A stretch of 64,000 nucleotides of DNA from Lachnospiraceae bacterium (GTDB taxonomy: Bacteria > Bacillota > Clostridia > Lachnospirales > Lachnospiraceae), in contig JAGANL010000034.1 of assembly GCA_017624235.1 (NCBI GenBank), positions 41,218 through 105,217 of the forward strand. The letters run 5' to 3'. Under the pieces are notes generated by a model, which did no database searches, had not been told where the DNA came from, and worked only from the letters and a program-made list of their open reading frames with translations. The translations under genes were made by a program, and so were the position numbers. This document shows, one piece after another, positions 1 through 64,000 of the stretch; positions within the stretch are counted from its first letter, which is position 1, and every line of letters starts with the position of its first letter.

Positions 1-1292
1 TTTCCGAGATCCTTGGCTGCAATCCCTTTGCCGTTATCCTCGATCTCAACCCGTATGGAATCCACTTCATCCAAAATACGGATATCAATGATGCCCGGTT
101 TTTTATCCATATATTTTACACTGTTTCCGATAATGTTGTTCATGACCCGTTTCAACTGCTCCGGGTCTGCAATAATACGGGTATCCGGTGATACCAGATT
201 GGAATAATTGAGCTTGATATTCTTGGATTCCAGATCCAAGCCCACCTCCTCCACGCAGTCTCCGAAATATTCCGCTACATTCAGCCGATGGAAATTGTAT
301 GGAATACGATTGGAATCAATTTTGGAATAGATAGTCAGCTCATTGATCAGCCGGTCCATATCATTGGCTTTATTATAAATGGTACGGATGTATTTATCCA
401 TCTTTTCCGGCGTATCGGCTACTCCGTCCATAATACCTTCCACATACCCCTTAATCGCTGTAATCGGTGTTTTCAGGTCGTGGGAAATATTGCTGATCAA
501 TTCCCTGTTCTGCTTCTCATTCTGGAATTTTTCTTCTGTAGATTCCTTCAGGCGAAGCCGCATGTCCTCATAATTTTGATAAAGCTGCCCGATTTCTCCG
601 GAGGAACTTCTCGGAATACGGTAATCCAGATTTCCTTCCGCAATCTTCTGCATGGCAATATTGAGTTCTGTAACAGGATTCACTACACCATGATGAATCC
701 ACCGCGTCAGCATTACACTGGTAAATACCAAAATACAACAGATAGCAACCATCATATCAATCAGAAGCGGCTTTGAAATGAGGGAACCAAATCTTGTTAC
801 AATAAACAGGCTGCCTTGCGAACCATCGGAAAAAAGAAAGTCAACCTGCTTTACCAGCTTGCGCATATCATTGATATAGTAGCCGCTGTCCTTGTTCGGG
901 CTGATAAAACCATATGCCGGAAGCTTGGGAAAAATCTTTTCGCAGGCTACTTCATTTCCCGTAAAATAAATGCTCTGATCTTTTCTTACTATAATATAAG
1001 AAGCTTCTCTCTCCGCCTGCTCATTGACCTGCTCCAGATAACCGATGTCCTGCAGCCGTTCGGGATCCTGCTTGCTCTGCATACAGATGTCCTGATAAAT
1101 ATCATTGGTTCGCATACCAATCTCTTCAATCGTACCGGACATCATCGTATAATCAAAATCATCCATTCCGTACATCATCTGATCAGTACGCATCAGATAA
1201 TAGCCGATTCCCATAAAGGACAGCATCGTTAAAATCATCGGAAGAACTGTTATCGTAATTCCTGTAATCAGAAGTCTTGTCTTTAGTTTCAT
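1..1292 (-). CDS. Sensor histidine kinase, C-terminus cut by window edge
   Basis: Membrane sensor kinase of a two-component system; the partner regulator would lie beyond base 1. The frame opens with ATG at 1292 and stays open to the window edge (430 codons). Residues about 6-28 and 172-195 are membrane segments enclosing an extracytoplasmic sensor region. A HAMP-like linker follows, then the H box ISHDLKTP with the phosphoacceptor near His271, and the start of the ATPase domain with the N box at 'VEIEDNGKGI'. The rest of the ATPase domain is missing. The ligand cannot be told from the sequence. The start is preceded by an AGAGAG purine run. Confidence 0.93.
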   Translation of the reverse strand, partial: MKLKTRLLITGITITVLPMILTMLSFMGIGYYLMRTDQMMYGMDDFDYTMMSGTIEEIGMRTNDIYQDICMQSKQDPERLQDIGYLEQVNEQAEREASYIIVRKDQSIYFTGNEVACEKIFPKLPAYGFISPNKDSGYYINDMRKLVKQVDFLFSDGSQGSLFIVTRFGSLISKPLLIDMMVAICCILVFTSVMLTRWIHHGVVNPVTELNIAMQKIAEGNLDYRIPRSSSGEIGQLYQNYEDMRLRLKESTEEKFQNEKQNRELISNISHDLKTPITAIKGYVEGIMDGVADTPEKMDKYIRTIYNKANDMDRLINELTIYSKIDSNRIPYNFHRLNVAEYFGDCVEEVGLDLESKNIKLNYSNLVSPDTRIIADPEQLKRVMNNIIGNSVKYMDKKPGIIDIRILDEVDSIRVEIEDNGKGIAAKDLG

Positions 1293-1434
1293 AAATCATG
1301 CTCTCTCTTTCCTGTACATAGGAATAGTCTTTTGTTCCTATTATATCACTGTTCCGGTATTTTTTAATATGACATTTGCAAGAAGATTCTAAAAAAAGTA
1401 TAAACAATGTTGAATTTTTAAAAAAGTATTGACT

Positions 1435-1462
1435 TTGACGCCAAAAAGTATTACTCTAATAT
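1435..1462 (+). promoter_or_regulatory. Sigma-A promoter of the perR operon
   Basis: TTGACG at 1435-1440, 16-bp spacer, TAATAT at 1457-1462. Transcription would start near 1469, inside the palindrome that follows. Confidence 0.7.
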
Positions 1463-1477
1463 CAGTAATCATTACTG
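1463..1477. promoter_or_regulatory. PerR/Fur-type operator, perfect 7-1-7 palindrome
   Basis: CAGTAAT-C-ATTACTG is a perfect inverted repeat with the 7-1-7 geometry of PerR and Fur boxes. It covers the predicted transcription start of the perR operon, so binding would block initiation. This suggests autoregulation; the match to the PerR consensus is in geometry and AT-rich centre, not in every base. Confidence 0.7.
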
Positions 1478-1499
1478 TTTATTCTATACAGGAGGATTT

Positions 1500-1895
1500 A
1501 TGGCAGCATTAAAATACAGCAGACAACGGGAGGCAATCAAGGAATTTCTCTTATCGAGAAAGGATCATCCGACAGCCGATATGGTATATACCAGTTTGAG
1601 AGAAGAATATCCCAATCTCAGCCTTGGAACCGTATACCGTAATCTTTCTCTTTTGGCTGATCGCGGCGAAATCCTGCGTCTGCGGGTCGGAGATGGTACC
1701 GATCATTTTGACGCCGATGTATCTCCTCATTATCATTTTATTTGTACCGGATGCGGCAGTGTGATTGATCTGGAAATGGAAAATATCGATCAGATCGAGG
1801 ATATTGCAGGCGTAAACTTTAACGGACAGATTTACGGCCATGTTACCTATTTTTACGGGAAATGTGGAGCCTGCTGCAAACGTGAATTGTCCTGA
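1500..1895 (+). CDS. perR: Fur-family regulator, PerR-like
   Basis: Metal-dependent peroxide-sensing repressor by family and context. The 131-residue length is normal for PerR. The winged-helix recognition region is around residues 38-52 ([13 protein letters not shown]). A regulatory metal region has D71, D73, H77 and H79. Two CxxC pairs (C82/C85 and C122/C125) form the structural zinc site. GGAGG lies just upstream of the ATG. It heads an operon with reverse rubrerythrin and rubredoxin, the usual anaerobe peroxide defence set, and a 7-1-7 operator overlaps its promoter. Fur or Zur function is less likely given this context, but residues alone do not fully separate them. Confidence 0.9.
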
Positions 1896-1945
1896 AAGTA
1901 AAAAAATTTATAACAAATATATTTAAAGTAAAGGAGAACAAGATT

Positions 1946-2485
1946 ATGAAATTTGTATGTCAGGTATGTGGTTACGTTCATGAAGGAGATGCAGCACCGG
2001 AGAAGTGTCCGGTTTGTAACGCTCCGGCTGAAAAATTCACCGCTCAGGGCGAGGAAAAGGTATGGGCTGCAGAGCATGTGGTAGGTGTTGCACAGGGAGT
2101 AAGCCAGGATATTCTGGATGATTTACGCGCTAACTTCAATGGCGAGTGCACCGAAGTCGGTATGTACCTTGCTATGGCAAGAGTTGCACATAGAGAAGGT
2201 TATCCGGAAATCGGTTTATACTGGGAAAAAGCTGCTTACGAAGAGGCAGAGCATGCTGCAAAATTTGCAGAGCTGCTTGGTGAAGTTGTAACAGATTCCA
2301 CAAAGAAGAACCTTGAAATGAGAGTAGAAGCTGAAAACGGCGCTACAGCAGGTAAATTTGACCTTGCAAAACGTGCGAAGGCTGCTAATCTGGATGCGAT
2401 TCATGATACAGTTCATGAGATGGCTCGTGATGAGGCCAGACACGGCAAAGCATTTGAAGGCTTATTAAAGAGATACTTTGGTTAA
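1946..2485 (+). CDS. Reverse rubrerythrin
   Basis: Non-haem di-iron peroxidase that reduces hydrogen peroxide to water in anaerobes. The rubredoxin domain is at the N-terminus (C5, C8, C21, C24) and the ferritin-like di-iron domain follows (about 45-179), the opposite order to classical rubrerythrin. Carboxylate/histidine ligands are visible in the segments around '[10 protein letters not shown]', 'EEAEHAAKF' and 'DEARHGKAF'. An AAGGAGAA site precedes the ATG. It is followed by its likely electron donor, rubredoxin, and preceded by perR. Oxygen reduction is also reported for this family. Confidence 0.95.
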
Positions 2486-2522
2486 GAAATAACCATTTAC
2501 AAAAGATAAGGAGGTCTTATTT

Positions 2523-2696
2523 ATGGACAAATATTTTTGTAATCCCTGCGGTTATACGTATGATCCGGAGAAAGGTGACCCTGAGCATGGTATTGCACCG
2601 GGAACTGCCTTTGAGGATATCCCGGATGATTGGGTTTGTCCGATGTGCGGTGTAAGCAAGAGTATGTTCCAGCGCTGCATTGATAATTACAACTAA
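2523..2696 (+). CDS. Rubredoxin
   Basis: A 57-residue one-iron electron carrier. The Fe(Cys)4 site is formed by C6/C9 (CNPCG) and C39/C42 (CPMCG), with the typical aromatic residues between. AAGGAGGT precedes the start. As the third gene of the perR operon it probably passes electrons to the rubrerythrin. A strong terminator follows. Confidence 0.96.
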
Positions 2697-2714
2697 ATAG
2701 ACAGAAAACATGAG

Positions 2715-2750
2715 GAGGACGGACAAAAAGGTCTGTCCTCTTTTTATTTT
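2715..2750 (+). terminator. Intrinsic terminator of the perR operon
   Basis: Ten-base stem GAGGACGGAC / GTCTGTCCTC with one mismatch, loop AAAAAG, then a T run. Confidence 0.9.
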
Positions 2751-2799
2751 ACCGCTTGTAAATTTCTGAAAATTTGTAGCTTTTTCTCATAACTTGCAG

Positions 2800-2805
2800 T
2801 ATAAT
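2800..2805 (+). promoter_or_regulatory. -10 box of fucO
   Basis: TATAAT 48 bases before the start codon. The -35 is not clear (TTGTAG lies at 20-bp spacing). Confidence 0.45.
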
Positions 2806-2852
2806 AGCAACCAAAGGAGTCTATTGTAAATAAAAGTAAAGGAGAGTACACT

Positions 2853-4001
2853 ATGGCAAACAGATTTATTTTGAACGAGACTTCCTATCATGGAGCAGGT
2901 GCAATTCAGGAAATTGCAACGGAAGCAGCAGGCAGAGGCTTTCAAAAGGCATTTGTATGTTCCGATCCTGACCTCATCAAATTCGGAGTAACCAAAAAGG
3001 TTTTGGATGTACTGGATAAGGCCGGACTTGTTTACGAGGTATATTCCAATATCAAACCAAACCCAACGATTGAGAATGTACAGACCGGTGTTGCCGCGTT
3101 CAAGGCATCCGGCGCAGATTATATTGTAGCAATCGGTGGAGGCTCCTCTATGGATACGGCAAAGGCAATCGGTATCATCATTGCCAATCCTGATTTTGCA
3201 GATGTAGTCAGCTTAGAGGGTGTTGCACCTACCAAGAATAAATCCGTGCCGATCTTTGCAGTACCAACTACCGCCGGAACTGCTGCAGAGGTAACGATCA
3301 ATTATGTCATTACCGATGCCGAAAAGAACCGTAAGATGGTATGCGTGGATCCGAAGGATATTCCGATTGTAGCATTTGTGGATCCGGAAATGATGTCCTC
3401 CATGCCGAAGGGACTGACCGCCGCAACCGGTATGGACGCTTTGACACATGCAATCGAAGGATACATTACCGCAGGCGCATGGGAGCTTTCAGATATGTTC
3501 CATTTGAAGGCAATCGAAATCATTTCCCGTTCCCTGAGAGGCGCTGTTGATAACACACCGGAAGGAAGAGAGGATATGGCACTCGGACAGTACATAGCAG
3601 GTATGGGCTTCTCGAATGTAGGTCTTGGTATTGTACATTCCATGGCACATCCGCTGGGTGCATTGTACGACACTCCTCATGGAATTGCCAATGCTATCAT
3701 TCTTCCTACCGTTATGGAATATAATGCCGAAGCAACCGGCGAGAAATATCGTGAAATTGCAAGAGCCATGGGCATAGCCGGAGTTGACGCAATGTCTCAG
3801 GAGGAATACAGAAAGGCTGCTATTGATGCGGTAAGACAGCTCTCTATAGATGTCGGAATCCCTCAGGATTTGAAGGAAATCGTAAAGGAAGAGGATATCC
3901 CATTCCTTGCACAGTCTGCATACGATGACGCCTGCAGACCGGGCAATCCAAAGGAAACCAGTGTAGAAGATATTACTGCACTTTATAAGAGCCTGCTGTA
4001 A
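2853..4001 (+). CDS. fucO: Lactaldehyde reductase (iron alcohol dehydrogenase, FucO type)
   Basis: Group III iron-dependent NAD(P) alcohol dehydrogenase that interconverts lactaldehyde and 1,2-propanediol in fucose and rhamnose fermentation. The 382-residue length matches FucO. The nucleotide-binding motif GGGSSMDTAKA is near residues 94-104. Metal ligands are in 'GMDALTHAIEGY' and in the long histidine segment 'VHSMAHPLGALYDTPHG'. It is a single gene between two terminators, with no fucose or rhamnose catabolic genes beside it, so the physiological substrate may be another short aldehyde or diol. Confidence 0.92.
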   Translation: MANRFILNETSYHGAGAIQEIATEAAGRGFQKAFVCSDPDLIKFGVTKKVLDVLDKAGLVYEVYSNIKPNPTIENVQTGVAAFKASGADYIVAIGGGSSMDTAKAIGIIIANPDFADVVSLEGVAPTKNKSVPIFAVPTTAGTAAEVTINYVITDAEKNRKMVCVDPKDIPIVAFVDPEMMSSMPKGLTAATGMDALTHAIEGYITAGAWELSDMFHLKAIEIISRSLRGAVDNTPEGREDMALGQYIAGMGFSNVGLGIVHSMAHPLGALYDTPHGIANAIILPTVMEYNAEATGEKYREIARAMGIAGVDAMSQEEYRKAAIDAVRQLSIDVGIPQDLKEIVKEEDIPFLAQSAYDDACRPGNPKETSVEDITALYKSLL

Positions 4002-4010
4002 GCAGATTTT

Positions 4011-4044
4011 AAGGGATGATGGAGCGTTCCATCATCCCTTTTCT
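4011..4044 (+). terminator. Strong terminator between fucO and pdxT
   Basis: Perfect 13-bp stem AAGGGATGATGGA / TCCATCATCCCTT with loop GCGT, followed by TTTTC. It lies between convergent genes and can serve both strands, though the T run is better on the plus strand. Confidence 0.92.
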
Positions 4045-4060
4045 CTTCCTTTTTGACAAA

Positions 4061-4627
4061 TTACATATTCAAAAAATACTGATGTACCTCCAAAGAATCC
4101 GCGAGTTCCGGATGGAAGGCTGTAACAAGCTGGTTTCCCTGCCTTGCCGCAACAATCTTGCCATCCACTTCTGCTAACACCTCTGCTTCTCCCCAGACCC
4201 TGTCAATATAAGGTGCACGAATAAACGTCATCGGAACCGTCCCGATTCCCTGAAACTCCGCCTCTGTATAAAAGCTTCCAAGCTGTCTGCCATAAGCATT
4301 TCTCTTTGCACGAATCTGCATCGTTCCAAGGTGCGCATCTCCATCCTCTACCTGCTCTGCTAAAAGAATCAGCCCGGCACAGGTGCCGAACACCGGCATT
4401 CCTTCCAAAATCCTCTGCCGGATCGGCTCCAGCATTTCGCAGTCCTTCAGAAGCTTTCCCATTACCGTGCTTTCTCCACCGGGAAGAATCAAACGGTCAA
4501 AATGCCGGTCCAGATCCTTCTTCTGCCGTATTTCAAAATGCTCTGCGCCAAGCCGGTCCAGCATAGCTCCATGCTCTGCAAAAGCGCCCTGCAGCGCCAA
4601 AACCGCCACTGTCATCATACTGCCCAC
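4061..4627 (-). CDS. pdxT: Pyridoxal 5'-phosphate synthase glutaminase subunit
   Basis: Class I glutamine amidotransferase that feeds ammonia to PdxS for ribose-phosphate-dependent PLP synthesis. The nucleophile is in GTCAG (about Cys82) and the His/Glu pair is in FHPE near the end. The GTG at 4627 is chosen because GAGAGGA lies 9 bases upstream, inside the end of pdxS. ATG codons at 4618 and 4615 are alternatives. It starts 3 bases after the pdxS stop, so the two are translated together. Confidence 0.95.
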   Translation of the reverse strand: MGSMMTVAVLALQGAFAEHGAMLDRLGAEHFEIRQKKDLDRHFDRLILPGGESTVMGKLLKDCEMLEPIRQRILEGMPVFGTCAGLILLAEQVEDGDAHLGTMQIRAKRNAYGRQLGSFYTEAEFQGIGTVPMTFIRAPYIDRVWGEAEVLAEVDGKIVAARQGNQLVTAFHPELADSLEVHQYFLNM

Positions 4628-4630
4628 ACT

Positions 4631-5506
4631 TTATTTTCCTCTCTCTGCCATCAGCAGTTCAATTTCCTGCTCATTGATGCCGACCATGGCTTCACCGAGA
4701 TCGGTAGACAGCTCTGCAATCAGCTTTGCATCCTGATAATTGGTCACTGCCTTCACAATCGCTGCTGCACGCTTTGCGGGATCTCCCGATTTAAAGATAC
4801 CGGAGCCGACAAATACACCTTCTGCACCAAGCTGCATCATCAGTGCCGCATCCGCCGGAGTTGCCACACCACCTGCTGCAAAATTCACAACCGGAAGCTT
4901 TCCGTTCTCATGTACATAAGCCAGTAGATCCACCGGAACCTGCAGCTTCTTGGCAGCCTCATATAATTCATCCTCTCTCAGATTCTGCACTCTGCGAATC
5001 TCAGAATTCATGGCACGCATATGGCGTACTGCCTGCACCACATCACCGGTTCCCGGCTCTCCCTTTGTCCGGATCATGGAAGCGCCCTCGGCAATTCTTC
5101 TGAGAGCCTCGCCCAGATCCCGCGCACCGCAGACAAACGGTACCTTAAACTGTTTTTTATCTATATGATAAACATCATCTGCCGGAGATAAAACTTCGCT
5201 TTCATCAATGTAATCGATTTCAATCGCTTCCAGAATCTGAGCCTCTACAAAATGACCAATCCGGCATTTTGCCATAACCGGAATGGACACAGCGTCCTGA
5301 ATACCCTTGATCATTTTCGGATCGCTCATACGGGATACACCCCCTGCTGCACGGATATCCGCCGGGATTCTCTCCAGCGCCATGACTGCACAGGCGCCTG
5401 CTGCCTCAGCAATTTTAGCCTGCTCAGGTGTCGTAACATCCATGATGACACCGCCCTTTAACATCTGGGCAAGGTTTTTATTTAACTCATATCTTTCATT
5501 TCCCAT
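4631..5506 (-). CDS. pdxS: Pyridoxal 5'-phosphate synthase synthase subunit
   Basis: Builds PLP from ribose 5-phosphate, glyceraldehyde 3-phosphate and ammonia from PdxT. The 291-residue (beta/alpha)8 protein keeps the catalytic lysine contexts 'MAKCRIGH' and '[11 protein letters not shown]' and the phosphate-binding '[17 protein letters not shown]'. First gene of the pdxST pair. Its upstream region carries repeated AAACTGG half-sites next to a -10 with a weak -35, which suggests an activator. Confidence 0.98.
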
Positions 5507-5545
5507 CTCTTTATTCCTACCTCTCTAGTATGTTTTATAGGTGCT

Positions 5546-5607
5546 ATTATACCGGAATCTGGTATTTTTAAAATATCCAGTTTCTTAATTTCTAACCATA
5601 CCAGTTT
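5546..5607 (-). promoter_or_regulatory. pdxST promoter with direct and inverted repeats
   Basis: Read on the minus strand: -10 TATAAT at 5551-5546 with a poor -35 (ATTTTA). Upstream are two direct half-sites, AAACTGGTAT (5607-5598) and AAACTGGATAT (5583-5573), and an inverted half-site ATACCAG (5565-5559). MocR-family PdxR activators of pdxST are known to use direct plus inverted repeats, so this is a plausible PdxR site. No pdxR gene is in the window. Confidence 0.55.
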
Positions 5608-5643
5608 AGGATTAAAATGCCGTCTGCACCCTCCTGAAAACAA

Positions 5644-6402
5644 TCATATATAATATTCCGCACCCTGGCTAATCATCATCCGTCTGAAAAATTCTTTTGC
5701 CCGATTGCTGGTAGGATGATTAAATACCTGCTCCGGCGTTCCGTCCTCGATAACGGCTCCGCCATCCAGCATAATAATCCGGTTGGATATCCTTCGGATA
5801 AACTCCATTTCATGAGAAACGATAATCATCGTATTCCCCTCATCCACCGCTTTTTTGATCGTTTCCAGCACCTCGCCTACCAATTCCGGATCCAGCGCGG
5901 AAGTAGGCTCATCAAAAAGAAGCAGTTCCGGCTGCATTGCCAGAGCACGGGCAATGGCAACTCTCTGCTGCTGTCCGCCCGACAATTGTGAAGGATAGTA
6001 GTCCATCCGGTCTGCCAGCCCCACCTTGGCAAGCTCCTCCCGGGCAATCCCTGCTGCCTCTTCCTTCGGAAGCTTTCTTACGATGACCAGTCCTTCCATG
6101 ACATTCTCCAGAGCAGTCTTTCGATGGAAGAGTCCAAAATTCTGAAATACCATTGCCGTCTTCTGACGCAGGCGAATACAATCCCTGGAGGAATGATGAC
6201 GGGCATCTACCGTCACATCCCCCACTGTAATGCTTCCCTCCTCCGGCTTTTCCAAATAATTCATGCAGCGAAGAAGCGTAGATTTTCCTGTACCGGAAGA
6301 GCCAATGACTCCCAATACATCCCCTTTCTGAATAGTCAGATTCAGATGGTCCAGAACCACATTCTGTCCAAAACGTTTGCTCAGATTCTTAATCTCTATC
6401 AT
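5644..6402 (-). CDS. Polar amino acid ABC transporter, ATP-binding protein
   Basis: Energises import of an amino acid or derivative. Walker [10 protein letters not shown], signature LSGGQQQR and Walker [15 protein letters not shown] are intact in 252 residues. The start at 6402 is chosen because its ATG overlaps the permease stop (ATGA) and follows GGGAGG by 10 bases. An upstream in-frame start at 6429 lies inside the permease and has no ribosome site. Last gene of the amidohydrolase-binding protein-permease-ATPase operon. Confidence 0.95.
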
Positions 6403-7112
6403 GTATGACTGCCTCCCGGAATCTTCCATTTTTCCTCCAGCCAGTGTCCTCCCCTTTCAATGACAATGGTACATACCCAATAAATCAGAGCCAGTGTAAC
6501 ATAAGCTTCAAAATACCGGTAGCTTCGTCCTGCCAGAATCTTACCCTTCGCTGTAATGTCAATAACCTCACAGGTAAAGGCAAGAGAGGTGCTCTTCATC
6601 AGTGAAATCAAAGAGTTTACCAGAGTAGGTAAAGCAACCGTAAAGGCTTCGGGAATAATGACGCGTACCAAAACCTGCCATCCATTCATGCCGAGAGACT
6701 TAGCCGCCTCTCTCTGGCTTTTATCAATAGAACCAAAAGCCGCACGAATCACTTCCGAATTATACGCCGCCTCATTTATGGTAAAACATGCGATTACATA
6801 TACCATCGCAGGAATATCATAGATGTCAAAATCCCATTCCAAAAAATAATTGAGATATTTGATCAGAATCGGAATACCATAAAAGGATAAGTATAATTGA
6901 ATTACCATTGGTGTCCCGCGAATGAGAGATACTAAAAAAATCTCTATCTGGTATAATACCGGAATCTTTTTCATCTTGATCAATGCAAATGCCAATGCCA
7001 AAGATACCCCCAGGATAAACGAACAGATGGTGATTTCCATGGTAATCGGAAAATTTGACATAATCTGCGGAAAATATTCTTTTATGTAAGAAACATTAAA
7101 TAAATCAGGCAT
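6399..7112 (-). CDS. Polar amino acid ABC transporter, permease
   Basis: Single membrane subunit (237 residues) with about five membrane segments and the EAA loop 'REAAKSLGMNGWQVLVRV' that docks on the ATPase. 'LIRGTPMVIQLYLSFYG' is the family hallmark. It resembles cystine/sulfur amino acid permeases (TcyB/YxeN group), but the substrate is not fixed by sequence. Overlaps the ATPase start by 4 bases. Confidence 0.94.
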   Translation of the reverse strand: MPDLFNVSYIKEYFPQIMSNFPITMEITICSFILGVSLALAFALIKMKKIPVLYQIEIFLVSLIRGTPMVIQLYLSFYGIPILIKYLNYFLEWDFDIYDIPAMVYVIACFTINEAAYNSEVIRAAFGSIDKSQREAAKSLGMNGWQVLVRVIIPEAFTVALPTLVNSLISLMKSTSLAFTCEVIDITAKGKILAGRSYRYFEAYVTLALIYWVCTIVIERGGHWLEEKWKIPGGSHT

Positions 7113-7139
7113 ATTTTCTTCCTTCCGCCGCTCTTTCCG

Positions 7140-7961
7140 TCAATCCGGAACATATTCTGTACTTCCAAAATATTTTTCTGCCAGCTGATCCAGCGTACCA
7201 TCCTTTTTCAGTGCCGCCAGTGCTTCATTAATCCTTGCAGCCAGCTTCTGCCCTTCCTCGGTCCTGGACAGCATAATATAAGTAAGCTCCGTGTCCACTC
7301 CATTATTGAAAAGCGCCTTTTCCTCCTCCGTCAGCTCAAAGGTACGCAGATTGTAATGAAATTCTTCATTATACTTCTCATAGGTCAGCCGGTTCAAATA
7401 CATAAAATCATACTTTCCGTCATTCAGCTCCTGAAGCAGCACCGAATAGTCTGCATCGGAATAATTGATTTTGATGTCTGCATCTGTCCTCTGACTGTAA
7501 TCCTCCATGCGTTCTCCGCCGACGGTTCCCGTCACTTCGATCGTGGATTTTCCGTTCAGATCCGCCAGAGAATTGATATCCGTATTGTCACCCGGTACAA
7601 TTACGATAGAAAAGTCATCCAGATACGGATCTGAAAAGGTATACTTTTCTGCCCGTTCCTCTGTATATTTCAGGCAGTTAATGCCTACATCATATCTGCC
7701 GGAATCGATGCCTGCCAAAATGGAAGGAAATTCCGTTACTGTCAACTCCATGTCATATTCCGGGAGATAATCAAACACTGCCTTAATGACATCTATGTCA
7801 TATCCTGTGACTTCTCCGTTATCATCCAGATAGGAATATGGCTTTGGCATTGCCGCATTGGCTACCTTGATCGTTTCTGTTCCCTCTTTTTTTCCGCAGC
7901 CTGCGACCATACCAATCGCTAAAATAGTCAATATCACTGCTGCAATTTTTTTCTTTCTCAT
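7140..7961 (-). CDS. Amino acid-binding lipoprotein of ABC transporter
   Basis: Solute-binding protein family 3 (273 residues). Signal peptide with lipobox MVAGC, cleaved before Cys22, so it is tethered to the outer face of the membrane. The ligand region has the family pattern 'PYSYLDDNGEVTGYDIDVIKAV'. It sits between the M20 hydrolase and the permease. That order resembles B. subtilis yxeMNOP, where an amino acid transporter is paired with an M20 deacylase, so an N-acylated or sulfur-containing amino acid is a reasonable guess. Confidence 0.93.
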   Translation of the reverse strand: MRKKKIAAVILTILAIGMVAGCGKKEGTETIKVANAAMPKPYSYLDDNGEVTGYDIDVIKAVFDYLPEYDMELTVTEFPSILAGIDSGRYDVGINCLKYTEERAEKYTFSDPYLDDFSIVIVPGDNTDINSLADLNGKSTIEVTGTVGGERMEDYSQRTDADIKINYSDADYSVLLQELNDGKYDFMYLNRLTYEKYNEEFHYNLRTFELTEEEKALFNNGVDTELTYIMLSRTEEGQKLAARINEALAALKKDGTLDQLAEKYFGSTEYVPD

Positions 7962-7972
7962 AATGCTCCTCC

Positions 7973-9298
7973 TTATGACTCCTGGTTATATTGTTTCATG
8001 GAATCAAACTGATCCATAAAATCCGTATATTCTTTTCTCGACGAAAAATAGGGATGATAATTTTCCTTCAGTTCCCGCCCCCGTCCGGCCTGATCCTTTA
8101 ACAAACGATACGCTGTAATGGCAAAAATCTTAGCTGTTTCGATATAGGCCTCTTCCTCGTCAACAACATCAAAATCCGCCTGATGCACATTTCCCCGGAT
8201 TCCTCCTGTCCGGAAGGTATATACCGGCATCAGATGCTGTACATCTCCTACATCGGTAGAACCTCCGCTGTGTCCTGACAGGATATGTATCTCCCTTCCG
8301 GGAGCGGCTGCCTTTGCCGCATATTCAAATTCCTCCAACGGTTCTACCGGAAGCATAGGAAGATATCCCGGCAGAGTCTTAATTTCTAACTCTGCACCGA
8401 CCGCTACAGCACCCGCGTAAAAGGAACGATCCACCTTTTTCGAGGCATCCTGTATCGCTTCAATGTTCTTAGCACGTACCAGAGTCTCCAAAACCGCTTC
8501 ATCCGGCACTACATTGACAAGATCTCCTCCCTTTGTCATAATCGGATGTACCCTGACCGCATCCTCATCCCGAAAGGTTTCCCGATTCAGTCCCAAAGCC
8601 TGAAGACCAAGAGAAGCCGCCGAGAGCGCATTGATTCCCTTTTCCGGCATCCCAGCTGCATGTGCTGCCTTTCCTTTATACCGGATCACCTTGGATACGA
8701 ATCCATTGTTACTCCCATTTCCGATACCGATGCCCTCTCCCGGCATACTGTGATGAGCCAGACACAAATCGATGTCATCAAAGGCTCCGATCCTCAGGAG
8801 CTCACATTTTCCACCGCCATATTTTATCCTGCCTTCCTTCCGTAAACGGTCTTTAAACTCAATCTCCCCATATTCCTCTGCCGGAACTGCAAAAAAGATA
8901 AGCTGCCCATCCAGATGCTCTGCAACCTCCGGACAGCTCAAGGCCATGGCAGCTCCCACCACTCCGGCAAGCTGTGCATGATGTCCGCAGCAGTGGGCGG
9001 CCTGATTCTCCGGATTTGCATATTTGTGATTCGGAATACGAAGGGCATCCAGCTCCCCCAGCAGCGCTATGCTGAATGTTTCCTTTTTCTGCGGATTCAA
9101 ATATGCTTTTGCACCGGTAACTGCCAGCTCTTCTTCCACCTTAAGCCCCAGTTTTTTCATCTGAGTGACAAATTTTTCCGAAGTTCTGAATTCCTTATAG
9201 CCAAGCTCTGCATGCGTATAAATGTCCCGCGCAAATGCAAGAATCTCTTCCCGGTTTTTGTCTATCATCTGTATTATCTTCTGTTCTACAGCATCCAT
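7973..9298 (-). CDS. M20-family metal-dependent amidohydrolase
   Basis: Zinc/manganese peptidase-fold enzyme that removes acyl or aminoacyl groups from amino acid derivatives. Metal ligands are in 'AAHCCGHHAQL', 'PAEEYGEIEF' and 'LCLAHHSMPGEG'; the dimerisation domain follows (about residues 190-300). ATG at 9298 is chosen since GGGAG lies 8-9 bases upstream; the longer frame to 9379 has no support. The final 441-residue product resembles AbgB/YxeP-like proteins. First structural gene of the ABC operon, 65 bases downstream of an intrinsic terminator that follows a Cys-rich small ORF, so its expression may depend on readthrough. Confidence 0.9.
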   Translation of the reverse strand: MDAVEQKIIQMIDKNREEILAFARDIYTHAELGYKEFRTSEKFVTQMKKLGLKVEEELAVTGAKAYLNPQKKETFSIALLGELDALRIPNHKYANPENQAAHCCGHHAQLAGVVGAAMALSCPEVAEHLDGQLIFFAVPAEEYGEIEFKDRLRKEGRIKYGGGKCELLRIGAFDDIDLCLAHHSMPGEGIGIGNGSNNGFVSKVIRYKGKAAHAAGMPEKGINALSAASLGLQALGLNRETFRDEDAVRVHPIMTKGGDLVNVVPDEAVLETLVRAKNIEAIQDASKKVDRSFYAGAVAVGAELEIKTLPGYLPMLPVEPLEEFEYAAKAAAPGREIHILSGHSGGSTDVGDVQHLMPVYTFRTGGIRGNVHQADFDVVDEEEAYIETAKIFAITAYRLLKDQAGRGRELKENYHPYFSSRKEYTDFMDQFDSMKQYNQES

Positions 9299-9362
9299 TT
9301 TTCTTCTCCCTGTAACATTGTTTTTTGAACAGCATCGCCTGCAGTTCCATATCACACAGCAT

Positions 9363-9387
9363 AAAAAAAGCAGGCTCACACGCCTGC
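9363..9387 (-). terminator. Attenuator-like terminator before the amidohydrolase operon
   Basis: On the minus strand GCAGGC-GTGTGA-GCCTGC followed by seven T. It lies 21 bases after the stop of the small Cys-rich ORF and 65 bases before the amidohydrolase start. Confidence 0.85.
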
Positions 9388-9407
9388 CGATACGATTTCA
9401 TCCTTCT

Positions 9408-9533
9408 TCAAACGTGATCCATGTACCGTATAAAATTTGGCATACCACAAAAAGACATGCAGCAACACATGCCATTCATACATCCCATATGGTTCATGCC
9501 ACGTTTTACAGCTTCTGTTCTTTTTGCTTTCAT
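9408..9533 (-). CDS. Small Cys/Met-rich ORF, probable leader peptide
   Basis: A 41-residue ORF with an excellent ribosome site (AAAGGAGG, 7 bases before ATG) behind a strong promoter. Residues 16-31 are dominated by Met and Cys, including MCCCM, so it holds five Cys and nine Met codons in total. It is directly followed by an intrinsic terminator and then the amino acid ABC/amidohydrolase operon. This matches the layout of a translation-dependent attenuator sensing cysteine or methionine supply. Alternative: a stand-alone metal-binding small protein. No antiterminator was evident by eye. Confidence 0.65.
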   Translation of the reverse strand: MKAKRTEAVKRGMNHMGCMNGMCCCMSFCGMPNFIRYMDHV

Positions 9534-9556
9534 AATCGTGCCTCCTTTTTATTCTT

Positions 9557-9585
9557 ACTAATCATACCTTATTAGTATGATTAGT
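9557..9585. promoter_or_regulatory. Operator-like inverted repeat in leader
   Basis: Perfect 11-bp arms ACTAATCATAC (9557-9567) and GTATGATTAGT (9575-9585) around 7 bases, just downstream of the -10. Embedded in it on the minus strand is ATACTAATAAGGTAT (9578-9564), which shares the pattern NTACTAANNNGGTAN with the dyad at 24577-24591. Confidence 0.55.
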
Positions 9586-9594
9586 ATGTAAGAT

Positions 9595-9623
9595 ATCATA
9601 GCATGGAAATTTTTTCAAGTCAA
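9595..9623 (-). promoter_or_regulatory. Promoter of leader ORF and amidohydrolase operon
   Basis: TTGACT (9623-9618), 17-bp spacer, TATGAT (9600-9595), minus strand. Confidence 0.75.
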
Positions 9624-9668
9624 TACCAAAAACTTTAAAAGAATACCTAAAGCAATGAAATCAATTAA

Positions 9669-9789
9669 CTAATCCCGAAACGTACGTAATGCCTCAATCG
9701 TCTGGCTGATCAAATCATCCAGCTCCCAGCCCAGCATTTTTGCACCGCGTTCAATGACCTCTCTGGAGCAGCCGGCAGCAAAATTTTTT
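9669..9789 (-). pseudogene. Out-of-frame C-terminal end of HD-domain gene
   Basis: After the A6T4 run (minus strand, 9789-9780) the +1 frame reads on cleanly for about 36 codons (AAGCSREVIERGAKML... ending RTFRD) to TAG at 9671-9669. This is a sensible continuation of the HD-domain protein, whereas the actual frame ends early in a short Cys/Arg tail at 9751. One extra base in the homopolymer explains it. It could be a true mutation or a sequencing slip. Confidence 0.7.
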
Positions 9790-11223
9790 ACTTTTATATT
9801 TTTTCTTAACCGATTTCAATTCCAGATCCTGCACACTTTTAGACGGCCGCATGATTGCCACCGCACCAATCAGTCCGGTCAGCTCATCCACTGCATACAA
9901 TACCTTTTCCATCTCGTGCTCCGGCTGAATATCCACCGTAATTCCATACCCGTGACTGGCTGTCGCGTGGATGATTCTTTCATCCACTCCTCTTTCCCGC
10001 ATAATCTCCTGTTCCTTTATGCAGTGCTCACCCGGGTAGCGTTCAAAATCCAGGTCATGTAAAAGGCCCACGATTCCCCAGAAATCTGTCTCATCGCCAT
10101 ACCCCAGCTTATTTGCAAAATATCTCATGGTCTGCTCCACAATCTGAGCATGCTCTAAATGAAATTCATCCTGATTATATTCCGTTAATAAATTCCATGC
10201 TTCTTCTCTTGTCATTCTGTTTGTCCCTCGCTTTCCTTTTTTAAATATTCCGGCATAATATTCCGGCATAATATCCCGTCCCAGCCTTAACAGCATTTCC
10301 TTGTCTCCCCGGATTGTTGACCCTGAAGTAGTCAACATATTTCCGGTAATCGTTGCACTGGCTCCGCTTTCAAACGCACGCTCACCATCCTTTTGCATCA
10401 GACATCTGCCGGCTGCCAGCCTGATATTGGCAGTTGGATTGATATAACGAAAAAAAGCGACAGTCCTTAAAATATCCTGCTCCGATAGCGTTTCACGATT
10501 TTCTAACGGCGTTCCTTTAATCGGCATAAGTGCATTAATCGGTATGGACTCAATATGTAACTCTGCCAGACTGACCGCCATATCCAACCTGTCCTCCCAG
10601 GTTTCTCCCATTCCGATAATTCCGCCGGAGCAAACACAGAATCCCTCCTTTTGAGCCAGCTTAATGGATTCTATCTTCTGGTCATAGGTATGGGTTGTAC
10701 AGATGTATGGAAAATATCTTCTGGAGGTTTCAATGTTTTCATGATAACTCTCCACTCCTGCCTCATGCAGCTCGTGAAACTGCTCTGCTGTCAAAAAACC
10801 ATGGGAAGCACACAATGACAGCTTACACCTCTTTTTCATTTCCCGGTATGCGCGGATTGTATGCTGAAAATCTTCATCTGACAGCCCTCTGCCTGCCGTT
10901 ACGATAGCAAATCTGTCCACACCCTCGCTTTCATTCGCCAGTGCATTTTTTACAATAGTCTCAACAGGCAGATAAGAATATTCCTCAATCCCGGTCTTAT
11001 GATGTGCTGATTGAGCACAATATTTACAGTTTTCGCCACACCTACCACTCTTGCCATTGATAATGGTGCACAAATCCACCTTAGAACCGCAAAAATGCTC
11101 CCGAATCAAATCCGCACCTTTACATAACTCCTCCAGGTCACATTTCAGAAAAATGTGTAAGTCGTCCTCCCTGGATAACCTTCTTCCATCTATAATTTCA
11201 TTTGCCAGTGCCAGCATTGCCAT
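9751..11223 (-). CDS. bioB: Biotin synthase fused to HD-domain protein (fusion by tandem duplication)
   Basis: Residues 1 to about 325 are biotin synthase, a radical SAM enzyme that inserts sulfur into dethiobiotin. The SAM-cluster cysteines are C62, C66 and C69 (RCGENCKYCAQ). Residues 337-490 are an HD-superfamily hydrolase (metal motif in 'GLLHDLDFERYPGEH'). The junction carries a 13-bp tandem repeat (10244-10269). With a single copy, bioB would end in TGA overlapping the HD gene ATG at 10215 (ATGA), a normal two-gene layout. The HD end is also frameshifted. The start at 11223 follows AGGAAGGA by 7 bases; the earlier frame start at 11265 lacks one. Whether the fused tail affects BioB activity is unknown. 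Confidence 0.9.
   Translation of the reverse strand: MAMLALANEIIDGRRLSREDDLHIFLKCDLEELCKGADLIREHFCGSKVDLCTIINGKSGRCGENCKYCAQSAHHKTGIEEYSYLPVETIVKNALANESEGVDRFAIVTAGRGLSDEDFQHTIRAYREMKKRCKLSLCASHGFLTAEQFHELHEAGVESYHENIETSRRYFPYICTTHTYDQKIESIKLAQKEGFCVCSGGIIGMGETWEDRLDMAVSLAELHIESIPINALMPIKGTPLENRETLSEQDILRTVAFFRYINPTANIRLAAGRCLMQKDGERAFESGASATITGNMLTTSGSTIRGDKEMLLRLGRDIMPEYYAGIFKKGKRGTNRMTREEAWNLLTEYNQDEFHLEHAQIVEQTMRYFANKLGYGDETDFWGIVGLLHDLDFERYPGEHCIKEQEIMRERGVDERIIHATASHGYGITVDIQPEHEMEKVLYAVDELTGLIGAVAIMRPSKSVQDLELKSVKKKYKSKKFCCRLLQRGH
10244..10269. repeat. 13-bp perfect tandem duplication at bioB-HD junction
   Basis: AATATTCCGGCAT occurs twice in direct succession (10244-10256 and 10257-10269), followed by AATAT. 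Because 13 is not a multiple of 3 it shifts the bioB frame and removes its stop. Confidence 0.97.
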
Positions 11224-11279
11224 CTTATCTTCCTTCCTCGTATTCTGTTTCCGTATCTGAATCAAGATTCGTTGGTGCT

Positions 11280-11308
11280 ATAATACTACTCATATCCTAT
11301 CATGTCAA
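11280..11308 (-). promoter_or_regulatory. bioB promoter
   Basis: TTGACA (11308-11303), 17-bp spacer, TATTAT (11285-11280), minus strand. The -35 lies inside the dyad CCTAT-TGACATG-ATAGG, a possible operator. Confidence 0.75.
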
Positions 11309-11461
11309 TAGGTATTGTATGGTTTATTTATTCTCATGCTATGTTGCTTTTTTAGGAATTACAATTGTTTACTTATATTTTACAGTACACTGATAGAACA
11401 TAAGTCCCAGATGAAATACACTGGCATGAAAGCAGAGAGATAAAGTAAAGTAGGTATCACA

Positions 11462-13510
11462 ATGAAAAAAAGCAAAAGAACTTTAAAAGGGGCATTATTA
11501 AAGGATTTGACATTGACTTTTTTATTTCCTTTTTTGCTGGTGCTTTTGACCATCTTTTTTTACATTGCTGTATCAGTAGAAAACGAGACAGAGCAGAAAA
11601 ACACCATATATGCGGCACAACTCAGTAGTCAGATGCAGGCCGCTTTGGAAAAATATGTGTCTATTGTTGAAACGGCGGCTATGCAGGAAGCCGTTATTTC
11701 CCTGGATTATACGCAGGCAGAGCCCTATTTGCAGGAACTTTTGAAAAAGGAAGGCCCAGCTGTCTGGTCTCATTTTGTAATTGCCAATCAGTATGGTACA
11801 GAACAGGCACATACAGAGGGAAAAGAAGGGCATGGATATTCCATAAGCAGAGAAGAGGCATTTTCCAGGCCATGGAAAGACGAAGTAACTTTTATATGTG
11901 AGCCCACTATTTCAATCAGTACCGGAAGAGCTGTGTTAGGAATCGGTACACCTATCTTTCGAGGAGAGAACAAGGTAGGAGTGTTAATCGGCTATTTGCG
12001 GTTGGAATGTATTGCAGATATTTTAAACCAATATGAGTTTTCAGAGGGTGGGTACGCCTTCATGCTAAATTCGGATGGCACTCTGTCAGCGCATCCGGAT
12101 CAGTCGTTGGTTCTAAAAAATTATTATGGTATGCCGGACGAAAAGGATGCAGAGGCAGTTACATTTTACAATAGCATACCGGAAAAATTAAAAAAGGTTT
12201 ATCAGGCTATGACAGAGGGTAAGAGCGGCAGCATGACGATAATGGAGAATGGGATATCAGCGCTTTATTCTTATTATCCGCTTGGCATACATAATATGTC
12301 CATCTGCATCGTTACACCTGTCAAGGAAGCATTTTCTCTGGTGGCAGGGCTGCTATATGCGATGATAATAGCTGTTGTCCTGTTATGTATTGTAGGAATG
12401 GTGGGAACCTTTTCCTTGTCGTCGAAGATGAATTCACTGATGAAATGGATTGGCACCCAGATGGCAATGCTCACCAAGGGTAAAACTTCGGTTGTGGAAA
12501 AAGGGCTTGCTTATGATAAGACACGGGAGATTCAACGACTGAAGGAAGCAATTTTTACACTGGCTGCAAGTCTTCACAACATTCTGAATCAGCTTGAAAA
12601 GCAGTCGACCCAGCTAAAGGACATGGTTGGCGAGGTATCAGGAAATACCAGTTTGGCAGCGTCCAATATGAAAAATGTTTCGGATAATATACAACAGTTT
12701 GCCAAAGGAATAGAAGAAGTTACCACCGCTGCAGAAGAGCTTAGGGTCAACTCTGACAAGAACCTGAAGTTTGCTACAGCGATTGCCGATTTTGCCAGAG
12801 AAGGTAACTCTTACACGATGGATATGAGTAAGAAAGCAGAGGATTTTGAAAAGAATGCAAAGACAGGACAAGATTCTACACTGGGTATGCTGATGCATAT
12901 TCGTGATAAGCTTTCCGCTTCTCTGGAAGAGAGCGGAAAAGTCTCCCTGATCAGCAAATTGACGGAGGAAATTATGGAAATCTCCAGCCAGACGAATCTC
13001 CTGTCTCTGAATGCTTCTATTGAAGCAGCAAGAGCCGGAAGCACAGGACGAGGCTTTGCTGTAGTGGCTTCGGAAATTCGTGGACTTGCAGAAAAATGCC
13101 GGAGCACCGCAGAGGGAATACAACGCATAAGTGCTGTGGTAAATCAGGCAGTTGATGGTCTCAGCCAGGATGCAGAGCAGCTCCTACAGTATATCGATTC
13201 TTCTGTCATGCGGGATTATAACTTTTTTTCAAACATTGCAGAAAACTATTGTCAGGATGCGATCGAAATTTCCGAAATGATGAACAGATTTGCAGAACAT
13301 GCAGAGCAGCTTCGCACATCTTTTGCAGTAATGGACGGCAGTATTTTACACATTTCATCAACTATGGATGAAAACAGCAACGGCATTGCGAAAATTGTGG
13401 ATTATACATCTAACTATGCGTCTGCACTGCATGAAATCAATATACAGATCAGTTCGTGTGACCGGATTTCACTACAATTGAAGGAGAGCCTCGAGCAATT
13501 TCACGAATAA
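11462..13510 (+). CDS. Methyl-accepting chemotaxis protein with extracellular sensor
   Basis: Transmembrane chemoreceptor of 682 residues. Membrane segments are near residues 15-37 and 295-318, with a Cache-like ligand domain between. The cytoplasmic signalling hairpin tip is canonical ([19 protein letters not shown] then [12 protein letters not shown]), the binding site for CheA/CheW. No clear HAMP motif is seen after the second membrane segment. It lies 24 bases before an EAL-CBS-GGDEF gene, so chemosensing and c-di-GMP turnover may be co-expressed. The ligand is unknown. Fits the flagellin genes near 48 kb. Confidence 0.95.
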
Positions 13511-13534
13511 AACAGAATAACAATAAGGTGAACT

Positions 13535-15319
13535 ATGGAAATTTTAAAAAGAGAAATTGAAGAGCTGAAAAAGAAACAGTTTGAGACAATATTAAAGGAT
13601 GAGCTCATACGTCCGGTATACCAGCCTATTATATCGCTGCAGGACGGAGAAGTGCTGGGATATGAAGCCTTGAGCCGGATTACACTGAAGGACAGTCTGC
13701 TAAACCCGGAGGAATTTTTTCATATGGCAGAACAGATGGACTGCCTCTGGAAAACAGAAGAACTCTGCAGAAGAAAATCACTTCAGGGCGCTGTCGGCAA
13801 AAAGAATAACATAAAGCTATTTTTAAATGTTGACCCCAATGTGCTGAAGGATCCCCAGTTTAAGGAAGGGATTACGTGCCGCTATTTAAAAGAATATGGT
13901 CTGCAGCCCAGCGATATCGTTTTTGAAATTACGGAAAGAAATTCCATTGAAGATGAAGAATCCTTTCGGAAAGTAATCCTCCATTATCGGAATCAGAAGT
14001 TTCAGATTGCCATAGACGATTTCGGAAACGGTTATGCCGGAATGAATCGCATCTGTGCACTGGAACCGCAATATATTAAAATCGACATGCAGATAGTCCG
14101 GGAAATCCATATGGATAATATGAAAAAGGCTCTGGTGGAAAGTATGATTCAATTTTGCGACAAGTCGGGTATCCGTCTGATTGCAGAAGGAATCGAGACT
14201 GAGGAGGAGTTAAAAACGCTCATTAAGCTGGGCGTCCATTACGGTCAGGGTTACTATATTCTTCGCCCAAAGCCGACCATGGAAGCGGTTTCGTTGAAAA
14301 TCAGAGAGCTTATTAAAAACGTGTATACCAATCTCTCCTTGCGAGAGTATCAACCGTCCTTTTGGGGAAATATTGGAGATATCTGCAAACGTAAGGTCAT
14401 CACAAAGCCGGAAAAGCCGGCAAAGGATTTATACTATTATCTACGAGAAAGACCGACGATAACCGAGGTTACGGTATTAAATGAAGAAGAGGAAGTGCTT
14501 GGAGTGATAACCCGGGCAGAGCTGATGGTAGCCTTTGGTGGAATATATGGGTATGATTTGTCCATGAGAAAGCGGGCTTGTGACCTGATGGATCAGGAAG
14601 CGCTGGTTGTAGACTGCAACGACTCTGTGGAACAGGTGTCAAAGGTTGCGCTGATGCGGCCTCAGAGAACTCTTTATGATGCAGTCATCGTTACCGAAAA
14701 CGGGCATTATAAAGGCGTAGTGACGGTGAAGGAGCTGCTGGAAACGGCAATTACCATCCAGGTAAACAGAGCATCTGACTCCAGTCCACTAACAGGACTG
14801 CCGGGCAACAGTATGATCGACAGCATGGTCCATCGATGTCTGAGCAGCAAAAAGCCATTTGCCATTGCCTATATTGATATGGATAATTTTAAAGCCTACA
14901 ATGATGCCTATGGATTTAATAACGGAGACGCAATGATCCGAGCTCTTGCAAACAGTATGAAGGAATCATGCCAAAGGGAAGAATTTCTGGGACACATCGG
15001 CGGAGACGACTTTGTCGTGATTGCAGAATACCAGAATATTCAGCCACTCCTGGAAAACATATCATCTCGGTTTCAGGAGAAAATTGTACCGCTATACCGT
15101 AAAGAAGATTTCCAGAGAGGCTATATCATCTCAAAAGACAGACATGGGGCAGTAGAACAATTCCCTATTGTAACCCTGTCTATAGCGGTTATCACCAATC
15201 AGAACTATGATTTCAAAGGACTGGCTGACTTTTCAGAACATCTGGTAAAGGCCAAAAAGGAAAGTAAGGCAATCGTTGGAAACAGTTGCGTATTCAATCA
15301 CGAAAGCTTCCATACCTGA
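13535..15319 (+). CDS. EAL-CBS-GGDEF cyclic di-GMP protein
   Basis: Soluble 594-residue protein. The EAL phosphodiesterase domain is N-terminal (about 15-255) and keeps the catalytic set: YEALSR, LFLNVDP, FEITE, DDFGNG, YIKID, AEGIE. A tandem CBS pair, likely a nucleotide sensor, is at about 280-405. The GGDEF domain (about 415-585) has GGDDF, a near-consensus active site. The EAL half looks competent to cleave c-di-GMP; the cyclase half is uncertain. The MCP gene is 24 bases upstream. No membrane segment. Confidence 0.94.
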   Translation: MEILKREIEELKKKQFETILKDELIRPVYQPIISLQDGEVLGYEALSRITLKDSLLNPEEFFHMAEQMDCLWKTEELCRRKSLQGAVGKKNNIKLFLNVDPNVLKDPQFKEGITCRYLKEYGLQPSDIVFEITERNSIEDEESFRKVILHYRNQKFQIAIDDFGNGYAGMNRICALEPQYIKIDMQIVREIHMDNMKKALVESMIQFCDKSGIRLIAEGIETEEELKTLIKLGVHYGQGYYILRPKPTMEAVSLKIRELIKNVYTNLSLREYQPSFWGNIGDICKRKVITKPEKPAKDLYYYLRERPTITEVTVLNEEEEVLGVITRAELMVAFGGIYGYDLSMRKRACDLMDQEALVVDCNDSVEQVSKVALMRPQRTLYDAVIVTENGHYKGVVTVKELLETAITIQVNRASDSSPLTGLPGNSMIDSMVHRCLSSKKPFAIAYIDMDNFKAYNDAYGFNNGDAMIRALANSMKESCQREEFLGHIGGDDFVVIAEYQNIQPLLENISSRFQEKIVPLYRKEDFQRGYIISKDRHGAVEQFPIVTLSIAVITNQNYDFKGLADFSEHLVKAKKESKAIVGNSCVFNHESFHT

Positions 15320-15343
15320 GACAGGGTTCGCACCTGACAAATT

Positions 15344-15648
15344 CTAGATGGCAGAATGATTCTCCCTTAACAGGTACATTCCTGCACAGCTCATTCCAAT
15401 TCCCAGCATGGTAAAGCCGGAATAAAGATCTATCTTTTTTAAAACGGATAATGTCACTGTCGAAATACCCATAGCAAGGACAGGGGCCCGTAATACCACA
15501 TCTATGACGCGGTTCATCTCTTTGCCCTTCTCATTTGGCCGGGAAGATGTATTGAGCAATACTTCTACCGAAACACCAAGAACCTCTGCGTCATTCCTTT
15601 TTCTTTTCTCAAATTACAAATCATTTCACCCATCGTTTGATTGGCCAT
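15344..15648 (-). pseudogene. XRE-family regulator with internal deletion
   Basis: Begins with a good site (AGAGGAGGA, then ATG at 15648) and reads MANQTMGEMICNLRKEKGMTQ, the start of an XRE helix-turn-helix. It then jumps, out of frame, to 'EVLGVSVEVLL', normally found about 35 residues further on, and continues to a hydrophobic C-terminal region ending at 15344. Most of the DNA-binding domain is gone and the frame is broken. The join lies at GCAGA, so deletion between short repeats is likely. The C-terminal part alone could be made as a 57-71 residue membrane peptide. Confidence 0.75.
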
Positions 15649-15699
15649 TTTTCAAATCCTCCTCTGTTTTTGATGACCCAAGTATATTTTATGGGGTTT

Positions 15700-15798
15700 T
15701 CAAAGTAAACCGATGGGAAGTAGAGTCCGGTAAACCGATCGTTTACATGCAGCCCTGTCAGACAGACGGATCCATTCTTCCCAAAAACGTTTCCCCAT
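15700..15798 (-). CDS. Small ORF after EamA transporter, unknown
   Basis: A 32-residue ORF (MGKRFWEEWIRLSDRAAC...) with GGGAGG five bases before its ATG, 13 bases after the EamA stop. Not recognised. A dyad GTAAAC-N5-GTTTAC lies inside it. It may be a remnant of a small gene once paired with the broken XRE regulator, or spurious. Confidence 0.3.
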   Translation of the reverse strand: MGKRFWEEWIRLSDRAACKRSVYRTLLPIGLL

Positions 15799-15811
15799 AA
15801 ATACCTCCCAT

Positions 15812-16225
15812 CTACAATACCATAACCAGTGTCCCGGCAGTAATCAGTGCCGCTCCAATCAAGGACTTCGCCGCAAACTCCTCATGCAGAAAAACAAATG
15901 CCAATACTAAGGTAATGACCACACTCAGCTTATCAATGGGCACTACCCTGGATGCCTCTCCAAGCTGCAGCGCCCTGTAATAGCACAACCAGGAGACCCC
16001 TGTAGCCAGACCCGATAAGATCAAAAATATCCAGCTTTTCCGACTGATCTGGGAAATGCCATTCTGCGTATGAGTGAGGAAGACCATTCCCCATGACATG
16101 AACACTACCACAACCGTCCGAATGGCAGTCGCCAGATTCGAGTTAACTCCTTCAATTCCTATTTTTGCAAGAATCGAAGTCAATGCCGCAAACACTGCGG
16201 ACAGCAATGCAAATACAAACCACAT
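15812..16225 (-). CDS. EamA-family transporter, single domain
   Basis: Membrane protein of 137 residues with one EamA unit (four to five segments). This half-size class works as dimers, and its substrates are mostly unknown metabolites. The conserved ends 'IGIEGVNSNLATAIRT' and 'LHEEFAAKSLIGAALITAGT' are typical. Part of a minus-strand run with the ACT and kinase-like genes. Confidence 0.88.
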   Translation of the reverse strand: MWFVFALLSAVFAALTSILAKIGIEGVNSNLATAIRTVVVVFMSWGMVFLTHTQNGISQISRKSWIFLILSGLATGVSWLCYYRALQLGEASRVVPIDKLSVVITLVLAFVFLHEEFAAKSLIGAALITAGTLVMVL

Positions 16226-16296
16226 AATTTCATCCTCCCATACCTTCTGCTGTCAATTACTACACTCTTTTATCAGTAAGCCCTTTTTTCGCAAGC

Positions 16297-16662
16297 TTAT
16301 TCTACAACATACCCTGCCTCGCCCAGTATTTGCAGAGCTTTTTCATAATTCCCTTTTTTCGTCAAAATATAATCCGTATTATAGGTCGAAACCGCAAAAA
16401 TACCAATCCCGTTTTCCGCCATCAGAGTCGAAATCTTCGCCAGTATTCCAATCAGGGAAAAATCCAGCACTCCCTGAATCCGAAAAGCCTTCCAGCCGTC
16501 TTCACGTTCCACGCAATCCTCCGGTGCATTTTCCGTCATGCAGACCAGAGAAAGCTCTTCATCCGTTTTTCCTACAAAGCAAAATTCTGCCGTCAAATCG
16601 ACCTGGGCTGCATCCCGGATCTTGCATACCGAAAAGTCATGATCTATTCTTTTCATTTCCAT
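16297..16662 (-). CDS. ACT-domain protein (COG3603 type)
   Basis: Small cytosolic protein with an ACT ligand-binding fold in the C-terminal half (about 62-120: GVLDFSLIGILAKIST, then YNTDYILTKKGNYEKAL). Probably senses an amino acid; the partner is unknown. ATG at 16662 (GGTGAG 4 bases before) or 16656 (10 bases before) both fit. The start overlaps the end of the kinase-like gene, so translation is coupled. Confidence 0.8.
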   Translation of the reverse strand: MEMKRIDHDFSVCKIRDAAQVDLTAEFCFVGKTDEELSLVCMTENAPEDCVEREDGWKAFRIQGVLDFSLIGILAKISTLMAENGIGIFAVSTYNTDYILTKKGNYEKALQILGEAGYVVE

Positions 16663-17215
16663 TGGTCTCACCTTTTTCCTTTACATATTGTAGAAATTCC
16701 GCCGTCTTTGACCAGTATTTTATGCCCCAGTTCTCAAAATTCCATTCCTCCATATAGTCATTGCATTCATAATCAATATAAAACAACTTTCCTTCCTGCA
16801 CCACAAAATTAGTCGGAAAGTAATCAATATTCAGCTTCCGGGCATACAAAAACGAGCACATCTCCCTGATCTGCTCAACATATTCCGGCTTCATTTCATC
16901 ACGCAGCACCAAATCATATATCGTACTGCCCTCTATGTATTCCTTTAAAATCCTTTCCTGCTCCATGTCTGCGTCATACATCACCGGAAGGCGGATTCCG
17001 ATTTCCTTAAGCCTTTTATAATCTCTCAGCTCAGATTCCATTTTATCTCCAAACTGATAATAATCACACGGCTCATGATGAATCTGCTTCAAAACATATT
17101 CCTTTGTACCATCCGATACCAGATAGGAATAGCCACCCTTACCCTTTCCGAGCAGCTTCTTCACCACAAAATCTTTCCCGTTCACATCCTGCTGGTTTCC
17201 CATAATCGTCTTCAT
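16637..17215 (-). CDS. Small protein kinase-like protein
   Basis: A 192-residue protein resembling the compact Ser/Thr or sugar kinase fold. Glycine-rich loop 'LLGKGKGGYSYLV', lysine in 'EYVLKQIH', catalytic-loop-like 'NIDYFPTNFVV' and a metal-site-like 'FYIDYECND' replacing DFG. The HRD histidine is missing, so activity and target are open. The start at 17215 follows GGAGGTG by 6 bases. Overlaps the ACT gene by 26 bases. Confidence 0.7.
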   Translation of the reverse strand: MKTIMGNQQDVNGKDFVVKKLLGKGKGGYSYLVSDGTKEYVLKQIHHEPCDYYQFGDKMESELRDYKRLKEIGIRLPVMYDADMEQERILKEYIEGSTIYDLVLRDEMKPEYVEQIREMCSFLYARKLNIDYFPTNFVVQEGKLFYIDYECNDYMEEWNFENWGIKYWSKTAEFLQYVKEKGETNGNEKNRS

Positions 17216-17281
17216 TCTGCACACCTCCAGCCTGCTGCCATATACCACTTACATTCAGTATACTCGTCTGGACAGTCAAAT

Positions 17282-17351
17282 GCAACAATTCACCCCGTAC
17301 CGGCCGGTCACAGGCAACGCAAACTGCAGCTGGTACGGGGTGAATTGTTGC
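17282..17351. repeat. 20-bp perfect inverted repeat (hairpin)
   Basis: Arms 17282-17301 and 17332-17351 are perfectly complementary (core TTCACCCCGTACC / GGTACGGGGTGAA) around a 30-base loop. It lies between the ABC ATPase stop and the upstream of the kinase-like gene. There is no T run, so a terminator is less likely than a REP-like palindrome or processing site. Confidence 0.9.
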
Positions 17352-17365
17352 CCCACGAAATCTTT

Positions 17366-18001
17366 TCAGCCCAATTCATGTATCTGTCTGGAATCCTCCA
17401 TAAACCTTTTGTCATGTGTCGCAACCACCACCGCAGTTCCCTGTTCCCTCAGATGCTCCAGCATTTCAATGATGATTTCCGCATTCGTATCATCCAGATT
17501 TGCGGTCGGTTCGTCTGCAAACAGAAAATCCGGTTGAATCACCAGCGCTCTCAATATCGTGCACCGGCGATATTCTCCTCCAGAAAGCTCTGACGGATAC
17601 GAATTACGTACCTTCCATAAACCAGCCTTCTTTAGCTGCTCCTCAGCCGTCCCTGTCCCGGAAAAGAAGGTAAGCGGCAGGGAAATATTTTCCGCAACCG
17701 TCAGAGAATTTAAAAGCGAAGCATTCTGCATCGCATAGCCAAAACTTTTGCGGCGTAGCAAAGCAAGCTCCTGCTCTTTTTTACCCTGTATTTCCGTTCC
17801 GTCCAACAAAACCTGTCCTTCCGTCGGCCGCAGCATTCCGGTCATAATATTTAACAGGGTCGTCTTCCCGCTTCCCGATGCACCGTACAGCAAATGAAAC
17901 TCCCCCGAATGAATCTCCATATTGACATCCTCAATGCAGGTGTAATGACATCCGCTTCTGGATACAAAATCTCTTTTCACATTCCTAAGCTCCAGCTTCA
18001 T
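17366..18001 (-). CDS. MacB/LolD-type ABC transporter ATPase
   Basis: ATP-binding subunit of 211 residues with Walker A YGASGSGKTT, signature LSGGEYRR and Walker B FLFADEPT. Pairs with the FtsX-like permease just upstream (ATGA overlap). This class exports or extracts lipoproteins and peptides, or drives mechanotransmission, and does not import nutrients. Confidence 0.93.
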   Translation of the reverse strand: MKLELRNVKRDFVSRSGCHYTCIEDVNMEIHSGEFHLLYGASGSGKTTLLNIMTGMLRPTEGQVLLDGTEIQGKKEQELALLRRKSFGYAMQNASLLNSLTVAENISLPLTFFSGTGTAEEQLKKAGLWKVRNSYPSELSGGEYRRCTILRALVIQPDFLFADEPTANLDDTNAEIIIEMLEHLREQGTAVVVATHDKRFMEDSRQIHELG

Positions 18002-19215
18002 CCATTCTCCTCCTTTACCAGCAGAGCCATTTCTGTATTTCTAAGCCGCAGCACTGCATACAGATAGGCAATCATACTGACCAGAATGTTCAAAAACAGG
18101 ATAAACAGACCTATCTCCAGAATTTGCCAAAGACCCGGCAGCAAAAGAGGAAGTCCCACTGAACTGCGGATTGCCAGATGAAACAACGCAAACATTCCAC
18201 CTGCTATCGCAATACCCACGATACCTGCCGTTAATACATTGACTGCCAGTTCCTCCGACAGCATGACCATAATCTGCCGGAACGAAAAGCCCATAGAGGA
18301 CATACATGCAAATTCATGATACCTCTGCCTGATATTCACCACATATACAGCAAAGATGCTGACTGCTGCCATGATGACAAAAATCCATTCAAACCATGTT
18401 CCGTAGCCTTGATAGGCATGAAACTGTTTTGCCAAAGCTCCTACCAGTTCTCCGGAAGAATAGACCGACATCCCTTCCTTTCTATAAGCACTGCATATGC
18501 TCTGCTCCACCTCGGAAAGGGCATAGCCCTCCTTCACCTGAAGCAGCACACTGGATACGCTCTCCTCCTCTGCCGAAAAGGGAAGCGTTCCCACATACAT
18601 GGGATCGGCTGCAATATCATAAGCATCCTGATAGGTAATAAAGGCACTGTTGTCATAGCCCATTCCGGTCTCCTCCAGCACAGCCTTGACACGAAACTCC
18701 CGGTTAAAGTAACGGACACTGTCCCCCGCCTTTTTACCAAGCGCACTGCCTGTTATGATTTCCCCATCCTCAAGAGGTGTCTTCCCCTCTTTGGAAAGCC
18801 ATGCCTTCACTACAAAGTCGGACTGCGGATCAATCGCAATGAGCTGATTTTCCCCATCGCAGCAGCCTGCTGTCAAAGTTGCCAGAAACAACTGATAGCT
18901 GACCCTTTCCACTCCCTCTGTCTGGCTGAGCCATTCTACCCATTCCCTGGAAAAATTGACGGTACATGCCTTCCCCTCAAAAAGAGCATTTTGAACCGTA
19001 TCTACATACCGATCCGGCACAACGATCAGATCCGCTCCTATCTTTTCACAGGTTTTCTGCATTCCCGCCTCCATGCTTGCTACCAGAAGCTTGCTGACAA
19101 ACAATGCTGCGATCATCATGCAGACCAGAAGAAACAGCACTGCCGTCTTAAAGCTCTGGTAACGGAGATTACGAAAGGCGATACCATGCAGTCCTGTTAT
19201 CTTACCTGTTTTCAT
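17998..19215 (-). CDS. FtsX/MacB-like ABC permease
   Basis: About 405 residues with one N-terminal membrane segment, a large extracytoplasmic domain (about 60-270), then three C-terminal segments; 'YHEFACMSSMGFSFRQIM' is the FtsX hallmark. The start at 19215 (MKTGKITG) follows AGGAG by 7 bases. It overlaps the ATPase gene by 4 bases and lies 4 bases after the DUF4418 stop, so the three genes form one unit. The cargo is unknown. Confidence 0.92.
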   Translation of the reverse strand: MKTGKITGLHGIAFRNLRYQSFKTAVLFLLVCMMIAALFVSKLLVASMEAGMQKTCEKIGADLIVVPDRYVDTVQNALFEGKACTVNFSREWVEWLSQTEGVERVSYQLFLATLTAGCCDGENQLIAIDPQSDFVVKAWLSKEGKTPLEDGEIITGSALGKKAGDSVRYFNREFRVKAVLEETGMGYDNSAFITYQDAYDIAADPMYVGTLPFSAEEESVSSVLLQVKEGYALSEVEQSICSAYRKEGMSVYSSGELVGALAKQFHAYQGYGTWFEWIFVIMAAVSIFAVYVVNIRQRYHEFACMSSMGFSFRQIMVMLSEELAVNVLTAGIVGIAIAGGMFALFHLAIRSSVGLPLLLPGLWQILEIGLFILFLNILVSMIAYLYAVLRLRNTEMALLVKEENG

Positions 19216-19219
19216 CCTC

Positions 19220-19642
19220 TCACTCCTGTTCCTTTGCTCCTGCCTTCTCTTTTTGCAACAGAACAATTTCCACCACTGCGCTCACCAGAAACAATATACC
19301 TATCACATAAAAGGCCGGAAAAGTCAGTCTCCTGCATGCCATGGTCATCATGCCGCATCCGCCGATCAGCCTGGCCGGAATCAAAATCACCATAGCAGCC
19401 GTCACAATCGTAACAATACTCAAGGCCGCCTTCACCTGCGCCGAATCCGCCAGGAAAAACAAAACCGCTACTGCCAGAAGAATTATGGCAAGTGCCGTGA
19501 CAGCCTGTGTGCTCCAATAGCATTTCATCGGCTTCTCCTCCACTGCACATACGGCAAACAGACTTCTTGGTCCAACAATCAATAAAGCAGATAAAACTGC
19601 ATACAAAACCGCTAATGTTTTCCCGTCTTTTTTCCTTTTCAT
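19220..19642 (-). CDS. DUF4418-family membrane protein
   Basis: Four-segment membrane protein of 140 residues. The Cys-containing motifs 'KCYWSTQAVTALAI' and 'GGCGMMTMACRR' match DUF4418. This family is often found beside FtsX-type ABC genes, as here. Function unknown. Confidence 0.75.
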   Translation of the reverse strand: MKRKKDGKTLAVLYAVLSALLIVGPRSLFAVCAVEEKPMKCYWSTQAVTALAIILLAVAVLFFLADSAQVKAALSIVTIVTAAMVILIPARLIGGCGMMTMACRRLTFPAFYVIGILFLVSAVVEIVLLQKEKAGAKEQE

Positions 19643-19681
19643 GACACTCCCTCATCTCTTTCCTGCACCTTTGTGCACTTT

Positions 19682-21724
19682 TTACTTCATACTATGTAAA
19701 GCTCTGTCAAAATCTGCTATGATGTCACCGATATCCTCAATTCCCACGCTGACCCGGATCAAATCCTCAAATACACCGGCATCCTCTTTTTCCTTCTCTG
19801 TACTGTGCAGCGCCATGGTAGAAGCCGGATGTACCACCAGCGTTCTGATATCTCCGATATTCGATACGACAAACGGCAGCTTTAATGCATCCATCAGGGC
19901 AAATGCCCTCTCACGGGAACCCACCCTCAATGTCAGAATTGTTCCGTATCCGTTCCTTAACTGTTTTCTGGCAGTTTCATAGCTTTCATTGATCTCAAGA
20001 CCCGGATAATTGACGATGATACCCGGCACCTTCGACAGATGCTCTGCCAGCGCCAGCGCATTGCTGCACTCCCTTTCCATACGCAGACCCATCGTTTCCA
20101 TACCGACGATATTCTGAAACGCATTCTGCGGTGACAGACAGCCACCGTGATTACACAGCATATCACCACGAAGCTTCGCCAGATAACAGTTCCTGCCCTG
20201 CGCCAGAAAAGGCTCGAGCTGCGGAAACCGTTCAGCATCCCAGTCAAAGGTTCCGCCATCCGTCACTACGCCGCTGATGCTGTTTCCCGTACCGTTAATA
20301 TATTTGGAAGTGGAATTGATGACCACATCCGCTCCCAGCTCAAGAGGTCTGACCAGATATGCGCTTGCCATCGTATTGTCTACCACAAGCGGCAGTCTGT
20401 GTGCATGTGCTATTTCAGCCGTTTTTCGAATATCCGTTACAATCAGACCGGGATTACCTATGGTTTCCGTAAAAATGAGTCTGGTACGTTCATTGACTGC
20501 ATTCTCCAGCTCCCTCCAGTGATTTGGCTCCACATAGCGTACCCGAATGCCAAACTGTGCAAAGCCATGGAACAGATTGATTGTACCGCCATACAGACCC
20601 GCACTGGCTATAAACTCATCCCCTGCCTTCAGCACATTGAGCAGCGCGTATGTGATGGCTGCCATACCGGAAGCACAGGCTATGGAGCCGATTCCGCGCT
20701 CCAGCTCTGTCATACGCTCTTCAAATGCCGCAATCGTCGGATTACTGATTCTTGTATAGTTGAATCCGGTCTTCTTTTTCGCAAAGACATCGGCAATGCT
20801 CTCTGCACTTTCGTGCGCATACGCACTGGTTTGATAGATAGGCGGCAGAATCGAACCATGGGGATCCGATACCTTCCGCTCTTTGACACCGTGTAGAAGC
20901 ATCGTATTAAAGCCGCTCTCCTCTCTCTCCTTCAATTCCAACGCAGTCTCAAGCGGAATGGCAATTTGAGAGGTTCCGTGCTCTCCGCTGTATCTAATCT
21001 GATAGGTTTCCTGCCCCAGAATCACCTCATAGGAATCCCAGTCCACCCTTCCTGTGCGGACATTATTCCTGACTTCTTCCAAAAATTCCTTTCTGATCTC
21101 ATGGATGGTATGCCCACCCAAATAGGTATCAAACGGCAGGCCCAGTGCCCTGGTCAGTGTTTTCTCAAGAATGGCCAGCGTGTCGTGATTGTATACAAAC
21201 ATCCACATATCCGGATTAAAAGCATCTCCGGCAATTAAGAGCCTTTCCTCCTCCACCAGCAGACCAATGGTTCCTTTGGTATGTCCGGGCAGCTCTGTCA
21301 CACGAACTGTCAGACCGCCCAAATCATACACCTCATCTCCCTTTAATGGGAGGATTACGGCCGGAGTCCTTTTAACAAAAGCTTCTTTTCCCTCCTCCAA
21401 AAGGCCGTTTTCCTTCCGAAGCCGGTCATAGCTTTCTGCCCGCCGCGCTTCTGTATTGCTGTTTTCATATGCAGGAAGGTCTAAAGGATGGATATATACC
21501 TCTTCAAACTGGTAATTTCCCTGTGTGTGGTCAGGATGTCCGTGGCTGTTGATCACGATATAGGGAACCGACAGCAGCTGGTCTACATACCCTCTGTTAT
21601 CCGCGATTCCGTGACCTGTATCCATAACGATTGCCCTTCTGTCACCCTGAATGACCGTGAAATACACTCCCCTCGCTTCCTGTACCTGCCATATTCTGTC
21701 TCTGATCTGAAACGCTTCGTGCAT
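19682..21724 (-). CDS. Fusion: metallo-beta-lactamase hydrolase + Cys/Met-metabolism PLP enzyme
   Basis: One 680-residue frame. Residues 1 to about 215 are a metallo-beta-lactamase fold hydrolase: HGHPDH (61-66), 'LPGHTKGT', 'IAGDAF', 'GGHTIHE'. Residues about 280-680 are a cystathionine-lyase/O-acetylhomoserine sulfhydrylase-type PLP enzyme, with the Schiff-base lysine in 'INSTSKYINGTGN' and substrate loop 'IYQTSAYAHES'. No stop or ribosome site is seen at the junction (about 215-280), so it reads as a real fusion. Its neighbour is a sulfonate/taurine-like ABC system, so a role in turning an organosulfur compound into homocysteine or sulfide is plausible but inferred. Confidence 0.88.
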   Translation of the reverse strand: MHEAFQIRDRIWQVQEARGVYFTVIQGDRRAIVMDTGHGIADNRGYVDQLLSVPYIVINSHGHPDHTQGNYQFEEVYIHPLDLPAYENSNTEARRAESYDRLRKENGLLEEGKEAFVKRTPAVILPLKGDEVYDLGGLTVRVTELPGHTKGTIGLLVEEERLLIAGDAFNPDMWMFVYNHDTLAILEKTLTRALGLPFDTYLGGHTIHEIRKEFLEEVRNNVRTGRVDWDSYEVILGQETYQIRYSGEHGTSQIAIPLETALELKEREESGFNTMLLHGVKERKVSDPHGSILPPIYQTSAYAHESAESIADVFAKKKTGFNYTRISNPTIAAFEERMTELERGIGSIACASGMAAITYALLNVLKAGDEFIASAGLYGGTINLFHGFAQFGIRVRYVEPNHWRELENAVNERTRLIFTETIGNPGLIVTDIRKTAEIAHAHRLPLVVDNTMASAYLVRPLELGADVVINSTSKYINGTGNSISGVVTDGGTFDWDAERFPQLEPFLAQGRNCYLAKLRGDMLCNHGGCLSPQNAFQNIVGMETMGLRMERECSNALALAEHLSKVPGIIVNYPGLEINESYETARKQLRNGYGTILTLRVGSRERAFALMDALKLPFVVSNIGDIRTLVVHPASTMALHSTEKEKEDAGVFEDLIRVSVGIEDIGDIIADFDRALHSMK

Positions 21725-21741
21725 CGGATTCTCCTCCCGGT

Positions 21742-22743
21742 TTAATAGGTTTCTTCTACATCATCCAAAAATACAAATGACTTTTTAATAAAGGCATCTA
21801 CATCTGTGTTTTCTTTTAACAGTCCGATCTGTACAAATTCGTTCACATTTTTTACGACCGCATCATAGCCTCCCTGTACCGAAGGTGTAAACTCATAGCT
21901 TGCCAGAATCTTACCAAACACCTCCGGATTGCCGGACAGATATTCCTTTTCAATCAGGTATTTTGCTGCTTCTTCCGGATTCTCGTCTACCCATGCAGAT
22001 GCTTTCATGACTGCTCTCGTATATTTTGCTGCGATTTCAGGATGCTGTTCAGCCAAATCTCTGGTCACAAAGGTAGCACAGCAGTATTCATCCGCATAAG
22101 CAGGATCCGTTGCCGTATCCAGGATAATTTCATATCCGTTATTGTTTGCCGCAACCGTTGCGGCCGGATCTACCAGACAGATGGCATCTACTGCATCGCT
22201 CTCCAGTGCCATGGCCAAATCGGAATTGTTGTAAACCACAAAGTCTACCTCCAGATTATCCGGTGTCACATTCACACCCTGCGAATACAGTGCCCGCTTT
22301 AACAGGACACAAGGAGCTTCTGCCAGTCCGTTGACACCGACCGTCTTACCCTTCAGATCTGCCACCTGTTTGATTCCGGAATCCGGCTTTACCAAAAGCT
22401 TAATACATCCGGTATGGATTCCTGATGTCATAATGATATTCAGGCCATTATCAATCGGCTGAATAAATTTACTCACCAGACCATAGGAAGCATCTACCTG
22501 ACCGGAGCCTACATATTCCGTTACGAGTCCATCCATTTTAACAGCCTCATAATTGAGTCCCTCTTCTTCAAAGTATCCCTTTTCAATCGCAATCTGCAAA
22601 GGTGCCTGACATAGTACCGTACCATAACCTACCTTCAGTACATAATCATCTCCCTTTTTTGCCTGTGCACTGCCGCATCCGGTCAGTACTCCGAGCAGAA
22701 GCAGTGCCGCTGCTGCCATTTTTGTCATAAATTTGTTTTTCAT
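21742..22743 (-). CDS. SsuA/TauA-like substrate-binding lipoprotein
   Basis: NMT1/SsuA-family binding protein of 333 residues. Signal peptide with lipobox VLTGC. The hallmark region 'VGYGTVLCQAPLQIAIEKGYF' and 'ADLKGKTVGVNG' are family features. The start at 22743 follows GAGAGGA by 8 bases; the in-frame ATG at 22779 has no site. Family members bind sulfonates, taurine, nitrate or thiamine precursors; the adjacent sulfur enzyme favours an organosulfur ligand. Confidence 0.88.
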   Translation of the reverse strand: MKNKFMTKMAAAALLLLGVLTGCGSAQAKKGDDYVLKVGYGTVLCQAPLQIAIEKGYFEEEGLNYEAVKMDGLVTEYVGSGQVDASYGLVSKFIQPIDNGLNIIMTSGIHTGCIKLLVKPDSGIKQVADLKGKTVGVNGLAEAPCVLLKRALYSQGVNVTPDNLEVDFVVYNNSDLAMALESDAVDAICLVDPAATVAANNNGYEIILDTATDPAYADEYCCATFVTRDLAEQHPEIAAKYTRAVMKASAWVDENPEEAAKYLIEKEYLSGNPEVFGKILASYEFTPSVQGGYDAVVKNVNEFVQIGLLKENTDVDAFIKKSFVFLDDVEETY

Positions 22744-22782
22744 GCTGTTTTCCTCTCTTTTCCTTTTTAACTTTTTCATATA

Positions 22783-23562
22783 TCAGATGTAGTAGCTGAT
22801 ATCCTCCACATTGCCGCCGAAATTCAGTATCTTCAATATTTTAGATCGATACTGCAAAAAGTCCGGATTGCTTCTGGCGCGCGGCCTGCCCATTTCAATA
22901 TCAATTACCTGCTCAATTTTAGCCGGTCTGGGAGACATGACAATAACCTTATCTGACAGGTAAATCGCCTCATCCACATCATGCGTTACCATGATCATTG
23001 TCATATTTTCTTCCTTCCAGATTCTTAACAGCTCATCCTGCATATTCATTCTGGTAAACGCATCCAAAGCTCCGAGTGGCTCATCTAGCAGTAAGACCTT
23101 CGGCTTTCCTACCAGACTTCTGGCCAAAGAAGCTCTCTGGCACATACCGCCTGATAACTGATGCGGATAAGACTTCTCAAATCCCTCCAGCCCTACCAGT
23201 TTTATGTACTCCTTTACCAGACTCTTATTCTGTCTGTGAATATGCCTTACCTTCAATCCAAAAGCCACATTGTCCTGTATATTCAGCCAGGGGAACAGTG
23301 TCGGATTTTGAAATACAAGACCTCTTTCATAGCTTGTTCCCACGATTTTTTTACCATCCAGCTGCAGTTCGCCTTCATCCGCATCCGAAAGTCCCGCAAT
23401 CAGCCTCAGAAGTGTGGACTTACCACAGCCGGACGGCCCGATCAGGGAAACGAAGGAACCCGCCTTTATATTCAGATTCACTCCGTTCAGAGCAATAACA
23501 TCCTCTTCCCCTTCTCTTCTGAAGCGCTTGGTAACTCCTTTTATACTTAACTCACCTACCAC
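22783..23562 (-). CDS. SsuB/TauB-like ABC transporter ATPase
   Basis: ATPase with Walker A GPSGCGKST, signature LSGGMCQRA and Walker B VLLLDEPLGALD. The GTG at 23562 is preferred since AAAGGAG lies 7 bases upstream; it overlaps the permease end by 7 bases. An ATG at 23583 is the alternative. Middle gene of the transporter operon. Confidence 0.92.
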   Translation of the reverse strand: MVGELSIKGVTKRFRREGEEDVIALNGVNLNIKAGSFVSLIGPSGCGKSTLLRLIAGLSDADEGELQLDGKKIVGTSYERGLVFQNPTLFPWLNIQDNVAFGLKVRHIHRQNKSLVKEYIKLVGLEGFEKSYPHQLSGGMCQRASLARSLVGKPKVLLLDEPLGALDAFTRMNMQDELLRIWKEENMTMIMVTHDVDEAIYLSDKVIVMSPRPAKIEQVIDIEMGRPRARSNPDFLQYRSKILKILNFGGNVEDISYYI

Positions 23563-24530
23563 TTGATAACTCCTTTCTGCCATAAGAGGACTTTGTCTCT
23601 GACCTTAAACAATAAGGTAATCAATATGGAAAATACAACTGCAATCACAATCAGACCTGCATATACATTGGCATAAGCCAACAGCTCCTTTTGCCAGTTC
23701 ACATACCAGCCGATTCCATACTTGGCTCCGATCATTTCTGCCGTTACCAGAGTAATAAAGGAAGAGCAGGTTCCATTGAATAATCCGAGAAACATATGCG
23801 GCATCGCCGCCGGAACACCGACCTCAAATATCTGAGCAAGCTTTCCTGCTCCCAGCGTTCTGGATACTTCAAAATAGGAATTTTGTACATTGCTGATACC
23901 ACTGCTTGTCATAATCGTAGTCGGAAACCAGACTGCCACTGCAATCAGGAAGGTACTTGCAGACACCGCAGACGGGAAACATACCAACACTAAAGGAATC
24001 CACGCAGTAGAAGGAATAGGACCCAGCACACGCACCACAGGCATCAGCCAATAGCTGACCGTTTTACTGAAGCCAATCGCAATCCCGGAAATGATTCCTA
24101 TCACAGCTCCGGACAAAAATCCCACAGACAAAAGCCTGATGGAATATAGAAGACATTTTAAAATGAGCTGTCTGTCCGTTATCAGCACACCGAATATCCG
24201 GTCCAGGGACGGGAAATACAACACGGGGAGCAATGCAGACTTGACTGTCAGCAGATTGACTATGTTCAGAAAAAGGATGGCCCCGGCTATAAAATACCCC
24301 TTATATATCAGTTTTTTCCGTACATTTTGTCGGAAAAAGGAGAGGATAAATATCAGCGCCCACACCACCAGACTGATCCACAATACATAAGTAAAATAAT
24401 GAGCATCTGCCTGCGGATGACTTGCCGAATCCGGTATCATTAGCTGCAGCAATAAGGTAAATACAATCGATACGCACGGCAGAACCTCTTTGATCAAATC
24501 AGTTGTTTTTGATTTTGCATTCGTATTCAT
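23556..24530 (-). CDS. SsuC/TauC-like ABC permease
   Basis: Membrane subunit of 324 residues with about seven segments, longer than usual because of two extra N-terminal segments (about 16-64). The docking loop 'FEVSRTLGAGKLAQIFEV' is the EAA-type motif. First gene of the operon, behind a good promoter and the dyad at 24577-24591. Confidence 0.91.
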   Translation of the reverse strand: MNTNAKSKTTDLIKEVLPCVSIVFTLLLQLMIPDSASHPQADAHYFTYVLWISLVVWALIFILSFFRQNVRKKLIYKGYFIAGAILFLNIVNLLTVKSALLPVLYFPSLDRIFGVLITDRQLILKCLLYSIRLLSVGFLSGAVIGIISGIAIGFSKTVSYWLMPVVRVLGPIPSTAWIPLVLVCFPSAVSASTFLIAVAVWFPTTIMTSSGISNVQNSYFEVSRTLGAGKLAQIFEVGVPAAMPHMFLGLFNGTCSSFITLVTAEMIGAKYGIGWYVNWQKELLAYANVYAGLIVIAVVFSILITLLFKVRDKVLLWQKGVIKW

Positions 24531-24576
24531 ATGCTTTCCTTTCTTCCTAATTCTTCTTTTTTATTTCCCCTTTTTC

Positions 24577-24591
24577 CTACCAACTTAGTAG
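24577..24591. promoter_or_regulatory. Dyad operator of the sulfonate-type transporter operon
   Basis: Minus strand CTAC-TAAGTTG-GTAG, starting 8 bases after the -10. Shares NTACTAANNNGGTAN with the leader of the amidohydrolase operon (9578-9564). A sulfur regulator of the Rrf2/CymR type is a possible binder; this is inference. Confidence 0.55.
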
Positions 24592-24599
24592 ATATATGT

Positions 24600-24628
24600 T
24601 TTATACCATTTATTTCCTTGTAAGTCAA
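24600..24628 (-). promoter_or_regulatory. Promoter of sulfonate-type transporter operon
   Basis: TTGACT (24628-24623), 17-bp spacer, TATAAA (24605-24600), minus strand. Confidence 0.78.
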
Positions 24629-24658
24629 TAGGATTTATAAGGAAATTTAAAAATATAG

Positions 24659-24952
24659 TAACAGTCCAGCCCATGCCAGGCTCCGCTCTCACCGGCCCTG
24701 TCACACAGAGAACATTTCAAGACATACAGCAGGACTGCGCGTTTTCTTAATGGAGCATTCATATACCCAGGGAGAAATCGGCAAGGATGCCGATTTCAGG
24801 ATTCCCTGCACATGGATGTGCATGGAATCCGACCCGAGCGGAATCTATAACTTCCTGCTCCATTTAGAAAACTCCAGTCCGAATGTTGTCTTGAAATGTT
24901 CTCTGTGTGACCGGGCCGGTGAGAGCGGAGCCTGGCATGGGCTGGACTGTTA
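24659..24952. repeat. Palindromic structured element, copy 1
   Basis: 294 bp. Outer arms 24659-24724 and 24887-24952 are 66 bp with one mismatch. Inside, GGACTG pairs with CAGTCC, TTTTCTTAATGGAGCA pairs with TGCTCCATTTAGAAAA (one mismatch), and two hairpins sit at the centre (AAATCGGC/GCCGATTT, and GGATTCC/GGAATCC with a GCACAT/ATGTGC tip). Same orientation as copy 2 at 28118-28401. It lies between the agr terminator and the ssu-type promoter. No flanking target duplication could be seen. MITE-like foldback DNA or structured RNA. Confidence 0.93.
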
Positions 24953-24978
24953 TACAATATATTCATTGGTCGTATAAC

Positions 24979-25039
24979 AAAAAAGCAGTATATATCAATC
25001 CACGGAATATCACGATTCCTGTAATTGAAATACACTGCT
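24979..25039 (-). terminator. Terminator of the agr operon
   Basis: Minus strand AGCAGTGTATTTCAAT pairs with ATTGATATATACTGCT (few mismatches), then six T. It closes the agr unit before palindromic copy 1. Confidence 0.8.
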
Positions 25040-25043
25040 CTCC

Positions 25044-25625
25044 TTATATACAAAATTTATTCTTCGCATTCTGCAAAAGGAGCATTACCGCTTCCTCCAT
25101 GCAGGATAATAAAATCATAATCAGAAGCATCTCCCACCGGCATAGTACAGACGCAATCAGGAGCAAGTCCAAAACTACAATATAAATTCTCGTTCTTTTT
25201 CTGTAATGACAGCATTCCTCGTCATCCAGCGGTTTATTGGCATTGTCTATTGGCGCCAGCTTCCAGATCATAGCCTGAGAAACCAGCCCAAATGCCAATA
25301 GACTGCCATATAACATAGGAAGAAGCCCCCCGGCTTCATATATCCTCCCTGCAGCAAATAATGTCAAACCAATCTGCAGACAGGATAGAATATAACAATG
25401 CAAGCGGGTTTTAGCATGAAACCCGCCCGCATTATTACGAAGGAAAGAATAGATTAGTGAAAAAATAAGAAACTCTCTTAATCTTCCCATTAGAATTGCA
25501 ATGACGAAAAAGGATGCTACATTCAATGCTTTCAGCAGCAGACATTCCAGCCCAAAGAGATAAATCTCTGCATCCTGCCTTTCTATAATGTCATTTGCCA
25601 CCAACGCATTGATGAATCTCTGCAT
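25044..25625 (-). CDS. agrB: AgrB-like peptide-processing membrane protease
   Basis: Integral membrane cysteine endopeptidase of 193 residues that cuts AgrD and forms the thiolactone ring. The catalytic pair H70 and C77 sits in 'AGGFHAKTRLHC', and the family motif 'APIDNANKPLDDEE' follows. About six membrane segments. Starts 21 bases after agrD; last gene of the agr unit. Confidence 0.95.
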   Translation of the reverse strand: MQRFINALVANDIIERQDAEIYLFGLECLLLKALNVASFFVIAILMGRLREFLIFSLIYSFLRNNAGGFHAKTRLHCYILSCLQIGLTLFAAGRIYEAGGLLPMLYGSLLAFGLVSQAMIWKLAPIDNANKPLDDEECCHYRKRTRIYIVVLDLLLIASVLCRWEMLLIMILLSCMEEAVMLLLQNAKNKFCI

Positions 25626-25646
25626 CTTACCTTACCTCTGAAGCAC

Positions 25647-25781
25647 CTAGAATTTTCTTAACTTCCTGGATGCTTCCGGTGCCTTCGGCTGATATATGTA
25701 TACTGCACATGCACTGTTTACATTCTTCTTAGCAGACTGTAAAACCACTTTAGAAATTCCTTTTAAAATTTCTTTCTTCAT
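25647..25781 (-). CDS. agrD: AgrD autoinducing-peptide precursor
   Basis: A 44-residue prepeptide. Basic amphipathic N-terminus (MKKEILKGISKVV), core SACAVYI, then the C-terminal recognition tail 'YQPKAPEASRKLRKF' typical of AgrD. By analogy with clostridial AgrD the mature signal would be a five-residue thiolactone ring from C25 to I29 (CAVYI) with a short SA or NSA tail. AAAGGAGAGG precedes the ATG by 7 bases. Directly upstream of agrB. Confidence 0.93.
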   Translation of the reverse strand: MKKEILKGISKVVLQSAKKNVNSACAVYIYQPKAPEASRKLRKF

Positions 25782-25856
25782 GATTCATCCTCTCCTTTGC
25801 ATGGGATTTATCTCAAAAATTCATCACTCAAGAAATTTTATAAGGTATTTCGTTAT

Positions 25857-25906
25857 TTTATACAATACTTTTTCGCTAAGTGACAGGTTTTTGTTATCAA
25901 CTTACA
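25857..25906 (-). promoter_or_regulatory. agrDB promoter with two LytTR-type direct repeats
   Basis: Minus strand: TGTAAGTTGAT (25906-25896, written 5' to 3') and TGTCACTTAGC (25885-25875) begin 21 bp apart, the two-turn spacing of LytTR/AgrA sites. The -10 TATAAA is at 25862-25857 and the second repeat covers the -35. Suggests autoinduction of agrDB by the LytTR regulator at 27295. Confidence 0.6.
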
Positions 25907-25954
25907 GCTATTGTAGGATTTTGAACGGTAATGCGGTGATGCAGTAATCAAATA

Positions 25955-27289
25955 TTAAGCGGTCACTGTCTTTGAAGTCATTGTCAGACTGATATTACAG
26001 ATAAATTCTCCTCCCTCACATTCAAAGGTAATATCCCCTTCATACCTCTCCACCGCATTCCGCACATTTTCCAATCCGAATCCATGACCCTCCCCTTTCC
26101 GGGAAACCGGAAAACCCTTATGATCCCACACGATTGCTTCGCTTGTCCTGTTTTTGATTCTCAAAAACAACACATCATTTCTTGTCTTCATAGAAAAGCA
26201 GACCTTCTTTTCTCCCTCCAGATGACTGCAGGCATTTACCGCATTATCCAGAATATTACCAAATATGGTGGTAATATCAATCTGCTCCATAAAATCCAGA
26301 CCAACATTCTCAATATCCATTTCAAAGGAGATGCCTCTTTCCTCCCCCAGCGTTACTTTATCGTTCAATATAGTATTGAGAATATGATCCGAAACATATT
26401 TTGTCGGCAGAAGCGGTGACAGCATTCCGCTAATATCCTGCGTATAGGAAATGGCCTTTTCTTCCTCATGCTGCTGATAAAGCTCACTTATAACCTGAAT
26501 ATGCTTTTTGACATCATGCAGAACCGAAAGCGCCGTCTCATACCTTTTATCCAGTGCAATAAAATGCTCTTCCTGTAAAACGGAGCGTTCCTTTAGAAGC
26601 TCCAGCTTCAGCTTCAATGAGATATTCTCCGAAAGATACCCCATCAAATCCCCGATAAACAGATTTAACAGCAAAAGTATGATTCCATTTGCCAAAATGG
26701 CAGCTCCCCGCCAGTTCATCTCAATGCTCTGCCCCGACGGAATCAATACGATAATATTCACGATACTGAAAATCATTACCATAAAATAAATATAATAGTC
26801 CCGGCTTCTGACATGCCTGATCCTTTCCTGCTTTAAAATCCCGGAAAGAACAAATCTGTAAATGGCAATCAGAAAAATCAGCGTGCCTATTGTACAAAAA
26901 AGCCCTTCCATATTGCTTTGATATTCCTTTATCTGAAACAGGCTTTTCAAACCAAGCATGCTAAAATAGCCGATTACCTCACATACAGCAACAAGTACGG
27001 TAATCAGAACCGACTGGGCTATGACAAGACTTCTTTTTATACCACCATCACGGTAGTACAGCATTCCTACCGAGCATGCCACTGCCAGCCATGCCATAAA
27101 ATTATAAAATGGCTGTTCCAGCAGATTAATCGAAAACATGCCGACACCAATCAAGGTATAGATACCCCTGTGAACCCACAGCTTTTTCATCCGTTTCTGA
27201 TATCTTCGATTCATAAAGTCTGCAATGATCCACAGTTCTACCACACACGATAACAAATATCCGATATAAGTCAGTATTACATCCTGCAA
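25955..27289 (-). CDS. agrC: AgrC-like GHKL sensor histidine kinase
   Basis: Receptor kinase of 444 residues with six or seven N-terminal membrane segments (to about residue 225), a coiled linker, the phosphoacceptor box 'SVLHDVKKHIQVI', and a C-terminal GHKL ATPase ('FGNILDNAVNAC', 'GHGFGLENVRNAV'). The architecture fits receptors for cyclic peptides. Starts 5 bases after the LytTR regulator stop. Confidence 0.9.
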   Translation of the reverse strand: MQDVILTYIGYLLSCVVELWIIADFMNRRYQKRMKKLWVHRGIYTLIGVGMFSINLLEQPFYNFMAWLAVACSVGMLYYRDGGIKRSLVIAQSVLITVLVAVCEVIGYFSMLGLKSLFQIKEYQSNMEGLFCTIGTLIFLIAIYRFVLSGILKQERIRHVRSRDYYIYFMVMIFSIVNIIVLIPSGQSIEMNWRGAAILANGIILLLLNLFIGDLMGYLSENISLKLKLELLKERSVLQEEHFIALDKRYETALSVLHDVKKHIQVISELYQQHEEEKAISYTQDISGMLSPLLPTKYVSDHILNTILNDKVTLGEERGISFEMDIENVGLDFMEQIDITTIFGNILDNAVNACSHLEGEKKVCFSMKTRNDVLFLRIKNRTSEAIVWDHKGFPVSRKGEGHGFGLENVRNAVERYEGDITFECEGGEFICNISLTMTSKTVTA

Positions 27290-27294
27290 ATTCC

Positions 27295-28044
27295 CTACCT
27301 CCCAAACGTTTCCCTGTCAATCAGCTCATACCAGACCTTCCGAAACTCAGCGGCTCTCTTCTGGGAAAGCGGTATTTCATCACCATTCAGCATATAGACC
27401 ATATACTGACGCACTCTCTGCACCTGCCTGATATTTACGAGAAAAGCCTTATGCGGCTGTATAAAACCGCAATCCTTCAGTTTTTCAATCAGATGTATGA
27501 GCCGGTCCTGCACATAATAGACCATATCCGTTCCATCCATGCCAAGCACCAGGCGAATCCTGTGCTCCACATACTCAAAATAACAGATATCCTTTACCGG
27601 AAAGGTCATCGTCCCTTTTCCGATGACTTTCAGAGAAAGAGTCATTTCCTCCCTGATTCTGGCATTCATCTGTTCACAGATGTCCTGAAGCTGTTCAAAC
27701 AATTCCTCCTTACGCAGCGGCTTTTCCAGAAAAGCAAAGGCATGCGCCCTGTTCTGCGCCGTCTTTTTGGAGAGCAGATCTCCCAGATTGGTAATATAAA
27801 TGATATAGCTGTCGCGGTTTCGTTTCCATATTTCCTGCCCTGCCTCCAACCCATTCCTGCCCTGCATGTCAATATCTAAAAATACAATTTCCTCCTCCAG
27901 ACCGGTTTGCAGGAAACGGTCAGCACTTTCATACTCCTGCAGTACCAGTTCTATTTTATGTTCCTTTGCAAATACTTTTAAAGCCTCCGCCAGAGTCTTC
28001 CGAAACTCCCTTTCATCATCACAAATTGCACAATGAAGCCGCAT
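27295..28044 (-). CDS. LytTR response regulator, AgrA-like
   Basis: 249 residues. The receiver domain (1 to about 125) has D9/D10 and phosphoacceptor D57 in 'VFLDIDM'; the LytTR DNA-binding domain is at about 140-245 ('FPVKDICYFEYVEHRIRL', 'FIQPHKAFLVNIRQV'). First gene of the agr unit, so the order is regulator-sensor-agrD-agrB, unlike the BDCA order of staphylococci. Probably binds the direct repeats before agrD. Confidence 0.93.
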   Translation of the reverse strand: MRLHCAICDDEREFRKTLAEALKVFAKEHKIELVLQEYESADRFLQTGLEEEIVFLDIDMQGRNGLEAGQEIWKRNRDSYIIYITNLGDLLSKKTAQNRAHAFAFLEKPLRKEELFEQLQDICEQMNARIREEMTLSLKVIGKGTMTFPVKDICYFEYVEHRIRLVLGMDGTDMVYYVQDRLIHLIEKLKDCGFIQPHKAFLVNIRQVQRVRQYMVYMLNGDEIPLSQKRAAEFRKVWYELIDRETFGR

Positions 28045-28079
28045 CCTACACCTCTTTTCTATTCTCTCTCCTCCACCTC

Positions 28080-28109
28080 ATTATAATCGTATATGACATT
28101 TATTGGCAA
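28080..28109 (-). promoter_or_regulatory. Promoter of agr regulator/sensor genes
   Basis: TTGCCA (28109-28104), 18-bp spacer, TATAAT (28085-28080), minus strand. Palindromic copy 2 starts 9 bases upstream of the -35. Confidence 0.7.
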
Positions 28110-28117
28110 GTTTCACT

Positions 28118-28401
28118 GTAACAGTTTAGTCCGCGCCAGCCTCAGTACTCCCAGCCCAACTCCACACAGAGAATTTCGGGACATACAGTAGGACTGAGCG
28201 TTTTCTTAATGGAGTATTCAAAACCATAGGGAGAAATCGGCAAGGATGCCGATTTCAGGATTCCTTGCGCATGGAATCCGGCCCGGTCGGATTTCATACT
28301 TGTCTGCTCCATTTAGAAAACTCCAGTCCGAATGTCATCCCGAAATTTTCTGTGTGGAGTTGGGCTGGGAGTACTGAGGCTGGCGCGGGCTAAACTGTTA
28401 C
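28118..28401. repeat. Palindromic structured element, copy 2
   Basis: 284 bp. Arms 28118-28181 and 28338-28401 are 64 bp with two differences, both G-T wobble-compatible. The core repeats copy 1: GTTTTCTTAATGGAG pairing, AAATCGGC/GCCGATTT hairpin, and GGATTCC/GGAATCC hairpin with a shorter tip. Arm sequence differs from copy 1 at many positions but stays self-complementary. Same orientation as copy 1; the two bracket the agr unit. Lies between the agr promoter and luxS. Confidence 0.93.
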
Positions 28402-28431
28402 AGCTTCACCTCTGTTAGCGTTTACTTTTCC

Positions 28432-28460
28432 TTGACATTCTCCGCCGGATAATTTACTGT
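28432..28460 (+). promoter_or_regulatory. luxS-mtnN promoter
   Basis: TTGACA at 28432-28437, 17-bp spacer, TACTGT at 28455-28460. The -10 is weak. Confidence 0.5.
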
Positions 28461-28544
28461 CAATATAGTGGGTCAGATATCATTACACTTCATTTTATGG
28501 CATATCACCCCATCAATAAATGCACCGGAAAGGAATGTTGATAC

Positions 28545-29024
28545 ATGGAAAAAATAGCAAGCTTTACGATCGATCACATAAAACTGGAACCGGGAATCTA
28601 TGTTTCCCGTAAGGATCATGTCGGAGAAAATGTCATTACGACCTTTGATCTGCGCATGACCTCTCCTAACGATGAACCCGTTATGAACACTGCAGAGGTA
28701 CATACGATTGAACATCTCGGAGCCACCTATCTGAGAAATCACCCGGAATTTTCCTCCAAAACCATCTACTTCGGGCCGATGGGCTGCCGGACAGGTTTTT
28801 ATCTGCTTCTGGCTGGCGATTATGAATCCGGGGATATTGTAAAACTGATTACGGATATGTATGAATTTATTCGGGATTTCCGTGATGAAGTGCCTGGCGC
28901 GAGCGCAAAGGACTGCGGTAACTATCTGGATATGAATCTTGGCATGGCAAATTACCTTGCAAAACGCTATCTGGAAAATACTCTGTATGATATTGACGAA
29001 AAGCATCTTATTTATCCGCAGTAA
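28545..29024 (+). CDS. luxS: S-ribosylhomocysteine lyase
   Basis: Cleaves S-ribosylhomocysteine to homocysteine and DPD, the AI-2 precursor. Metal ligands H53 and H57 in HTIEHL and C124 in 'AKDCGN', with catalytic C81 in 'GPMGCRTGFY'. Length 159 is standard. Precedes mtnN, which makes its substrate, and adjoins the agr unit. Confidence 0.98.
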   Translation: MEKIASFTIDHIKLEPGIYVSRKDHVGENVITTFDLRMTSPNDEPVMNTAEVHTIEHLGATYLRNHPEFSSKTIYFGPMGCRTGFYLLLAGDYESGDIVKLITDMYEFIRDFRDEVPGASAKDCGNYLDMNLGMANYLAKRYLENTLYDIDEKHLIYPQ

Positions 29025-29103
29025 ACAGACCGGACTTCTGATAGGACTGGAAGCACTGTTTACACAAAACAAATACAGAAACTTTCGGAAAGGAACATAA
29101 AAA

Positions 29104-29805
29104 ATGAAAAAAATTGGTATTATCGGCGCAATGGAACTGGAAGTTGAGGCTTTAAAGTCCAAAATGGTAATCAACCGCCGTATTCAAAAAGCATCCATGG
29201 AATTTTTAGACGGAATCCTAAACGGAACAGATGTGGTCATTGTACGCAGCGGCATCGGCAAAGTGAATGCCGGTATCTGCGCACAGATCTTATGTGACGT
29301 TTTCAATGTAACTCATATTATTAACACCGGAGTTGCCGGTTCCCTGAAGGCAGAAATCAACATTGGTGATATTGTACTTTCCACCGATGCCGTACATCAC
29401 GATGTGGATGTTACCATCTTTGGCTATCAGTTAGGAGAAGTGCCGCAGATTGGCTGTCAGGCTTTTCCTGCCGATCCGTCCCTGCTTGGCCTTGCTGCTT
29501 CTGTCTGCGCGAAGGTAAATCCTGACATTCATGTATTTCGGGGCAGGATTGCCAGCGGCGACCAGTTCATCAGTGACAAAGCCGTAAAGGAACGTATCAT
29601 TTCCAACTTTGGCGGCTACTGCACCGAAATGGAAGGTGCCTCTATTGCTCAGACCGCTTATCTGAATCAGATACCGTTTTTGATTATCCGGGCTATTTCT
29701 GATAAAGCAGATGATTCTGCGGAAATGGACTATCCGACCTTTGAGCGCGCTGCTGCCGCACATTCCGCCAAGCTCGTGGAAGCTATGCTGCCGGAAATTT
29801 CATAA
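29104..29805 (+). CDS. mtnN: MTA/SAH nucleosidase
   Basis: Hydrolyses S-adenosylhomocysteine and methylthioadenosine to adenine and the thioribose product, feeding LuxS. 233 residues with the catalytic Glu region 'GAMELEVEALK', 'NTGVAGSL', 'EMEGASIAQ' and the proton donor Asp in 'AISDKADD'. GGAAAGGAA precedes the start. In line with luxS, forming a two-step SAH recycling operon. Confidence 0.97.
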   Translation: MKKIGIIGAMELEVEALKSKMVINRRIQKASMEFLDGILNGTDVVIVRSGIGKVNAGICAQILCDVFNVTHIINTGVAGSLKAEINIGDIVLSTDAVHHDVDVTIFGYQLGEVPQIGCQAFPADPSLLGLAASVCAKVNPDIHVFRGRIASGDQFISDKAVKERIISNFGGYCTEMEGASIAQTAYLNQIPFLIIRAISDKADDSAEMDYPTFERAAAAHSAKLVEAMLPEIS

Positions 29806-29810
29806 GAAGC

Positions 29811-29855
29811 ATACATCCCTGTGTGACGATCAATCATCACGCAGGGATGTATCTC
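29811..29855 (+). terminator. Terminator after mtnN
   Basis: Stem ATACATCCCTG.GTGA / TCAC.CAGGGATGTAT with one mismatch, followed by CTCTT. The T run is weak. Lies between convergent genes. Confidence 0.65.
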
Positions 29856-29955
29856 TTAACAGTAAACAGTGAATCGCGCAAGCAGAAGCTGTTTTCAATG
29901 AATGGCTTCATACCCGCTGATGCTTTTTCCAAAATGCTATCGTCTCCTGCCGTAT

Positions 29956-30915
29956 TTACAGATTCACAATATTTCTGTTCTCTCCGTTCAAAAATGCCTC
30001 GATATTTTTTGCCACTTCCTCCACCAGTCTGGTACGTGCTTCAGTGCTTGCCCATGCCATATGTGGTGTTATAATCAGCTTTCCGCTGTCCTGAATCTCT
30101 CCCAGTGGATTTTCCTTTTGAATCGGTTCCTTTTCCAGTACGTCCAATCCTGCACCGGCAATATAGCCTTCCTCCAATGCCTGATACAAATCAGCATTAT
30201 TCACTACGGGTCCTCTTGCCACATTGATCAGATATGCCGTTTTTTTCATTTTTTTCATAGCATCCAGATCAATCAGGTTTCTCGTCAAATCACTGAGGGG
30301 GCAATGTACAGATACAAAATCGGATTCCTTTAACAGCTCATCCAATTCCACACGAGGATAGTCCGTACAGGTACTCTTTCCCGAGGCAGAGTAGAAAATT
30401 ACCTTACAGCCAAATGCTTCCGCAATCTTTGCCACTTTACGTCCAATATTTCCCATACCGATAATACCCCAGGTCTTTCCTTCCATTTCCGTAAAAGGCA
30501 CATCAAAATGGGAAAATCTTGCCTGCGCACCATAGATGCCGGATTTTACATAGCGATCATAGTAATTCAGACTTTCAGACAGATACAACGCCAGAGCAAA
30601 GGTATGCTGGGCTACTGCAGCAGTAGAATAGTCCACTACATTGGCAACCTTAATGCCTCTATTTTTGCAATATTCCAGATCTACATTATCATATCCGGTC
30701 GCAAACTCACAGATCAGCCTGACATTTGCAGCATCCTTTAATGTCTCTTCATTCATAGGTGCTTTATTGGCAATAATAATATCGGCATCCTTTACCTTTT
30801 CTGCCGTATCCTCTTTCACGGTATTCGGATAACAGACTACCTCTCCGTATTTTTCATACAGACTCAGATCAATATCTAATCCTACGCTGTTTCTCTCCAG
30901 TACAACAATTTTCAT
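29956..30915 (-). CDS. D-2-hydroxyacid dehydrogenase, NAD-dependent
   Basis: 319 residues. Rossmann motif 'WGIIGMGNIGRKVA', catalytic Arg in 'LINVARGPVVN', Glu in the following 'GAGLDVLEKEP', and His in 'ITPHMAWAS'. Closest in feel to hydroxypyruvate/glycerate or 2-hydroxyacid dehydrogenases; substrate not fixed. The start at 30915 (MKIVVLERN) is preferred over the long frame, whose extra residues come from the pgi terminator region. Confidence 0.9.
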   Translation of the reverse strand: MKIVVLERNSVGLDIDLSLYEKYGEVVCYPNTVKEDTAEKVKDADIIIANKAPMNEETLKDAANVRLICEFATGYDNVDLEYCKNRGIKVANVVDYSTAAVAQHTFALALYLSESLNYYDRYVKSGIYGAQARFSHFDVPFTEMEGKTWGIIGMGNIGRKVAKIAEAFGCKVIFYSASGKSTCTDYPRVELDELLKESDFVSVHCPLSDLTRNLIDLDAMKKMKKTAYLINVARGPVVNNADLYQALEEGYIAGAGLDVLEKEPIQKENPLGEIQDSGKLIITPHMAWASTEARTRLVEEVAKNIEAFLNGENRNIVNL

Positions 30916-30954
30916 CTTTGCTGTTTTTCCTTTCCAATTTTTTCTTCTTTGTAC

Positions 30955-30989
30955 AAAAAGCGGGCGCTGCCAGCTATGGCGCACCCGCT
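30955..30989 (-). terminator. Terminator of pgi
   Basis: Minus strand AGCGGGTGCGCCA pairs with TGGCAGCGCCCGCT, followed by five T. Confidence 0.85.
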
Positions 30990-31051
30990 CATTTACCGTT
31001 CTGCTGGAATAGCATGAATCCGTCAGTTTTCCCCAGAGACTCCGCTTCGTC

Positions 31052-32401
31052 TTATAATCTCTTTAACAGCTCTTCTCTCTGTGCCTCATAGCCCGGTTTT
31101 CCAAGCAGCGCAAACATATTCTTCTTATAGCTCTCTACACCCGGCTGGTTGAACGGATTTACACCTAACAGATAGCCGCTTACACCGCAGGCAAACTCAA
31201 AGAAATAGAATAATTCACCGAGATAGAACTCGTTTACTTCCGGTACATTTACCATAAAGTTCGGAACCTGTCCATCTGTATGAGCCAGAATCGTTCCGTT
31301 CATCGCACTCTTGTTTACGAAATCTACGGTCTTTCCAGCCAAATAGTTCAAACCGTCAAGATCGGTCGGTTCATTTCCGATTACGATCTCTTCACGGGAC
31401 TCTTCAATATTGATAACGGTCTCAAACATGATTCTTGCACCGTCCTGAATAAACTGTCCCATGGAATGCAGATCAGTTGTCAGATCCACGCTTGCCGGGA
31501 AGATACCTCTCTGATCCTTGCCTTCACTCTCACCATAAAGCTGCTTCCACCACTCGGATACATAGTGTACGCTCGGCTCATAGTTAGCAAGAATTTCGAT
31601 CGTCTTGCCCTTCTTTAATAAGATATTTCTAAGCGCTGCATAAAGTAACGCATCGTTCTCTTCGAAAGGAGCTTCCAGCGCATGCTTTCTTGCACTTGCC
31701 GCACCCTCCATCAGCTTGTCGATATCCGCACCGCTGACAGCAATCGGAAGAAGACCTACCGCAGTCAGTACAGAGAAACGTCCTCCGACATCATCCGGAA
31801 CGACAAAGGTCTCATAGCCTTCCTCAGTAGCCAGATTCTTTAAGGAGCCCTTCACCTTATCGGTTGTAGCATAGATTCTCTTTGCTGCTCCCTCTTTACC
31901 GTATTTCTTCTCTGCCAGCTCCTTGAAGATACGGAATGCAATAGCCGGCTCTGTAGTCGTACCGGATTTGGAAATCATATTGATGGAGAAATCTCTGTCT
32001 CCGATCACATCCAAAAGATGTTTTAAATAGGTAGAGCTGATTGAATTTCCTACAAAATAAATTTCCGGAGTCTTTCTGACTTCCTTGCTTACCACATTGT
32101 AAAAGCTGTGTCTTAAAAATTCAATCGCCGCTCTTGCTCCAAGATAGGAACCGCCGATACCGATGACAACCAGTACCTCAGAATCACTCTGGATTTTCTT
32201 TGCTGCCTCTTTGATTCTTGCAAACTCTTCTTTATCATAATCTACCGGAAGATTGATCCAGCCAAGGAAATCATTGCCTGCTCCTGTTTTGGAAACCAAC
32301 AGTTCCTTTGCACTCAGGACAGCCGTTTTCATATTCTCCACTTCATGTGCCTGAATAAAGGGTGCTGCCTTAGAGTAATCAAACGTTACTTTCTTGCTCA
32401 T
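31052..32401 (-). CDS. pgi: Glucose-6-phosphate isomerase
   Basis: Glycolytic isomerase, 449 residues, normal for the short Firmicute form. Sugar-phosphate site '[13 protein letters not shown]', glycine-rich '[14 protein letters not shown]', catalytic '[13 protein letters not shown]' region. Single gene with its own promoter and terminator. Confidence 0.98.
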
Positions 32402-32445
32402 GTGTTTTGCGCTCCTTTTTATTGAGTAAATGTTATTTTAACTTC

Positions 32446-32474
32446 AGTGTAGCAAAGTTGTATTTCTTTTTCAA
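32446..32474 (-). promoter_or_regulatory. pgi promoter
   Basis: TTGAAA (32474-32469), 17-bp spacer, TACACT (32451-32446), minus strand. The -35 overlaps the 3' end of the upstream gene. Confidence 0.55.
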
Positions 32475-33163
32475 GCCAAAAATTCCCGGATGAGCTGCTC
32501 CAGCTCGTCCTCCTCCTTTTGGCTAAAACCAGAAGCTTCCGGTACTTTAGCAGAGACCGCCTCTGCTACGGCCGTATCCGTATCCTCCATGGTCTTTTCT
32601 TGCCCCTCCGATTCTCCAAGGCTTTCCTGACGGCAGACAATATTCAAATGGTTCACCATATGATTTTCCAGATAGTCCACCAGATTTGTCTTAAGTATCC
32701 TCCGCTTTCCTCCTATATCTGTCAGCGAAGAAACCGAAAAATACGCATAAAGGCCAAACAGACTCATGATATAATAGGGAAGCAGCGCTCCAATCGTCAT
32801 ACCGTCAATAATTCCCCTGCAAATACAGACACCGAATACAAACACTGCCGCCAGCATCAGCTGTCCTGACAGATGCTGAAGAAACGGAAGCGAAAGCTTC
32901 CCGATTCGGATACGGTTCAGAAATTTATCCACAAAAATATCAACATTCATATTTCCCATGTTCATCTGATAGCAGTGGCTGAATTTAAGCTTGCACTGCT
33001 TTAACTGCTTATTGGTAGTAGTTGCCATATTATCTGCCTGTTTTATCATGTTCTGGTATAACACACCTATTATAATCTGGCATATAATGCTTAATAATAA
33101 CAATATCACCGCCGTCCCTGTCAGAAAGCTCTGGCTCAAAGTAATTTGACTGAAAATTTTCAT
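32471..33163 (-). CDS. Hypothetical membrane protein
   Basis: Not recognised. 230 residues: one membrane segment at about 12-36, a basic cytoplasmic loop, two segments at about 103-121 and 127-146, then an acidic C-terminal tail (E/D-rich, ending 'EEDELEQLIREFLA'). It resembles uncharacterised proteins found beside pgi in related Clostridia. Function unknown. Confidence 0.7.
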   Translation of the reverse strand: MKIFSQITLSQSFLTGTAVILLLLSIICQIIIGVLYQNMIKQADNMATTTNKQLKQCKLKFSHCYQMNMGNMNVDIFVDKFLNRIRIGKLSLPFLQHLSGQLMLAAVFVFGVCICRGIIDGMTIGALLPYYIMSLFGLYAYFSVSSLTDIGGKRRILKTNLVDYLENHMVNHLNIVCRQESLGESEGQEKTMEDTDTAVAEAVSAKVPEASGFSQKEEDELEQLIREFLA

Positions 33164-33352
33164 AATTCATTTTGCCCCTTTCATTCCTTTATACTCTTTC
33201 CAAAGTATACCATTCTCTCAGGGCGCGCGAGAAGCGAAAACCTTTTACAATTTCCCTGCTTTTCTTACTCTTAATACTGGAAACTCCCATTTTTTTCTGC
33301 TATAATCCCTTTGTCAGTAAAAAAAGATGTCAGATAACAGGAGGAAAACACG

Positions 33353-33589
33353 ATGAGATACACACCACATGGAGTATGCTCCAGTGCCATTGATATAGAA
33401 GTAGAAAACGGTATTATCCAGTCCGTAGCCTTTACAGGAGGCTGCAACGGCAACCTGAAGGGTATTTCCGCCCTTGTAAAAGGAATGAAGGTAGAAGATG
33501 CCATTACAAAATTAAAGGGAATCCGCTGCGGATTTAAAAACACTTCCTGTCCCGACCAGCTTGCCTGTGCACTGGAACAGCTGGTATAA
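33353..33589 (+). CDS. TSCPD-domain protein (TIGR03905 type)
   Basis: A 78-residue protein named for its TSCPDQLA motif (about residues 63-70), with Cys at 9, 24 and 53 as well. The same domain ends some ribonucleotide reductases. Function of the stand-alone form is unknown. AGGAGG precedes the ATG; a TATAAT lies at 33301-33306. Confidence 0.88.
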   Translation: MRYTPHGVCSSAIDIEVENGIIQSVAFTGGCNGNLKGISALVKGMKVEDAITKLKGIRCGFKNTSCPDQLACALEQLV

Positions 33590-33621
33590 CCAATTTATCG
33601 AAAATATTGGGAGGCATTCGC

Positions 33622-34701
33622 ATGAAACGAATCGTACTGACCGGCGGCGGAACAGCCGGACACGTTACACCAAATATTGCCCTGATTCCCAGACTTCGGG
33701 AGCTGGATTATGATATTCACTACATTGGCTCCTATGACGGAATCGAAAAAAGGCTTATTGAAGATTTTGAAATTCCCTACTATGGAATTTCCACCGGAAA
33801 ATTCCGAAGATATTTTGATCCCAAGAACTTCTCCGATCCCTTCCGTGTCATCAAAGGATTTGCAGAAGCCCGAAAAATCTTAAAGCAGATTCATGCGGAT
33901 GTTGTATTTTCCAAAGGAGGCTTTGTCTCGGTTCCGGTCGTACGGGCCGCAGCATCTCTGGATGTACCCTGCATCATACACGAGTCCGATATGACTCCGG
34001 GTCTTGCCAATAAGCTGTGTATTCCGGTTGCCAAAAAAATCTGCTGTAACTTTCCGGAAACACTGAAAAATCTTCCGGCAGATAAAGCAGTGCTGACCGG
34101 CTCTCCTATCCGCGAGGAACTGGCAAAGGGTAACAAGCTTTCCGCCTTAAAGCTCTGTAACTTTACTACCACCAAACCGGTCATTATGGTAATCGGAGGC
34201 AGCCTTGGCGCCGCTTCCGTGAATAAAGTGATTCGTGATGCCCTTCCCAGACTGCTGGAGGACTTCCAGATCGTGCATATCTGCGGTAAGGATAAGGTAG
34301 ATAATCTGCTCTTAAACGTTCCGGGCTATAAGCAGTTTGAATATGTCAAAGCAGAACTGAAGGATCTCTTCGCCATGGCGGATGTCGTCATCTCACGTGC
34401 CGGCGCCAATGCCATCTGCGAGCTGTTAGCGCTCAAAAAGCCTAATATCCTGATTCCGCTTTCTGCCTCAAGCAGCCGCGGAGATCAGATTTTAAATGCG
34501 AAATCCTTTGAATCACAGGGATTCTCCGTTGTCATCGATGAGGATTATCTGACTGAAAATCTGCTGATTGAAAAGGTGCATGAGCTGTATTTTACCAGAC
34601 AGACCTATATCGATGCCATGAGCAGAAGCCACCAGTTAAATTCTATTGATACGATTTTAGGGCTGATTGAAGAAATGACTGCAGAGCATCAAAAATCATA
34701 A
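33622..34701 (+). CDS. murG: UDP-GlcNAc: lipid I N-acetylglucosaminyltransferase
   Basis: Makes lipid II for peptidoglycan at the inner face of the membrane. GT-B fold of 359 residues with 'LTGGGTAGHVTPNIAL', 'GGFVSVPVV', 'HESDMTPGLANK', 'GGSLGAASVN' and the donor site 'SRAGANAICELLAL'. The start at 33622 follows GGGAGG by 7 bases. It stands outside a division/cell-wall cluster, as MurG-like paralogs of this shorter type often do. Confidence 0.92.
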   Translation: MKRIVLTGGGTAGHVTPNIALIPRLRELDYDIHYIGSYDGIEKRLIEDFEIPYYGISTGKFRRYFDPKNFSDPFRVIKGFAEARKILKQIHADVVFSKGGFVSVPVVRAAASLDVPCIIHESDMTPGLANKLCIPVAKKICCNFPETLKNLPADKAVLTGSPIREELAKGNKLSALKLCNFTTTKPVIMVIGGSLGAASVNKVIRDALPRLLEDFQIVHICGKDKVDNLLLNVPGYKQFEYVKAELKDLFAMADVVISRAGANAICELLALKKPNILIPLSASSSRGDQILNAKSFESQGFSVVIDEDYLTENLLIEKVHELYFTRQTYIDAMSRSHQLNSIDTILGLIEEMTAEHQKS

Positions 34702-34706
34702 ATAAT

Positions 34707-34749
34707 AAATACCGCAGATACCATTTCGCTCTTGTATCTGCGGTATTTT
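34707..34749. terminator. Bidirectional terminator between murG and HIT genes
   Basis: 15-bp stem AAATACCGCAGATAC / GTATCTGCGGTATTT with T runs on both sides, between convergent units. It closes the long Tad operon on the minus strand. Confidence 0.88.
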
Positions 34750-34794
34750 CATATGATCTTATGATTCAGGATTCCTGATTCACCATCCTAAAGC

Positions 34795-35205
34795 CTATCC
34801 TACAATCTGGCTGCGTATTGCCTCCAGTTCCTCCTGACTCGGCTCACCCGGCTTCCAGCCGATTGTCTGATGGTCATCCTGATACCTCGGAATCAAGTGC
34901 ATATGAAAATGGAAAACCGTCTGTCCTGCTGTTTCTCCGTTATTCTGTACCAGATTAAAGCCATCACAGCCCAGCCTTTCTGTCATCTGTACTGCCATTT
35001 TCTTAGCCAGCTTCATAACTGCTGCTGCCTTTTCATCCGGAAGCTCATAAAGATTTGCAAAATGATCCTTTGGCAGAATCAGTGCATGTCCCTTGGTAGC
35101 CGGCCCTAAATCCAGAATCACACGGAACTCATCATCCTCGTATAAGGTCTTTGCCGGAATTTCTCCATTTGCAATCTTACAGAAAATACAATTTGTGTCC
35201 TTCAT
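34795..35205 (-). CDS. HIT-family nucleotide hydrolase
   Basis: 136 residues with the histidine triad 'HFHMHLIPR' and the N-terminal zinc-like CxxC ('NCIFCKI'). Cleaves adenosine 5'-phosphoramidate-type substrates. ATG at 35205 follows AAAGGAGG by 8 bases. Last gene of the run that begins with the Tad locus. Confidence 0.95.
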   Translation of the reverse strand: MKDTNCIFCKIANGEIPAKTLYEDDEFRVILDLGPATKGHALILPKDHFANLYELPDEKAAAVMKLAKKMAVQMTERLGCDGFNLVQNNGETAGQTVFHFHMHLIPRYQDDHQTIGWKPGEPSQEELEAIRSQIVG

Positions 35206-35232
35206 GATCAAGTCCTCCTTTAAAGCAAATAA

Positions 35233-36222
35233 TTAAAATACAAATATCTGATCCAGAGTGCGCAGCAGCTTGAAATCGCCCCGCATCTTCATGGCACCAC
35301 CCATAAAGGCTCTCTGAAAGGTCATTCTTGCATATACGATATCATTCAGCGTATCCTGACTAAGCTGCATTTCCACATCCGCCTTCTCTCCGCTTTCATA
35401 ACGGCACTCCAACGCTGTACCATCCACATAAATCAAAAGAGGCTTCTTGCTGTTTTCTATGATGAGCTTATAGCTTGCCTTCAGTCCTGCCTGCGGCCTG
35501 AAATGCTGTTCAAAATCAGCTATGAAATCAGTTGCATTTTCATTCTCTTTCTGTCCCAGCATATCCTTAAAGAGACTTGCCAGCTCCTGAATATCCTCTT
35601 TCTGCTGCTGCACATATCCATCATCAGCCGCATATTGGGAAAGCTGTTCTGCCTCCTGCGGATTCAGATCAATATTTCTCGGAATTGCCACCTTCTGCTT
35701 CACCGCCTGATTGCTGGCAGGGAAGCTCGGAAGCTTCTGATTGATCGTCCGATACATATTTTCTGCTTTTTTCTCTATAATCGTCGTATATTCCTCGCTC
35801 ATTTCCAGATTGGCCGTATCCTCGATATAACCACAGATACCGCTGCACGGCTGTCCTCCCAAAATCTCCCATGCCACTGCGAGGTTCATCTTCGCTTCTC
35901 TCTCTCCATAGGTCGTAGACATGACAATCGGACACATATAAATCTGGCTGATTCTTTCCTTATCACCATACAACCAGCAGGAATCCAGAAACTGCTGCAT
36001 ATAACCGCCAATACCATACCACTCTACTGTCGTAGCCAGAATAATACCGTCCGCCTCTTTTAGAGTCTGAGGAAGCGTGGTAATGCTGTTTTTCATTTCA
36101 TAAAGATTGAATCGCTCTATATTGACATTCAGCTCCTCCAGAACCTCCTGCATCTTATCTATCACATACAGAGTAGGATCACCTAACATTCCCCTGCCAC
36201 CGTAGTAAATATTTACCTTCAT
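35233..36222 (-). CDS. Flavodoxin-like domain fused to SCP2 domain
   Basis: 329 residues. N-terminal half (about 1-175) is a flavodoxin/NADPH-FMN-reductase fold ('ADGIILATTVEWYGIGGYMQQFLD'). C-terminal part (about 235-329) is an SCP2-type lipid-binding domain ('MKMRGDFKLLRTLDQIF'). The linker is Gln-rich. It overlaps the rhomboid gene stop by 4 bases. The combination suggests redox chemistry on a hydrophobic substrate; this is inferred. Confidence 0.82.
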   Translation of the reverse strand: MKVNIYYGGRGMLGDPTLYVIDKMQEVLEELNVNIERFNLYEMKNSITTLPQTLKEADGIILATTVEWYGIGGYMQQFLDSCWLYGDKERISQIYMCPIVMSTTYGEREAKMNLAVAWEILGGQPCSGICGYIEDTANLEMSEEYTTIIEKKAENMYRTINQKLPSFPASNQAVKQKVAIPRNIDLNPQEAEQLSQYAADDGYVQQQKEDIQELASLFKDMLGQKENENATDFIADFEQHFRPQAGLKASYKLIIENSKKPLLIYVDGTALECRYESGEKADVEMQLSQDTLNDIVYARMTFQRAFMGGAMKMRGDFKLLRTLDQIFVF

Positions 36223-36824
36223 GTATTATCTGCCTTTCTCATCGTAAAGTATAGGATAAAGCATACCAAAAATCCGGCTGCTACACCGCCGATATGCGCA
36301 TAATTGTCCACATGTGTACTGCGAAATCCTACATACAGGGAATACAGGATCATGAATGCCAGTCTGCCAAAGGTCACCGTCTGCAGTCTTCCCCTGTTCA
36401 GAATCACCAGAGCAAGAAGCGCTCCCTCTATGCCGAATACCGCTCCACTGGCTCCGATCGATACATAAGAATACTCTGCTGCCAGCATATAATACAGAGA
36501 GCACAGACTTCCTCCCAGACCGGCCAGTACATACAAAATGCCAAACCGTATCCTTCCCAGACGCTTCTCCACCATTTCTCCAAAACAATAAAGCAGCAGC
36601 ATATTATGAAAAAGATGTATCTCATCACCATGCAGAAACCAAGCTGTAACAATACGGTAATACTCTCCGTCTGTCAAAATTCGTTCTGCATCCAGCGCTC
36701 CTTCATTATACAATAAATCACCCTGAAATGTACATATCAGATATACAATTACGTTGATGAGAATAATAGTCACGGTAACCATAGGAAGCTGCTTCCAATC
36801 CATCCGGTTTTCCTGCTCTGTCAT
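36219..36824 (-). CDS. Rhomboid-family intramembrane serine protease
   Basis: 201 residues, six membrane segments. Catalytic Ser in GASGAVFG and His in 'YAHIGG'; the conserved HxxxN helix is 'LFHNMLLLY'. Start at 36824 follows AGGTGA. Sits after the FHA gene in the Tad run; substrates unknown. Confidence 0.93.
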   Translation of the reverse strand: MTEQENRMDWKQLPMVTVTIILINVIVYLICTFQGDLLYNEGALDAERILTDGEYYRIVTAWFLHGDEIHLFHNMLLLYCFGEMVEKRLGRIRFGILYVLAGLGGSLCSLYYMLAAEYSYVSIGASGAVFGIEGALLALVILNRGRLQTVTFGRLAFMILYSLYVGFRSTHVDNYAHIGGVAAGFLVCFILYFTMRKADNT

Positions 36825-36877
36825 TGATTTCACCTGTCTTTCTATCCTAACAAGCGTATCATTTCTGAAATTATGTG

Positions 36878-38281
36878 TCAATGATAGGTAAAACGCAATC
36901 TTCCAAACTGAATCTCATCTCTGGGATATACCTCCGCCAATTCTTCCGCCTCTAAAAGCACTCCGTTTTTATAGGTGCCGTTTCTGGAGTTCATATCCTG
37001 TAAAAACAGTTTTCCCTCTCTTTCGATAAACTGCGCATGAATCCGGCTGACTGTAATGTCGGACAATACAAAGCTGACCGCATCCGGCAGCTTTCCGATA
37101 ATAAACGGGGTTTTATCAATCGAAATCACGATCTGCTTTCCCCTCATCCTTCCCTCCAGACACCGCTCCTGCTGCCAGTTATCCGCTCCAAAATAGGTGG
37201 TTTCCCCATATGCCGTATCGATTTCCTCTCCATTACGACTGGCATCCGGCTGTCGGTATTGCATACCCTTTTCCGGCTGATGTTCTCTATCTTCCACCCG
37301 TCTCTGTTCCGGGGAAAGCGCCTGCATTTTGGCCAACTGCTTCCTGTAGCTGCCCTCCTCTTCCAGTCTGCTTCGAGAGATTTCTTCCTCTTTGACCATG
37401 CGCAGGCTCTGTCGTCTCCTGATCATATATACCACGCAAGCTGTCGGTACTGCAGCCAACGTACCACCTAAAACCAGTATTTCCTGTTTCGTCAGCTCAT
37501 AAAAAGTAATGATATACCCAGCAGCCAGCATCATCGTGATAATTACAAACGCCATTCCAAGAAAATATTTTTTCCCATGCAGCCGCTTGAATATCTTCTT
37601 TTGTATACCACCTTCATATTCTTCTTCTGCTTCTGTCTCCACTTCATATAAGTGCTCCACATCCCCATTAATCTCTTTCCCGGTATTGTTCCCTTCTGAG
37701 GACTCCTTCTCATCCTCCATACAACGTTCCGGCTTACCTGTAGCCTGCTCTCTGAAATAATCAAACATTTCCGAAAGCATGAAATTTTCCGCTGCAGCTT
37801 TTTGATAAAACAGATATACTGCATCCACTGCCCGCTTATCGGAATAATCCACCATATTCAAAAGCTCCTCGGAAAACCTTCTGATACGGCCTTCCTCATC
37901 CTCCTGCTGCGGATAATAGATAAGATAAATCTTCTCCTCCTTCATATCCCAGTAAATATAACGTACATCCAATAAAATTCGGCTGCTGTCGAGCAGATAA
38001 TTTTTCAGTTCTCCCATAGCAGCCTCAAGCTGTGTAAAAATCTTACAAAGTACCGTAAAATCCATTTTCCGTATAGAAAAAGCTGATGCTAACGGTTGTC
38101 TGGAGCTGATATCATAGTAATACTTAATTTGGTTGTCCACATATCGTATCGAACACGGCAGGATTCCATGTACGGTATTGCGCTCCATCATCCGTGTCCG
38201 ATAATCCTCCTGCCCTTTCTGTTCTCCTGTCAGAATCAGATAATTGTGGCTTAAATCCCTCTTATACTCATAAGCCGTCAT
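36878..38281 (-). CDS. DUF6382-FHA domain protein of the Tad locus
   Basis: 467 residues. The N-terminal domain (about 1-180) matches the DUF6382 type found in Clostridial Tad loci. Two membrane segments at about 235-255 and 262-282. The C-terminal FHA domain (about 390-465: 'ITVSRIHAQFIEREGKLFLQDMN', 'SRNGTYKNG') binds phosphothreonine. Likely a membrane adaptor for pilus regulation. Confidence 0.85.
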   Translation of the reverse strand: MTAYEYKRDLSHNYLILTGEQKGQEDYRTRMMERNTVHGILPCSIRYVDNQIKYYYDISSRQPLASAFSIRKMDFTVLCKIFTQLEAAMGELKNYLLDSSRILLDVRYIYWDMKEEKIYLIYYPQQEDEEGRIRRFSEELLNMVDYSDKRAVDAVYLFYQKAAAENFMLSEMFDYFREQATGKPERCMEDEKESSEGNNTGKEINGDVEHLYEVETEAEEEYEGGIQKKIFKRLHGKKYFLGMAFVIITMMLAAGYIITFYELTKQEILVLGGTLAAVPTACVVYMIRRRQSLRMVKEEEISRSRLEEEGSYRKQLAKMQALSPEQRRVEDREHQPEKGMQYRQPDASRNGEEIDTAYGETTYFGADNWQQERCLEGRMRGKQIVISIDKTPFIIGKLPDAVSFVLSDITVSRIHAQFIEREGKLFLQDMNSRNGTYKNGVLLEAEELAEVYPRDEIQFGRLRFTYH

Positions 38282-38299
38282 CCTTCTCCCCCTTTTATC

Positions 38300-38809
38300 T
38301 CACTCCGTTTCCCCTTTGATTTGCTTCCATGCACCCTCTGCCAGCCTGTACCGACGTATGAACTGTACCGGCTTTAACATGACAGCCTCTCCCCTGGCTT
38401 CAAAATTCCAGGCTTTTGTTCCCATGTGGAGCCAGTCTCCTGTCAGAGTATTCCCGCTTACCTGTACGGACAGGCTTTTGCCCTTCCGCTCCCTCTTCAA
38501 CTCAATTCCCTGAACCGCCATCAGCTCTTCCCCCAATAAATCTTTCAGAAAGCCCTCTGCCAGTTTCTCCTTTTGCTCCTCCTGTCCGGTGACCGTATCT
38601 GCACGCAGAACAGCTATGTAGCAGCACTGCCATGCACTGCATTCGTCATAAAGAAAAAAGGTCACATAAATTATCATTGCGAATATCACCAGAATCAACG
38701 GCACAACGAACGCAGCCTCAATTGAAGCACTGCCCTGATATATCAGGCCTTCTCCGACTTTTTGAATGCCTTTTCCAGCTTTCTTTTTGTATTCTCCTTT
38801 TCGATACAA
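38300..38809 (-). CDS. TadE-like pseudopilin
   Basis: 169 residues with the hydrophobic N-terminal helix and the glutamate of TadE proteins ('GSASIEAAFVVPLILVIF'). Minor pilin of the Tad pilus. Tightly packed with neighbours. Confidence 0.85.
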   Translation of the reverse strand: MYRKGEYKKKAGKGIQKVGEGLIYQGSASIEAAFVVPLILVIFAMIIYVTFFLYDECSAWQCCYIAVLRADTVTGQEEQKEKLAEGFLKDLLGEELMAVQGIELKRERKGKSLSVQVSGNTLTGDWLHMGTKAWNFEARGEAVMLKPVQFIRRYRLAEGAWKQIKGETE

Positions 38810-38824
38810 GCTGCTCCTCCTGTC

Positions 38825-39283
38825 TCACAATACCATCAGCCAAACGATAAAGCCTGCACTGATATGTGGCAAAAACGGAAAACGCATATCTTTATCTGCT
38901 CTTCTTCCTATAATCAGCCATAATGCGTACAGAGCTGAAAACAAAAAAGCAGTCATCATAATACAAACCGCCGCCTGACTCCCCATCAGCAATCCAAGCA
39001 GCAAAACTGACCAGCCATCCGCATATCCAACCGCTTCCCTGGTCAGGTATCCGACGGCAAGCAGAAACAGTCCCGGCAAAGCAGCTCCAAACAATCCTGT
39101 CAATTTGGACGGTATATCTCCTACATCCGATATCCCCATCACTGTATCCACAGACCGTAAAACGACTGCACATAGCAACACCAGACGAATCAGCCAGACC
39201 GGAACCACTCTTTTTCTGATATCCCATAAAACTGCCTGTACCAGATATCCGGCTGCAATCCATTTTCCTACCGCAAGCAACAT
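38825..39283 (-). CDS. Prepilin peptidase-like membrane protein (A24)
   Basis: About 152 residues, five or six membrane segments. Aspartates in 'WDIRKRVVP' and 'VGYADG' fit the A24 pair, although the usual GxGD is here GYAD. The start at 39283 follows GGGGG by 9 bases and overlaps the upstream gene; ATG at 39292 is the alternative. A second A24 peptidase opens the operon at 46306, so one may act on TadE-type and one on Flp-type prepilins. Confidence 0.75.
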   Translation of the reverse strand: MLLAVGKWIAAGYLVQAVLWDIRKRVVPVWLIRLVLLCAVVLRSVDTVMGISDVGDIPSKLTGLFGAALPGLFLLAVGYLTREAVGYADGWSVLLLGLLMGSQAAVCIMMTAFLFSALYALWLIIGRRADKDMRFPFLPHISAGFIVWLMVL

Positions 39284-40200
39284 CTGCTGCATCCCCCCAT
39301 TCCCGTTACCTGGCTGATTGGAACAGCCATGATCTGTCTCTTTAAGCCACTGCATCCAAGGGACGTATGGTAGCATTCTCCCTGATCTGCAATATAATAA
39401 AACTCCCGTTTCTTATCATCGCCGCATTTCTCACACATGATATATCGTCTGCCGTCCTGATTACGAAGCCCGGACAGCTCCTCTTCACCTGCCCGGCTGA
39501 TGGACAGCTTTAAATGGGTACATTGCCTGTCCCTGTGATAGACCTCCCCATTTTCGGTTACATATACAAGCTCCTCTGTCCCCGTTTCTGTATTCTCTTT
39601 TCCGGCTGTATCATATCCGGTCCATGCCCGGATACGACATCTGTTTACCATTTTAAATTCTCCAAAGCCAGGAAGTGCAAACACCGGAGTGACCCGATAG
39701 CAGACTACCAGATCGATTACCTCCTCTTCATCCGGTACCTGTGAAAGATAACATTGCAGTCCTCTTTTCCCGTTCTGAACCGGAGAACCATCCAAATAAG
39801 CCTTCCCTATCCCTTTTTCCAGTTCCTCCGGCAGAAGTGCCAGAGACAACAGACGTCCTGTCCCTTTCTCCTTTTCTCCAGCACAGGCATAAAGCGCCCA
39901 CTTTCTCGCAACCTGATGAAGTGCGGCTTCTATCCTGCTGTAACAGGATAGAAGCTGTAAAATAGAAATGAGATTAAGGAAAAAAAATAGAAACAGCGGA
40001 AGTATCAGTGAAGCTTCTACCGCTAAACTTCCTTTCCTTCCCGAGAAGACAGGCGATGACGTTCTTTCTTCAGATAAAAATTGTTTTAATACAAAAAAAC
40101 AGAGATTTCTGAAAGGGGTATTTTCATCCAGGGTTATCTGCAAAGATTCTTTTTGATTTGTTAGATTTTGACTTGTTACTTTCCTCCAAAAGAACGCCAT
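39268..40200 (-). CDS. TadE-like protein with tandem C-terminal Cys repeats
   Basis: 310 residues. The TadE-like helix is near residues 55-85 ('GSLAVEASLILPLFLFFF'). The C-terminal region has two copies of a Y-H-x4-5-C-x-x-L-K motif ('VYHRDRQCTHLKLS' and 'CYHTSLGCSGLKRQ'), each followed by CxxC (CEKC, CSRC), so it may bind metal or form disulfides outside the cell. Start at 40200 follows AAAGGAGAGG; the longer frame to 40356 is unsupported. Confidence 0.8.
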   Translation of the reverse strand: MAFFWRKVTSQNLTNQKESLQITLDENTPFRNLCFFVLKQFLSEERTSSPVFSGRKGSLAVEASLILPLFLFFFLNLISILQLLSCYSRIEAALHQVARKWALYACAGEKEKGTGRLLSLALLPEELEKGIGKAYLDGSPVQNGKRGLQCYLSQVPDEEEVIDLVVCYRVTPVFALPGFGEFKMVNRCRIRAWTGYDTAGKENTETGTEELVYVTENGEVYHRDRQCTHLKLSISRAGEEELSGLRNQDGRRYIMCEKCGDDKKREFYYIADQGECYHTSLGCSGLKRQIMAVPISQVTGMGGCSRCCLR

Positions 40201-40216
40201 CGTCTGTCCTCTCCTT

Positions 40217-41665
40217 TCATTCCAAAATTTCATAGCCATACCGCTTCTGAATGGTATAGCAATAGCCGTACCGGCTCTCCGCAGTAAAACAAACCTCCAT
40301 ACTCTCCAGGCAGTTATCCAGCCGGAATGTACGGTTGCCGGCAGTATCACGCACAACCATTTCCACTACATCACCGAATCGCAGTATCTTATCATGTGGA
40401 TTTTCCAACATCAAAAAGATACGTAAATAATCCTCATAAGAAAGTCCGTTTCCCTCTGCCCCTCCTGTCAGAGCGCTCTGATAATGCAGCATATCCAAAA
40501 ATCCCATCTGCCAGTCCTGCATCGTTTTACAAAGAGGAACCTTTCCCTGCTCCAGCAGTATTTTGATATCATTCACACTTTCCGTATAGGCCCAGGCTAA
40601 CAAAATACCTTCCTTCAAAAGGTCCGCAAGCTCCGGCATGAGCAGAACTGCTGATACCGCGGCAGCGGCCGTCCCTGCCTGCGCCTGCTTCACATGATCC
40701 TGTTGAAGATACAGATAATTTGATACCTCCCGGATCAGCAGAATACGGTTCAATACATATTTTAAATTTTCTGCATCGTTTTCCTTTCCTCCCAAAACAT
40801 ATTCCAGCTCATATTGCAGATGCGCTTTCTCCCTGCGATCCGTATAACGGCCAAGATGCTCCAAAAGATATTCTCCAAAAAGGATTTCATCCAAAACTCC
40901 GTCTGCGGCTTCCCTCTCCGGTGCCAGCCCGTCTCCTTTGTTACACTCCCTCGCTGACACATAAGCTGCCAGATCCACAGCCGTTCCGCTCACACCCTCA
41001 CTGTCCTTTGTGACAAGATAGACAAGTCCCGTATCCCGTATCGGTATATGGCTTACTGGATCTTCAATCTTAATTTTTTTCCATTCACCATCCACCCTGA
41101 CACGCTTTCCATCCCGTTTACGGATTTCCGCACGGTTACGTTCCCGCTTTTCTTCAATGCCTTCCAGCATATGATGCGTTTCGATATAGCTTGTGTTCTG
41201 CAAAATATCCTCTGCCAGCGAAAGACCCGTTTTTTCCTTCATGTAAGAAACCGCCTGACTCTTCAGAACCAGACACTCTTCATCCGTTGCCATGGAAACC
41301 GACAAAATCTCCGCATTCTTGGCCGAAAGTGCCAGTAAATCCCTTACACCGGGCAGCAGGAAATCCCTTGTGCCGTCCAGATTATAATCCATATACTCCC
41401 GTAAATGCCATTGCGTCTGCTCCAGTCCTACATGACTACTCCCATACGACGTATCCACAAAGAACAGGTCAAACTGATCCAGCAATTCTCTATGATATTC
41501 TGCAAGCGCTGAATAGAGGCTCATATCGGCAGCACATTCTATCTGGAAGCGTATCGTATTCACTCTCGCTGCTTCCACGGTCGTCAGGACCAGGGAGAGC
41601 AGTACCGTCATGGACAATGCCAGAAATACTGTAATTTCTCCCTTTTTCTCCTGTTCCTTTTTCAT
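40217..41665 (-). CDS. DUF5702 protein of the Tad locus
   Basis: 482 residues. An N-terminal TadE/TadG-type helix ('GEITVFLALSMTVLLSLVL') then a long extracytoplasmic region with 'AEYHRELLDQFDLFFVD', the DUF5702 hallmark. Probably a pilus-associated surface or pseudopilin protein. The start at 41665 follows AGGATAGGA. Confidence 0.85.
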   Translation of the reverse strand: MKKEQEKKGEITVFLALSMTVLLSLVLTTVEAARVNTIRFQIECAADMSLYSALAEYHRELLDQFDLFFVDTSYGSSHVGLEQTQWHLREYMDYNLDGTRDFLLPGVRDLLALSAKNAEILSVSMATDEECLVLKSQAVSYMKEKTGLSLAEDILQNTSYIETHHMLEGIEEKRERNRAEIRKRDGKRVRVDGEWKKIKIEDPVSHIPIRDTGLVYLVTKDSEGVSGTAVDLAAYVSARECNKGDGLAPEREAADGVLDEILFGEYLLEHLGRYTDRREKAHLQYELEYVLGGKENDAENLKYVLNRILLIREVSNYLYLQQDHVKQAQAGTAAAAVSAVLLMPELADLLKEGILLAWAYTESVNDIKILLEQGKVPLCKTMQDWQMGFLDMLHYQSALTGGAEGNGLSYEDYLRIFLMLENPHDKILRFGDVVEMVVRDTAGNRTFRLDNCLESMEVCFTAESRYGYCYTIQKRYGYEILE

Positions 41666-41681
41666 AGTCCTATCCTGCTTC

Positions 41682-41903
41682 TTAATAAATCTGACGACTT
41701 TTACTTGTAATCTGTGAAAAAATATCATTTACCAGCCTGGTAAGCTGCGATTTGAAGATAAGCACCAGACCAATTAACACCACCAGGATCAAAATCATCT
41801 CCACGGTTCCGATACCGTCCTCCTCCCATATAAACCGCCGTATGGCATTTTGCAGTCCAATCTGAAAACGATATATTGTACCAATACATTTTTTCTTCCA
41901 CAT
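41682..41903 (-). CDS. Flp1-type IVb pilin
   Basis: 73-residue prepilin. After a basic leader, 'DGIGTVEMILILVVLIGLVLI' (motif G-x-x-x-x-E with a hydrophobic helix) is the Flp pilin signature; cleavage would be after the Gly in GIGTVE by the A24 peptidase. Major pilus subunit. Start at 41903 follows GGGAAGAAAG; a longer frame to 42062 overlaps tadC. Confidence 0.88.
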   Translation of the reverse strand: MWKKKCIGTIYRFQIGLQNAIRRFIWEEDGIGTVEMILILVVLIGLVLIFKSQLTRLVNDIFSQITSKSRQIY

Positions 41904-41919
41904 AACTTTCTTCCCTTCC

Positions 41920-43338
41920 CTATATTCCAAAACTCCCATAGGCAGGTACCACGATAACGAGCATCGTAAATACCAGCATTCCCGCCATTGGCAGAAGCAG
42001 CTTCGTACCCACCTCTTCTCCCCGCTGTCTGGCCTGACTCTTTCGCTCCTCCAGGGCTTCACAAGCTTCCTTTTCCAGATATACCACCAGCCCTCTGGAA
42101 CCCTTTTTCAAATTCTGCATCAAAAGCGTACTGAATTTCATATACTGCCTGCTGCAGCATCTTTTCCCAAAATGCAGGTATGCCTGACTTTCCGATATGC
42201 CCATTTCCATCTCATGACACGCAGCCTGCATTTCCCTGCCAAGCACACTTCCTGCATCCTTTTCCTCTTTTGCAATCCGATAAAAGGCAGACCTAACTGT
42301 CATGCCTGCTCCAAGAAAGAGCGCCATGCGCATGACCAGCTCAGGATAAGCATTACAAAGACCTTTCTCTCTTTCCGCAAGCTGCTTTTTACGGTCTTCT
42401 TCCCGTCCGTAATAAAAGGCACCTGCCGCCATCAACCCAAACAGCACGAACAGTCCGCTCCAATCCTCCTTTTTTTCCTTCCATATGACTGCTTCTCCAT
42501 CGAGCTGCCCGGGCAGTTCAAATACCTTCCTTTCCCGTGACCCCTGTTCCGCTGTCTCTGCCAGTTTTTGTAATTTTTTCTGAAATACCTCCATCTCCGT
42601 ACAAACCGGAGGCAGCACATGCAGCGCCAGCGTATACTGTGTTGTAAAGTCCTGATAACTGATTTCGGCTGACAGATTGGTAATAACTCCCTCTGCCTCC
42701 AGCTCTTCATTTTCCAGACTGCCATCCAGATGAATGACATTCTTTTCATCTCCCTCCCAGCGGATCTGAAAAGGAAATCCCTCCACCTGCTGCGGCAGAC
42801 TGAGCGCTGTCCGAATCTCATCAGGACTGACATTATCCCCCAATATCTGCCTGTCCAGAATTGCCAGGAACTGCTCCAACAAGTCCTGTATTTCTGTCTC
42901 CGTATACTCCCTCTCCGCTACTTCTAGCTCCACACACTCTTCCCGTCCGCCGCTTTGTGCCATGAACTCCATCTGTCTGCTGCCCGCTCCATGTGCTGCT
43001 CTTTCCACTTCCATCCCTTCCGTGTACCGGCCTGTCATTTCCATCTGTATATGCAGTGCCAGTGCCAGAATACAGCATATCCAAACTGCCAGAAAGCCTT
43101 CCCCCATTCGCCGTTCCACATATTCTGCCGCTGCCTGTTTTCGGTCTGATCCAGGCTTCAGCAAAGCCAGCTCATCTTCCAGCATCCTGCTATACCTGCT
43201 CTGTTTTCCACCAGCTAAAATGATATATTTCTTATGCAGGAATCTACCAATTCTTTCCACCAGACTTCCCTTCTCCCCGGCCGACCATAAGAGGACAAGG
43301 CCTCCTGCCGCTATGAGCAGCAAATACACTATACTCAT
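41920..43338 (-). CDS. tadC: TadC-like inner-membrane protein, extended
   Basis: 472 residues. The C-terminal third is a type II secretion F domain ('YPELVMRMALFLGAGMTVRSAF' region, then a hydrophobic end). The N-terminal half carries a membrane segment (about 85-105) and a Glu-rich extracytoplasmic domain not usual for TadC. Start 43338. Pairs with TadB. Confidence 0.87.
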   Translation of the reverse strand: MSIVYLLLIAAGGLVLLWSAGEKGSLVERIGRFLHKKYIILAGGKQSRYSRMLEDELALLKPGSDRKQAAAEYVERRMGEGFLAVWICCILALALHIQMEMTGRYTEGMEVERAAHGAGSRQMEFMAQSGGREECVELEVAEREYTETEIQDLLEQFLAILDRQILGDNVSPDEIRTALSLPQQVEGFPFQIRWEGDEKNVIHLDGSLENEELEAEGVITNLSAEISYQDFTTQYTLALHVLPPVCTEMEVFQKKLQKLAETAEQGSRERKVFELPGQLDGEAVIWKEKKEDWSGLFVLFGLMAAGAFYYGREEDRKKQLAEREKGLCNAYPELVMRMALFLGAGMTVRSAFYRIAKEEKDAGSVLGREMQAACHEMEMGISESQAYLHFGKRCCSRQYMKFSTLLMQNLKKGSRGLVVYLEKEACEALEERKSQARQRGEEVGTKLLLPMAGMLVFTMLVIVVPAYGSFGI

Positions 43339-43343
43339 CCCAT

Positions 43344-44180
43344 TTACACCTCTATCCTGACAATATGCTGCGCCACCGCGTAACAGCCAAGATACCATAT
43401 GAGACAGCTGCTCATAAACAATATTCCGGCCGGATTATGATAGAGAGCATCAAAGAACCCCGGTGATGTTATTCCAATATACCCCATGATTCCAAACGGA
43501 ACGATACTCATCACCCGCTGTTCCATCACCTTCGCACTCATGACCGTCCGAATTTCCCTTGCTGTTTCCATTTTCTCACTGATCAGGCGCACTGTATGAC
43601 CGATCATGTCCCCCATATCGGCACCGGAACGTTTACCGATCATAAAGACCTGCGCAAAATCTTCAATTTCCCCCACTCCGCTTCTGGCTGCAAAATCCGA
43701 TAAAATCTTTTCCACCGGTATATGATTTTCCAGTGCCTGACTAAGCGCCGACAGCTCGTGAACAATATCCGCAGATCCTCCGTACAGTACCAGCATATCG
43801 TTTCGTGCCTCCCGAAACGCATTTTCTACGGAATATCCCGCCTGTAGACTTCCTGCAATCGATAGAAGCATCTCCCGAAACTGCTCTTTTAGCTCCTGTC
43901 TTCTCTTTTCCCCCTGTTCCTGCTTTTTCCTGCAAAACCAAAACACTCCAATCGGCAGCAAAGCTACTGCACCTATCCAGGAACGATACAGAAAATAAGC
44001 CATCCCGAATACAATCAAACTGCTTTGTGCAAAAATGCTTATAAATTGTCTGACCGTCAACCGACAGGTCAGATAGTTTTCTCTGTCACAAGATACCTGC
44101 TGCCTCCAGCTTTGCCGTGTGGGTAAGCGGATTTTCCAAGACCCATTCCCCGCACACCTTTTTTTGTTTCCTGTCTTCAT
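43344..44180 (-). CDS. tadB: TadB-like inner-membrane protein
   Basis: Type II secretion F-family platform protein; 'QFREMLLSIAGSLQAGYSVENAF' is the core motif. Three to four membrane segments. The start at 44180 follows GGGGAG by 6 bases and overlaps cpaF by 95 bases, an unusually long overlap; no closer start was seen. Confidence 0.87.
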   Translation of the reverse strand: MKTGNKKRCAGNGSWKIRLPTRQSWRQQVSCDRENYLTCRLTVRQFISIFAQSSLIVFGMAYFLYRSWIGAVALLPIGVFWFCRKKQEQGEKRRQELKEQFREMLLSIAGSLQAGYSVENAFREARNDMLVLYGGSADIVHELSALSQALENHIPVEKILSDFAARSGVGEIEDFAQVFMIGKRSGADMGDMIGHTVRLISEKMETAREIRTVMSAKVMEQRVMSIVPFGIMGYIGITSPGFFDALYHNPAGILFMSSCLIWYLGCYAVAQHIVRIEV

Positions 44181-45309
44181 CCCCATCTCCCCTCTCACAG
44201 AAACGGTACAGTGTCCTGATCTGCACCATCCCATCTTCCATTCCTGCCACCTCTGCAATTTCCAGCACCTTCCGTGACTTATCCCGAACCCTTCCCAGAT
44301 GCACAATGATATCAATGGCAGAAACAATCTGCATTCGTACTGCTGCAAGAGGAATCTCCAGTCCCATCAGCACCATTGTCTCCATACGTGACAGCATATC
44401 TGCAGCACTGTTGGCATGTCCTGTAGACAAAGATCCGTCATGCCCCGTATTGAGAGCCTGTATCATATCAATAGCCTCTTCTCCTCTGATTTCTCCGACA
44501 ATCACTCTGTCCGGCCGCATCCGAAGAGATGCCTTTATGAGTTCCCGGATCGTAATGCTGCTTCCCTCCTTTAATACAGCATTTCTCGCCTCGAGCCTTA
44601 CCAGATTGGCTATGCCGTTTAACTGCAGCTCCGCACTGTCTTCTATCGTGATAATCCTCTCGTCCTTTGGAATATACCCTGACAGCGCATTTAAAAAGGT
44701 CGTCTTCCCGGAGCCTGTCCCTCCGCTGATAAAAATGTTGTATCTGGCTCTGACGAGATCCGCCAGCCAATCTGCCATTTCCCGTGATAAGGTTCCCATA
44801 CCAATCAAATCCTGCATCGTATAAGGCCTGTCGGGAAAACGTCTGACTGTCATAATCGGCCCGTTTAGCGCCACAGGCGGCAGCACGACATGAATCCGGG
44901 AACCGTTCTTCAATCTGGCATCCACAATGGGAGATGCCTCATTCACCGTCCGGTTACATTCCGCCACAATCTGCTGTATGACATCTTCCAGCTTTTCCCG
45001 GCTTTCAAAATGCTCTGCCAATGGAGACAGCCTTCCTTCCCGTTCGATAAAAATACAATCCGGTCCATTAATCATAATCTCCGTAACAGACTTGTCCTCC
45101 ATCAGCTCTTCCAGAATATCCAGTCTGCGCACGGCATGAAAAATCTCCTTTGCCAGCTTTTTCTTCCTGCCATAGTCAAGCTGCTTCTGTTTCCATACAA
45201 TCTGTACAATAACCTCCTGAACCTCTTCATCACTCCACTCCCGGGAACAGTCAAGCTGGCACAGCACTTCCTCCTGCAGCCGTTTTTTCCAGATTTCATA
45301 GTTCTCCAT
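44086..45309 (-). CDS. cpaF: CpaF/TadA secretion ATPase
   Basis: Hexameric ATPase that powers Tad pilus assembly. 407 residues with Walker A 'SGGTGSGKTTFLNAL', Asp box 'IITIEDSAELQL', Walker B 'RVIVGEIRGEEA' and His box 'GSLSTGHANS'. ATG at 45309 follows AAAGGA by 9 bases. Overlaps the CpaE-like gene by 14 bases. Confidence 0.96.
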   Translation of the reverse strand: MENYEIWKKRLQEEVLCQLDCSREWSDEEVQEVIVQIVWKQKQLDYGRKKKLAKEIFHAVRRLDILEELMEDKSVTEIMINGPDCIFIEREGRLSPLAEHFESREKLEDVIQQIVAECNRTVNEASPIVDARLKNGSRIHVVLPPVALNGPIMTVRRFPDRPYTMQDLIGMGTLSREMADWLADLVRARYNIFISGGTGSGKTTFLNALSGYIPKDERIITIEDSAELQLNGIANLVRLEARNAVLKEGSSITIRELIKASLRMRPDRVIVGEIRGEEAIDMIQALNTGHDGSLSTGHANSAADMLSRMETMVLMGLEIPLAAVRMQIVSAIDIIVHLGRVRDKSRKVLEIAEVAGMEDGMVQIRTLYRFCERGDGDEDRKQKKVCGEWVLENPLTHTAKLEAAGIL

Positions 45310-46309
45310 AGGCTTCATCCTTTAACAGGCTGCGCACATAATCAGCCAGCTTTGTAAACGGAAGCAGCTCTGCTTCCTGCGGCAGCTGCTCAATCCATGG
45401 CAGCCTGCATTTTCTGGTTTTATCCAGAACATCCCGATACTCTGAATGCTCCAGATCCTTTTCATACTCAGCCAGCTTTGTTTTGGCTGTATACTCATCT
45501 TCTATGATGGTATAAATGATATGACACATTCTGAGCAGTTCAAACAGCCCGCGTACATAATCTGACAGATCCAGAATAATATAATCGTACTGACATCTGT
45601 CTGTAAGCTGCAGCAAAAGCTCCTTCCACTCTTCCCCCGAAATCACCTGCAAATCTGCCGCTGAAAAAACCGGCGGTATATATTCCAGATCTCCAGTTTT
45701 GCGGACAATGCTCTCTACACGGTAGAGCAGCTTATTGCGGATCGTTTGGGCATAAAACACCAAATCCGTCAAATCAGGCCCCTTTTCGGTATAAAACCGT
45801 TCACTGAAACCCGAATACCCTTCCAGATTCAGATACAACACCCGATTCTGCCTTGCCAGCATCTGGCCTAACGTTAAGGCGAAGCTTGTCTGCATACATC
45901 GCTTGACCGGACTGTACAGTCCAATAATCCTTGTCCCTGTTTTGACAAGCGGCTGTACACTGCTCTCCGAAAGATAATCGCTGCAATAGCACATGACCTC
46001 CCTGACAATATGATCTGCGGGCTGGTATTTATCCACATTCCGATGCTCTGAATAGGTTACTTTTCCACTTTCATTCAGAATCATGATGTGTATATCCGGA
46101 AATTTCTCCAATTCCTGACGGTATGCCGTTTCCGATATTAGCAATAATTGTATTGCGTCCTTCTGTTCCCTACAGAATAAAAGCAGCCTGTCCACATCCG
46201 AAAAGGTTCGTACCTCAAATGGAAATCCCTGTCTCTCTGCCAGGTATTCCGCAAGCCGGTCTGCATAATCCGTCTCAAGATCACAGACCGCCAATATTTT
46301 TTTATTCAA
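45296..46309 (-). CDS. CpaE/TadZ-like protein
   Basis: 337 residues. N-terminal receiver-like domain (about 1-110) and a degenerate MinD/ParA-type ATPase domain without a clear Walker A ('GLYSPVKRCMQTSFALTLG'). Such proteins place the Tad machine. The TTG at 46309 follows GGAGGGG by 5 bases and is preferred to ATG 46327. Overlaps the prepilin peptidase by 4 bases. Confidence 0.82.
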   Translation of the reverse strand: MNKKILAVCDLETDYADRLAEYLAERQGFPFEVRTFSDVDRLLLFCREQKDAIQLLLISETAYRQELEKFPDIHIMILNESGKVTYSEHRNVDKYQPADHIVREVMCYCSDYLSESSVQPLVKTGTRIIGLYSPVKRCMQTSFALTLGQMLARQNRVLYLNLEGYSGFSERFYTEKGPDLTDLVFYAQTIRNKLLYRVESIVRKTGDLEYIPPVFSAADLQVISGEEWKELLLQLTDRCQYDYIILDLSDYVRGLFELLRMCHIIYTIIEDEYTAKTKLAEYEKDLEHSEYRDVLDKTRKCRLPWIEQLPQEAELLPFTKLADYVRSLLKDEAYGEL

Positions 46310-46725
46310 ATTATCCCCTCCAGCCATATAACCGTACTCAACATAATCGGAATTGACATATGCAGCTTTTCACTGCGCTTACCCCTTAAAATTTGGATCA
46401 TTGCATAGATTCCTCCTAACAAAACAGAGGCTGCAAGAATAGAAAAAGATGCGTGATAAGATAAGTAGCTCCCGACAACACTCAACAATTTAATATCTCC
46501 TGCGCCAATCCCCCTACATAAAAACACAGGAAACAATATCAATACCGGTACTATCATTCCAGCAATACTCTCTTTTACCCCCATATATCCATTACACAAA
46601 ATCTGTCGTATCAGTCCGGTAATCAATCCGGCTGCAATCCATACATTACTGATACGATAAGCATATAGATCCTCCCCAACTGCACATGCCAATATCAAAA
46701 TCAATAATAAAATGTGTTCTCCCAT
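46306..46725 (-). CDS. Prepilin peptidase (A24, GxGD)
   Basis: Membrane aspartyl protease that removes prepilin leaders. First Asp in 'VGEDLYAYRISN', second in 'GIGAGDIKLL'. 139 residues if started at ATG 46725, which abuts AAGGGAG; the start is uncertain. First gene of the Tad operon. Confidence 0.88.
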   Translation of the reverse strand: MGEHILLLILILACAVGEDLYAYRISNVWIAAGLITGLIRQILCNGYMGVKESIAGMIVPVLILFPVFLCRGIGAGDIKLLSVVGSYLSYHASFSILAASVLLGGIYAMIQILRGKRSEKLHMSIPIMLSTVIWLEGII

Positions 46726-46867
46726 CTCCCTTCTGATTTTTCCTGCTCTGGTACATTTGTTTTGATCAAAACTAGAATCCATAAATCGGTAATTTATGAA
46801 TCTGAAGACTAATAGATCTGAGATCAATCAATCTTAGAAGCTTCCCTCATCCCTGAGGTGTAAATGC

Positions 46868-46896
46868 AGTATAATATATTCATTTTGCTTTGTCTA
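46868..46896 (-). promoter_or_regulatory. Tad operon promoter
   Basis: TAGACA (46896-46891), 17-bp spacer, TATACT (46873-46868), minus strand. It leaves a leader of about 140 bases. Confidence 0.6.
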
Positions 46897-46932
46897 TACA
46901 ATTTTCAAAAAATTCCATTTTTCGTAAATTAT

Positions 46933-47202
46933 TTACAAAAAACGATAAATCTGAACACTGTAAAGTAAGAAAACCCCAGGAATTCCAAGTATTCCGGATG
47001 TCAAAACAGAGAATGGATTAACACCTACTTCCAGCGAAATATTCTGCTGCAGCAGAATGGAATTGATAAAGGAAATCGCTATCACTCCTGTCACGCCCCG
47101 CAATATAAAATTAATCAAAAACTCCATTTTTCTCCGAAAAGCCACAATGGAAAGCACAATGGCACACATGCCGATGATAATGAATACTCCCGTCTGCTGC
47201 AT
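46933..47202 (-). CDS. bofA: BofA-family protein
   Basis: 89-residue membrane protein similar to the inhibitor of pro-sigma-K processing ('LRGVTGVIAISFINSIL', 'GVNPFSVLTSGILGIPGVFLLY'). Suggests a sporulation-competent lineage. Start at 47202 follows AGAGGA. Next to a divergent DUF2508 (YaaL) gene, an association seen across Clostridia. Confidence 0.88.
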   Translation of the reverse strand: MQQTGVFIIIGMCAIVLSIVAFRRKMEFLINFILRGVTGVIAISFINSILLQQNISLEVGVNPFSVLTSGILGIPGVFLLYSVQIYRFL

Positions 47203-47361
47203 ATGTCCTCTTTTACATTTTTTACTAAATATATTATCCTGCAAAAAAAATATGACTGCCCAGAAAATGGCAGTCATGAATATTTTCCATAAAATGTGTC
47301 TATACTTATTTTAACAGGAAATTACTTCCTGCATAGAATGCTCCCGAAAGGACAGAAGGAC

Positions 47362-47706
47362 ATGAAAATCCATTTTAGTCAAAGCTCCCGAAAAAACTTT
47401 CCGTCTGAAAATGGAATGAGTGAGAACAGTATTTTTGAGGATATCGCAAAGACTCGCTTTGCATTGGAAACGGCCTATGCAGGATTTGACAACGCAACAG
47501 ATCCCGATCTGATCGATTGTTATATTTATGAGGTCAATTCCGTCATGAAACGCTATAAATATCTGCTCGATCAGGCTGCCAAAATGCAGGCGCTGCAGAC
47601 CGCTCCTACAGAAGCATTTCAGGCAGCGGAAAAAAGACCGCTGCCTGACATAGCTTCATACACGGAACCCTCTGTCCATCCCCTGGTCGGAAAGGTTCAC
47701 ATTTAA
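47362..47706 (+). CDS. DUF2508 (YaaL) family protein
   Basis: 114 residues with 'ALETAYAGFDNATDPDLIDCYIYEVN', shown in part as the DUF2508 signature DPDLIDCYIYE. ATG at 47362 follows GAAAGGA by 9 bases. Its last 51 bases overlap the end of fliS on the other strand. Function unknown. Confidence 0.82.
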   Translation: MKIHFSQSSRKNFPSENGMSENSIFEDIAKTRFALETAYAGFDNATDPDLIDCYIYEVNSVMKRYKYLLDQAAKMQALQTAPTEAFQAAEKRPLPDIASYTEPSVHPLVGKVHI

Positions 47707-48168
47707 GTCTGTTTTTCCATAAGTCAGCCCGGCATAAACTGTCTGGGTATTTTCCATCAAAGCCGGGGAGCCATCCTGCTCTGCAACTGTCTGAAAGGCT
47801 TCCCGGAGCTCTTTTATCATTCCCGGAATCGGCCGAATCCACGCTACTGCATCATTTCGCTCTGCACGGGCTAATTCTCTGTCCATATACCGGTACAGAG
47901 AAAACAGCTCCATAGACGGCGTAAAATGAAAATCCAGAGATTCCGACAGCTCTCTGATACAGCCTCTGGCATGACGGAGCGCAAAATGAAATCCCTCATG
48001 CTTCTCTTTACATAACGGCTCTTCTCCACAGCTTTCCGCTGTCTGTATGGCATCCTCTACATAATCCAAAAGCATATCGTATAAAATGACGATCAGGCCG
48101 GTCCGGTTGGCCCCCGATATCCTTAGCGTGTACTGCTTCTTTTTCTCGTCTGTCATGATAGCATCCAT
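47656..48168 (-). CDS. fliS: FliS-like flagellin chaperone
   Basis: About 170 residues. Binds flagellin in the cytoplasm to stop early polymerisation. The helical core 'LIVILYDMLLDYVEDA' and tail 'YAGLTYGKTDLN...RGFRV' match Lachnospiraceae FliS-type proteins. Start 48168 or 48156. Directly downstream of flagellin. Confidence 0.83.
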   Translation of the reverse strand: MDAIMTDEKKKQYTLRISGANRTGLIVILYDMLLDYVEDAIQTAESCGEEPLCKEKHEGFHFALRHARGCIRELSESLDFHFTPSMELFSLYRYMDRELARAERNDAVAWIRPIPGMIKELREAFQTVAEQDGSPALMENTQTVYAGLTYGKTDLNVNLSDQGMDRGFRV

Positions 48169-48236
48169 GCCCCTTCTCAACACTTGCAGCTCAGGTCTGC
48201 AGGCTTAAATCTATGTGTGAAAATTTTTCATATTTT

Positions 48237-49388
48237 CTACTGCAAAAGCTGGAGTACCTGAGCCGGCCTTTCGTTGGCCTGGGAAAGCATGGATGTACCT
48301 GCCTGAGTCAATACCTGATATTTCGTGTACTCCGTCATTTCCTTTGCCATGTCCGTATCCATAATGCGGGAGTAGGCAGCCGTCATGTTTTCTTCCGTTA
48401 CATCCAGGCTTGCTACGGTGTGCTCCAGACGATTCTGGTAAGCGCCAAGGCGGCTTCGGATGGCGGAAATATGGCTGATAGCGCCCGATGCACTGTCAAT
48501 TGCCGCCTGACAGCCTTCTGCTGTCGTGTAATCCAGCTCATCCAGTCCCAGTGTCTTTAAGGAGACGGTCGGAATGCGGATCGGAAGCTCCTGTCCCTCG
48601 TTGGTGCCAATCTGCATATTCATAGCACCCATACCGGTAACATCGATATAGATATCTGAGAAGGAAGTTTTGGTTGGATCTGTGAGCTGAATCTGCATTT
48701 CAAAACTGCCATTGCCACTTAACGTAATGATATCTCTGTCCACGGTAACCTTCAAATCGGCTGCATCCGGAAACTTTCTCGGTGTCTTATTTTCATTTCC
48801 TGTCACACTGGTATCTACAGTCCCCACCTTCACCACCGTTTGGTCTGTCAGATTTCCTTCTCCATCGTAATCCGGAATGATTTCTTCAATAAAATAATCC
48901 CCCACCATCACGTCATCCGAATAGGAGAACACCTTCACATTCGTATCGCTCGTATACCCTTTTAAGTCGAAGGATCCGTTCAACAGGGAATTGCCGTTAA
49001 ATTCCGTCTGCTCCGCAATACGGGTAATCTCATTCTCAAGCTGGTCGATTTCAGCCTGAATGGTTTCACGGTCTTCCTCGGTAATCGTACCATTGGCACC
49101 CTTGATTGCAAGCTCGTTCATTCTCTGTACCATATCCTGAATTTCTGCAAGTGCCCCCTCTGCCGTCTCTACCACAGAGATACCGTCGTTAGCGCTGTCA
49201 CTGGCTGTACCGAGTCCTCGAATCTGTGCCTTCATCTTACGGGAAATCGCCATTCCGGCCGGATTGTCCTTGGAATGATTGATCTTATAGCCCGAGGAAA
49301 GCTTTTCGATGGAAACCGAAAGATGCTTATCACTGTTGGAAAGTGCATTGTTTGCAATGATTGCGGATGAATTATAATGTATTTTCAT
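48237..49388 (-). CDS. fliC: Flagellin
   Basis: Filament subunit of 383 residues. N-terminal D0/D1 ('LSSGYKINHSKDNPAGMAIS', 'QDMVQRMNELAIKGANGT') and C-terminal D1/D0 ('IDSASGAISHISAIRSRLG', 'AGTSMLSQANERPAQVLQLL') are intact; the middle (about 150-270) is variable. The N-terminal D1 segment keeps the QRMNELA-type TLR5 contact region. Six bases after the DUF6240 gene; GAGGG precedes the ATG. Confidence 0.98.
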   Translation of the reverse strand: MKIHYNSSAIIANNALSNSDKHLSVSIEKLSSGYKINHSKDNPAGMAISRKMKAQIRGLGTASDSANDGISVVETAEGALAEIQDMVQRMNELAIKGANGTITEEDRETIQAEIDQLENEITRIAEQTEFNGNSLLNGSFDLKGYTSDTNVKVFSYSDDVMVGDYFIEEIIPDYDGEGNLTDQTVVKVGTVDTSVTGNENKTPRKFPDAADLKVTVDRDIITLSGNGSFEMQIQLTDPTKTSFSDIYIDVTGMGAMNMQIGTNEGQELPIRIPTVSLKTLGLDELDYTTAEGCQAAIDSASGAISHISAIRSRLGAYQNRLEHTVASLDVTEENMTAAYSRIMDTDMAKEMTEYTKYQVLTQAGTSMLSQANERPAQVLQLLQ

Positions 49389-49394
49389 GTTATT

Positions 49395-52300
49395 TTACCC
49401 TCTTTCTGCATTTCTGACTGCTGTCAGGAACAGCTTAGCCGTTTGATAAAGCGTCTTAGACGCTGTAGTCTCCTGCTGATCCGGCTTTTGTACGCCCCGG
49501 ACACCCGGTTTCTGTACCAATCCTTCCGGCCGCTCAAAACGTTCCAGACGAACCGGACCGCCGCTTATGACCTGAATCCGGTTCACACCCATTCCATTCT
49601 GCTGCAAGAGCTCCTGCATCTGCCTTTGAACCCCTGAAAAGTACTCTGCCGCTTCCTCCCTCTCACAGGCAATATAACCGGTCACCTCCGGTATTCCATC
49701 CGATTCTTTAACGGAAAACACTCCTGCCGTACTGCCAAACCTCTCTGTCTGACAGGTGATAGAAACCTTACCGCTCTCTTCACCGGCTGCCTGATCTGCG
49801 GAACGGATTTTCAGATGGATGGAGGTCGTTTCTCCTCCTATGGAAACCGGTATTTCGTAATTTTCCTCTTTTGCCATATTGCTGCAGAAGGAAATCTGCT
49901 TATAAAGAAACATCATCTGCCGCACATCCGTATACGTATCCGCTGCTTCCATCTCCCTGCCTAATATTTCTTTTGCCTCTTCCGCAAGTTCTGTATACGC
50001 TTCCCCTGCTTCTTCTCTGGAATCAAAACGATCCGTCAGCTTGTCAGCCTTTTCCTCTAATGCTTTTTTCTGTCCGTTTTCTCTGCCCTTCTGATAAACG
50101 GCCCTCCAGGCGCTTCCCCTCTCATACAGATATGCCTGCGACGCGGCCAGATTATCCGGCGTTACAGGCTGTCCGTATTCTAACAAAGTCTCCAATACGC
50201 CTTCCTGTACTTTTGCTGCCTGCCTGCACTCTTCTGCCTGTTCATGAACCCATTCCAGTTCTATATCAGCCTGTTCTGCTGTAGTCTGTGACCCAAAACT
50301 GCTTAATCTGTCCATTTTCGCAAGTGCGCTCCGAACCTGTTCAGCAGCCTGCTCTAATGTCATATCCTGGGTAATTTCTGTCTGCTGTAGCAGCTCTGGT
50401 GAAAGCTTCTCGTAAATCTCTTCAAGCAGCTGGTCTGCATAGGTATAAGCTGCCTGAATCTGGCTGGTAATGTCTGCTTCCTGACTCTTCCCTACTTCCA
50501 GACCGCCGAAGGAATCATCAATCTGATAATCCATAGCCCCTTTTTTCCGGCTACGGACTGCCGAAAGGAGATTTTGAAAGGTCAGCTCCGCTCCCTGATT
50601 GACCAGAGCTCCAATGGCAGCGCCATCATTTTTCTCCAAAGTACGTATCATACGATAGATACCGATAAAAGAAGTCCTCTCTTCCTCACTGATTTTTCCG
50701 TTTTTTTCCATCTTATACAAAAATTTACTGTATTTTTCCGCATCCTGCTCCGGTGTATGCTGCTGTCCGTCAAAATATTCAGACAGCTCCTCCATCGTTG
50801 CCGACAGCGGATTTTCTCCATCCCTTATCATCTGCAGGACATTTCCCGGTGTCATCTTCTCAAGCGTTCTCTGCAAAGAGGTATCTGCCGATTTTACCAG
50901 CTCTATATTTTCTCTGGAAATATCCATGCTGTTATAACCCAAAATCCTGACCGCTCTGCGGTTATCTTCGGTTGTTTCCAGATTAAAATCCCTTAAAATA
51001 TCATCCACATTACGGAAAGCCTTTTCTATCGAATCTCCCAGATCCGCACGAGGCGCTGTCATCAGTGTTTCATAGCTGCTTCCGGCCTTTTCATAGGATG
51101 CCTGCATCTGCTTTGCCTGCACTTCAAGCTCGGAGATCGTAGCGCTTCCGTAATTTGCAGCAATCCGTCCAACTACCGCAGCAGGAGCACTCTGCAAATA
51201 AGAAACTGCATCCATCGTTCGGTGGTACAGATTTCCCATGCTTTCCGCCTTCGTCCCGTCCGGCTCTGCAAACAATCTGCTCTGATAGGACTGCTCTGCC
51301 TGTTTTAGAGCTTCTACCAGCTCCTCCATTGGTGCTGTATCAATCGAAAAGCCGCTTTTTAAGAGCATTCGGTTTGCTTCCACCGTCATACGGAGACGTA
51401 CCTCTTCCAGCTGTCTTCTGGCATGCAGATTTTCCAGTACCTGACCGGATATCTCCCCGTCTTCATTCAGCCTGTACTGCGCTGCAATCAGATTTTTCAA
51501 AGTCAGCCGTCTGCCCTCTGCTGCTGCCAGATCTGCCGCTTCTCCTGTCAGACTGTTTACCTCATCCCAAATACGGGCGGCCGCCTGCGCGATACTCTCT
51601 GTCGTACCCGGTACGGCATCTCCGGCTTTCCTTCCATCTGCCAGTGCAATGGTTGCTGCCTGTACCATCTGCTCTGCAGTGGGTGGAACAGGCGTTTCCT
51701 GAATGCGGTGCATTCTGCTTAAATTTTCGGCTGTCAGCTCTGCACCCTTTTCAAGCAGCCACTTTGCTTCCTCCATCACCTGCGCATCGTCCGGCTCAAA
51801 GCCTGCTTCTTCCATCACCCTTTGTATCTGGAAGGTCAACTGCTGCCAGTCAAACACATCTGCCTTTTTCGCCAGGTAACCTCCTGCACCGGCATCATAA
51901 TAGCCTCTTCCCTGCCGGCTTCCGTCAAAAGCTCCGCTGTGTTCTGCCAGATACAGATGATCCACCGTTGGCTCCAACCCATTCTCTATCAGGTATTTGA
52001 TCGTACCATCCGATGGCTCTGTCAATTGTGTCCCTTCGGCCATGGCAGAGAGCACTGCTTCTACATTTTCTTCTGTAACCGGCACATTCTGCATATGGAA
52101 CTGTTCCAGAATCTCCTCTGCCAGTCCCTGATCTCCCGTAATCTGAATCAGCGTATCCCGGTCCAGCGTATCCGTATAACCCGTCACTTCCACACCGGAC
52201 TGCGCCATTACGGCCTTTATCTGATCGACAATGGTAACCACCGTTTCTATCTCCGTGCTTCCCGGATGAAAGCCCTCCTCCTGAAGCCTTGCAAAATCTT

Positions 52301-52553
52301 CGTCAGACATAGAATTAGACATTACTGCCATATAGTTACGCTGCCAGGTCAAATCCTGCGTGCCTGCTTCCTGCATTACATCTTCTGCGGTCTTTCCGTG
52401 ACCCGTATAAGCATTGTTATCCATAACTGTGCCAGAAATGTCTACTGTATATACGCTGCCTGCCTTTTTCGTCTGCTCTGCAGCGTTTCCATATGCGGTT
52501 ACTGCCCTGTCTATTTTTTGATTACTACTCACTTTGTCAAAATAAATATTCAT
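49395..52553 (-). CDS. DUF6240 protein with FliK-like C-terminal domain
   Basis: 1052 residues, mostly helical, no signal peptide. The body matches the DUF6240 type seen next to flagellin genes in Lachnospiraceae. The C-terminal ~110 residues ('EIPVSIGGETTSIHLKI' to 'GVNRIQVISG') resemble the hook-length control (Flg_hook) fold. A flagellar role is likely; the mechanism is unknown. Start 52553 follows GGGAGA by 7 bases. Confidence 0.8.
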   Translation of the reverse strand: MNIYFDKVSSNQKIDRAVTAYGNAAEQTKKAGSVYTVDISGTVMDNNAYTGHGKTAEDVMQEAGTQDLTWQRNYMAVMSNSMSDEDFARLQEEGFHPGSTEIETVVTIVDQIKAVMAQSGVEVTGYTDTLDRDTLIQITGDQGLAEEILEQFHMQNVPVTEENVEAVLSAMAEGTQLTEPSDGTIKYLIENGLEPTVDHLYLAEHSGAFDGSRQGRGYYDAGAGGYLAKKADVFDWQQLTFQIQRVMEEAGFEPDDAQVMEEAKWLLEKGAELTAENLSRMHRIQETPVPPTAEQMVQAATIALADGRKAGDAVPGTTESIAQAAARIWDEVNSLTGEAADLAAAEGRRLTLKNLIAAQYRLNEDGEISGQVLENLHARRQLEEVRLRMTVEANRMLLKSGFSIDTAPMEELVEALKQAEQSYQSRLFAEPDGTKAESMGNLYHRTMDAVSYLQSAPAAVVGRIAANYGSATISELEVQAKQMQASYEKAGSSYETLMTAPRADLGDSIEKAFRNVDDILRDFNLETTEDNRRAVRILGYNSMDISRENIELVKSADTSLQRTLEKMTPGNVLQMIRDGENPLSATMEELSEYFDGQQHTPEQDAEKYSKFLYKMEKNGKISEEERTSFIGIYRMIRTLEKNDGAAIGALVNQGAELTFQNLLSAVRSRKKGAMDYQIDDSFGGLEVGKSQEADITSQIQAAYTYADQLLEEIYEKLSPELLQQTEITQDMTLEQAAEQVRSALAKMDRLSSFGSQTTAEQADIELEWVHEQAEECRQAAKVQEGVLETLLEYGQPVTPDNLAASQAYLYERGSAWRAVYQKGRENGQKKALEEKADKLTDRFDSREEAGEAYTELAEEAKEILGREMEAADTYTDVRQMMFLYKQISFCSNMAKEENYEIPVSIGGETTSIHLKIRSADQAAGEESGKVSITCQTERFGSTAGVFSVKESDGIPEVTGYIACEREEAAEYFSGVQRQMQELLQQNGMGVNRIQVISGGPVRLERFERPEGLVQKPGVRGVQKPDQQETTASKTLYQTAKLFLTAVRNAERG

Positions 52554-52586
52554 GGCAATTTCTCCCGTATCCATTGCGCACTGCGC

Positions 52587-52623
52587 AAAAAAAGGATAAG
52601 CACACTTTACTGCACTTATCCTT
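52587..52623 (-). terminator. Terminator of glgB
   Basis: Minus strand AAGGATAAG pairs with CTTATCCTT around a 14-base loop, then a T run. Confidence 0.82.
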
Positions 52624-52675
52624 TATTTCGTCATTTTTATGCTATTCCTTAACCCTGTTTCATCAATCCGGACAG

Positions 52676-54604
52676 CTAGAATACGAATACTGCAGCGCTG
52701 AGAGCCGGAAGATCAAAGCTGATCGAATACTTTTTATAATCGGAAGGAACCTTTTCTGCCGTAATCTCAGCCGGAATCACATTGCCGTCTCCACCGAAAC
52801 GTTCCTCGTCACTGTTGAGCAGGAGCTTATATTTCTTTTTCTTCGGCACACCGACCCGGAAATTCTCTCTGGCTACCGGAGTCAGATTCAGAACAAACAG
52901 GAGCATGTTCTTTCCGTCTGCCGACTTTCGTATGAAGCTGTATGTACTGCGCTCCTTGTCGTCAGCACTGATCCATTCAAAACCATCCCAGTTATTATCG
53001 ATCTGATAGAGGCACGGATATTTGCGATAAAGCTTTAACAGCTCACCCACATAAGTCTGCATTCCCCTGTTCTCTTTTTCAGCAAGCAAAAACCAGTCCA
53101 GTTCCCTGGCTTCACTCCACTCTCTTTCCTGAGCAAATTCCTGACCCATAAAAAGAAGCTTCTTACCGCTGTGTCCGAACATATAAGTATATCCCACACG
53201 GAGATTTGCATATTTGTCCTTTTTATAGCCCGGCATCTTATTGACCATGGAACATTTTAAGTGTACGACCTCATCGTGCGACAAAGGCAGGATATAGTTC
53301 TCTGACTCATTATAGCTCATGGCAAAGGTCATATCATAATGATGATCCTTGCGGTAAATCGGGTCCATCTTCATATATTCACAGAAATCGTGCATCCAGC
53401 CCATATTCCATTTAAAAGAAAAACCAAGACCGCCGTCCTCTACCTTACCGGTTACCTTCGGCCATGCGGTAGATTCCTCTGCAATCATCATAAATCCCGG
53501 GAAGGTTCCCAGAACGACAGAATTTAAATGCTTAAAAAATTCAATCGCTTCCAGATTTTCATTTCCGCCATACTTGTTCGCTACCCACTGTCCGTCCTGT
53601 TTTCCATAATCCAGATAGAGCATGCTGGCTACTGCATCCACACGCAGTCCGTCTACATGGAACTCCTTGATCCAGAAAAGAGCATTGGCAATCAGAAAGT
53701 TACGTACCTCATTTTTACCATAGTTAAAGATTTTGGTGCCCCAGTCCGGATGCTCGCCCAATCTTGGATCCGGATGCTCATACAGACAAGTCCCGTCAAA
53801 CTCAGCCAGACCGTGCGCATCTCTTGGGAAATGAGCCGGCACCCAATCCAGAATAACACCAATCTTATTCCGGTGCAGGGTATTTACAAGATACTGAAAA
53901 TCCTCGGGAGTTCCGTAGCGAGAGGTCGGCGCATAATAGCCCGTAACCTGATAGCCCCAGGAACCATCATACGGATGCTCTGCAATGCCCATCAGCTCTA
54001 CATGGGTATATTTCATTTCCTTCAGATATTCTACAATCCGGTCTGCAAATTGTCTGTAATTATAAAAGCCTTCCTCTGTTCCATCGGGATGTTTCATCCA
54101 GGAGCCGATATGGCACTCATAGATCGCCAGCGGTTCCTTCTGTATATCCTTCTGCTCCCTCTCCTTCATCCAGGTACTGTCTGTCCATTTAAAATTTGTA
54201 ATATCAGTCGTAATGGAAGCCGTTTCAGGACGCAGCTGCGCATAATTGGCAAACGGATCTGCCTTGTAAAGCTTTTTCCCATTTCTGGTACAAATCAGGA
54301 ACTTGTACATTTCTCCCGTACCGACACCCGGTACAAAGGCAGTATATATACCATTCTGCCCGATCAATTTCATTGGATTTGCGGTTTCATTCCAATCATT
54401 AAAGCTTCCTATAACATGAACTGTCTGTGCATTCGGCGCCCATACGGCAAAGAACATACCTTCCACACCATCTTCTACCGAAAGATGCGCACCCAATTTC
54501 TTGTAAATATCATAGTGTGTGCCCTGCGCGAACACATACTGGTCGGCATCTGAAATAAAAACCTTTTCTCTGTTTGGTTTCTCCGCTTTCCTTGGTCTTG
54601 CCAT
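52676..54604 (-). CDS. glgB: 1,4-alpha-glucan branching enzyme
   Basis: Adds alpha-1,6 branches to glycogen. 642 residues: CBM48 at about 45-135, GH13 barrel with 'DGLRVDAV' (nucleophile Asp), 'IAEEST' (acid Glu) and 'LSHDEV', then a C-terminal beta domain. The start at 54604 follows AGGGGG by 8 bases. Other glycogen genes are not nearby. It follows the TPR/AAA gene by 27 bases. Confidence 0.96.
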   Translation of the reverse strand: MARPRKAEKPNREKVFISDADQYVFAQGTHYDIYKKLGAHLSVEDGVEGMFFAVWAPNAQTVHVIGSFNDWNETANPMKLIGQNGIYTAFVPGVGTGEMYKFLICTRNGKKLYKADPFANYAQLRPETASITTDITNFKWTDSTWMKEREQKDIQKEPLAIYECHIGSWMKHPDGTEEGFYNYRQFADRIVEYLKEMKYTHVELMGIAEHPYDGSWGYQVTGYYAPTSRYGTPEDFQYLVNTLHRNKIGVILDWVPAHFPRDAHGLAEFDGTCLYEHPDPRLGEHPDWGTKIFNYGKNEVRNFLIANALFWIKEFHVDGLRVDAVASMLYLDYGKQDGQWVANKYGGNENLEAIEFFKHLNSVVLGTFPGFMMIAEESTAWPKVTGKVEDGGLGFSFKWNMGWMHDFCEYMKMDPIYRKDHHYDMTFAMSYNESENYILPLSHDEVVHLKCSMVNKMPGYKKDKYANLRVGYTYMFGHSGKKLLFMGQEFAQEREWSEARELDWFLLAEKENRGMQTYVGELLKLYRKYPCLYQIDNNWDGFEWISADDKERSTYSFIRKSADGKNMLLFVLNLTPVARENFRVGVPKKKKYKLLLNSDEERFGGDGNVIPAEITAEKVPSDYKKYSISFDLPALSAAVFVF

Positions 54605-54631
54605 ACCCAGTCCCCCTGTTCTATATTTCAT

Positions 54632-57472
54632 TTAGAGCATAAAATCATGCTCTTTTAAAATAATCATATCTTCTTCATCATACCGCTTTCCGGTAATAAT
54701 ATCCATCAGATGACGCAGATTTTTGCGATTGGCACTGTAAATTGCGTCATCAATCATCTCACGCACCTCTGCAGCTGTTACCACATGCTCACTGGTCTGC
54801 ATGTCCGCAATTCTTGTATAAAGAGCCAGAATACCCATTTCATCGATCGAATATTCCAATTCTCTGGCATAACGCTTTGCATAGGCAACCAGAGCATCGT
54901 TATTGAGCGCTTCGATATCAATTCTGGAGGTAAAGTTATTTAATATTGTATTACAACCCTCCAGCATATTATTCATGGCTTTTTTGGTATCTTCCATGAT
55001 AATCATGATGCCGGTCTTATCCTTTTCCAAAGCCTTATTCATAGCCTTCAGAGTTTCCGGTGTCAACTGACCTGCCTCCTCGATAATCAGCGCCCCGTTG
55101 GAAATTCTGGAAAAAGTAGCCTCTACATCCTTCTTATTCAGGGCCTTTCCGGTAATCTTAGCTACCTTGCCGGAGAAATTCGCATCCGACATCTGCATCT
55201 CCTTGATGAGATTTTTGGCCAGTTCTACCTTCTCCACACCGGCATCTCCGGTAATGATGATATTTCCAGTATACGGCGCAAGGCTCATATTATCAACTGC
55301 ATTGATAATCTGGCTTTTTTCACGCTTCGTCTGAATAAAGGAACCGTACAGATCCTTTTCTTCCTCCGTAAGCTGCCTGTTGCCCGCAGAAGGTTCTGAT
55401 TCCACTGCTTCTTCCTTGTCTTCCCGGACATCCTCCCCATTCGGCACATCCGCCTCTGTATCTTCTGACGGCTCTTCCTTTTCCACGCTTTCCTGACTTT
55501 CGGTGGCGGCCTCCATTGCAGCCTCCATGGCAGATTCTATATGATCCGGCAGCTCGGCTGTCTCACCCAATACAACATCCTGCACCTCTTCGCTCTCCGA
55601 CTGCTCCGGTTCCTCCGCTGCAGCATCCAATACCTCCTGAAGCTGTGCCATCTCTTCCTGCGCCGCTGCCTCTGCATTCTCCTGTGCCTCCTCGGCTCCA
55701 ATCATTGCCTGCGCAAGGAGCTCGGATTCCCCTTCCGGTTCCTCGATCTCTTCCAGTTCCTCTACACCGGCCTCATCCTCTGAAAACAGCTCTTCTGCAG
55801 GTTCTTCTACCTCCGCTTCCGCATCTGCGATTTCCTCTGTCTGGTCTGTTTCCTCTGAAGCTGCTGTCTCTGGTAGCTCTTCTGTCTTTTCTTCCGGCAG
55901 TACTCCTGCCGCTGCCTGAAGCTGCTCTAAAATACCATTTTTCGTAGATTCATCAAATTCAGAGAACAGAGCGCCCGTATGCTCCAGTACGCGTTTTTTC
56001 GTCTCTTCCGCGCGTTTTTGTTCATTCTCCTTTTTTGTTCGTTCCCACTCGGCCAGAACATCCTCTATGCTGAGCTGTCCCGTAATCTGTTTTTCAATCT
56101 GCTCCTGATCCGGCACAACCAGGCTGATCTGCCCGTCATAATCCTGAGAAAGCATTTTGGCAATCTCCGGATTCAAATCTACAACCGGTATGCTTGGCTC
56201 TACCTTCGGCACGGTCAGCTTCGGCATCTCAGCCGTTTCGTCTTCAAAGAAAATTTCCTCTGCTTTTTCTATCTTCTGCGACTCTTCTTCCGGCTGTTGG
56301 AGTTCCTCTTCCTTTCCTGACTCTGGAAGTGGCGCTTCCTCCGATACCTCTGGAGTCTGTACCTGTTCCAGCATCTTCGGGGTAATCGGTCTCAGCTCAT
56401 CCGTATCCTGAAGCAACGGCGCAATGATTTCCTGCGTGTAAGCTCCCGGTACATATTCCTCTTCCTCCGGCTCTGATGGCTCCTCATTCGGAACCTCATT
56501 CTGCTCTGGCAGACTTTCTTCCGTCAAAATCTCCTCCACAGGCTGTTCTTCCGGAACATCGGAAGAAGGATATTCCTCCTGTGGATAAGCTTCCATCTGC
56601 TCTCTTACCGCAGCCGGATCGTACACAATGGTATCTCCGTCCCCTTCCTCTCCCAAAATCTCCTTCATGCTTTCTGCAAGAGCCTTTTGAAGATTGATGG
56701 TAGCATACTGGTCTACATTCATCGGCTTGACCTGAATATCCAGTTCTTTCGACGGAATCTCCATGGTTGGCGCTTGACTGACATCCTGCTCTTTGATCTC
56801 AATCGGCAGTTCATCCTCAGAAAGTTCCTGCTGCACAGGCCTCTGTTTCGGACGCGCTCCACCCTTTAGCTCACGATACTTGATTTCCTGCTCATGTGTC
56901 AGCGGCTCATGTAGCATCTTAAGCTCCATTGCCTTAATCACATATTTTCCTTTACCAAACCAGAGGATCAGCTCATCACACTCTTCCACACATTTGGTTG
57001 CAAGTCCTACCCGGTGATACAGATAAGCCAGTTCATAGCCCCATTTTTCACGGTAATCCCGTTTCTTGAACTCCTCTAAGACCTCAATGCGTTCCTCTAA
57101 GCTGACCTCCTGCGCCTCATACAGCTTATACTGCAAAATATATTTTCCGGTATCCTTCGGCGCAAGCTGTACATACTCCTTATAATATTCAATGGCCTGT
57201 ACGATATCACCCATTTTAATGGACAGCTCACACAGAGAATATACAATCGTCCTTCCTCCGGGATGTCTGTCATAGGCTAACAGCAAAAGCTCCTTACTTT
57301 CCTCAAACCGTCGGTTAATCTTATATAAATCGCTGACCGTACAGAGCATCATGACGCTTTTGACCCTGCGCCAGTCAATCGTATCTGCAATCTGCACCGC
57401 CTCTACATATTCCTTTTGGGCGATCAGCTGCCTGATTTCCTCCGCCCTTATTTTATATTCATACTTATCCAA
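54632..57472 (-). CDS. TPR protein with acidic linker and degenerate AAA domain
   Basis: 946 residues. TPR-like helices fill about 1-190. A long Glu/Pro-rich low-complexity linker spans about 210-690. The C-terminal ~250 residues look like an AAA+ module, but the P loop is altered (GDAGVEKVELAKN; no Gly-Lys-Ser/Thr) while a Walker B-like 'GALIIEEAG' remains. It may bind but not hydrolyse ATP. The TTG at 57472 follows GAGGTGG by 5 bases. Transcribed with glgB; function unknown. Confidence 0.8.
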   Translation of the reverse strand: MDKYEYKIRAEEIRQLIAQKEYVEAVQIADTIDWRRVKSVMMLCTVSDLYKINRRFEESKELLLLAYDRHPGGRTIVYSLCELSIKMGDIVQAIEYYKEYVQLAPKDTGKYILQYKLYEAQEVSLEERIEVLEEFKKRDYREKWGYELAYLYHRVGLATKCVEECDELILWFGKGKYVIKAMELKMLHEPLTHEQEIKYRELKGGARPKQRPVQQELSEDELPIEIKEQDVSQAPTMEIPSKELDIQVKPMNVDQYATINLQKALAESMKEILGEEGDGDTIVYDPAAVREQMEAYPQEEYPSSDVPEEQPVEEILTEESLPEQNEVPNEEPSEPEEEEYVPGAYTQEIIAPLLQDTDELRPITPKMLEQVQTPEVSEEAPLPESGKEEELQQPEEESQKIEKAEEIFFEDETAEMPKLTVPKVEPSIPVVDLNPEIAKMLSQDYDGQISLVVPDQEQIEKQITGQLSIEDVLAEWERTKKENEQKRAEETKKRVLEHTGALFSEFDESTKNGILEQLQAAAGVLPEEKTEELPETAASEETDQTEEIADAEAEVEEPAEELFSEDEAGVEELEEIEEPEGESELLAQAMIGAEEAQENAEAAAQEEMAQLQEVLDAAAEEPEQSESEEVQDVVLGETAELPDHIESAMEAAMEAATESQESVEKEEPSEDTEADVPNGEDVREDKEEAVESEPSAGNRQLTEEEKDLYGSFIQTKREKSQIINAVDNMSLAPYTGNIIITGDAGVEKVELAKNLIKEMQMSDANFSGKVAKITGKALNKKDVEATFSRISNGALIIEEAGQLTPETLKAMNKALEKDKTGIMIIMEDTKKAMNNMLEGCNTILNNFTSRIDIEALNNDALVAYAKRYARELEYSIDEMGILALYTRIADMQTSEHVVTAAEVREMIDDAIYSANRKNLRHLMDIITGKRYDEEDMIILKEHDFML

Positions 57473-57499
57473 GGTACCCACCTCTGTTTTTCCAACAAA

Positions 57500-57548
57500 A
57501 TAGCCCACTCTTCGACTATGCCTAGTTTACCATAGGAAGATGGGCTAT
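57500..57548. terminator. Hairpin after rsmA overlapping next promoter
   Basis: Arms ATAGCCCACTCTTC (57500-57513) and GAAGATGGGCTAT (57536-57548) with one bulge; TTTTG follows on the minus strand. It overlaps the promoter at 57524-57553. Confidence 0.6.
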
Positions 57549-57553
57549 GTCAA
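57524..57553 (-). promoter_or_regulatory. Promoter of the TPR-glgB unit
   Basis: TTGACA (57553-57548), 18-bp spacer, TAAACT (57529-57524), minus strand, inside the preceding hairpin. Confidence 0.55.
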
Positions 57554-57611
57554 AAAAATATAGTAGTAAAATAGAGGAAATCTACTAGATGTTGTAGTTT
57601 CTGTGTAGCAT

Positions 57612-58475
57612 TTACTCTTCCTTCAGTCTGTCAGCCAATTCTGCAAACTGTTCCAGCATCAATGCTTCCCCCCGGATGGTCAGAGGAAGGCCCATGGCTT
57701 CCAATGCTGCTGTGACCGTCTCCTTCGTCACTCCTGATATTCCTGCATTGGAAAGGCCGTTTACCAGTGTCTTCCTTCTCTGATTAAAGGAAGCACGAAT
57801 CAGATCAAACATAAATTTCTCATTCTTTACCACGACCGGCGGCTCACTATGTCTGGTCAGCCGGATAACCGCACTTCCCACATTCGGTCTGGGCATAAAG
57901 CAGTTGGGTGGCACATTTGCCACAATCTTTGGCTCTGCATAATACTGCACAGCCAGAGACAACGCACCGTAATCCTTGGTTCCCGGCCCCACCTGCATAC
58001 GGTCGGCTACCTCCTTCTGCACCATGATCGTAATGCTCTCAAGCGGCACATGATTTTCAAACAGTCCCATAATGATTGGTGTCGTAATATAATACGGTAG
58101 ATTAGCCACTACCTTGATGGGTTTCCCGCCATTTTGTTCCTTCACAATTCGATTGATATCCACCTTTAAAATATCATCATTGATAACCGTTACATTATCA
58201 TAGGACGACAAAGTATCTTCCAGAATCGGAATGAGCGCCTTATCAATTTCTACGGCAATCACCTCTCTGGCGTTCTCTGCCAGATACTGTGTCATTGTTC
58301 CGATGCCCGGCCCGATTTCCAGTACGCAGTCCTCCCCTGTGATGCCTGCGGAGCTGATGATTTTATCCAACACATGCGTGTCAATTAAAAAATTCTGCCC
58401 GAACTTTTTCTGAAAACGGAACTGATATTTCTGCAGTATTTCAATCGTATTTTGTGGAATTCCTAAATTAGCCAT
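57612..58475 (-). CDS. rsmA: 16S rRNA A1518/A1519 dimethyltransferase
   Basis: KsgA family, 287 residues; dimethylates two adjacent adenines of helix 45. SAM motif 'VLEIGPGIGTMTQYL', catalytic 'NLPYYITTPII', start motif 'KKFGQNFLID'. Follows tatD, a common pairing in Firmicutes. Confidence 0.98.
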   Translation of the reverse strand: MANLGIPQNTIEILQKYQFRFQKKFGQNFLIDTHVLDKIISSAGITGEDCVLEIGPGIGTMTQYLAENAREVIAVEIDKALIPILEDTLSSYDNVTVINDDILKVDINRIVKEQNGGKPIKVVANLPYYITTPIIMGLFENHVPLESITIMVQKEVADRMQVGPGTKDYGALSLAVQYYAEPKIVANVPPNCFMPRPNVGSAVIRLTRHSEPPVVVKNEKFMFDLIRASFNQRRKTLVNGLSNAGISGVTKETVTAALEAMGLPLTIRGEALMLEQFAELADRLKEE

Positions 58476-58513
58476 ATAAACAGCCTTGCTCCTTTCAAAA
58501 TTCGAATATCCTT

Positions 58514-59284
58514 TTACGATTCCCCCAGGAACAGCTTCCTGGCATTCCGCTCGGTAATTGCTATAACCTCTTCATCCGAAATACCCTTAATCTGCCCAAT
58601 CGCTTCCGCTATATAAGGAAGATTCAGGGAACTGTTACGTTTGCCCCGGTTCGGCACCGGTGCCAGATAGGGGCTGTCTGTCTCTAACAGAATATGTTCG
58701 ACAGGAATATACTCGACAGCTTCCCGAAGCTTCTTTGCATTGGCAAAGGTCACTACACCCCCGATACCGAAATAATATCCCATATTCAGATATTCTCTTG
58801 CCATTTCCTTCGTATAGGAAAAGCAATGGATCACCCCGCCTATTTCTTCTGCATGCAGAGCTTTCATGATATCCAACGTATCCTTTGCCGCTTCTCTGGA
58901 GTGGATGATGACCGGAAGCTTCACCTCCCGCGCAAGCTCCAGCTGTCTCTCAAACCACTTTTTCTGAACATCATGCTCCGGCTCCTCCCAATAATAATCC
59001 AATCCGATTTCGCCGACTGCAACTATTTTAGGCAGAGCGCACTGCTCTTTCAACCAATGGAATTTCTCCTCGTCCAGCTCTGCGGTCTCACTCGGATGAA
59101 CTCCTGCCGCCCCATAAACAAAAGGATACTTCTCCGTCAGAGCAATCGTGTTTTTGGTAGTCTGTATACTCGCTCCTACATTGATTACGTATGAAATACC
59201 CTTTTCCTGCATAGAAGAAAGCAGCTCGTCCCTGTCCTCCTCAAATGCTTCATCATCATAATGTGCATGACTTTCAAAAATCAT
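58514..59284 (-). CDS. tatD: TatD-family metal-dependent DNase
   Basis: 256 residues, TIM-barrel hydrolase. Metal ligands in 'ESHAHYDD', 'GEIGLDYYW', 'VIIHSREA', 'VIHCFSY' and 'LETDSPYLAP'. Upstream of rsmA in the same direction. Confidence 0.96.
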   Translation of the reverse strand: MIFESHAHYDDEAFEEDRDELLSSMQEKGISYVINVGASIQTTKNTIALTEKYPFVYGAAGVHPSETAELDEEKFHWLKEQCALPKIVAVGEIGLDYYWEEPEHDVQKKWFERQLELAREVKLPVIIHSREAAKDTLDIMKALHAEEIGGVIHCFSYTKEMAREYLNMGYYFGIGGVVTFANAKKLREAVEYIPVEHILLETDSPYLAPVPNRGKRNSSLNLPYIAEAIGQIKGISDEEVIAITERNARKLFLGES

Positions 59285-59305
59285 TTTCCATCGACCTCGT
59301 TTCGT

Positions 59306-61981
59306 CTATTTCCATTCTGCCAAAAGCTGACTTCCTTTTTCGTATTCCAGCTCCTGATATGCCATACAAACCTGTTCAAAAAGCAGATTTTCTTTCTCTG
59401 TCAAACAGACCGCCTTCAAATGTTCCAGACTTTCTTCTATACGACCCAGATCATAATTGTCAAATCCTTCCTTTAGCTGTCGGAACAATTCCTCTGAGGA
59501 ACATGTTCCGGTTTCCTTCTGTTCCGGCTCCGGCAGATATTGCAGCTCCTCTTCCATATCCGAAAGAAGGTTTTCCAGTCGGATCAGGAAATCATCCAAA
59601 TGCGACCGGATAAAAGCAGTATTGTTTGTCTTTGCTGCCATTTCCAGTATTTCTGCAAAATCACTGATTTGTCCCTTTCCCATCTGCCGTCCAATTCCCT
59701 TGATGCCGTGTACCTTTGTCTGAAACAGCTTTAAATCCTGTTCTGCATATTCCGGCAGCTTATCCATTAAGGAACGAACCTCATCCAAAAAGGTCTGCAT
59801 GATACGTCTCTGAATGACAGGATTATTTCCCTGTATCCTTGCCTGTTCTCCGGTTACCAGCCCGGGTCTTTTGCGATACGAATCCGGCATATATTTCTCT
59901 ATCATAATCTGCAATCTGGACAAGTCCACGGGTTTTGACAGAACATCCGTAAGTCCGTACCTTTTACACTCCGCCCGCATATCATCCGACAACATAGCCG
60001 TCAGGATGATGATTGGCATATCGTATTTCTCGCGAATCCGTGCAGCCGCCTCTATTCCTGTCATCTCCGGCATCATCTGATCCAGAAAGATCATCTGATA
60101 TTCTCTGTTTTCGACGGCCTCCATTGCTTCTCTTCCATTGAATACCGTATCAACCTTAAATTCCCAGAAAGCAGTCAGCTCCCGGAATATCTCCTGATTT
60201 ACCTTCATATCATCCGCCAGCAGAATCCTCGCCTCCGGATAGACCCAGTTAGGCGTACAGGAACGGGTCCAGGAAACCTTCTGACGAAACAGATATTCCT
60301 TATCAAAGGTAACAGGAGGTCTTTTGACATCGCTTCCAACCTCCTGGAAAAAGTCTACCGTTACCTTAAATCCGTTTTTTCCGTCGCTATATGCGTTTGC
60401 CGAGCCTCCCATCAAATTTGCAAGCTGTTTGACGATACACAATCCGAGTCCGGTTCCCTCCAGCGTCCTTTCATCCGTATAAGAGGTATACTCTTCAAAT
60501 ACTCTTTTTAACTGTTCTTCATCCATCCCCGGTCCGGTATCCTCTACCGTGCATGTCAAACCGACTCGCTTTATACCATAATATTTACAGGACAGTCTGC
60601 ATTCAATTCTACCCGTCTGCGTAAATTTCACGGCGTTCGACAAAAGATTCTGTACAATTTCCCGCACACGCAGATCATCTCCAATCAGCTCCAACGGATA
60701 CTCGTCCTCGATGCACATCACAAAATCAACCGGCTTATCCTTTAAATTGATCACACACATGTGTGCCAGCTCTTCTAGCAACTGCTCTATATTATAATGA
60801 TTTCGGTTTAACTCCAGCTTTCCTGCTTCCAGCTTGGAATAGACCAGAATGGAATTGACCAGCTCCAGTAAAGTATTCCCAGCATTTTTGATATGCATGA
60901 TCAGAGAACGATCCTTTTTGGATATATCCCATTTTCCCGCCAGAATATCACTGATTCCGATAATCGCATGCAAAGGGCTTCTCAGATCATGACTCATTCT
61001 TGCCAGAAACTGTCCCTTTAAAATTGTCTGGATCTCAGCCTTTTCCTTCAGGAGCTTCATCTCTTTTGTTTCCTGTTTACGGTCTGTCACATCCAGAATG
61101 AAAATGGCGTATCCCTTTAGCTGATTCCGGTGAAAAGCAGGAGAGACCTGAAACTGATAATACCGATCCTCTACCATCAGCTCCTGCGCCGGATTTCGAA
61201 TGACAGCCTTGACCTTTTCTTGATATTCTCCCGCTTTCCTTCCGGGTCTGGCCTTGTGCAGCAGATTCGGAAACAAATTTTTAGCCGCAGAATTGGCACC
61301 CAGATAATAATAATCCGGATCAAACAGTATCGTAGGAATATAACCCACATCATATATATTTTCCTGAATCAGGGATTCTGTATCTACAATACGATCCGTG
61401 TAGCACAAATAATAAATGATCAAACAGGACAAGGCCAGCGCTCCCGACGTGACTACACTTCCGGGAATCACCTGATTATCTCGAAGAAGTACACCAAATG
61501 CTGCCATGTAAAGTGCAAAATAAAGCGTCGTATGCACAAAATACTCTCTCTTGGTAAAATTTTTCTTTATATATGCATACGCTGTTACTCCAAATGTCAC
61601 CAGAATATACAGGATACAGGATACCTGATAAAGCTTCTGGTATAAATCCGGATACTGAAACAATAATACGACCGTGACATTGACCAGCAGCCAGATTGCA
61701 AACAAAAAATTTTTAATCAGAATCGACAGCCTTATCCGGTAAAAATCCACGATATAATACATAATCAGATAAATCATCTGTATCAGAAGCAGATTTTCAA
61801 GCCCGGAAAACAACATATGTCCTGGTACAATACACTGCAGAACCTGATAAAAATTATATACCCCAATCAGTCCCAAAACCAATGGCAGCAGTCTGTGCGT
61901 TTTGGAATAAACATCCAGGTTCACATATTGCTGGAGTACGAACAGTGTAAAGCACAGACAGAGAATCTGATATACTAGCAT
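59306..61981 (-). CDS. Hybrid sensor kinase with receiver and Hpt domains
   Basis: 891 residues. Seven or eight N-terminal membrane segments (to about 200), a PAS-like domain (about 215-310), HisKA with 'MSHDLRSPLHAI', ATPase ('NLLSNAVKFT', 'DTGPGMD', 'GTGLGL'), a receiver (about 595-715, 'FLDQMMPEMTG') and a C-terminal Hpt ('KVHGIKGIGRQMG'). A full phosphorelay in one chain. Its start overlaps the HD-GYP gene stop by one base (TAATG), so the two are coupled and the HD-GYP receiver is a likely partner. Confidence 0.95.
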   Translation of the reverse strand: MLVYQILCLCFTLFVLQQYVNLDVYSKTHRLLPLVLGLIGVYNFYQVLQCIVPGHMLFSGLENLLLIQMIYLIMYYIVDFYRIRLSILIKNFLFAIWLLVNVTVVLLFQYPDLYQKLYQVSCILYILVTFGVTAYAYIKKNFTKREYFVHTTLYFALYMAAFGVLLRDNQVIPGSVVTSGALALSCLIIYYLCYTDRIVDTESLIQENIYDVGYIPTILFDPDYYYLGANSAAKNLFPNLLHKARPGRKAGEYQEKVKAVIRNPAQELMVEDRYYQFQVSPAFHRNQLKGYAIFILDVTDRKQETKEMKLLKEKAEIQTILKGQFLARMSHDLRSPLHAIIGISDILAGKWDISKKDRSLIMHIKNAGNTLLELVNSILVYSKLEAGKLELNRNHYNIEQLLEELAHMCVINLKDKPVDFVMCIEDEYPLELIGDDLRVREIVQNLLSNAVKFTQTGRIECRLSCKYYGIKRVGLTCTVEDTGPGMDEEQLKRVFEEYTSYTDERTLEGTGLGLCIVKQLANLMGGSANAYSDGKNGFKVTVDFFQEVGSDVKRPPVTFDKEYLFRQKVSWTRSCTPNWVYPEARILLADDMKVNQEIFRELTAFWEFKVDTVFNGREAMEAVENREYQMIFLDQMMPEMTGIEAAARIREKYDMPIIILTAMLSDDMRAECKRYGLTDVLSKPVDLSRLQIMIEKYMPDSYRKRPGLVTGEQARIQGNNPVIQRRIMQTFLDEVRSLMDKLPEYAEQDLKLFQTKVHGIKGIGRQMGKGQISDFAEILEMAAKTNNTAFIRSHLDDFLIRLENLLSDMEEELQYLPEPEQKETGTCSSEELFRQLKEGFDNYDLGRIEESLEHLKAVCLTEKENLLFEQVCMAYQELEYEKGSQLLAEWK

Positions 61982-63426
61982 TATGAAACCTCGCTATAGC
62001 CTTGTAAGATTCTTTTGATTTCCGATTTGATGTAAACCGGCTTGTACGGTCTTACAATATAGCCGGCAGCGTTCATGCTGCGGCAGGTCAGTACAGTTTC
62101 CTTATCACAAAGCGCTGTAACAAATAAAATCGGCACTTCATGATTTGTCATTTCCTGAATCCGTCTGGTAGTTTCAATTCCATCCATTTCAGGCATATCA
62201 ATATCCATCAGTACCAGATCCGGATATTCGTTCTTCTGCAGATACAGAAGCGCCTGTGCACCGGACTTGAGTAAGGCTACATCATAAATCGGCTCTAAAA
62301 TCTCACGCAGCATATGCAGATTGGTTTTCATATCATCCACTACCATGATGCGGTAACGCTTATGATGTATCATGTTCTCACGGTCTTTTTCAGCCTCCTC
62401 CGGTGAAAAACAGATATTGCTGGAGGACGTTATAATCGTAAGGTTTAAATATTCCGATGCCATCAAATCAATCATGCTGCCATCCAGCATTCGTAAAATC
62501 GGCCGGAGATTATGAAAGCCGGAATTTTCATATATGATTCCTTCTCTGCCATCCGACAAAGTGACCATCGTTCCCTTCTGATGCAGAGGCACGAAACGCA
62601 GAAAGGTTTCTACCACATGCTGATCAAACATGATGGAGCAGCCACCCATCAGATATTCACATGCCTCATATGGAGAATACGGCTCCTTATACGGACGCTT
62701 TGAGGTCAAAGCATCGTATACATCTGCCACATGAAGTATCTTTATGAATATCGTCTGCTGGGAAGCATCCAGACCATCCGGATAGCCGCTTCCATCCACA
62801 TTCTCATGATGGAAACGCACCGCTGTTTTCACCTGTGACGGAATATCATACCGATCCCGGATCAGTTCATAGGATAAATCCGCATGTGACTTCATGATTT
62901 CATATTCCTCAGGAGTCAGCCTGCCAGGTTTATTCAATATTTCCGGTGAAATCAGCATTTTTCCCAAATCATGTATCAAAGCTGCCGTAACCAGCTTGGT
63001 CAGATCCGATTCCTCCATTTCCAGACCTACACCAATGACACAGCACAATACGGCCACATTGACGGAATGTGCATAGGTATAATCATCAAAGGAACGAAGA
63101 TCTGTCAGATCCAGCATCAGGGTCTCCCGGTCCAGAATCTCCTCTACAATCTTTTTGGCAATATTCAGACAGCCGTCAATATTCTGCTCACGGACACAGG
63201 ACAAGCCTTCCGAACGCAGTGCGGGAGAAATCATATAATCAATTTCAATATCCTCAGACAAAGCATCTTCAATATAGATACCGTCAAATCCATATTCCCA
63301 TAATTTTTGTATGGCACTTTCATTTAATACTACATTGCTTGCAACCAATACGCGTCCCATGGAGTCGAACAGGGTTTTGGCCGGACGCATTCCCGGTGTT
63401 ACGTGTTTCATATCTACATATCGCAT
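61981..63426 (-). CDS. HD-GYP phosphodiesterase with C-terminal receiver
   Basis: 481 residues. HD-GYP domain at about 105-290 with 'HSVNVAVL', 'IHDLGKM', 'HADLSYEL' and 'RFHHENVDGSGYPDG', so it should hydrolyse c-di-GMP. The C-terminal receiver (about 355-475) has phosphoacceptor Asp in 'LVLMDIDMPEMDG'. Putting the receiver last is less common than first. Upstream of the hybrid kinase. Confidence 0.95.
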   Translation of the reverse strand: MRYVDMKHVTPGMRPAKTLFDSMGRVLVASNVVLNESAIQKLWEYGFDGIYIEDALSEDIEIDYMISPALRSEGLSCVREQNIDGCLNIAKKIVEEILDRETLMLDLTDLRSFDDYTYAHSVNVAVLCCVIGVGLEMEESDLTKLVTAALIHDLGKMLISPEILNKPGRLTPEEYEIMKSHADLSYELIRDRYDIPSQVKTAVRFHHENVDGSGYPDGLDASQQTIFIKILHVADVYDALTSKRPYKEPYSPYEACEYLMGGCSIMFDQHVVETFLRFVPLHQKGTMVTLSDGREGIIYENSGFHNLRPILRMLDGSMIDLMASEYLNLTIITSSSNICFSPEEAEKDRENMIHHKRYRIMVVDDMKTNLHMLREILEPIYDVALLKSGAQALLYLQKNEYPDLVLMDIDMPEMDGIETTRRIQEMTNHEVPILFVTALCDKETVLTCRSMNAAGYIVRPYKPVYIKSEIKRILQGYSEVS

Positions 63427-63447
63427 CTTTTGTACCCTCCATGTAAG

Positions 63448-63476
63448 AATGTACCAATTTGTCGAAGTGAAGTCAA
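63448..63476 (-). promoter_or_regulatory. Promoter of HD-GYP/hybrid kinase operon
   Basis: TTGACT (63476-63471), 17-bp spacer, TACATT (63453-63448), minus strand. Confidence 0.65.
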
Positions 63477-63529
63477 TTCCTGTTTGATTTTCTCTTAGAA
63501 AATTTTTTAAATTATTTTATAAAAAGTAC

Positions 63530-63558
63530 TTGCATTTTGTCAGATGTTATATTATAAT
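63530..63558 (+). promoter_or_regulatory. tRNA-Lys promoter
   Basis: TTGCAT at 63530-63535, 17-bp spacer, TATAAT at 63553-63558. Confidence 0.75.
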
Positions 63559-63594
63559 CATTTTTGTTGTGAGCGACATAAAAACTTAAAACAT

Positions 63595-63667
63595 GCGTCT
63601 TTAGCTCAGCTGGCAGAGCACCTGACTCTTAATCAGGGTGTCCAGGGTTCGAACCCCTGAAGACGCA
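63595..63667 (+). tRNA. tRNA-Lys (anticodon CTT)
   Basis: Cloverleaf with acceptor GCGTCTT/AAGACGC, anticodon stem CCTGA/TCAGG and anticodon CTT at 63628-63630, T arm with GGTTCGAACC. Discriminator A; the CCA end is not encoded. Confidence 0.98.
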
Positions 63668-63672
63668 TTTTT

Positions 63673-63717
63673 AACACTATCTTTGAGGACTAGAAGCCTT
63701 GGGGATGGTGTTTTTTT
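63673..63717 (+). terminator. Terminator after tRNA-Lys
   Basis: AACACTATC pairs with GATGGTGTT (one G-T pair) over an inner TTGAGG/CCTTGG stem, then seven T. Confidence 0.78.
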
Positions 63718-63735
63718 CTGTTCTTTTTCTTTATT

Positions 63736-64000
63736 TTATTTCTTTTCCCATTCCACTGCTTCATACAAATAACTTCTGCCCTGCTTTCCAATCCGTCTGA
63801 CAATACCTAACTCATAAAGAATATTCAACGTTGTCTGTGCAAGTGGCTTCTTAATATGCGCCGCCTTTGCAAAATCAGCAGAGGTAAATCGTGTAAGCTC
63901 CGGCGGAACGAACTGCATATAATCCTCCGGCCGCTCAATGGCTACCTCATCTATCAGCTCCGTCGGAATCCTGTCATACCGACAGGAACCTCTCTTTCTG
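63736..64000 (-). CDS. C-terminal part of an unrecognised protein, winged-helix-like
   Basis: The frame is open to the window edge (87 codons), so the start is missing. It reads 'CRYDRIPTELIDEV', then a region like a winged helix ('FTSADFAKAAHIKKPLAQ', 'LNILYELGIVRRIGKQGR', 'YLYE'). The end may be a DNA-binding or protein-interaction domain. The full gene cannot be named. Confidence 0.6.
   Translation of the reverse strand, partial: RKRGSCRYDRIPTELIDEVAIERPEDYMQFVPPELTRFTSADFAKAAHIKKPLAQTTLNILYELGIVRRIGKQGRSYLYEAVEWEKK

Follow-up and report, generated by a model that had tools for sequence, protein, structure and literature searches.

Introduction

ERIC, NEMIS and other RNA-coding bacterial MITEs are short palindromes scattered through genomes; their transcripts fold and may serve as substrates of RNase III. 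REPINs, the elements associated with RAYT transposases, are likewise extragenic, palindromic and dispersed, and occur as inverted pairs (PMC3116915, accessible part). Template switching between the two halves of a palindrome has been described in print for quasipalindromes and has been proposed to maintain RNA hairpins (PMC8794818, accessible part).

The TwoAYGGAY RNA (RF01731) has been on record since 2010; in the literature accessible to us we found no demonstrated function. In 2014, matches to the CsrA motif were noted in this RNA and CsrA-binding sRNAs were proposed for Clostridia; the accessible text of that paper likens the RNA to CsrB/CsrC and RsmX/Y/Z, which also carry GGA in hairpin loops, and calls the external stem of the model not well conserved (PMC4333381). 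The available sections of PMC2864571, PMC4333381 and PMC11701678 make no mention of palindromic arms, dispersal or empty sites for TwoAYGGAY. Likewise, a search of titles and abstracts, with subscription papers and supplements outside its scope, found none that ties the RNA to dispersal or palindromic arms. Here we describe TwoAYGGAY copies that form the centres of long, dispersed palindromes.

Results

Two palindromes with a TwoAYGGAY core

The window, a stretch of 64,000 nt from a Lachnospiraceae bacterium, contains two palindromes that were delimited by the complementarity of their sequence (Table 1). The initial annotation had described self-complementary arms in each copy, and we confirmed these. 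In copy 1 the arms enclose a spacer of 162 nt; those of copy 2 form 64 Watson-Crick and 2 GU pairs, so that both leftover mismatches are indeed wobbles, as had been stated. The description of the inner motifs was also correct. The arm changes cited as examples between copies 1 and 2 exist but had been placed one position off: counted from 24659, CC is replaced by TT at arm positions 8-9, and AT by GC at 15-16.

Table 1. Features of the window (names of genes by Pfam, from open reading frames) and flank-to-flank lengths at four sites elsewhere in the same genome (G000) and in its sister genome (G001).
Feature	Position	Strand	Details
Transporter permease gene	23556-24530	-	neighbour of copy 1
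Palindrome copy 1	24659-24952		294 bp
Left arm, copy 1	24659-24724	+	66 nt, 98% complementary to 24887-24952; outside Rfam model
Core of copy 1, TwoAYGGAY RNA RF01731	24725-24887	+	83.1 bits, model 1-168 of 168
Hairpin 1, loop CAAGGAUG, CsrA-like site	24774-24797	+	sequence, model fold, GGA in loop
Hairpin 2, loop ACAUGGAUGU, CsrA-like site	24799-24830	+	sequence, model fold, GGA in loop
Right arm, copy 1	24887-24952	+	complementary to 24659-24724
agrB	25044-25625	-	neighbour of copy 1
Sensor kinase gene	25955-27289
LytTR response regulator gene	27295-28044	-	neighbour of copy 2
Palindrome copy 2	28116-28403		288 bp
Left arm, copy 2	28116-28181	+	66 nt, 97% complementary to 28338-28403
Core of copy 2, TwoAYGGAY RNA	28184-28336	+	67.7 bits
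Right arm, copy 2	28338-28403	+	complementary to 28116-28181
luxS	28545-29024	+	neighbour of copy 2
Site C2:19834			329 bp in G000, 62 bp in G001
Site C2:21216			527 bp in G000, 210 bp in G001
Site C10:88029			421 bp in G000, 82 bp in G001
Site C10:102820			463 bp in G000, 205 bp in G001

Searches with Rfam covariance models matched both cores to RF01731 on the + strand, above the gathering score of 43 and across the full model (positions 1-168), whereas at neither copy did any other Rfam family attain its own gathering score. The core is the known structured RNA TwoAYGGAY. As this family is in Rfam, the RNA itself is not new, and the novelty suggested by the initial annotation falls by its own reasoning. 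The palindromes go beyond the described RNA: the model covers the inner 168 positions only and stops where the variable, near-perfect outer arms start, so that each copy is enclosed by an additional stem, 48-88 nt long on either side.

The CsrA consensus is RUACARGGAUGU, which the loops CAAGGAUG and ACAUGGAUGU of the core resemble. Copy 1 has both GGA-loop hairpins, while copy 2 carries a deletion that removes the tip of hairpin 2 and the GGA with it. Among 174 cores from 11 genomes (a count that omits G000:C4), 157 carry GGA within the closed loop of hairpin 1 and 160 within that of hairpin 2; 147 have it in the two loops at once. The cores that miss GGA loops cluster in four genomes (G009, G023, G024 and G035), e.g. 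hairpin 2 has no closed GGA loop in any of the four G035 cores or in five of the seven from G009. By sequence, the hairpin loops look like CsrA sites.

Given the positions of the copies among the agrB, LytTR regulator and luxS genes, the two bracket an agr-like operon (AgrB, sensor kinase, LytTR regulator; the region with the adjoining luxS spans 25044-29024). Copy 1 is antisense to both of its neighbouring genes.

The arms change in pairs

Covariation was determined in an alignment of 15 copies, the best-matching of those in the window's own genome. In this alignment 97.5% of the cells pair, and 59 of 109 pairs show two-sided change, compared with 30.8 ± 2.8 in 500 shuffles; the covariation score was 0.410 vs 0.139 ± 0.008 after shuffling. 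Sliding the partners by 1-3 columns left 16-21 such pairs, a comparison that favours the structure over its slid versions because the structure was derived from the same 15 copies. The arms thus co-vary between copies far beyond chance, as had been claimed. Specifically, two-sided change affected 51 of the 64 pairs of helix 1, which the arms form, and none of the 22 pairs of helix 2, which is the conserved stem within the Rfam model (17 invariant, five varying by G-U only).

Arm identities were calculated for 35 of the 38 copies in this genome, leaving out two truncated copies and G000:C4. The left and right arms of one copy are on average 95% identical (minimum 88%), and the right arm of the same copy is the nearest match of every left arm (35/35); between copies, arms are 50% and cores 78% identical. 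In nine disjoint nearest pairs we counted 126 paired complementary arm changes, six paired non-complementary changes and 27 changes in a single arm. The paired complementary changes comprise 69 transitions and 57 transversions (45% transversions), and the single-arm changes 21 and six respectively. Runs of inserted or deleted arm bases were paired in 12 cases vs two in a single arm. Since G-U steps would favour transitions and give no paired indels, whereas copying of one arm from the other gives both kinds of change, arm-to-arm copying explains these data best, and template switching at the DNA level is the best account of the arm changes that these alignments suggest. In an orthologous pair from two species of another genus (G382:C131 and G067:C64), whose flanks have identities of 71% and 85%, the left and the right arm each differ between the species, possibly through conversion by another copy.

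The initial annotation had offered structured RNA and foldback DNA as two readings of the whole element. Each holds for a different part: the core is an Rfam RNA, and the arms, with their few G-U intermediates and paired indels, as well as the dispersal described below, fit the foldback reading. The paired multi-base changes that restore perfect stems are like those in the template-switch maintenance of RNA hairpins (PMC8794818, accessible part); here, they affect arms of ∼60 bp in tens of dispersed copies, beside a core stem that does not change in this way.

The proposed wobble test, in which equal wobble on both strands would indicate DNA and an excess on one strand RNA, gave a mixed answer. 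Over whole arms the GU:AC ratio was 39:32 in the window's genome and 133:105 in eight genomes (P = 0.08), which had suggested no RNA selection before the count was restricted to helices. In uninterrupted arm helices from 11 genomes, GU exceeded AC by 80:42 (P = 0.0007), and this ∼2:1 excess reveals some RNA selection on the arms as well. The core ratio was 39:15 over three genomes (G000, 16:6; G005, 10:8; G023, 13:1), and the hairpins round the GGA loops gave 5:8. G000:C4, whose core coordinates were estimated from a partial match, is included in the helix count, and left out of the whole-arm totals and the core count. GU pairs made up 0.9% (helix count), 1.7% (whole arms, G000) and 3.0% (eight genomes) of the arm pairs.

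Copy number and empty sites

The window's genome (2.33 Mb, 80% complete) has 37 matches to RF01731, 36 of them above the cut-off. The RNA was present in eight of 61 relatives searched, this genome included, in 65 of the 397 genomes surveyed from the taxonomic family (63 exceeding the cut-off) and in 51 of 398 genomes of the phylum (34 above); in the family and phylum surveys six candidates were scored per genome, and the copy counts are lower bounds. Full counts in six genomes were 47, 15, 8, 6, 31 and 5. Sister species differ in copies, i.e. 37 vs 2 in the window's genus and 47 vs 15 and 31 vs 5 in two others, and the distribution is sporadic with high copy numbers. As copies lie at contig ends in several drafts (G000:C5:2-161, G005:C45:21-187, G035:C87 and C88:1-129, G382:C179:1-164), the draft counts may be too low.

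Two genomes carry divergent pairs, each a minus copy followed by a plus copy: nine pairs in G111 (18 of 31 copies; contigs C1, C5, C8, C15, C23 and C31) and two in G009 (four of seven; C33 and C47). The cores of a pair are 148-490 bp apart, and 148-300 bp in six examined from these genomes. At another locus (L122; G409:C1:326939-328120), a CAAX-protease gene is flanked by two inverted TwoAYGGAY copies with similar arms, like a composite unit.

Empty sites had been named as a mark of a mobile DNA element. We compared the neighbourhoods of five copies in G000 with one sister genome of the same genus, G001, the syntenic stretches being 74-87% identical. The element was missing from G001 at four of the five sites (Table 1); the fifth, C2:24097, is not counted among the empty sites. 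At the four, the excess in G000 is 258-339 bp, near the length of the element, which points to spread by insertion; insertion in G000 is a simpler reading of the length differences than loss in G001. The window copies lie outside this comparison, because synteny with G001 is lacking over the stretch 20000-28527, which matched elsewhere for 62 bp only, and the G001 contig starts too close upstream of luxS. No target-site duplication, the other expected mark, was seen at the four empty sites, where divergence of the intergenic flanks prevents junctions from being placed to the base.

No transposase was found among the ORF families common to at least three flanks of the loci compared; these families were an ABC transporter, a response regulator, an aminotransferase and ribosomal S6, at four loci or fewer each. 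A Y1 (RAYT) transposase was found in three of 11 TwoAYGGAY-positive vs six of 11 negative genomes, and not in G000 (80% complete), G067, G111 or G023. Mobilization by Y1/RAYT was rejected as a general mechanism, eight of the 11 positive genomes yielding no such gene. Carriage by a plasmid or phage was also rejected, the sequence of window copy 1 having no blastn match in either collection. With terminal inverted repeats, many copies, empty sites and no coding capacity (judged from the size and the RNA core), the element has these features of a MITE, and it seems to have multiplied across the genome, to dozens of copies, in the manner of a mobile element.

Gene context and transcription signals

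A simple ORF rule was used to determine the orientation of the genes next to 38 copies in the window's genome (G000:C4 included). Both neighbours run with the RNA in 13 cases and against it in 10; 11 copies lie between divergent and three between convergent genes, and one is one-sided. The 13 vs 10 copies show no sense bias, as expected of dispersed insertions. A role as terminator was rejected given the three copies between convergent genes and the few T-runs, which were found at the 3′ end of 5/38 copies in G000 and 3/45 in G067. No excess of promoter-like scores was seen on the sense side in G000, G005 or G023; of the five genomes tested, G067 had higher scores there (P = 0.0007 for 43 copies), and G111 gave P = 0.08. 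Without a promoter excess or sense bias and with few T-runs in their own genome, many copies may depend on outside transcription. One sense copy, C2:21216, was placed by eye between a promoter-like pair common to G000 and G001 and the start of the downstream gene, and seems to lie in a 5′ leader.

TwoAYGGAY co-occurs with CsrA

CsrA (PF02599), the protein that a host of CsrA-antagonist sRNAs is expected to encode, was found in 62 of 65 TwoAYGGAY-positive vs 148 of 332 negative genomes (P = 4e-16; 397 genomes of the family). Counted by genus, the level up to which kinship was handled, the numbers were 56 of 58 vs 124 of 276 (P = 7e-15). The search covered the taxonomic family. In the positive genomes G193, G343 and G382 a second look also gave no CsrA match; G382 holds 15 TwoAYGGAY copies at 91% completeness. 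The co-occurrence is strong and gives new support to the 2014 proposal. CsrA probably follows motility, and a confounder of the co-occurrence is therefore possible.

The sole CsrA found in the window's genome (80% complete) is a divergent paralogue with a C-terminal extension, which several positive genomes carry. This paralogue was detected in 14 of 65 positive vs eight of 332 negative genomes (P = 3e-7), six of the 14 being the sources of the queries; without these six, the numbers are 8/59 vs 8/332 (P = 0.0008). It is not needed for TwoAYGGAY, because 51 of the 65 positive genomes have no match of at least 67 bits. In the window's genome (contig C18), the paralogue gene (L309:7526-7900, +; G000:C18:125576) has a flagellin gene (L309:8113-9462) shortly downstream and a tyrosine recombinase gene (L309:6859-7440) beside it on the opposite strand.

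Discussion

On balance, and with confidence slightly better than even, we favour a foldback element, dispersed and non-coding, in which a TwoAYGGAY RNA that would bind CsrA lies between arms that are a DNA palindrome renewed by template switching. On its single long stem, the core RNA would present two GGA hairpins of the CsrA type. The palindrome would insert as a whole at new sites through a putative enzyme, and arm complementarity would be restored mainly at the DNA level when replication switches template from one arm to the other; some selection acting on the RNA duplex would add to arm upkeep. Where a copy lies in a transcribed region, its RNA would bind CsrA or the CsrA paralogue, and the bound copy could either titrate the protein or put that mRNA under its control. 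Several observations count against this explanation: the lost GGA loop of window copy 2, the hairpin-2 loops without a closed GGA in G035 and G009, the three positive genomes with no CsrA match, the divergent paralogue as the one CsrA found in the window's genome, the lack of any target-site duplication or flank-shared transposase among those looked for, and the GU excess in arm helices. We hold more tentatively to a stronger form, a transposable CsrA decoy: its transcript would bind CsrA or the divergent paralogue, copy number and insertion sites would set CsrA activity and rewire the regulon, and each copy would stay a near-perfect hairpin while template switching rewrites the arms and their sequences drift far apart.

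Several of the same observations are also expected if the copies are simply multicopy sRNA genes for CsrB/RsmZ-like CsrA antagonists under ordinary selection, the long stem giving stability and being kept by compensation at the RNA level. The CsrA co-occurrence, the GGA loops kept on one strand, the GU excess in arm helices and core, and the higher sense-side promoter-like scores in G067 all agree with such genes. We nevertheless consider them rather doubtful, given the lack of a sense-side promoter excess in three other genomes, the few 3′ T-runs, the low GU share of arm pairs, the preponderance of paired over single changes with nearly as many transversions as transitions, and the empty sites in G001. 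TwoAYGGAY also differs from CsrB/CsrC and RsmX/Y/Z: each RNA has two sites, dispersed copies number up to 47, the palindromic arms are long, and in the window's genome no promoter or terminator clearly belongs to the element. Its sporadic distribution, high copy number and empty sites could also mark a selfish MITE-like or REPIN-like miniature element to which CsrA is irrelevant and whose hairpins serve recognition by a putative recombinase, and the divergent pairs in G111 and G009 are reminiscent of the paired REPs in REPINs (PMC3116915, accessible part). This is unlikely, however, as it leaves the strand-specific GGA loops and the CsrA co-occurrence without explanation; moreover, Y1 transposases, the type that mobilizes REPINs, were found in fewer positive than negative genomes, and no target-site duplication was seen at the empty sites.

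Least probable of all, and by a long way improbable in itself, is a cis-regulatory leader by which each copy controls its downstream gene. Rfam types RF01731 as Cis-reg and the sense copy C2:21216 fits this role; the mixed orientations of the neighbouring genes, the antisense position of window copy 1 and the housekeeping nature of the few ORF families shared among flanks all speak against it. Comparison with known elements likewise leaves differences: at ∼290 bp, with a conserved RNA core and no Y1 transposase found in the window's genome, the element departs from REPINs. It shares with ERIC- and NEMIS-type MITEs the form of a small dispersed palindrome whose transcript would fold, but neither target-site duplication nor parent transposase was seen here, and arms are only ∼50% identical between copies.

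The sporadic high-copy spread and the tie to CsrA turn the 2014 proposal into a hypothesis with a clear test. If the favoured foldback element with its CsrA-binding RNA is real, it would illustrate how sites recognized by a global RNA-binding regulator can be distributed by a mobile element. The arms also provide a natural set of long hairpins, dozens per genome, for following paired change with few G-U steps, and bear on how RNA stems stay paired as their sequence changes. At one locus (L051; G035:C67:1329-1487), the inverted-repeat arms extend ∼220 nt past each core end with 78% of positions matched; no other copy fetched has arms nearly as long.
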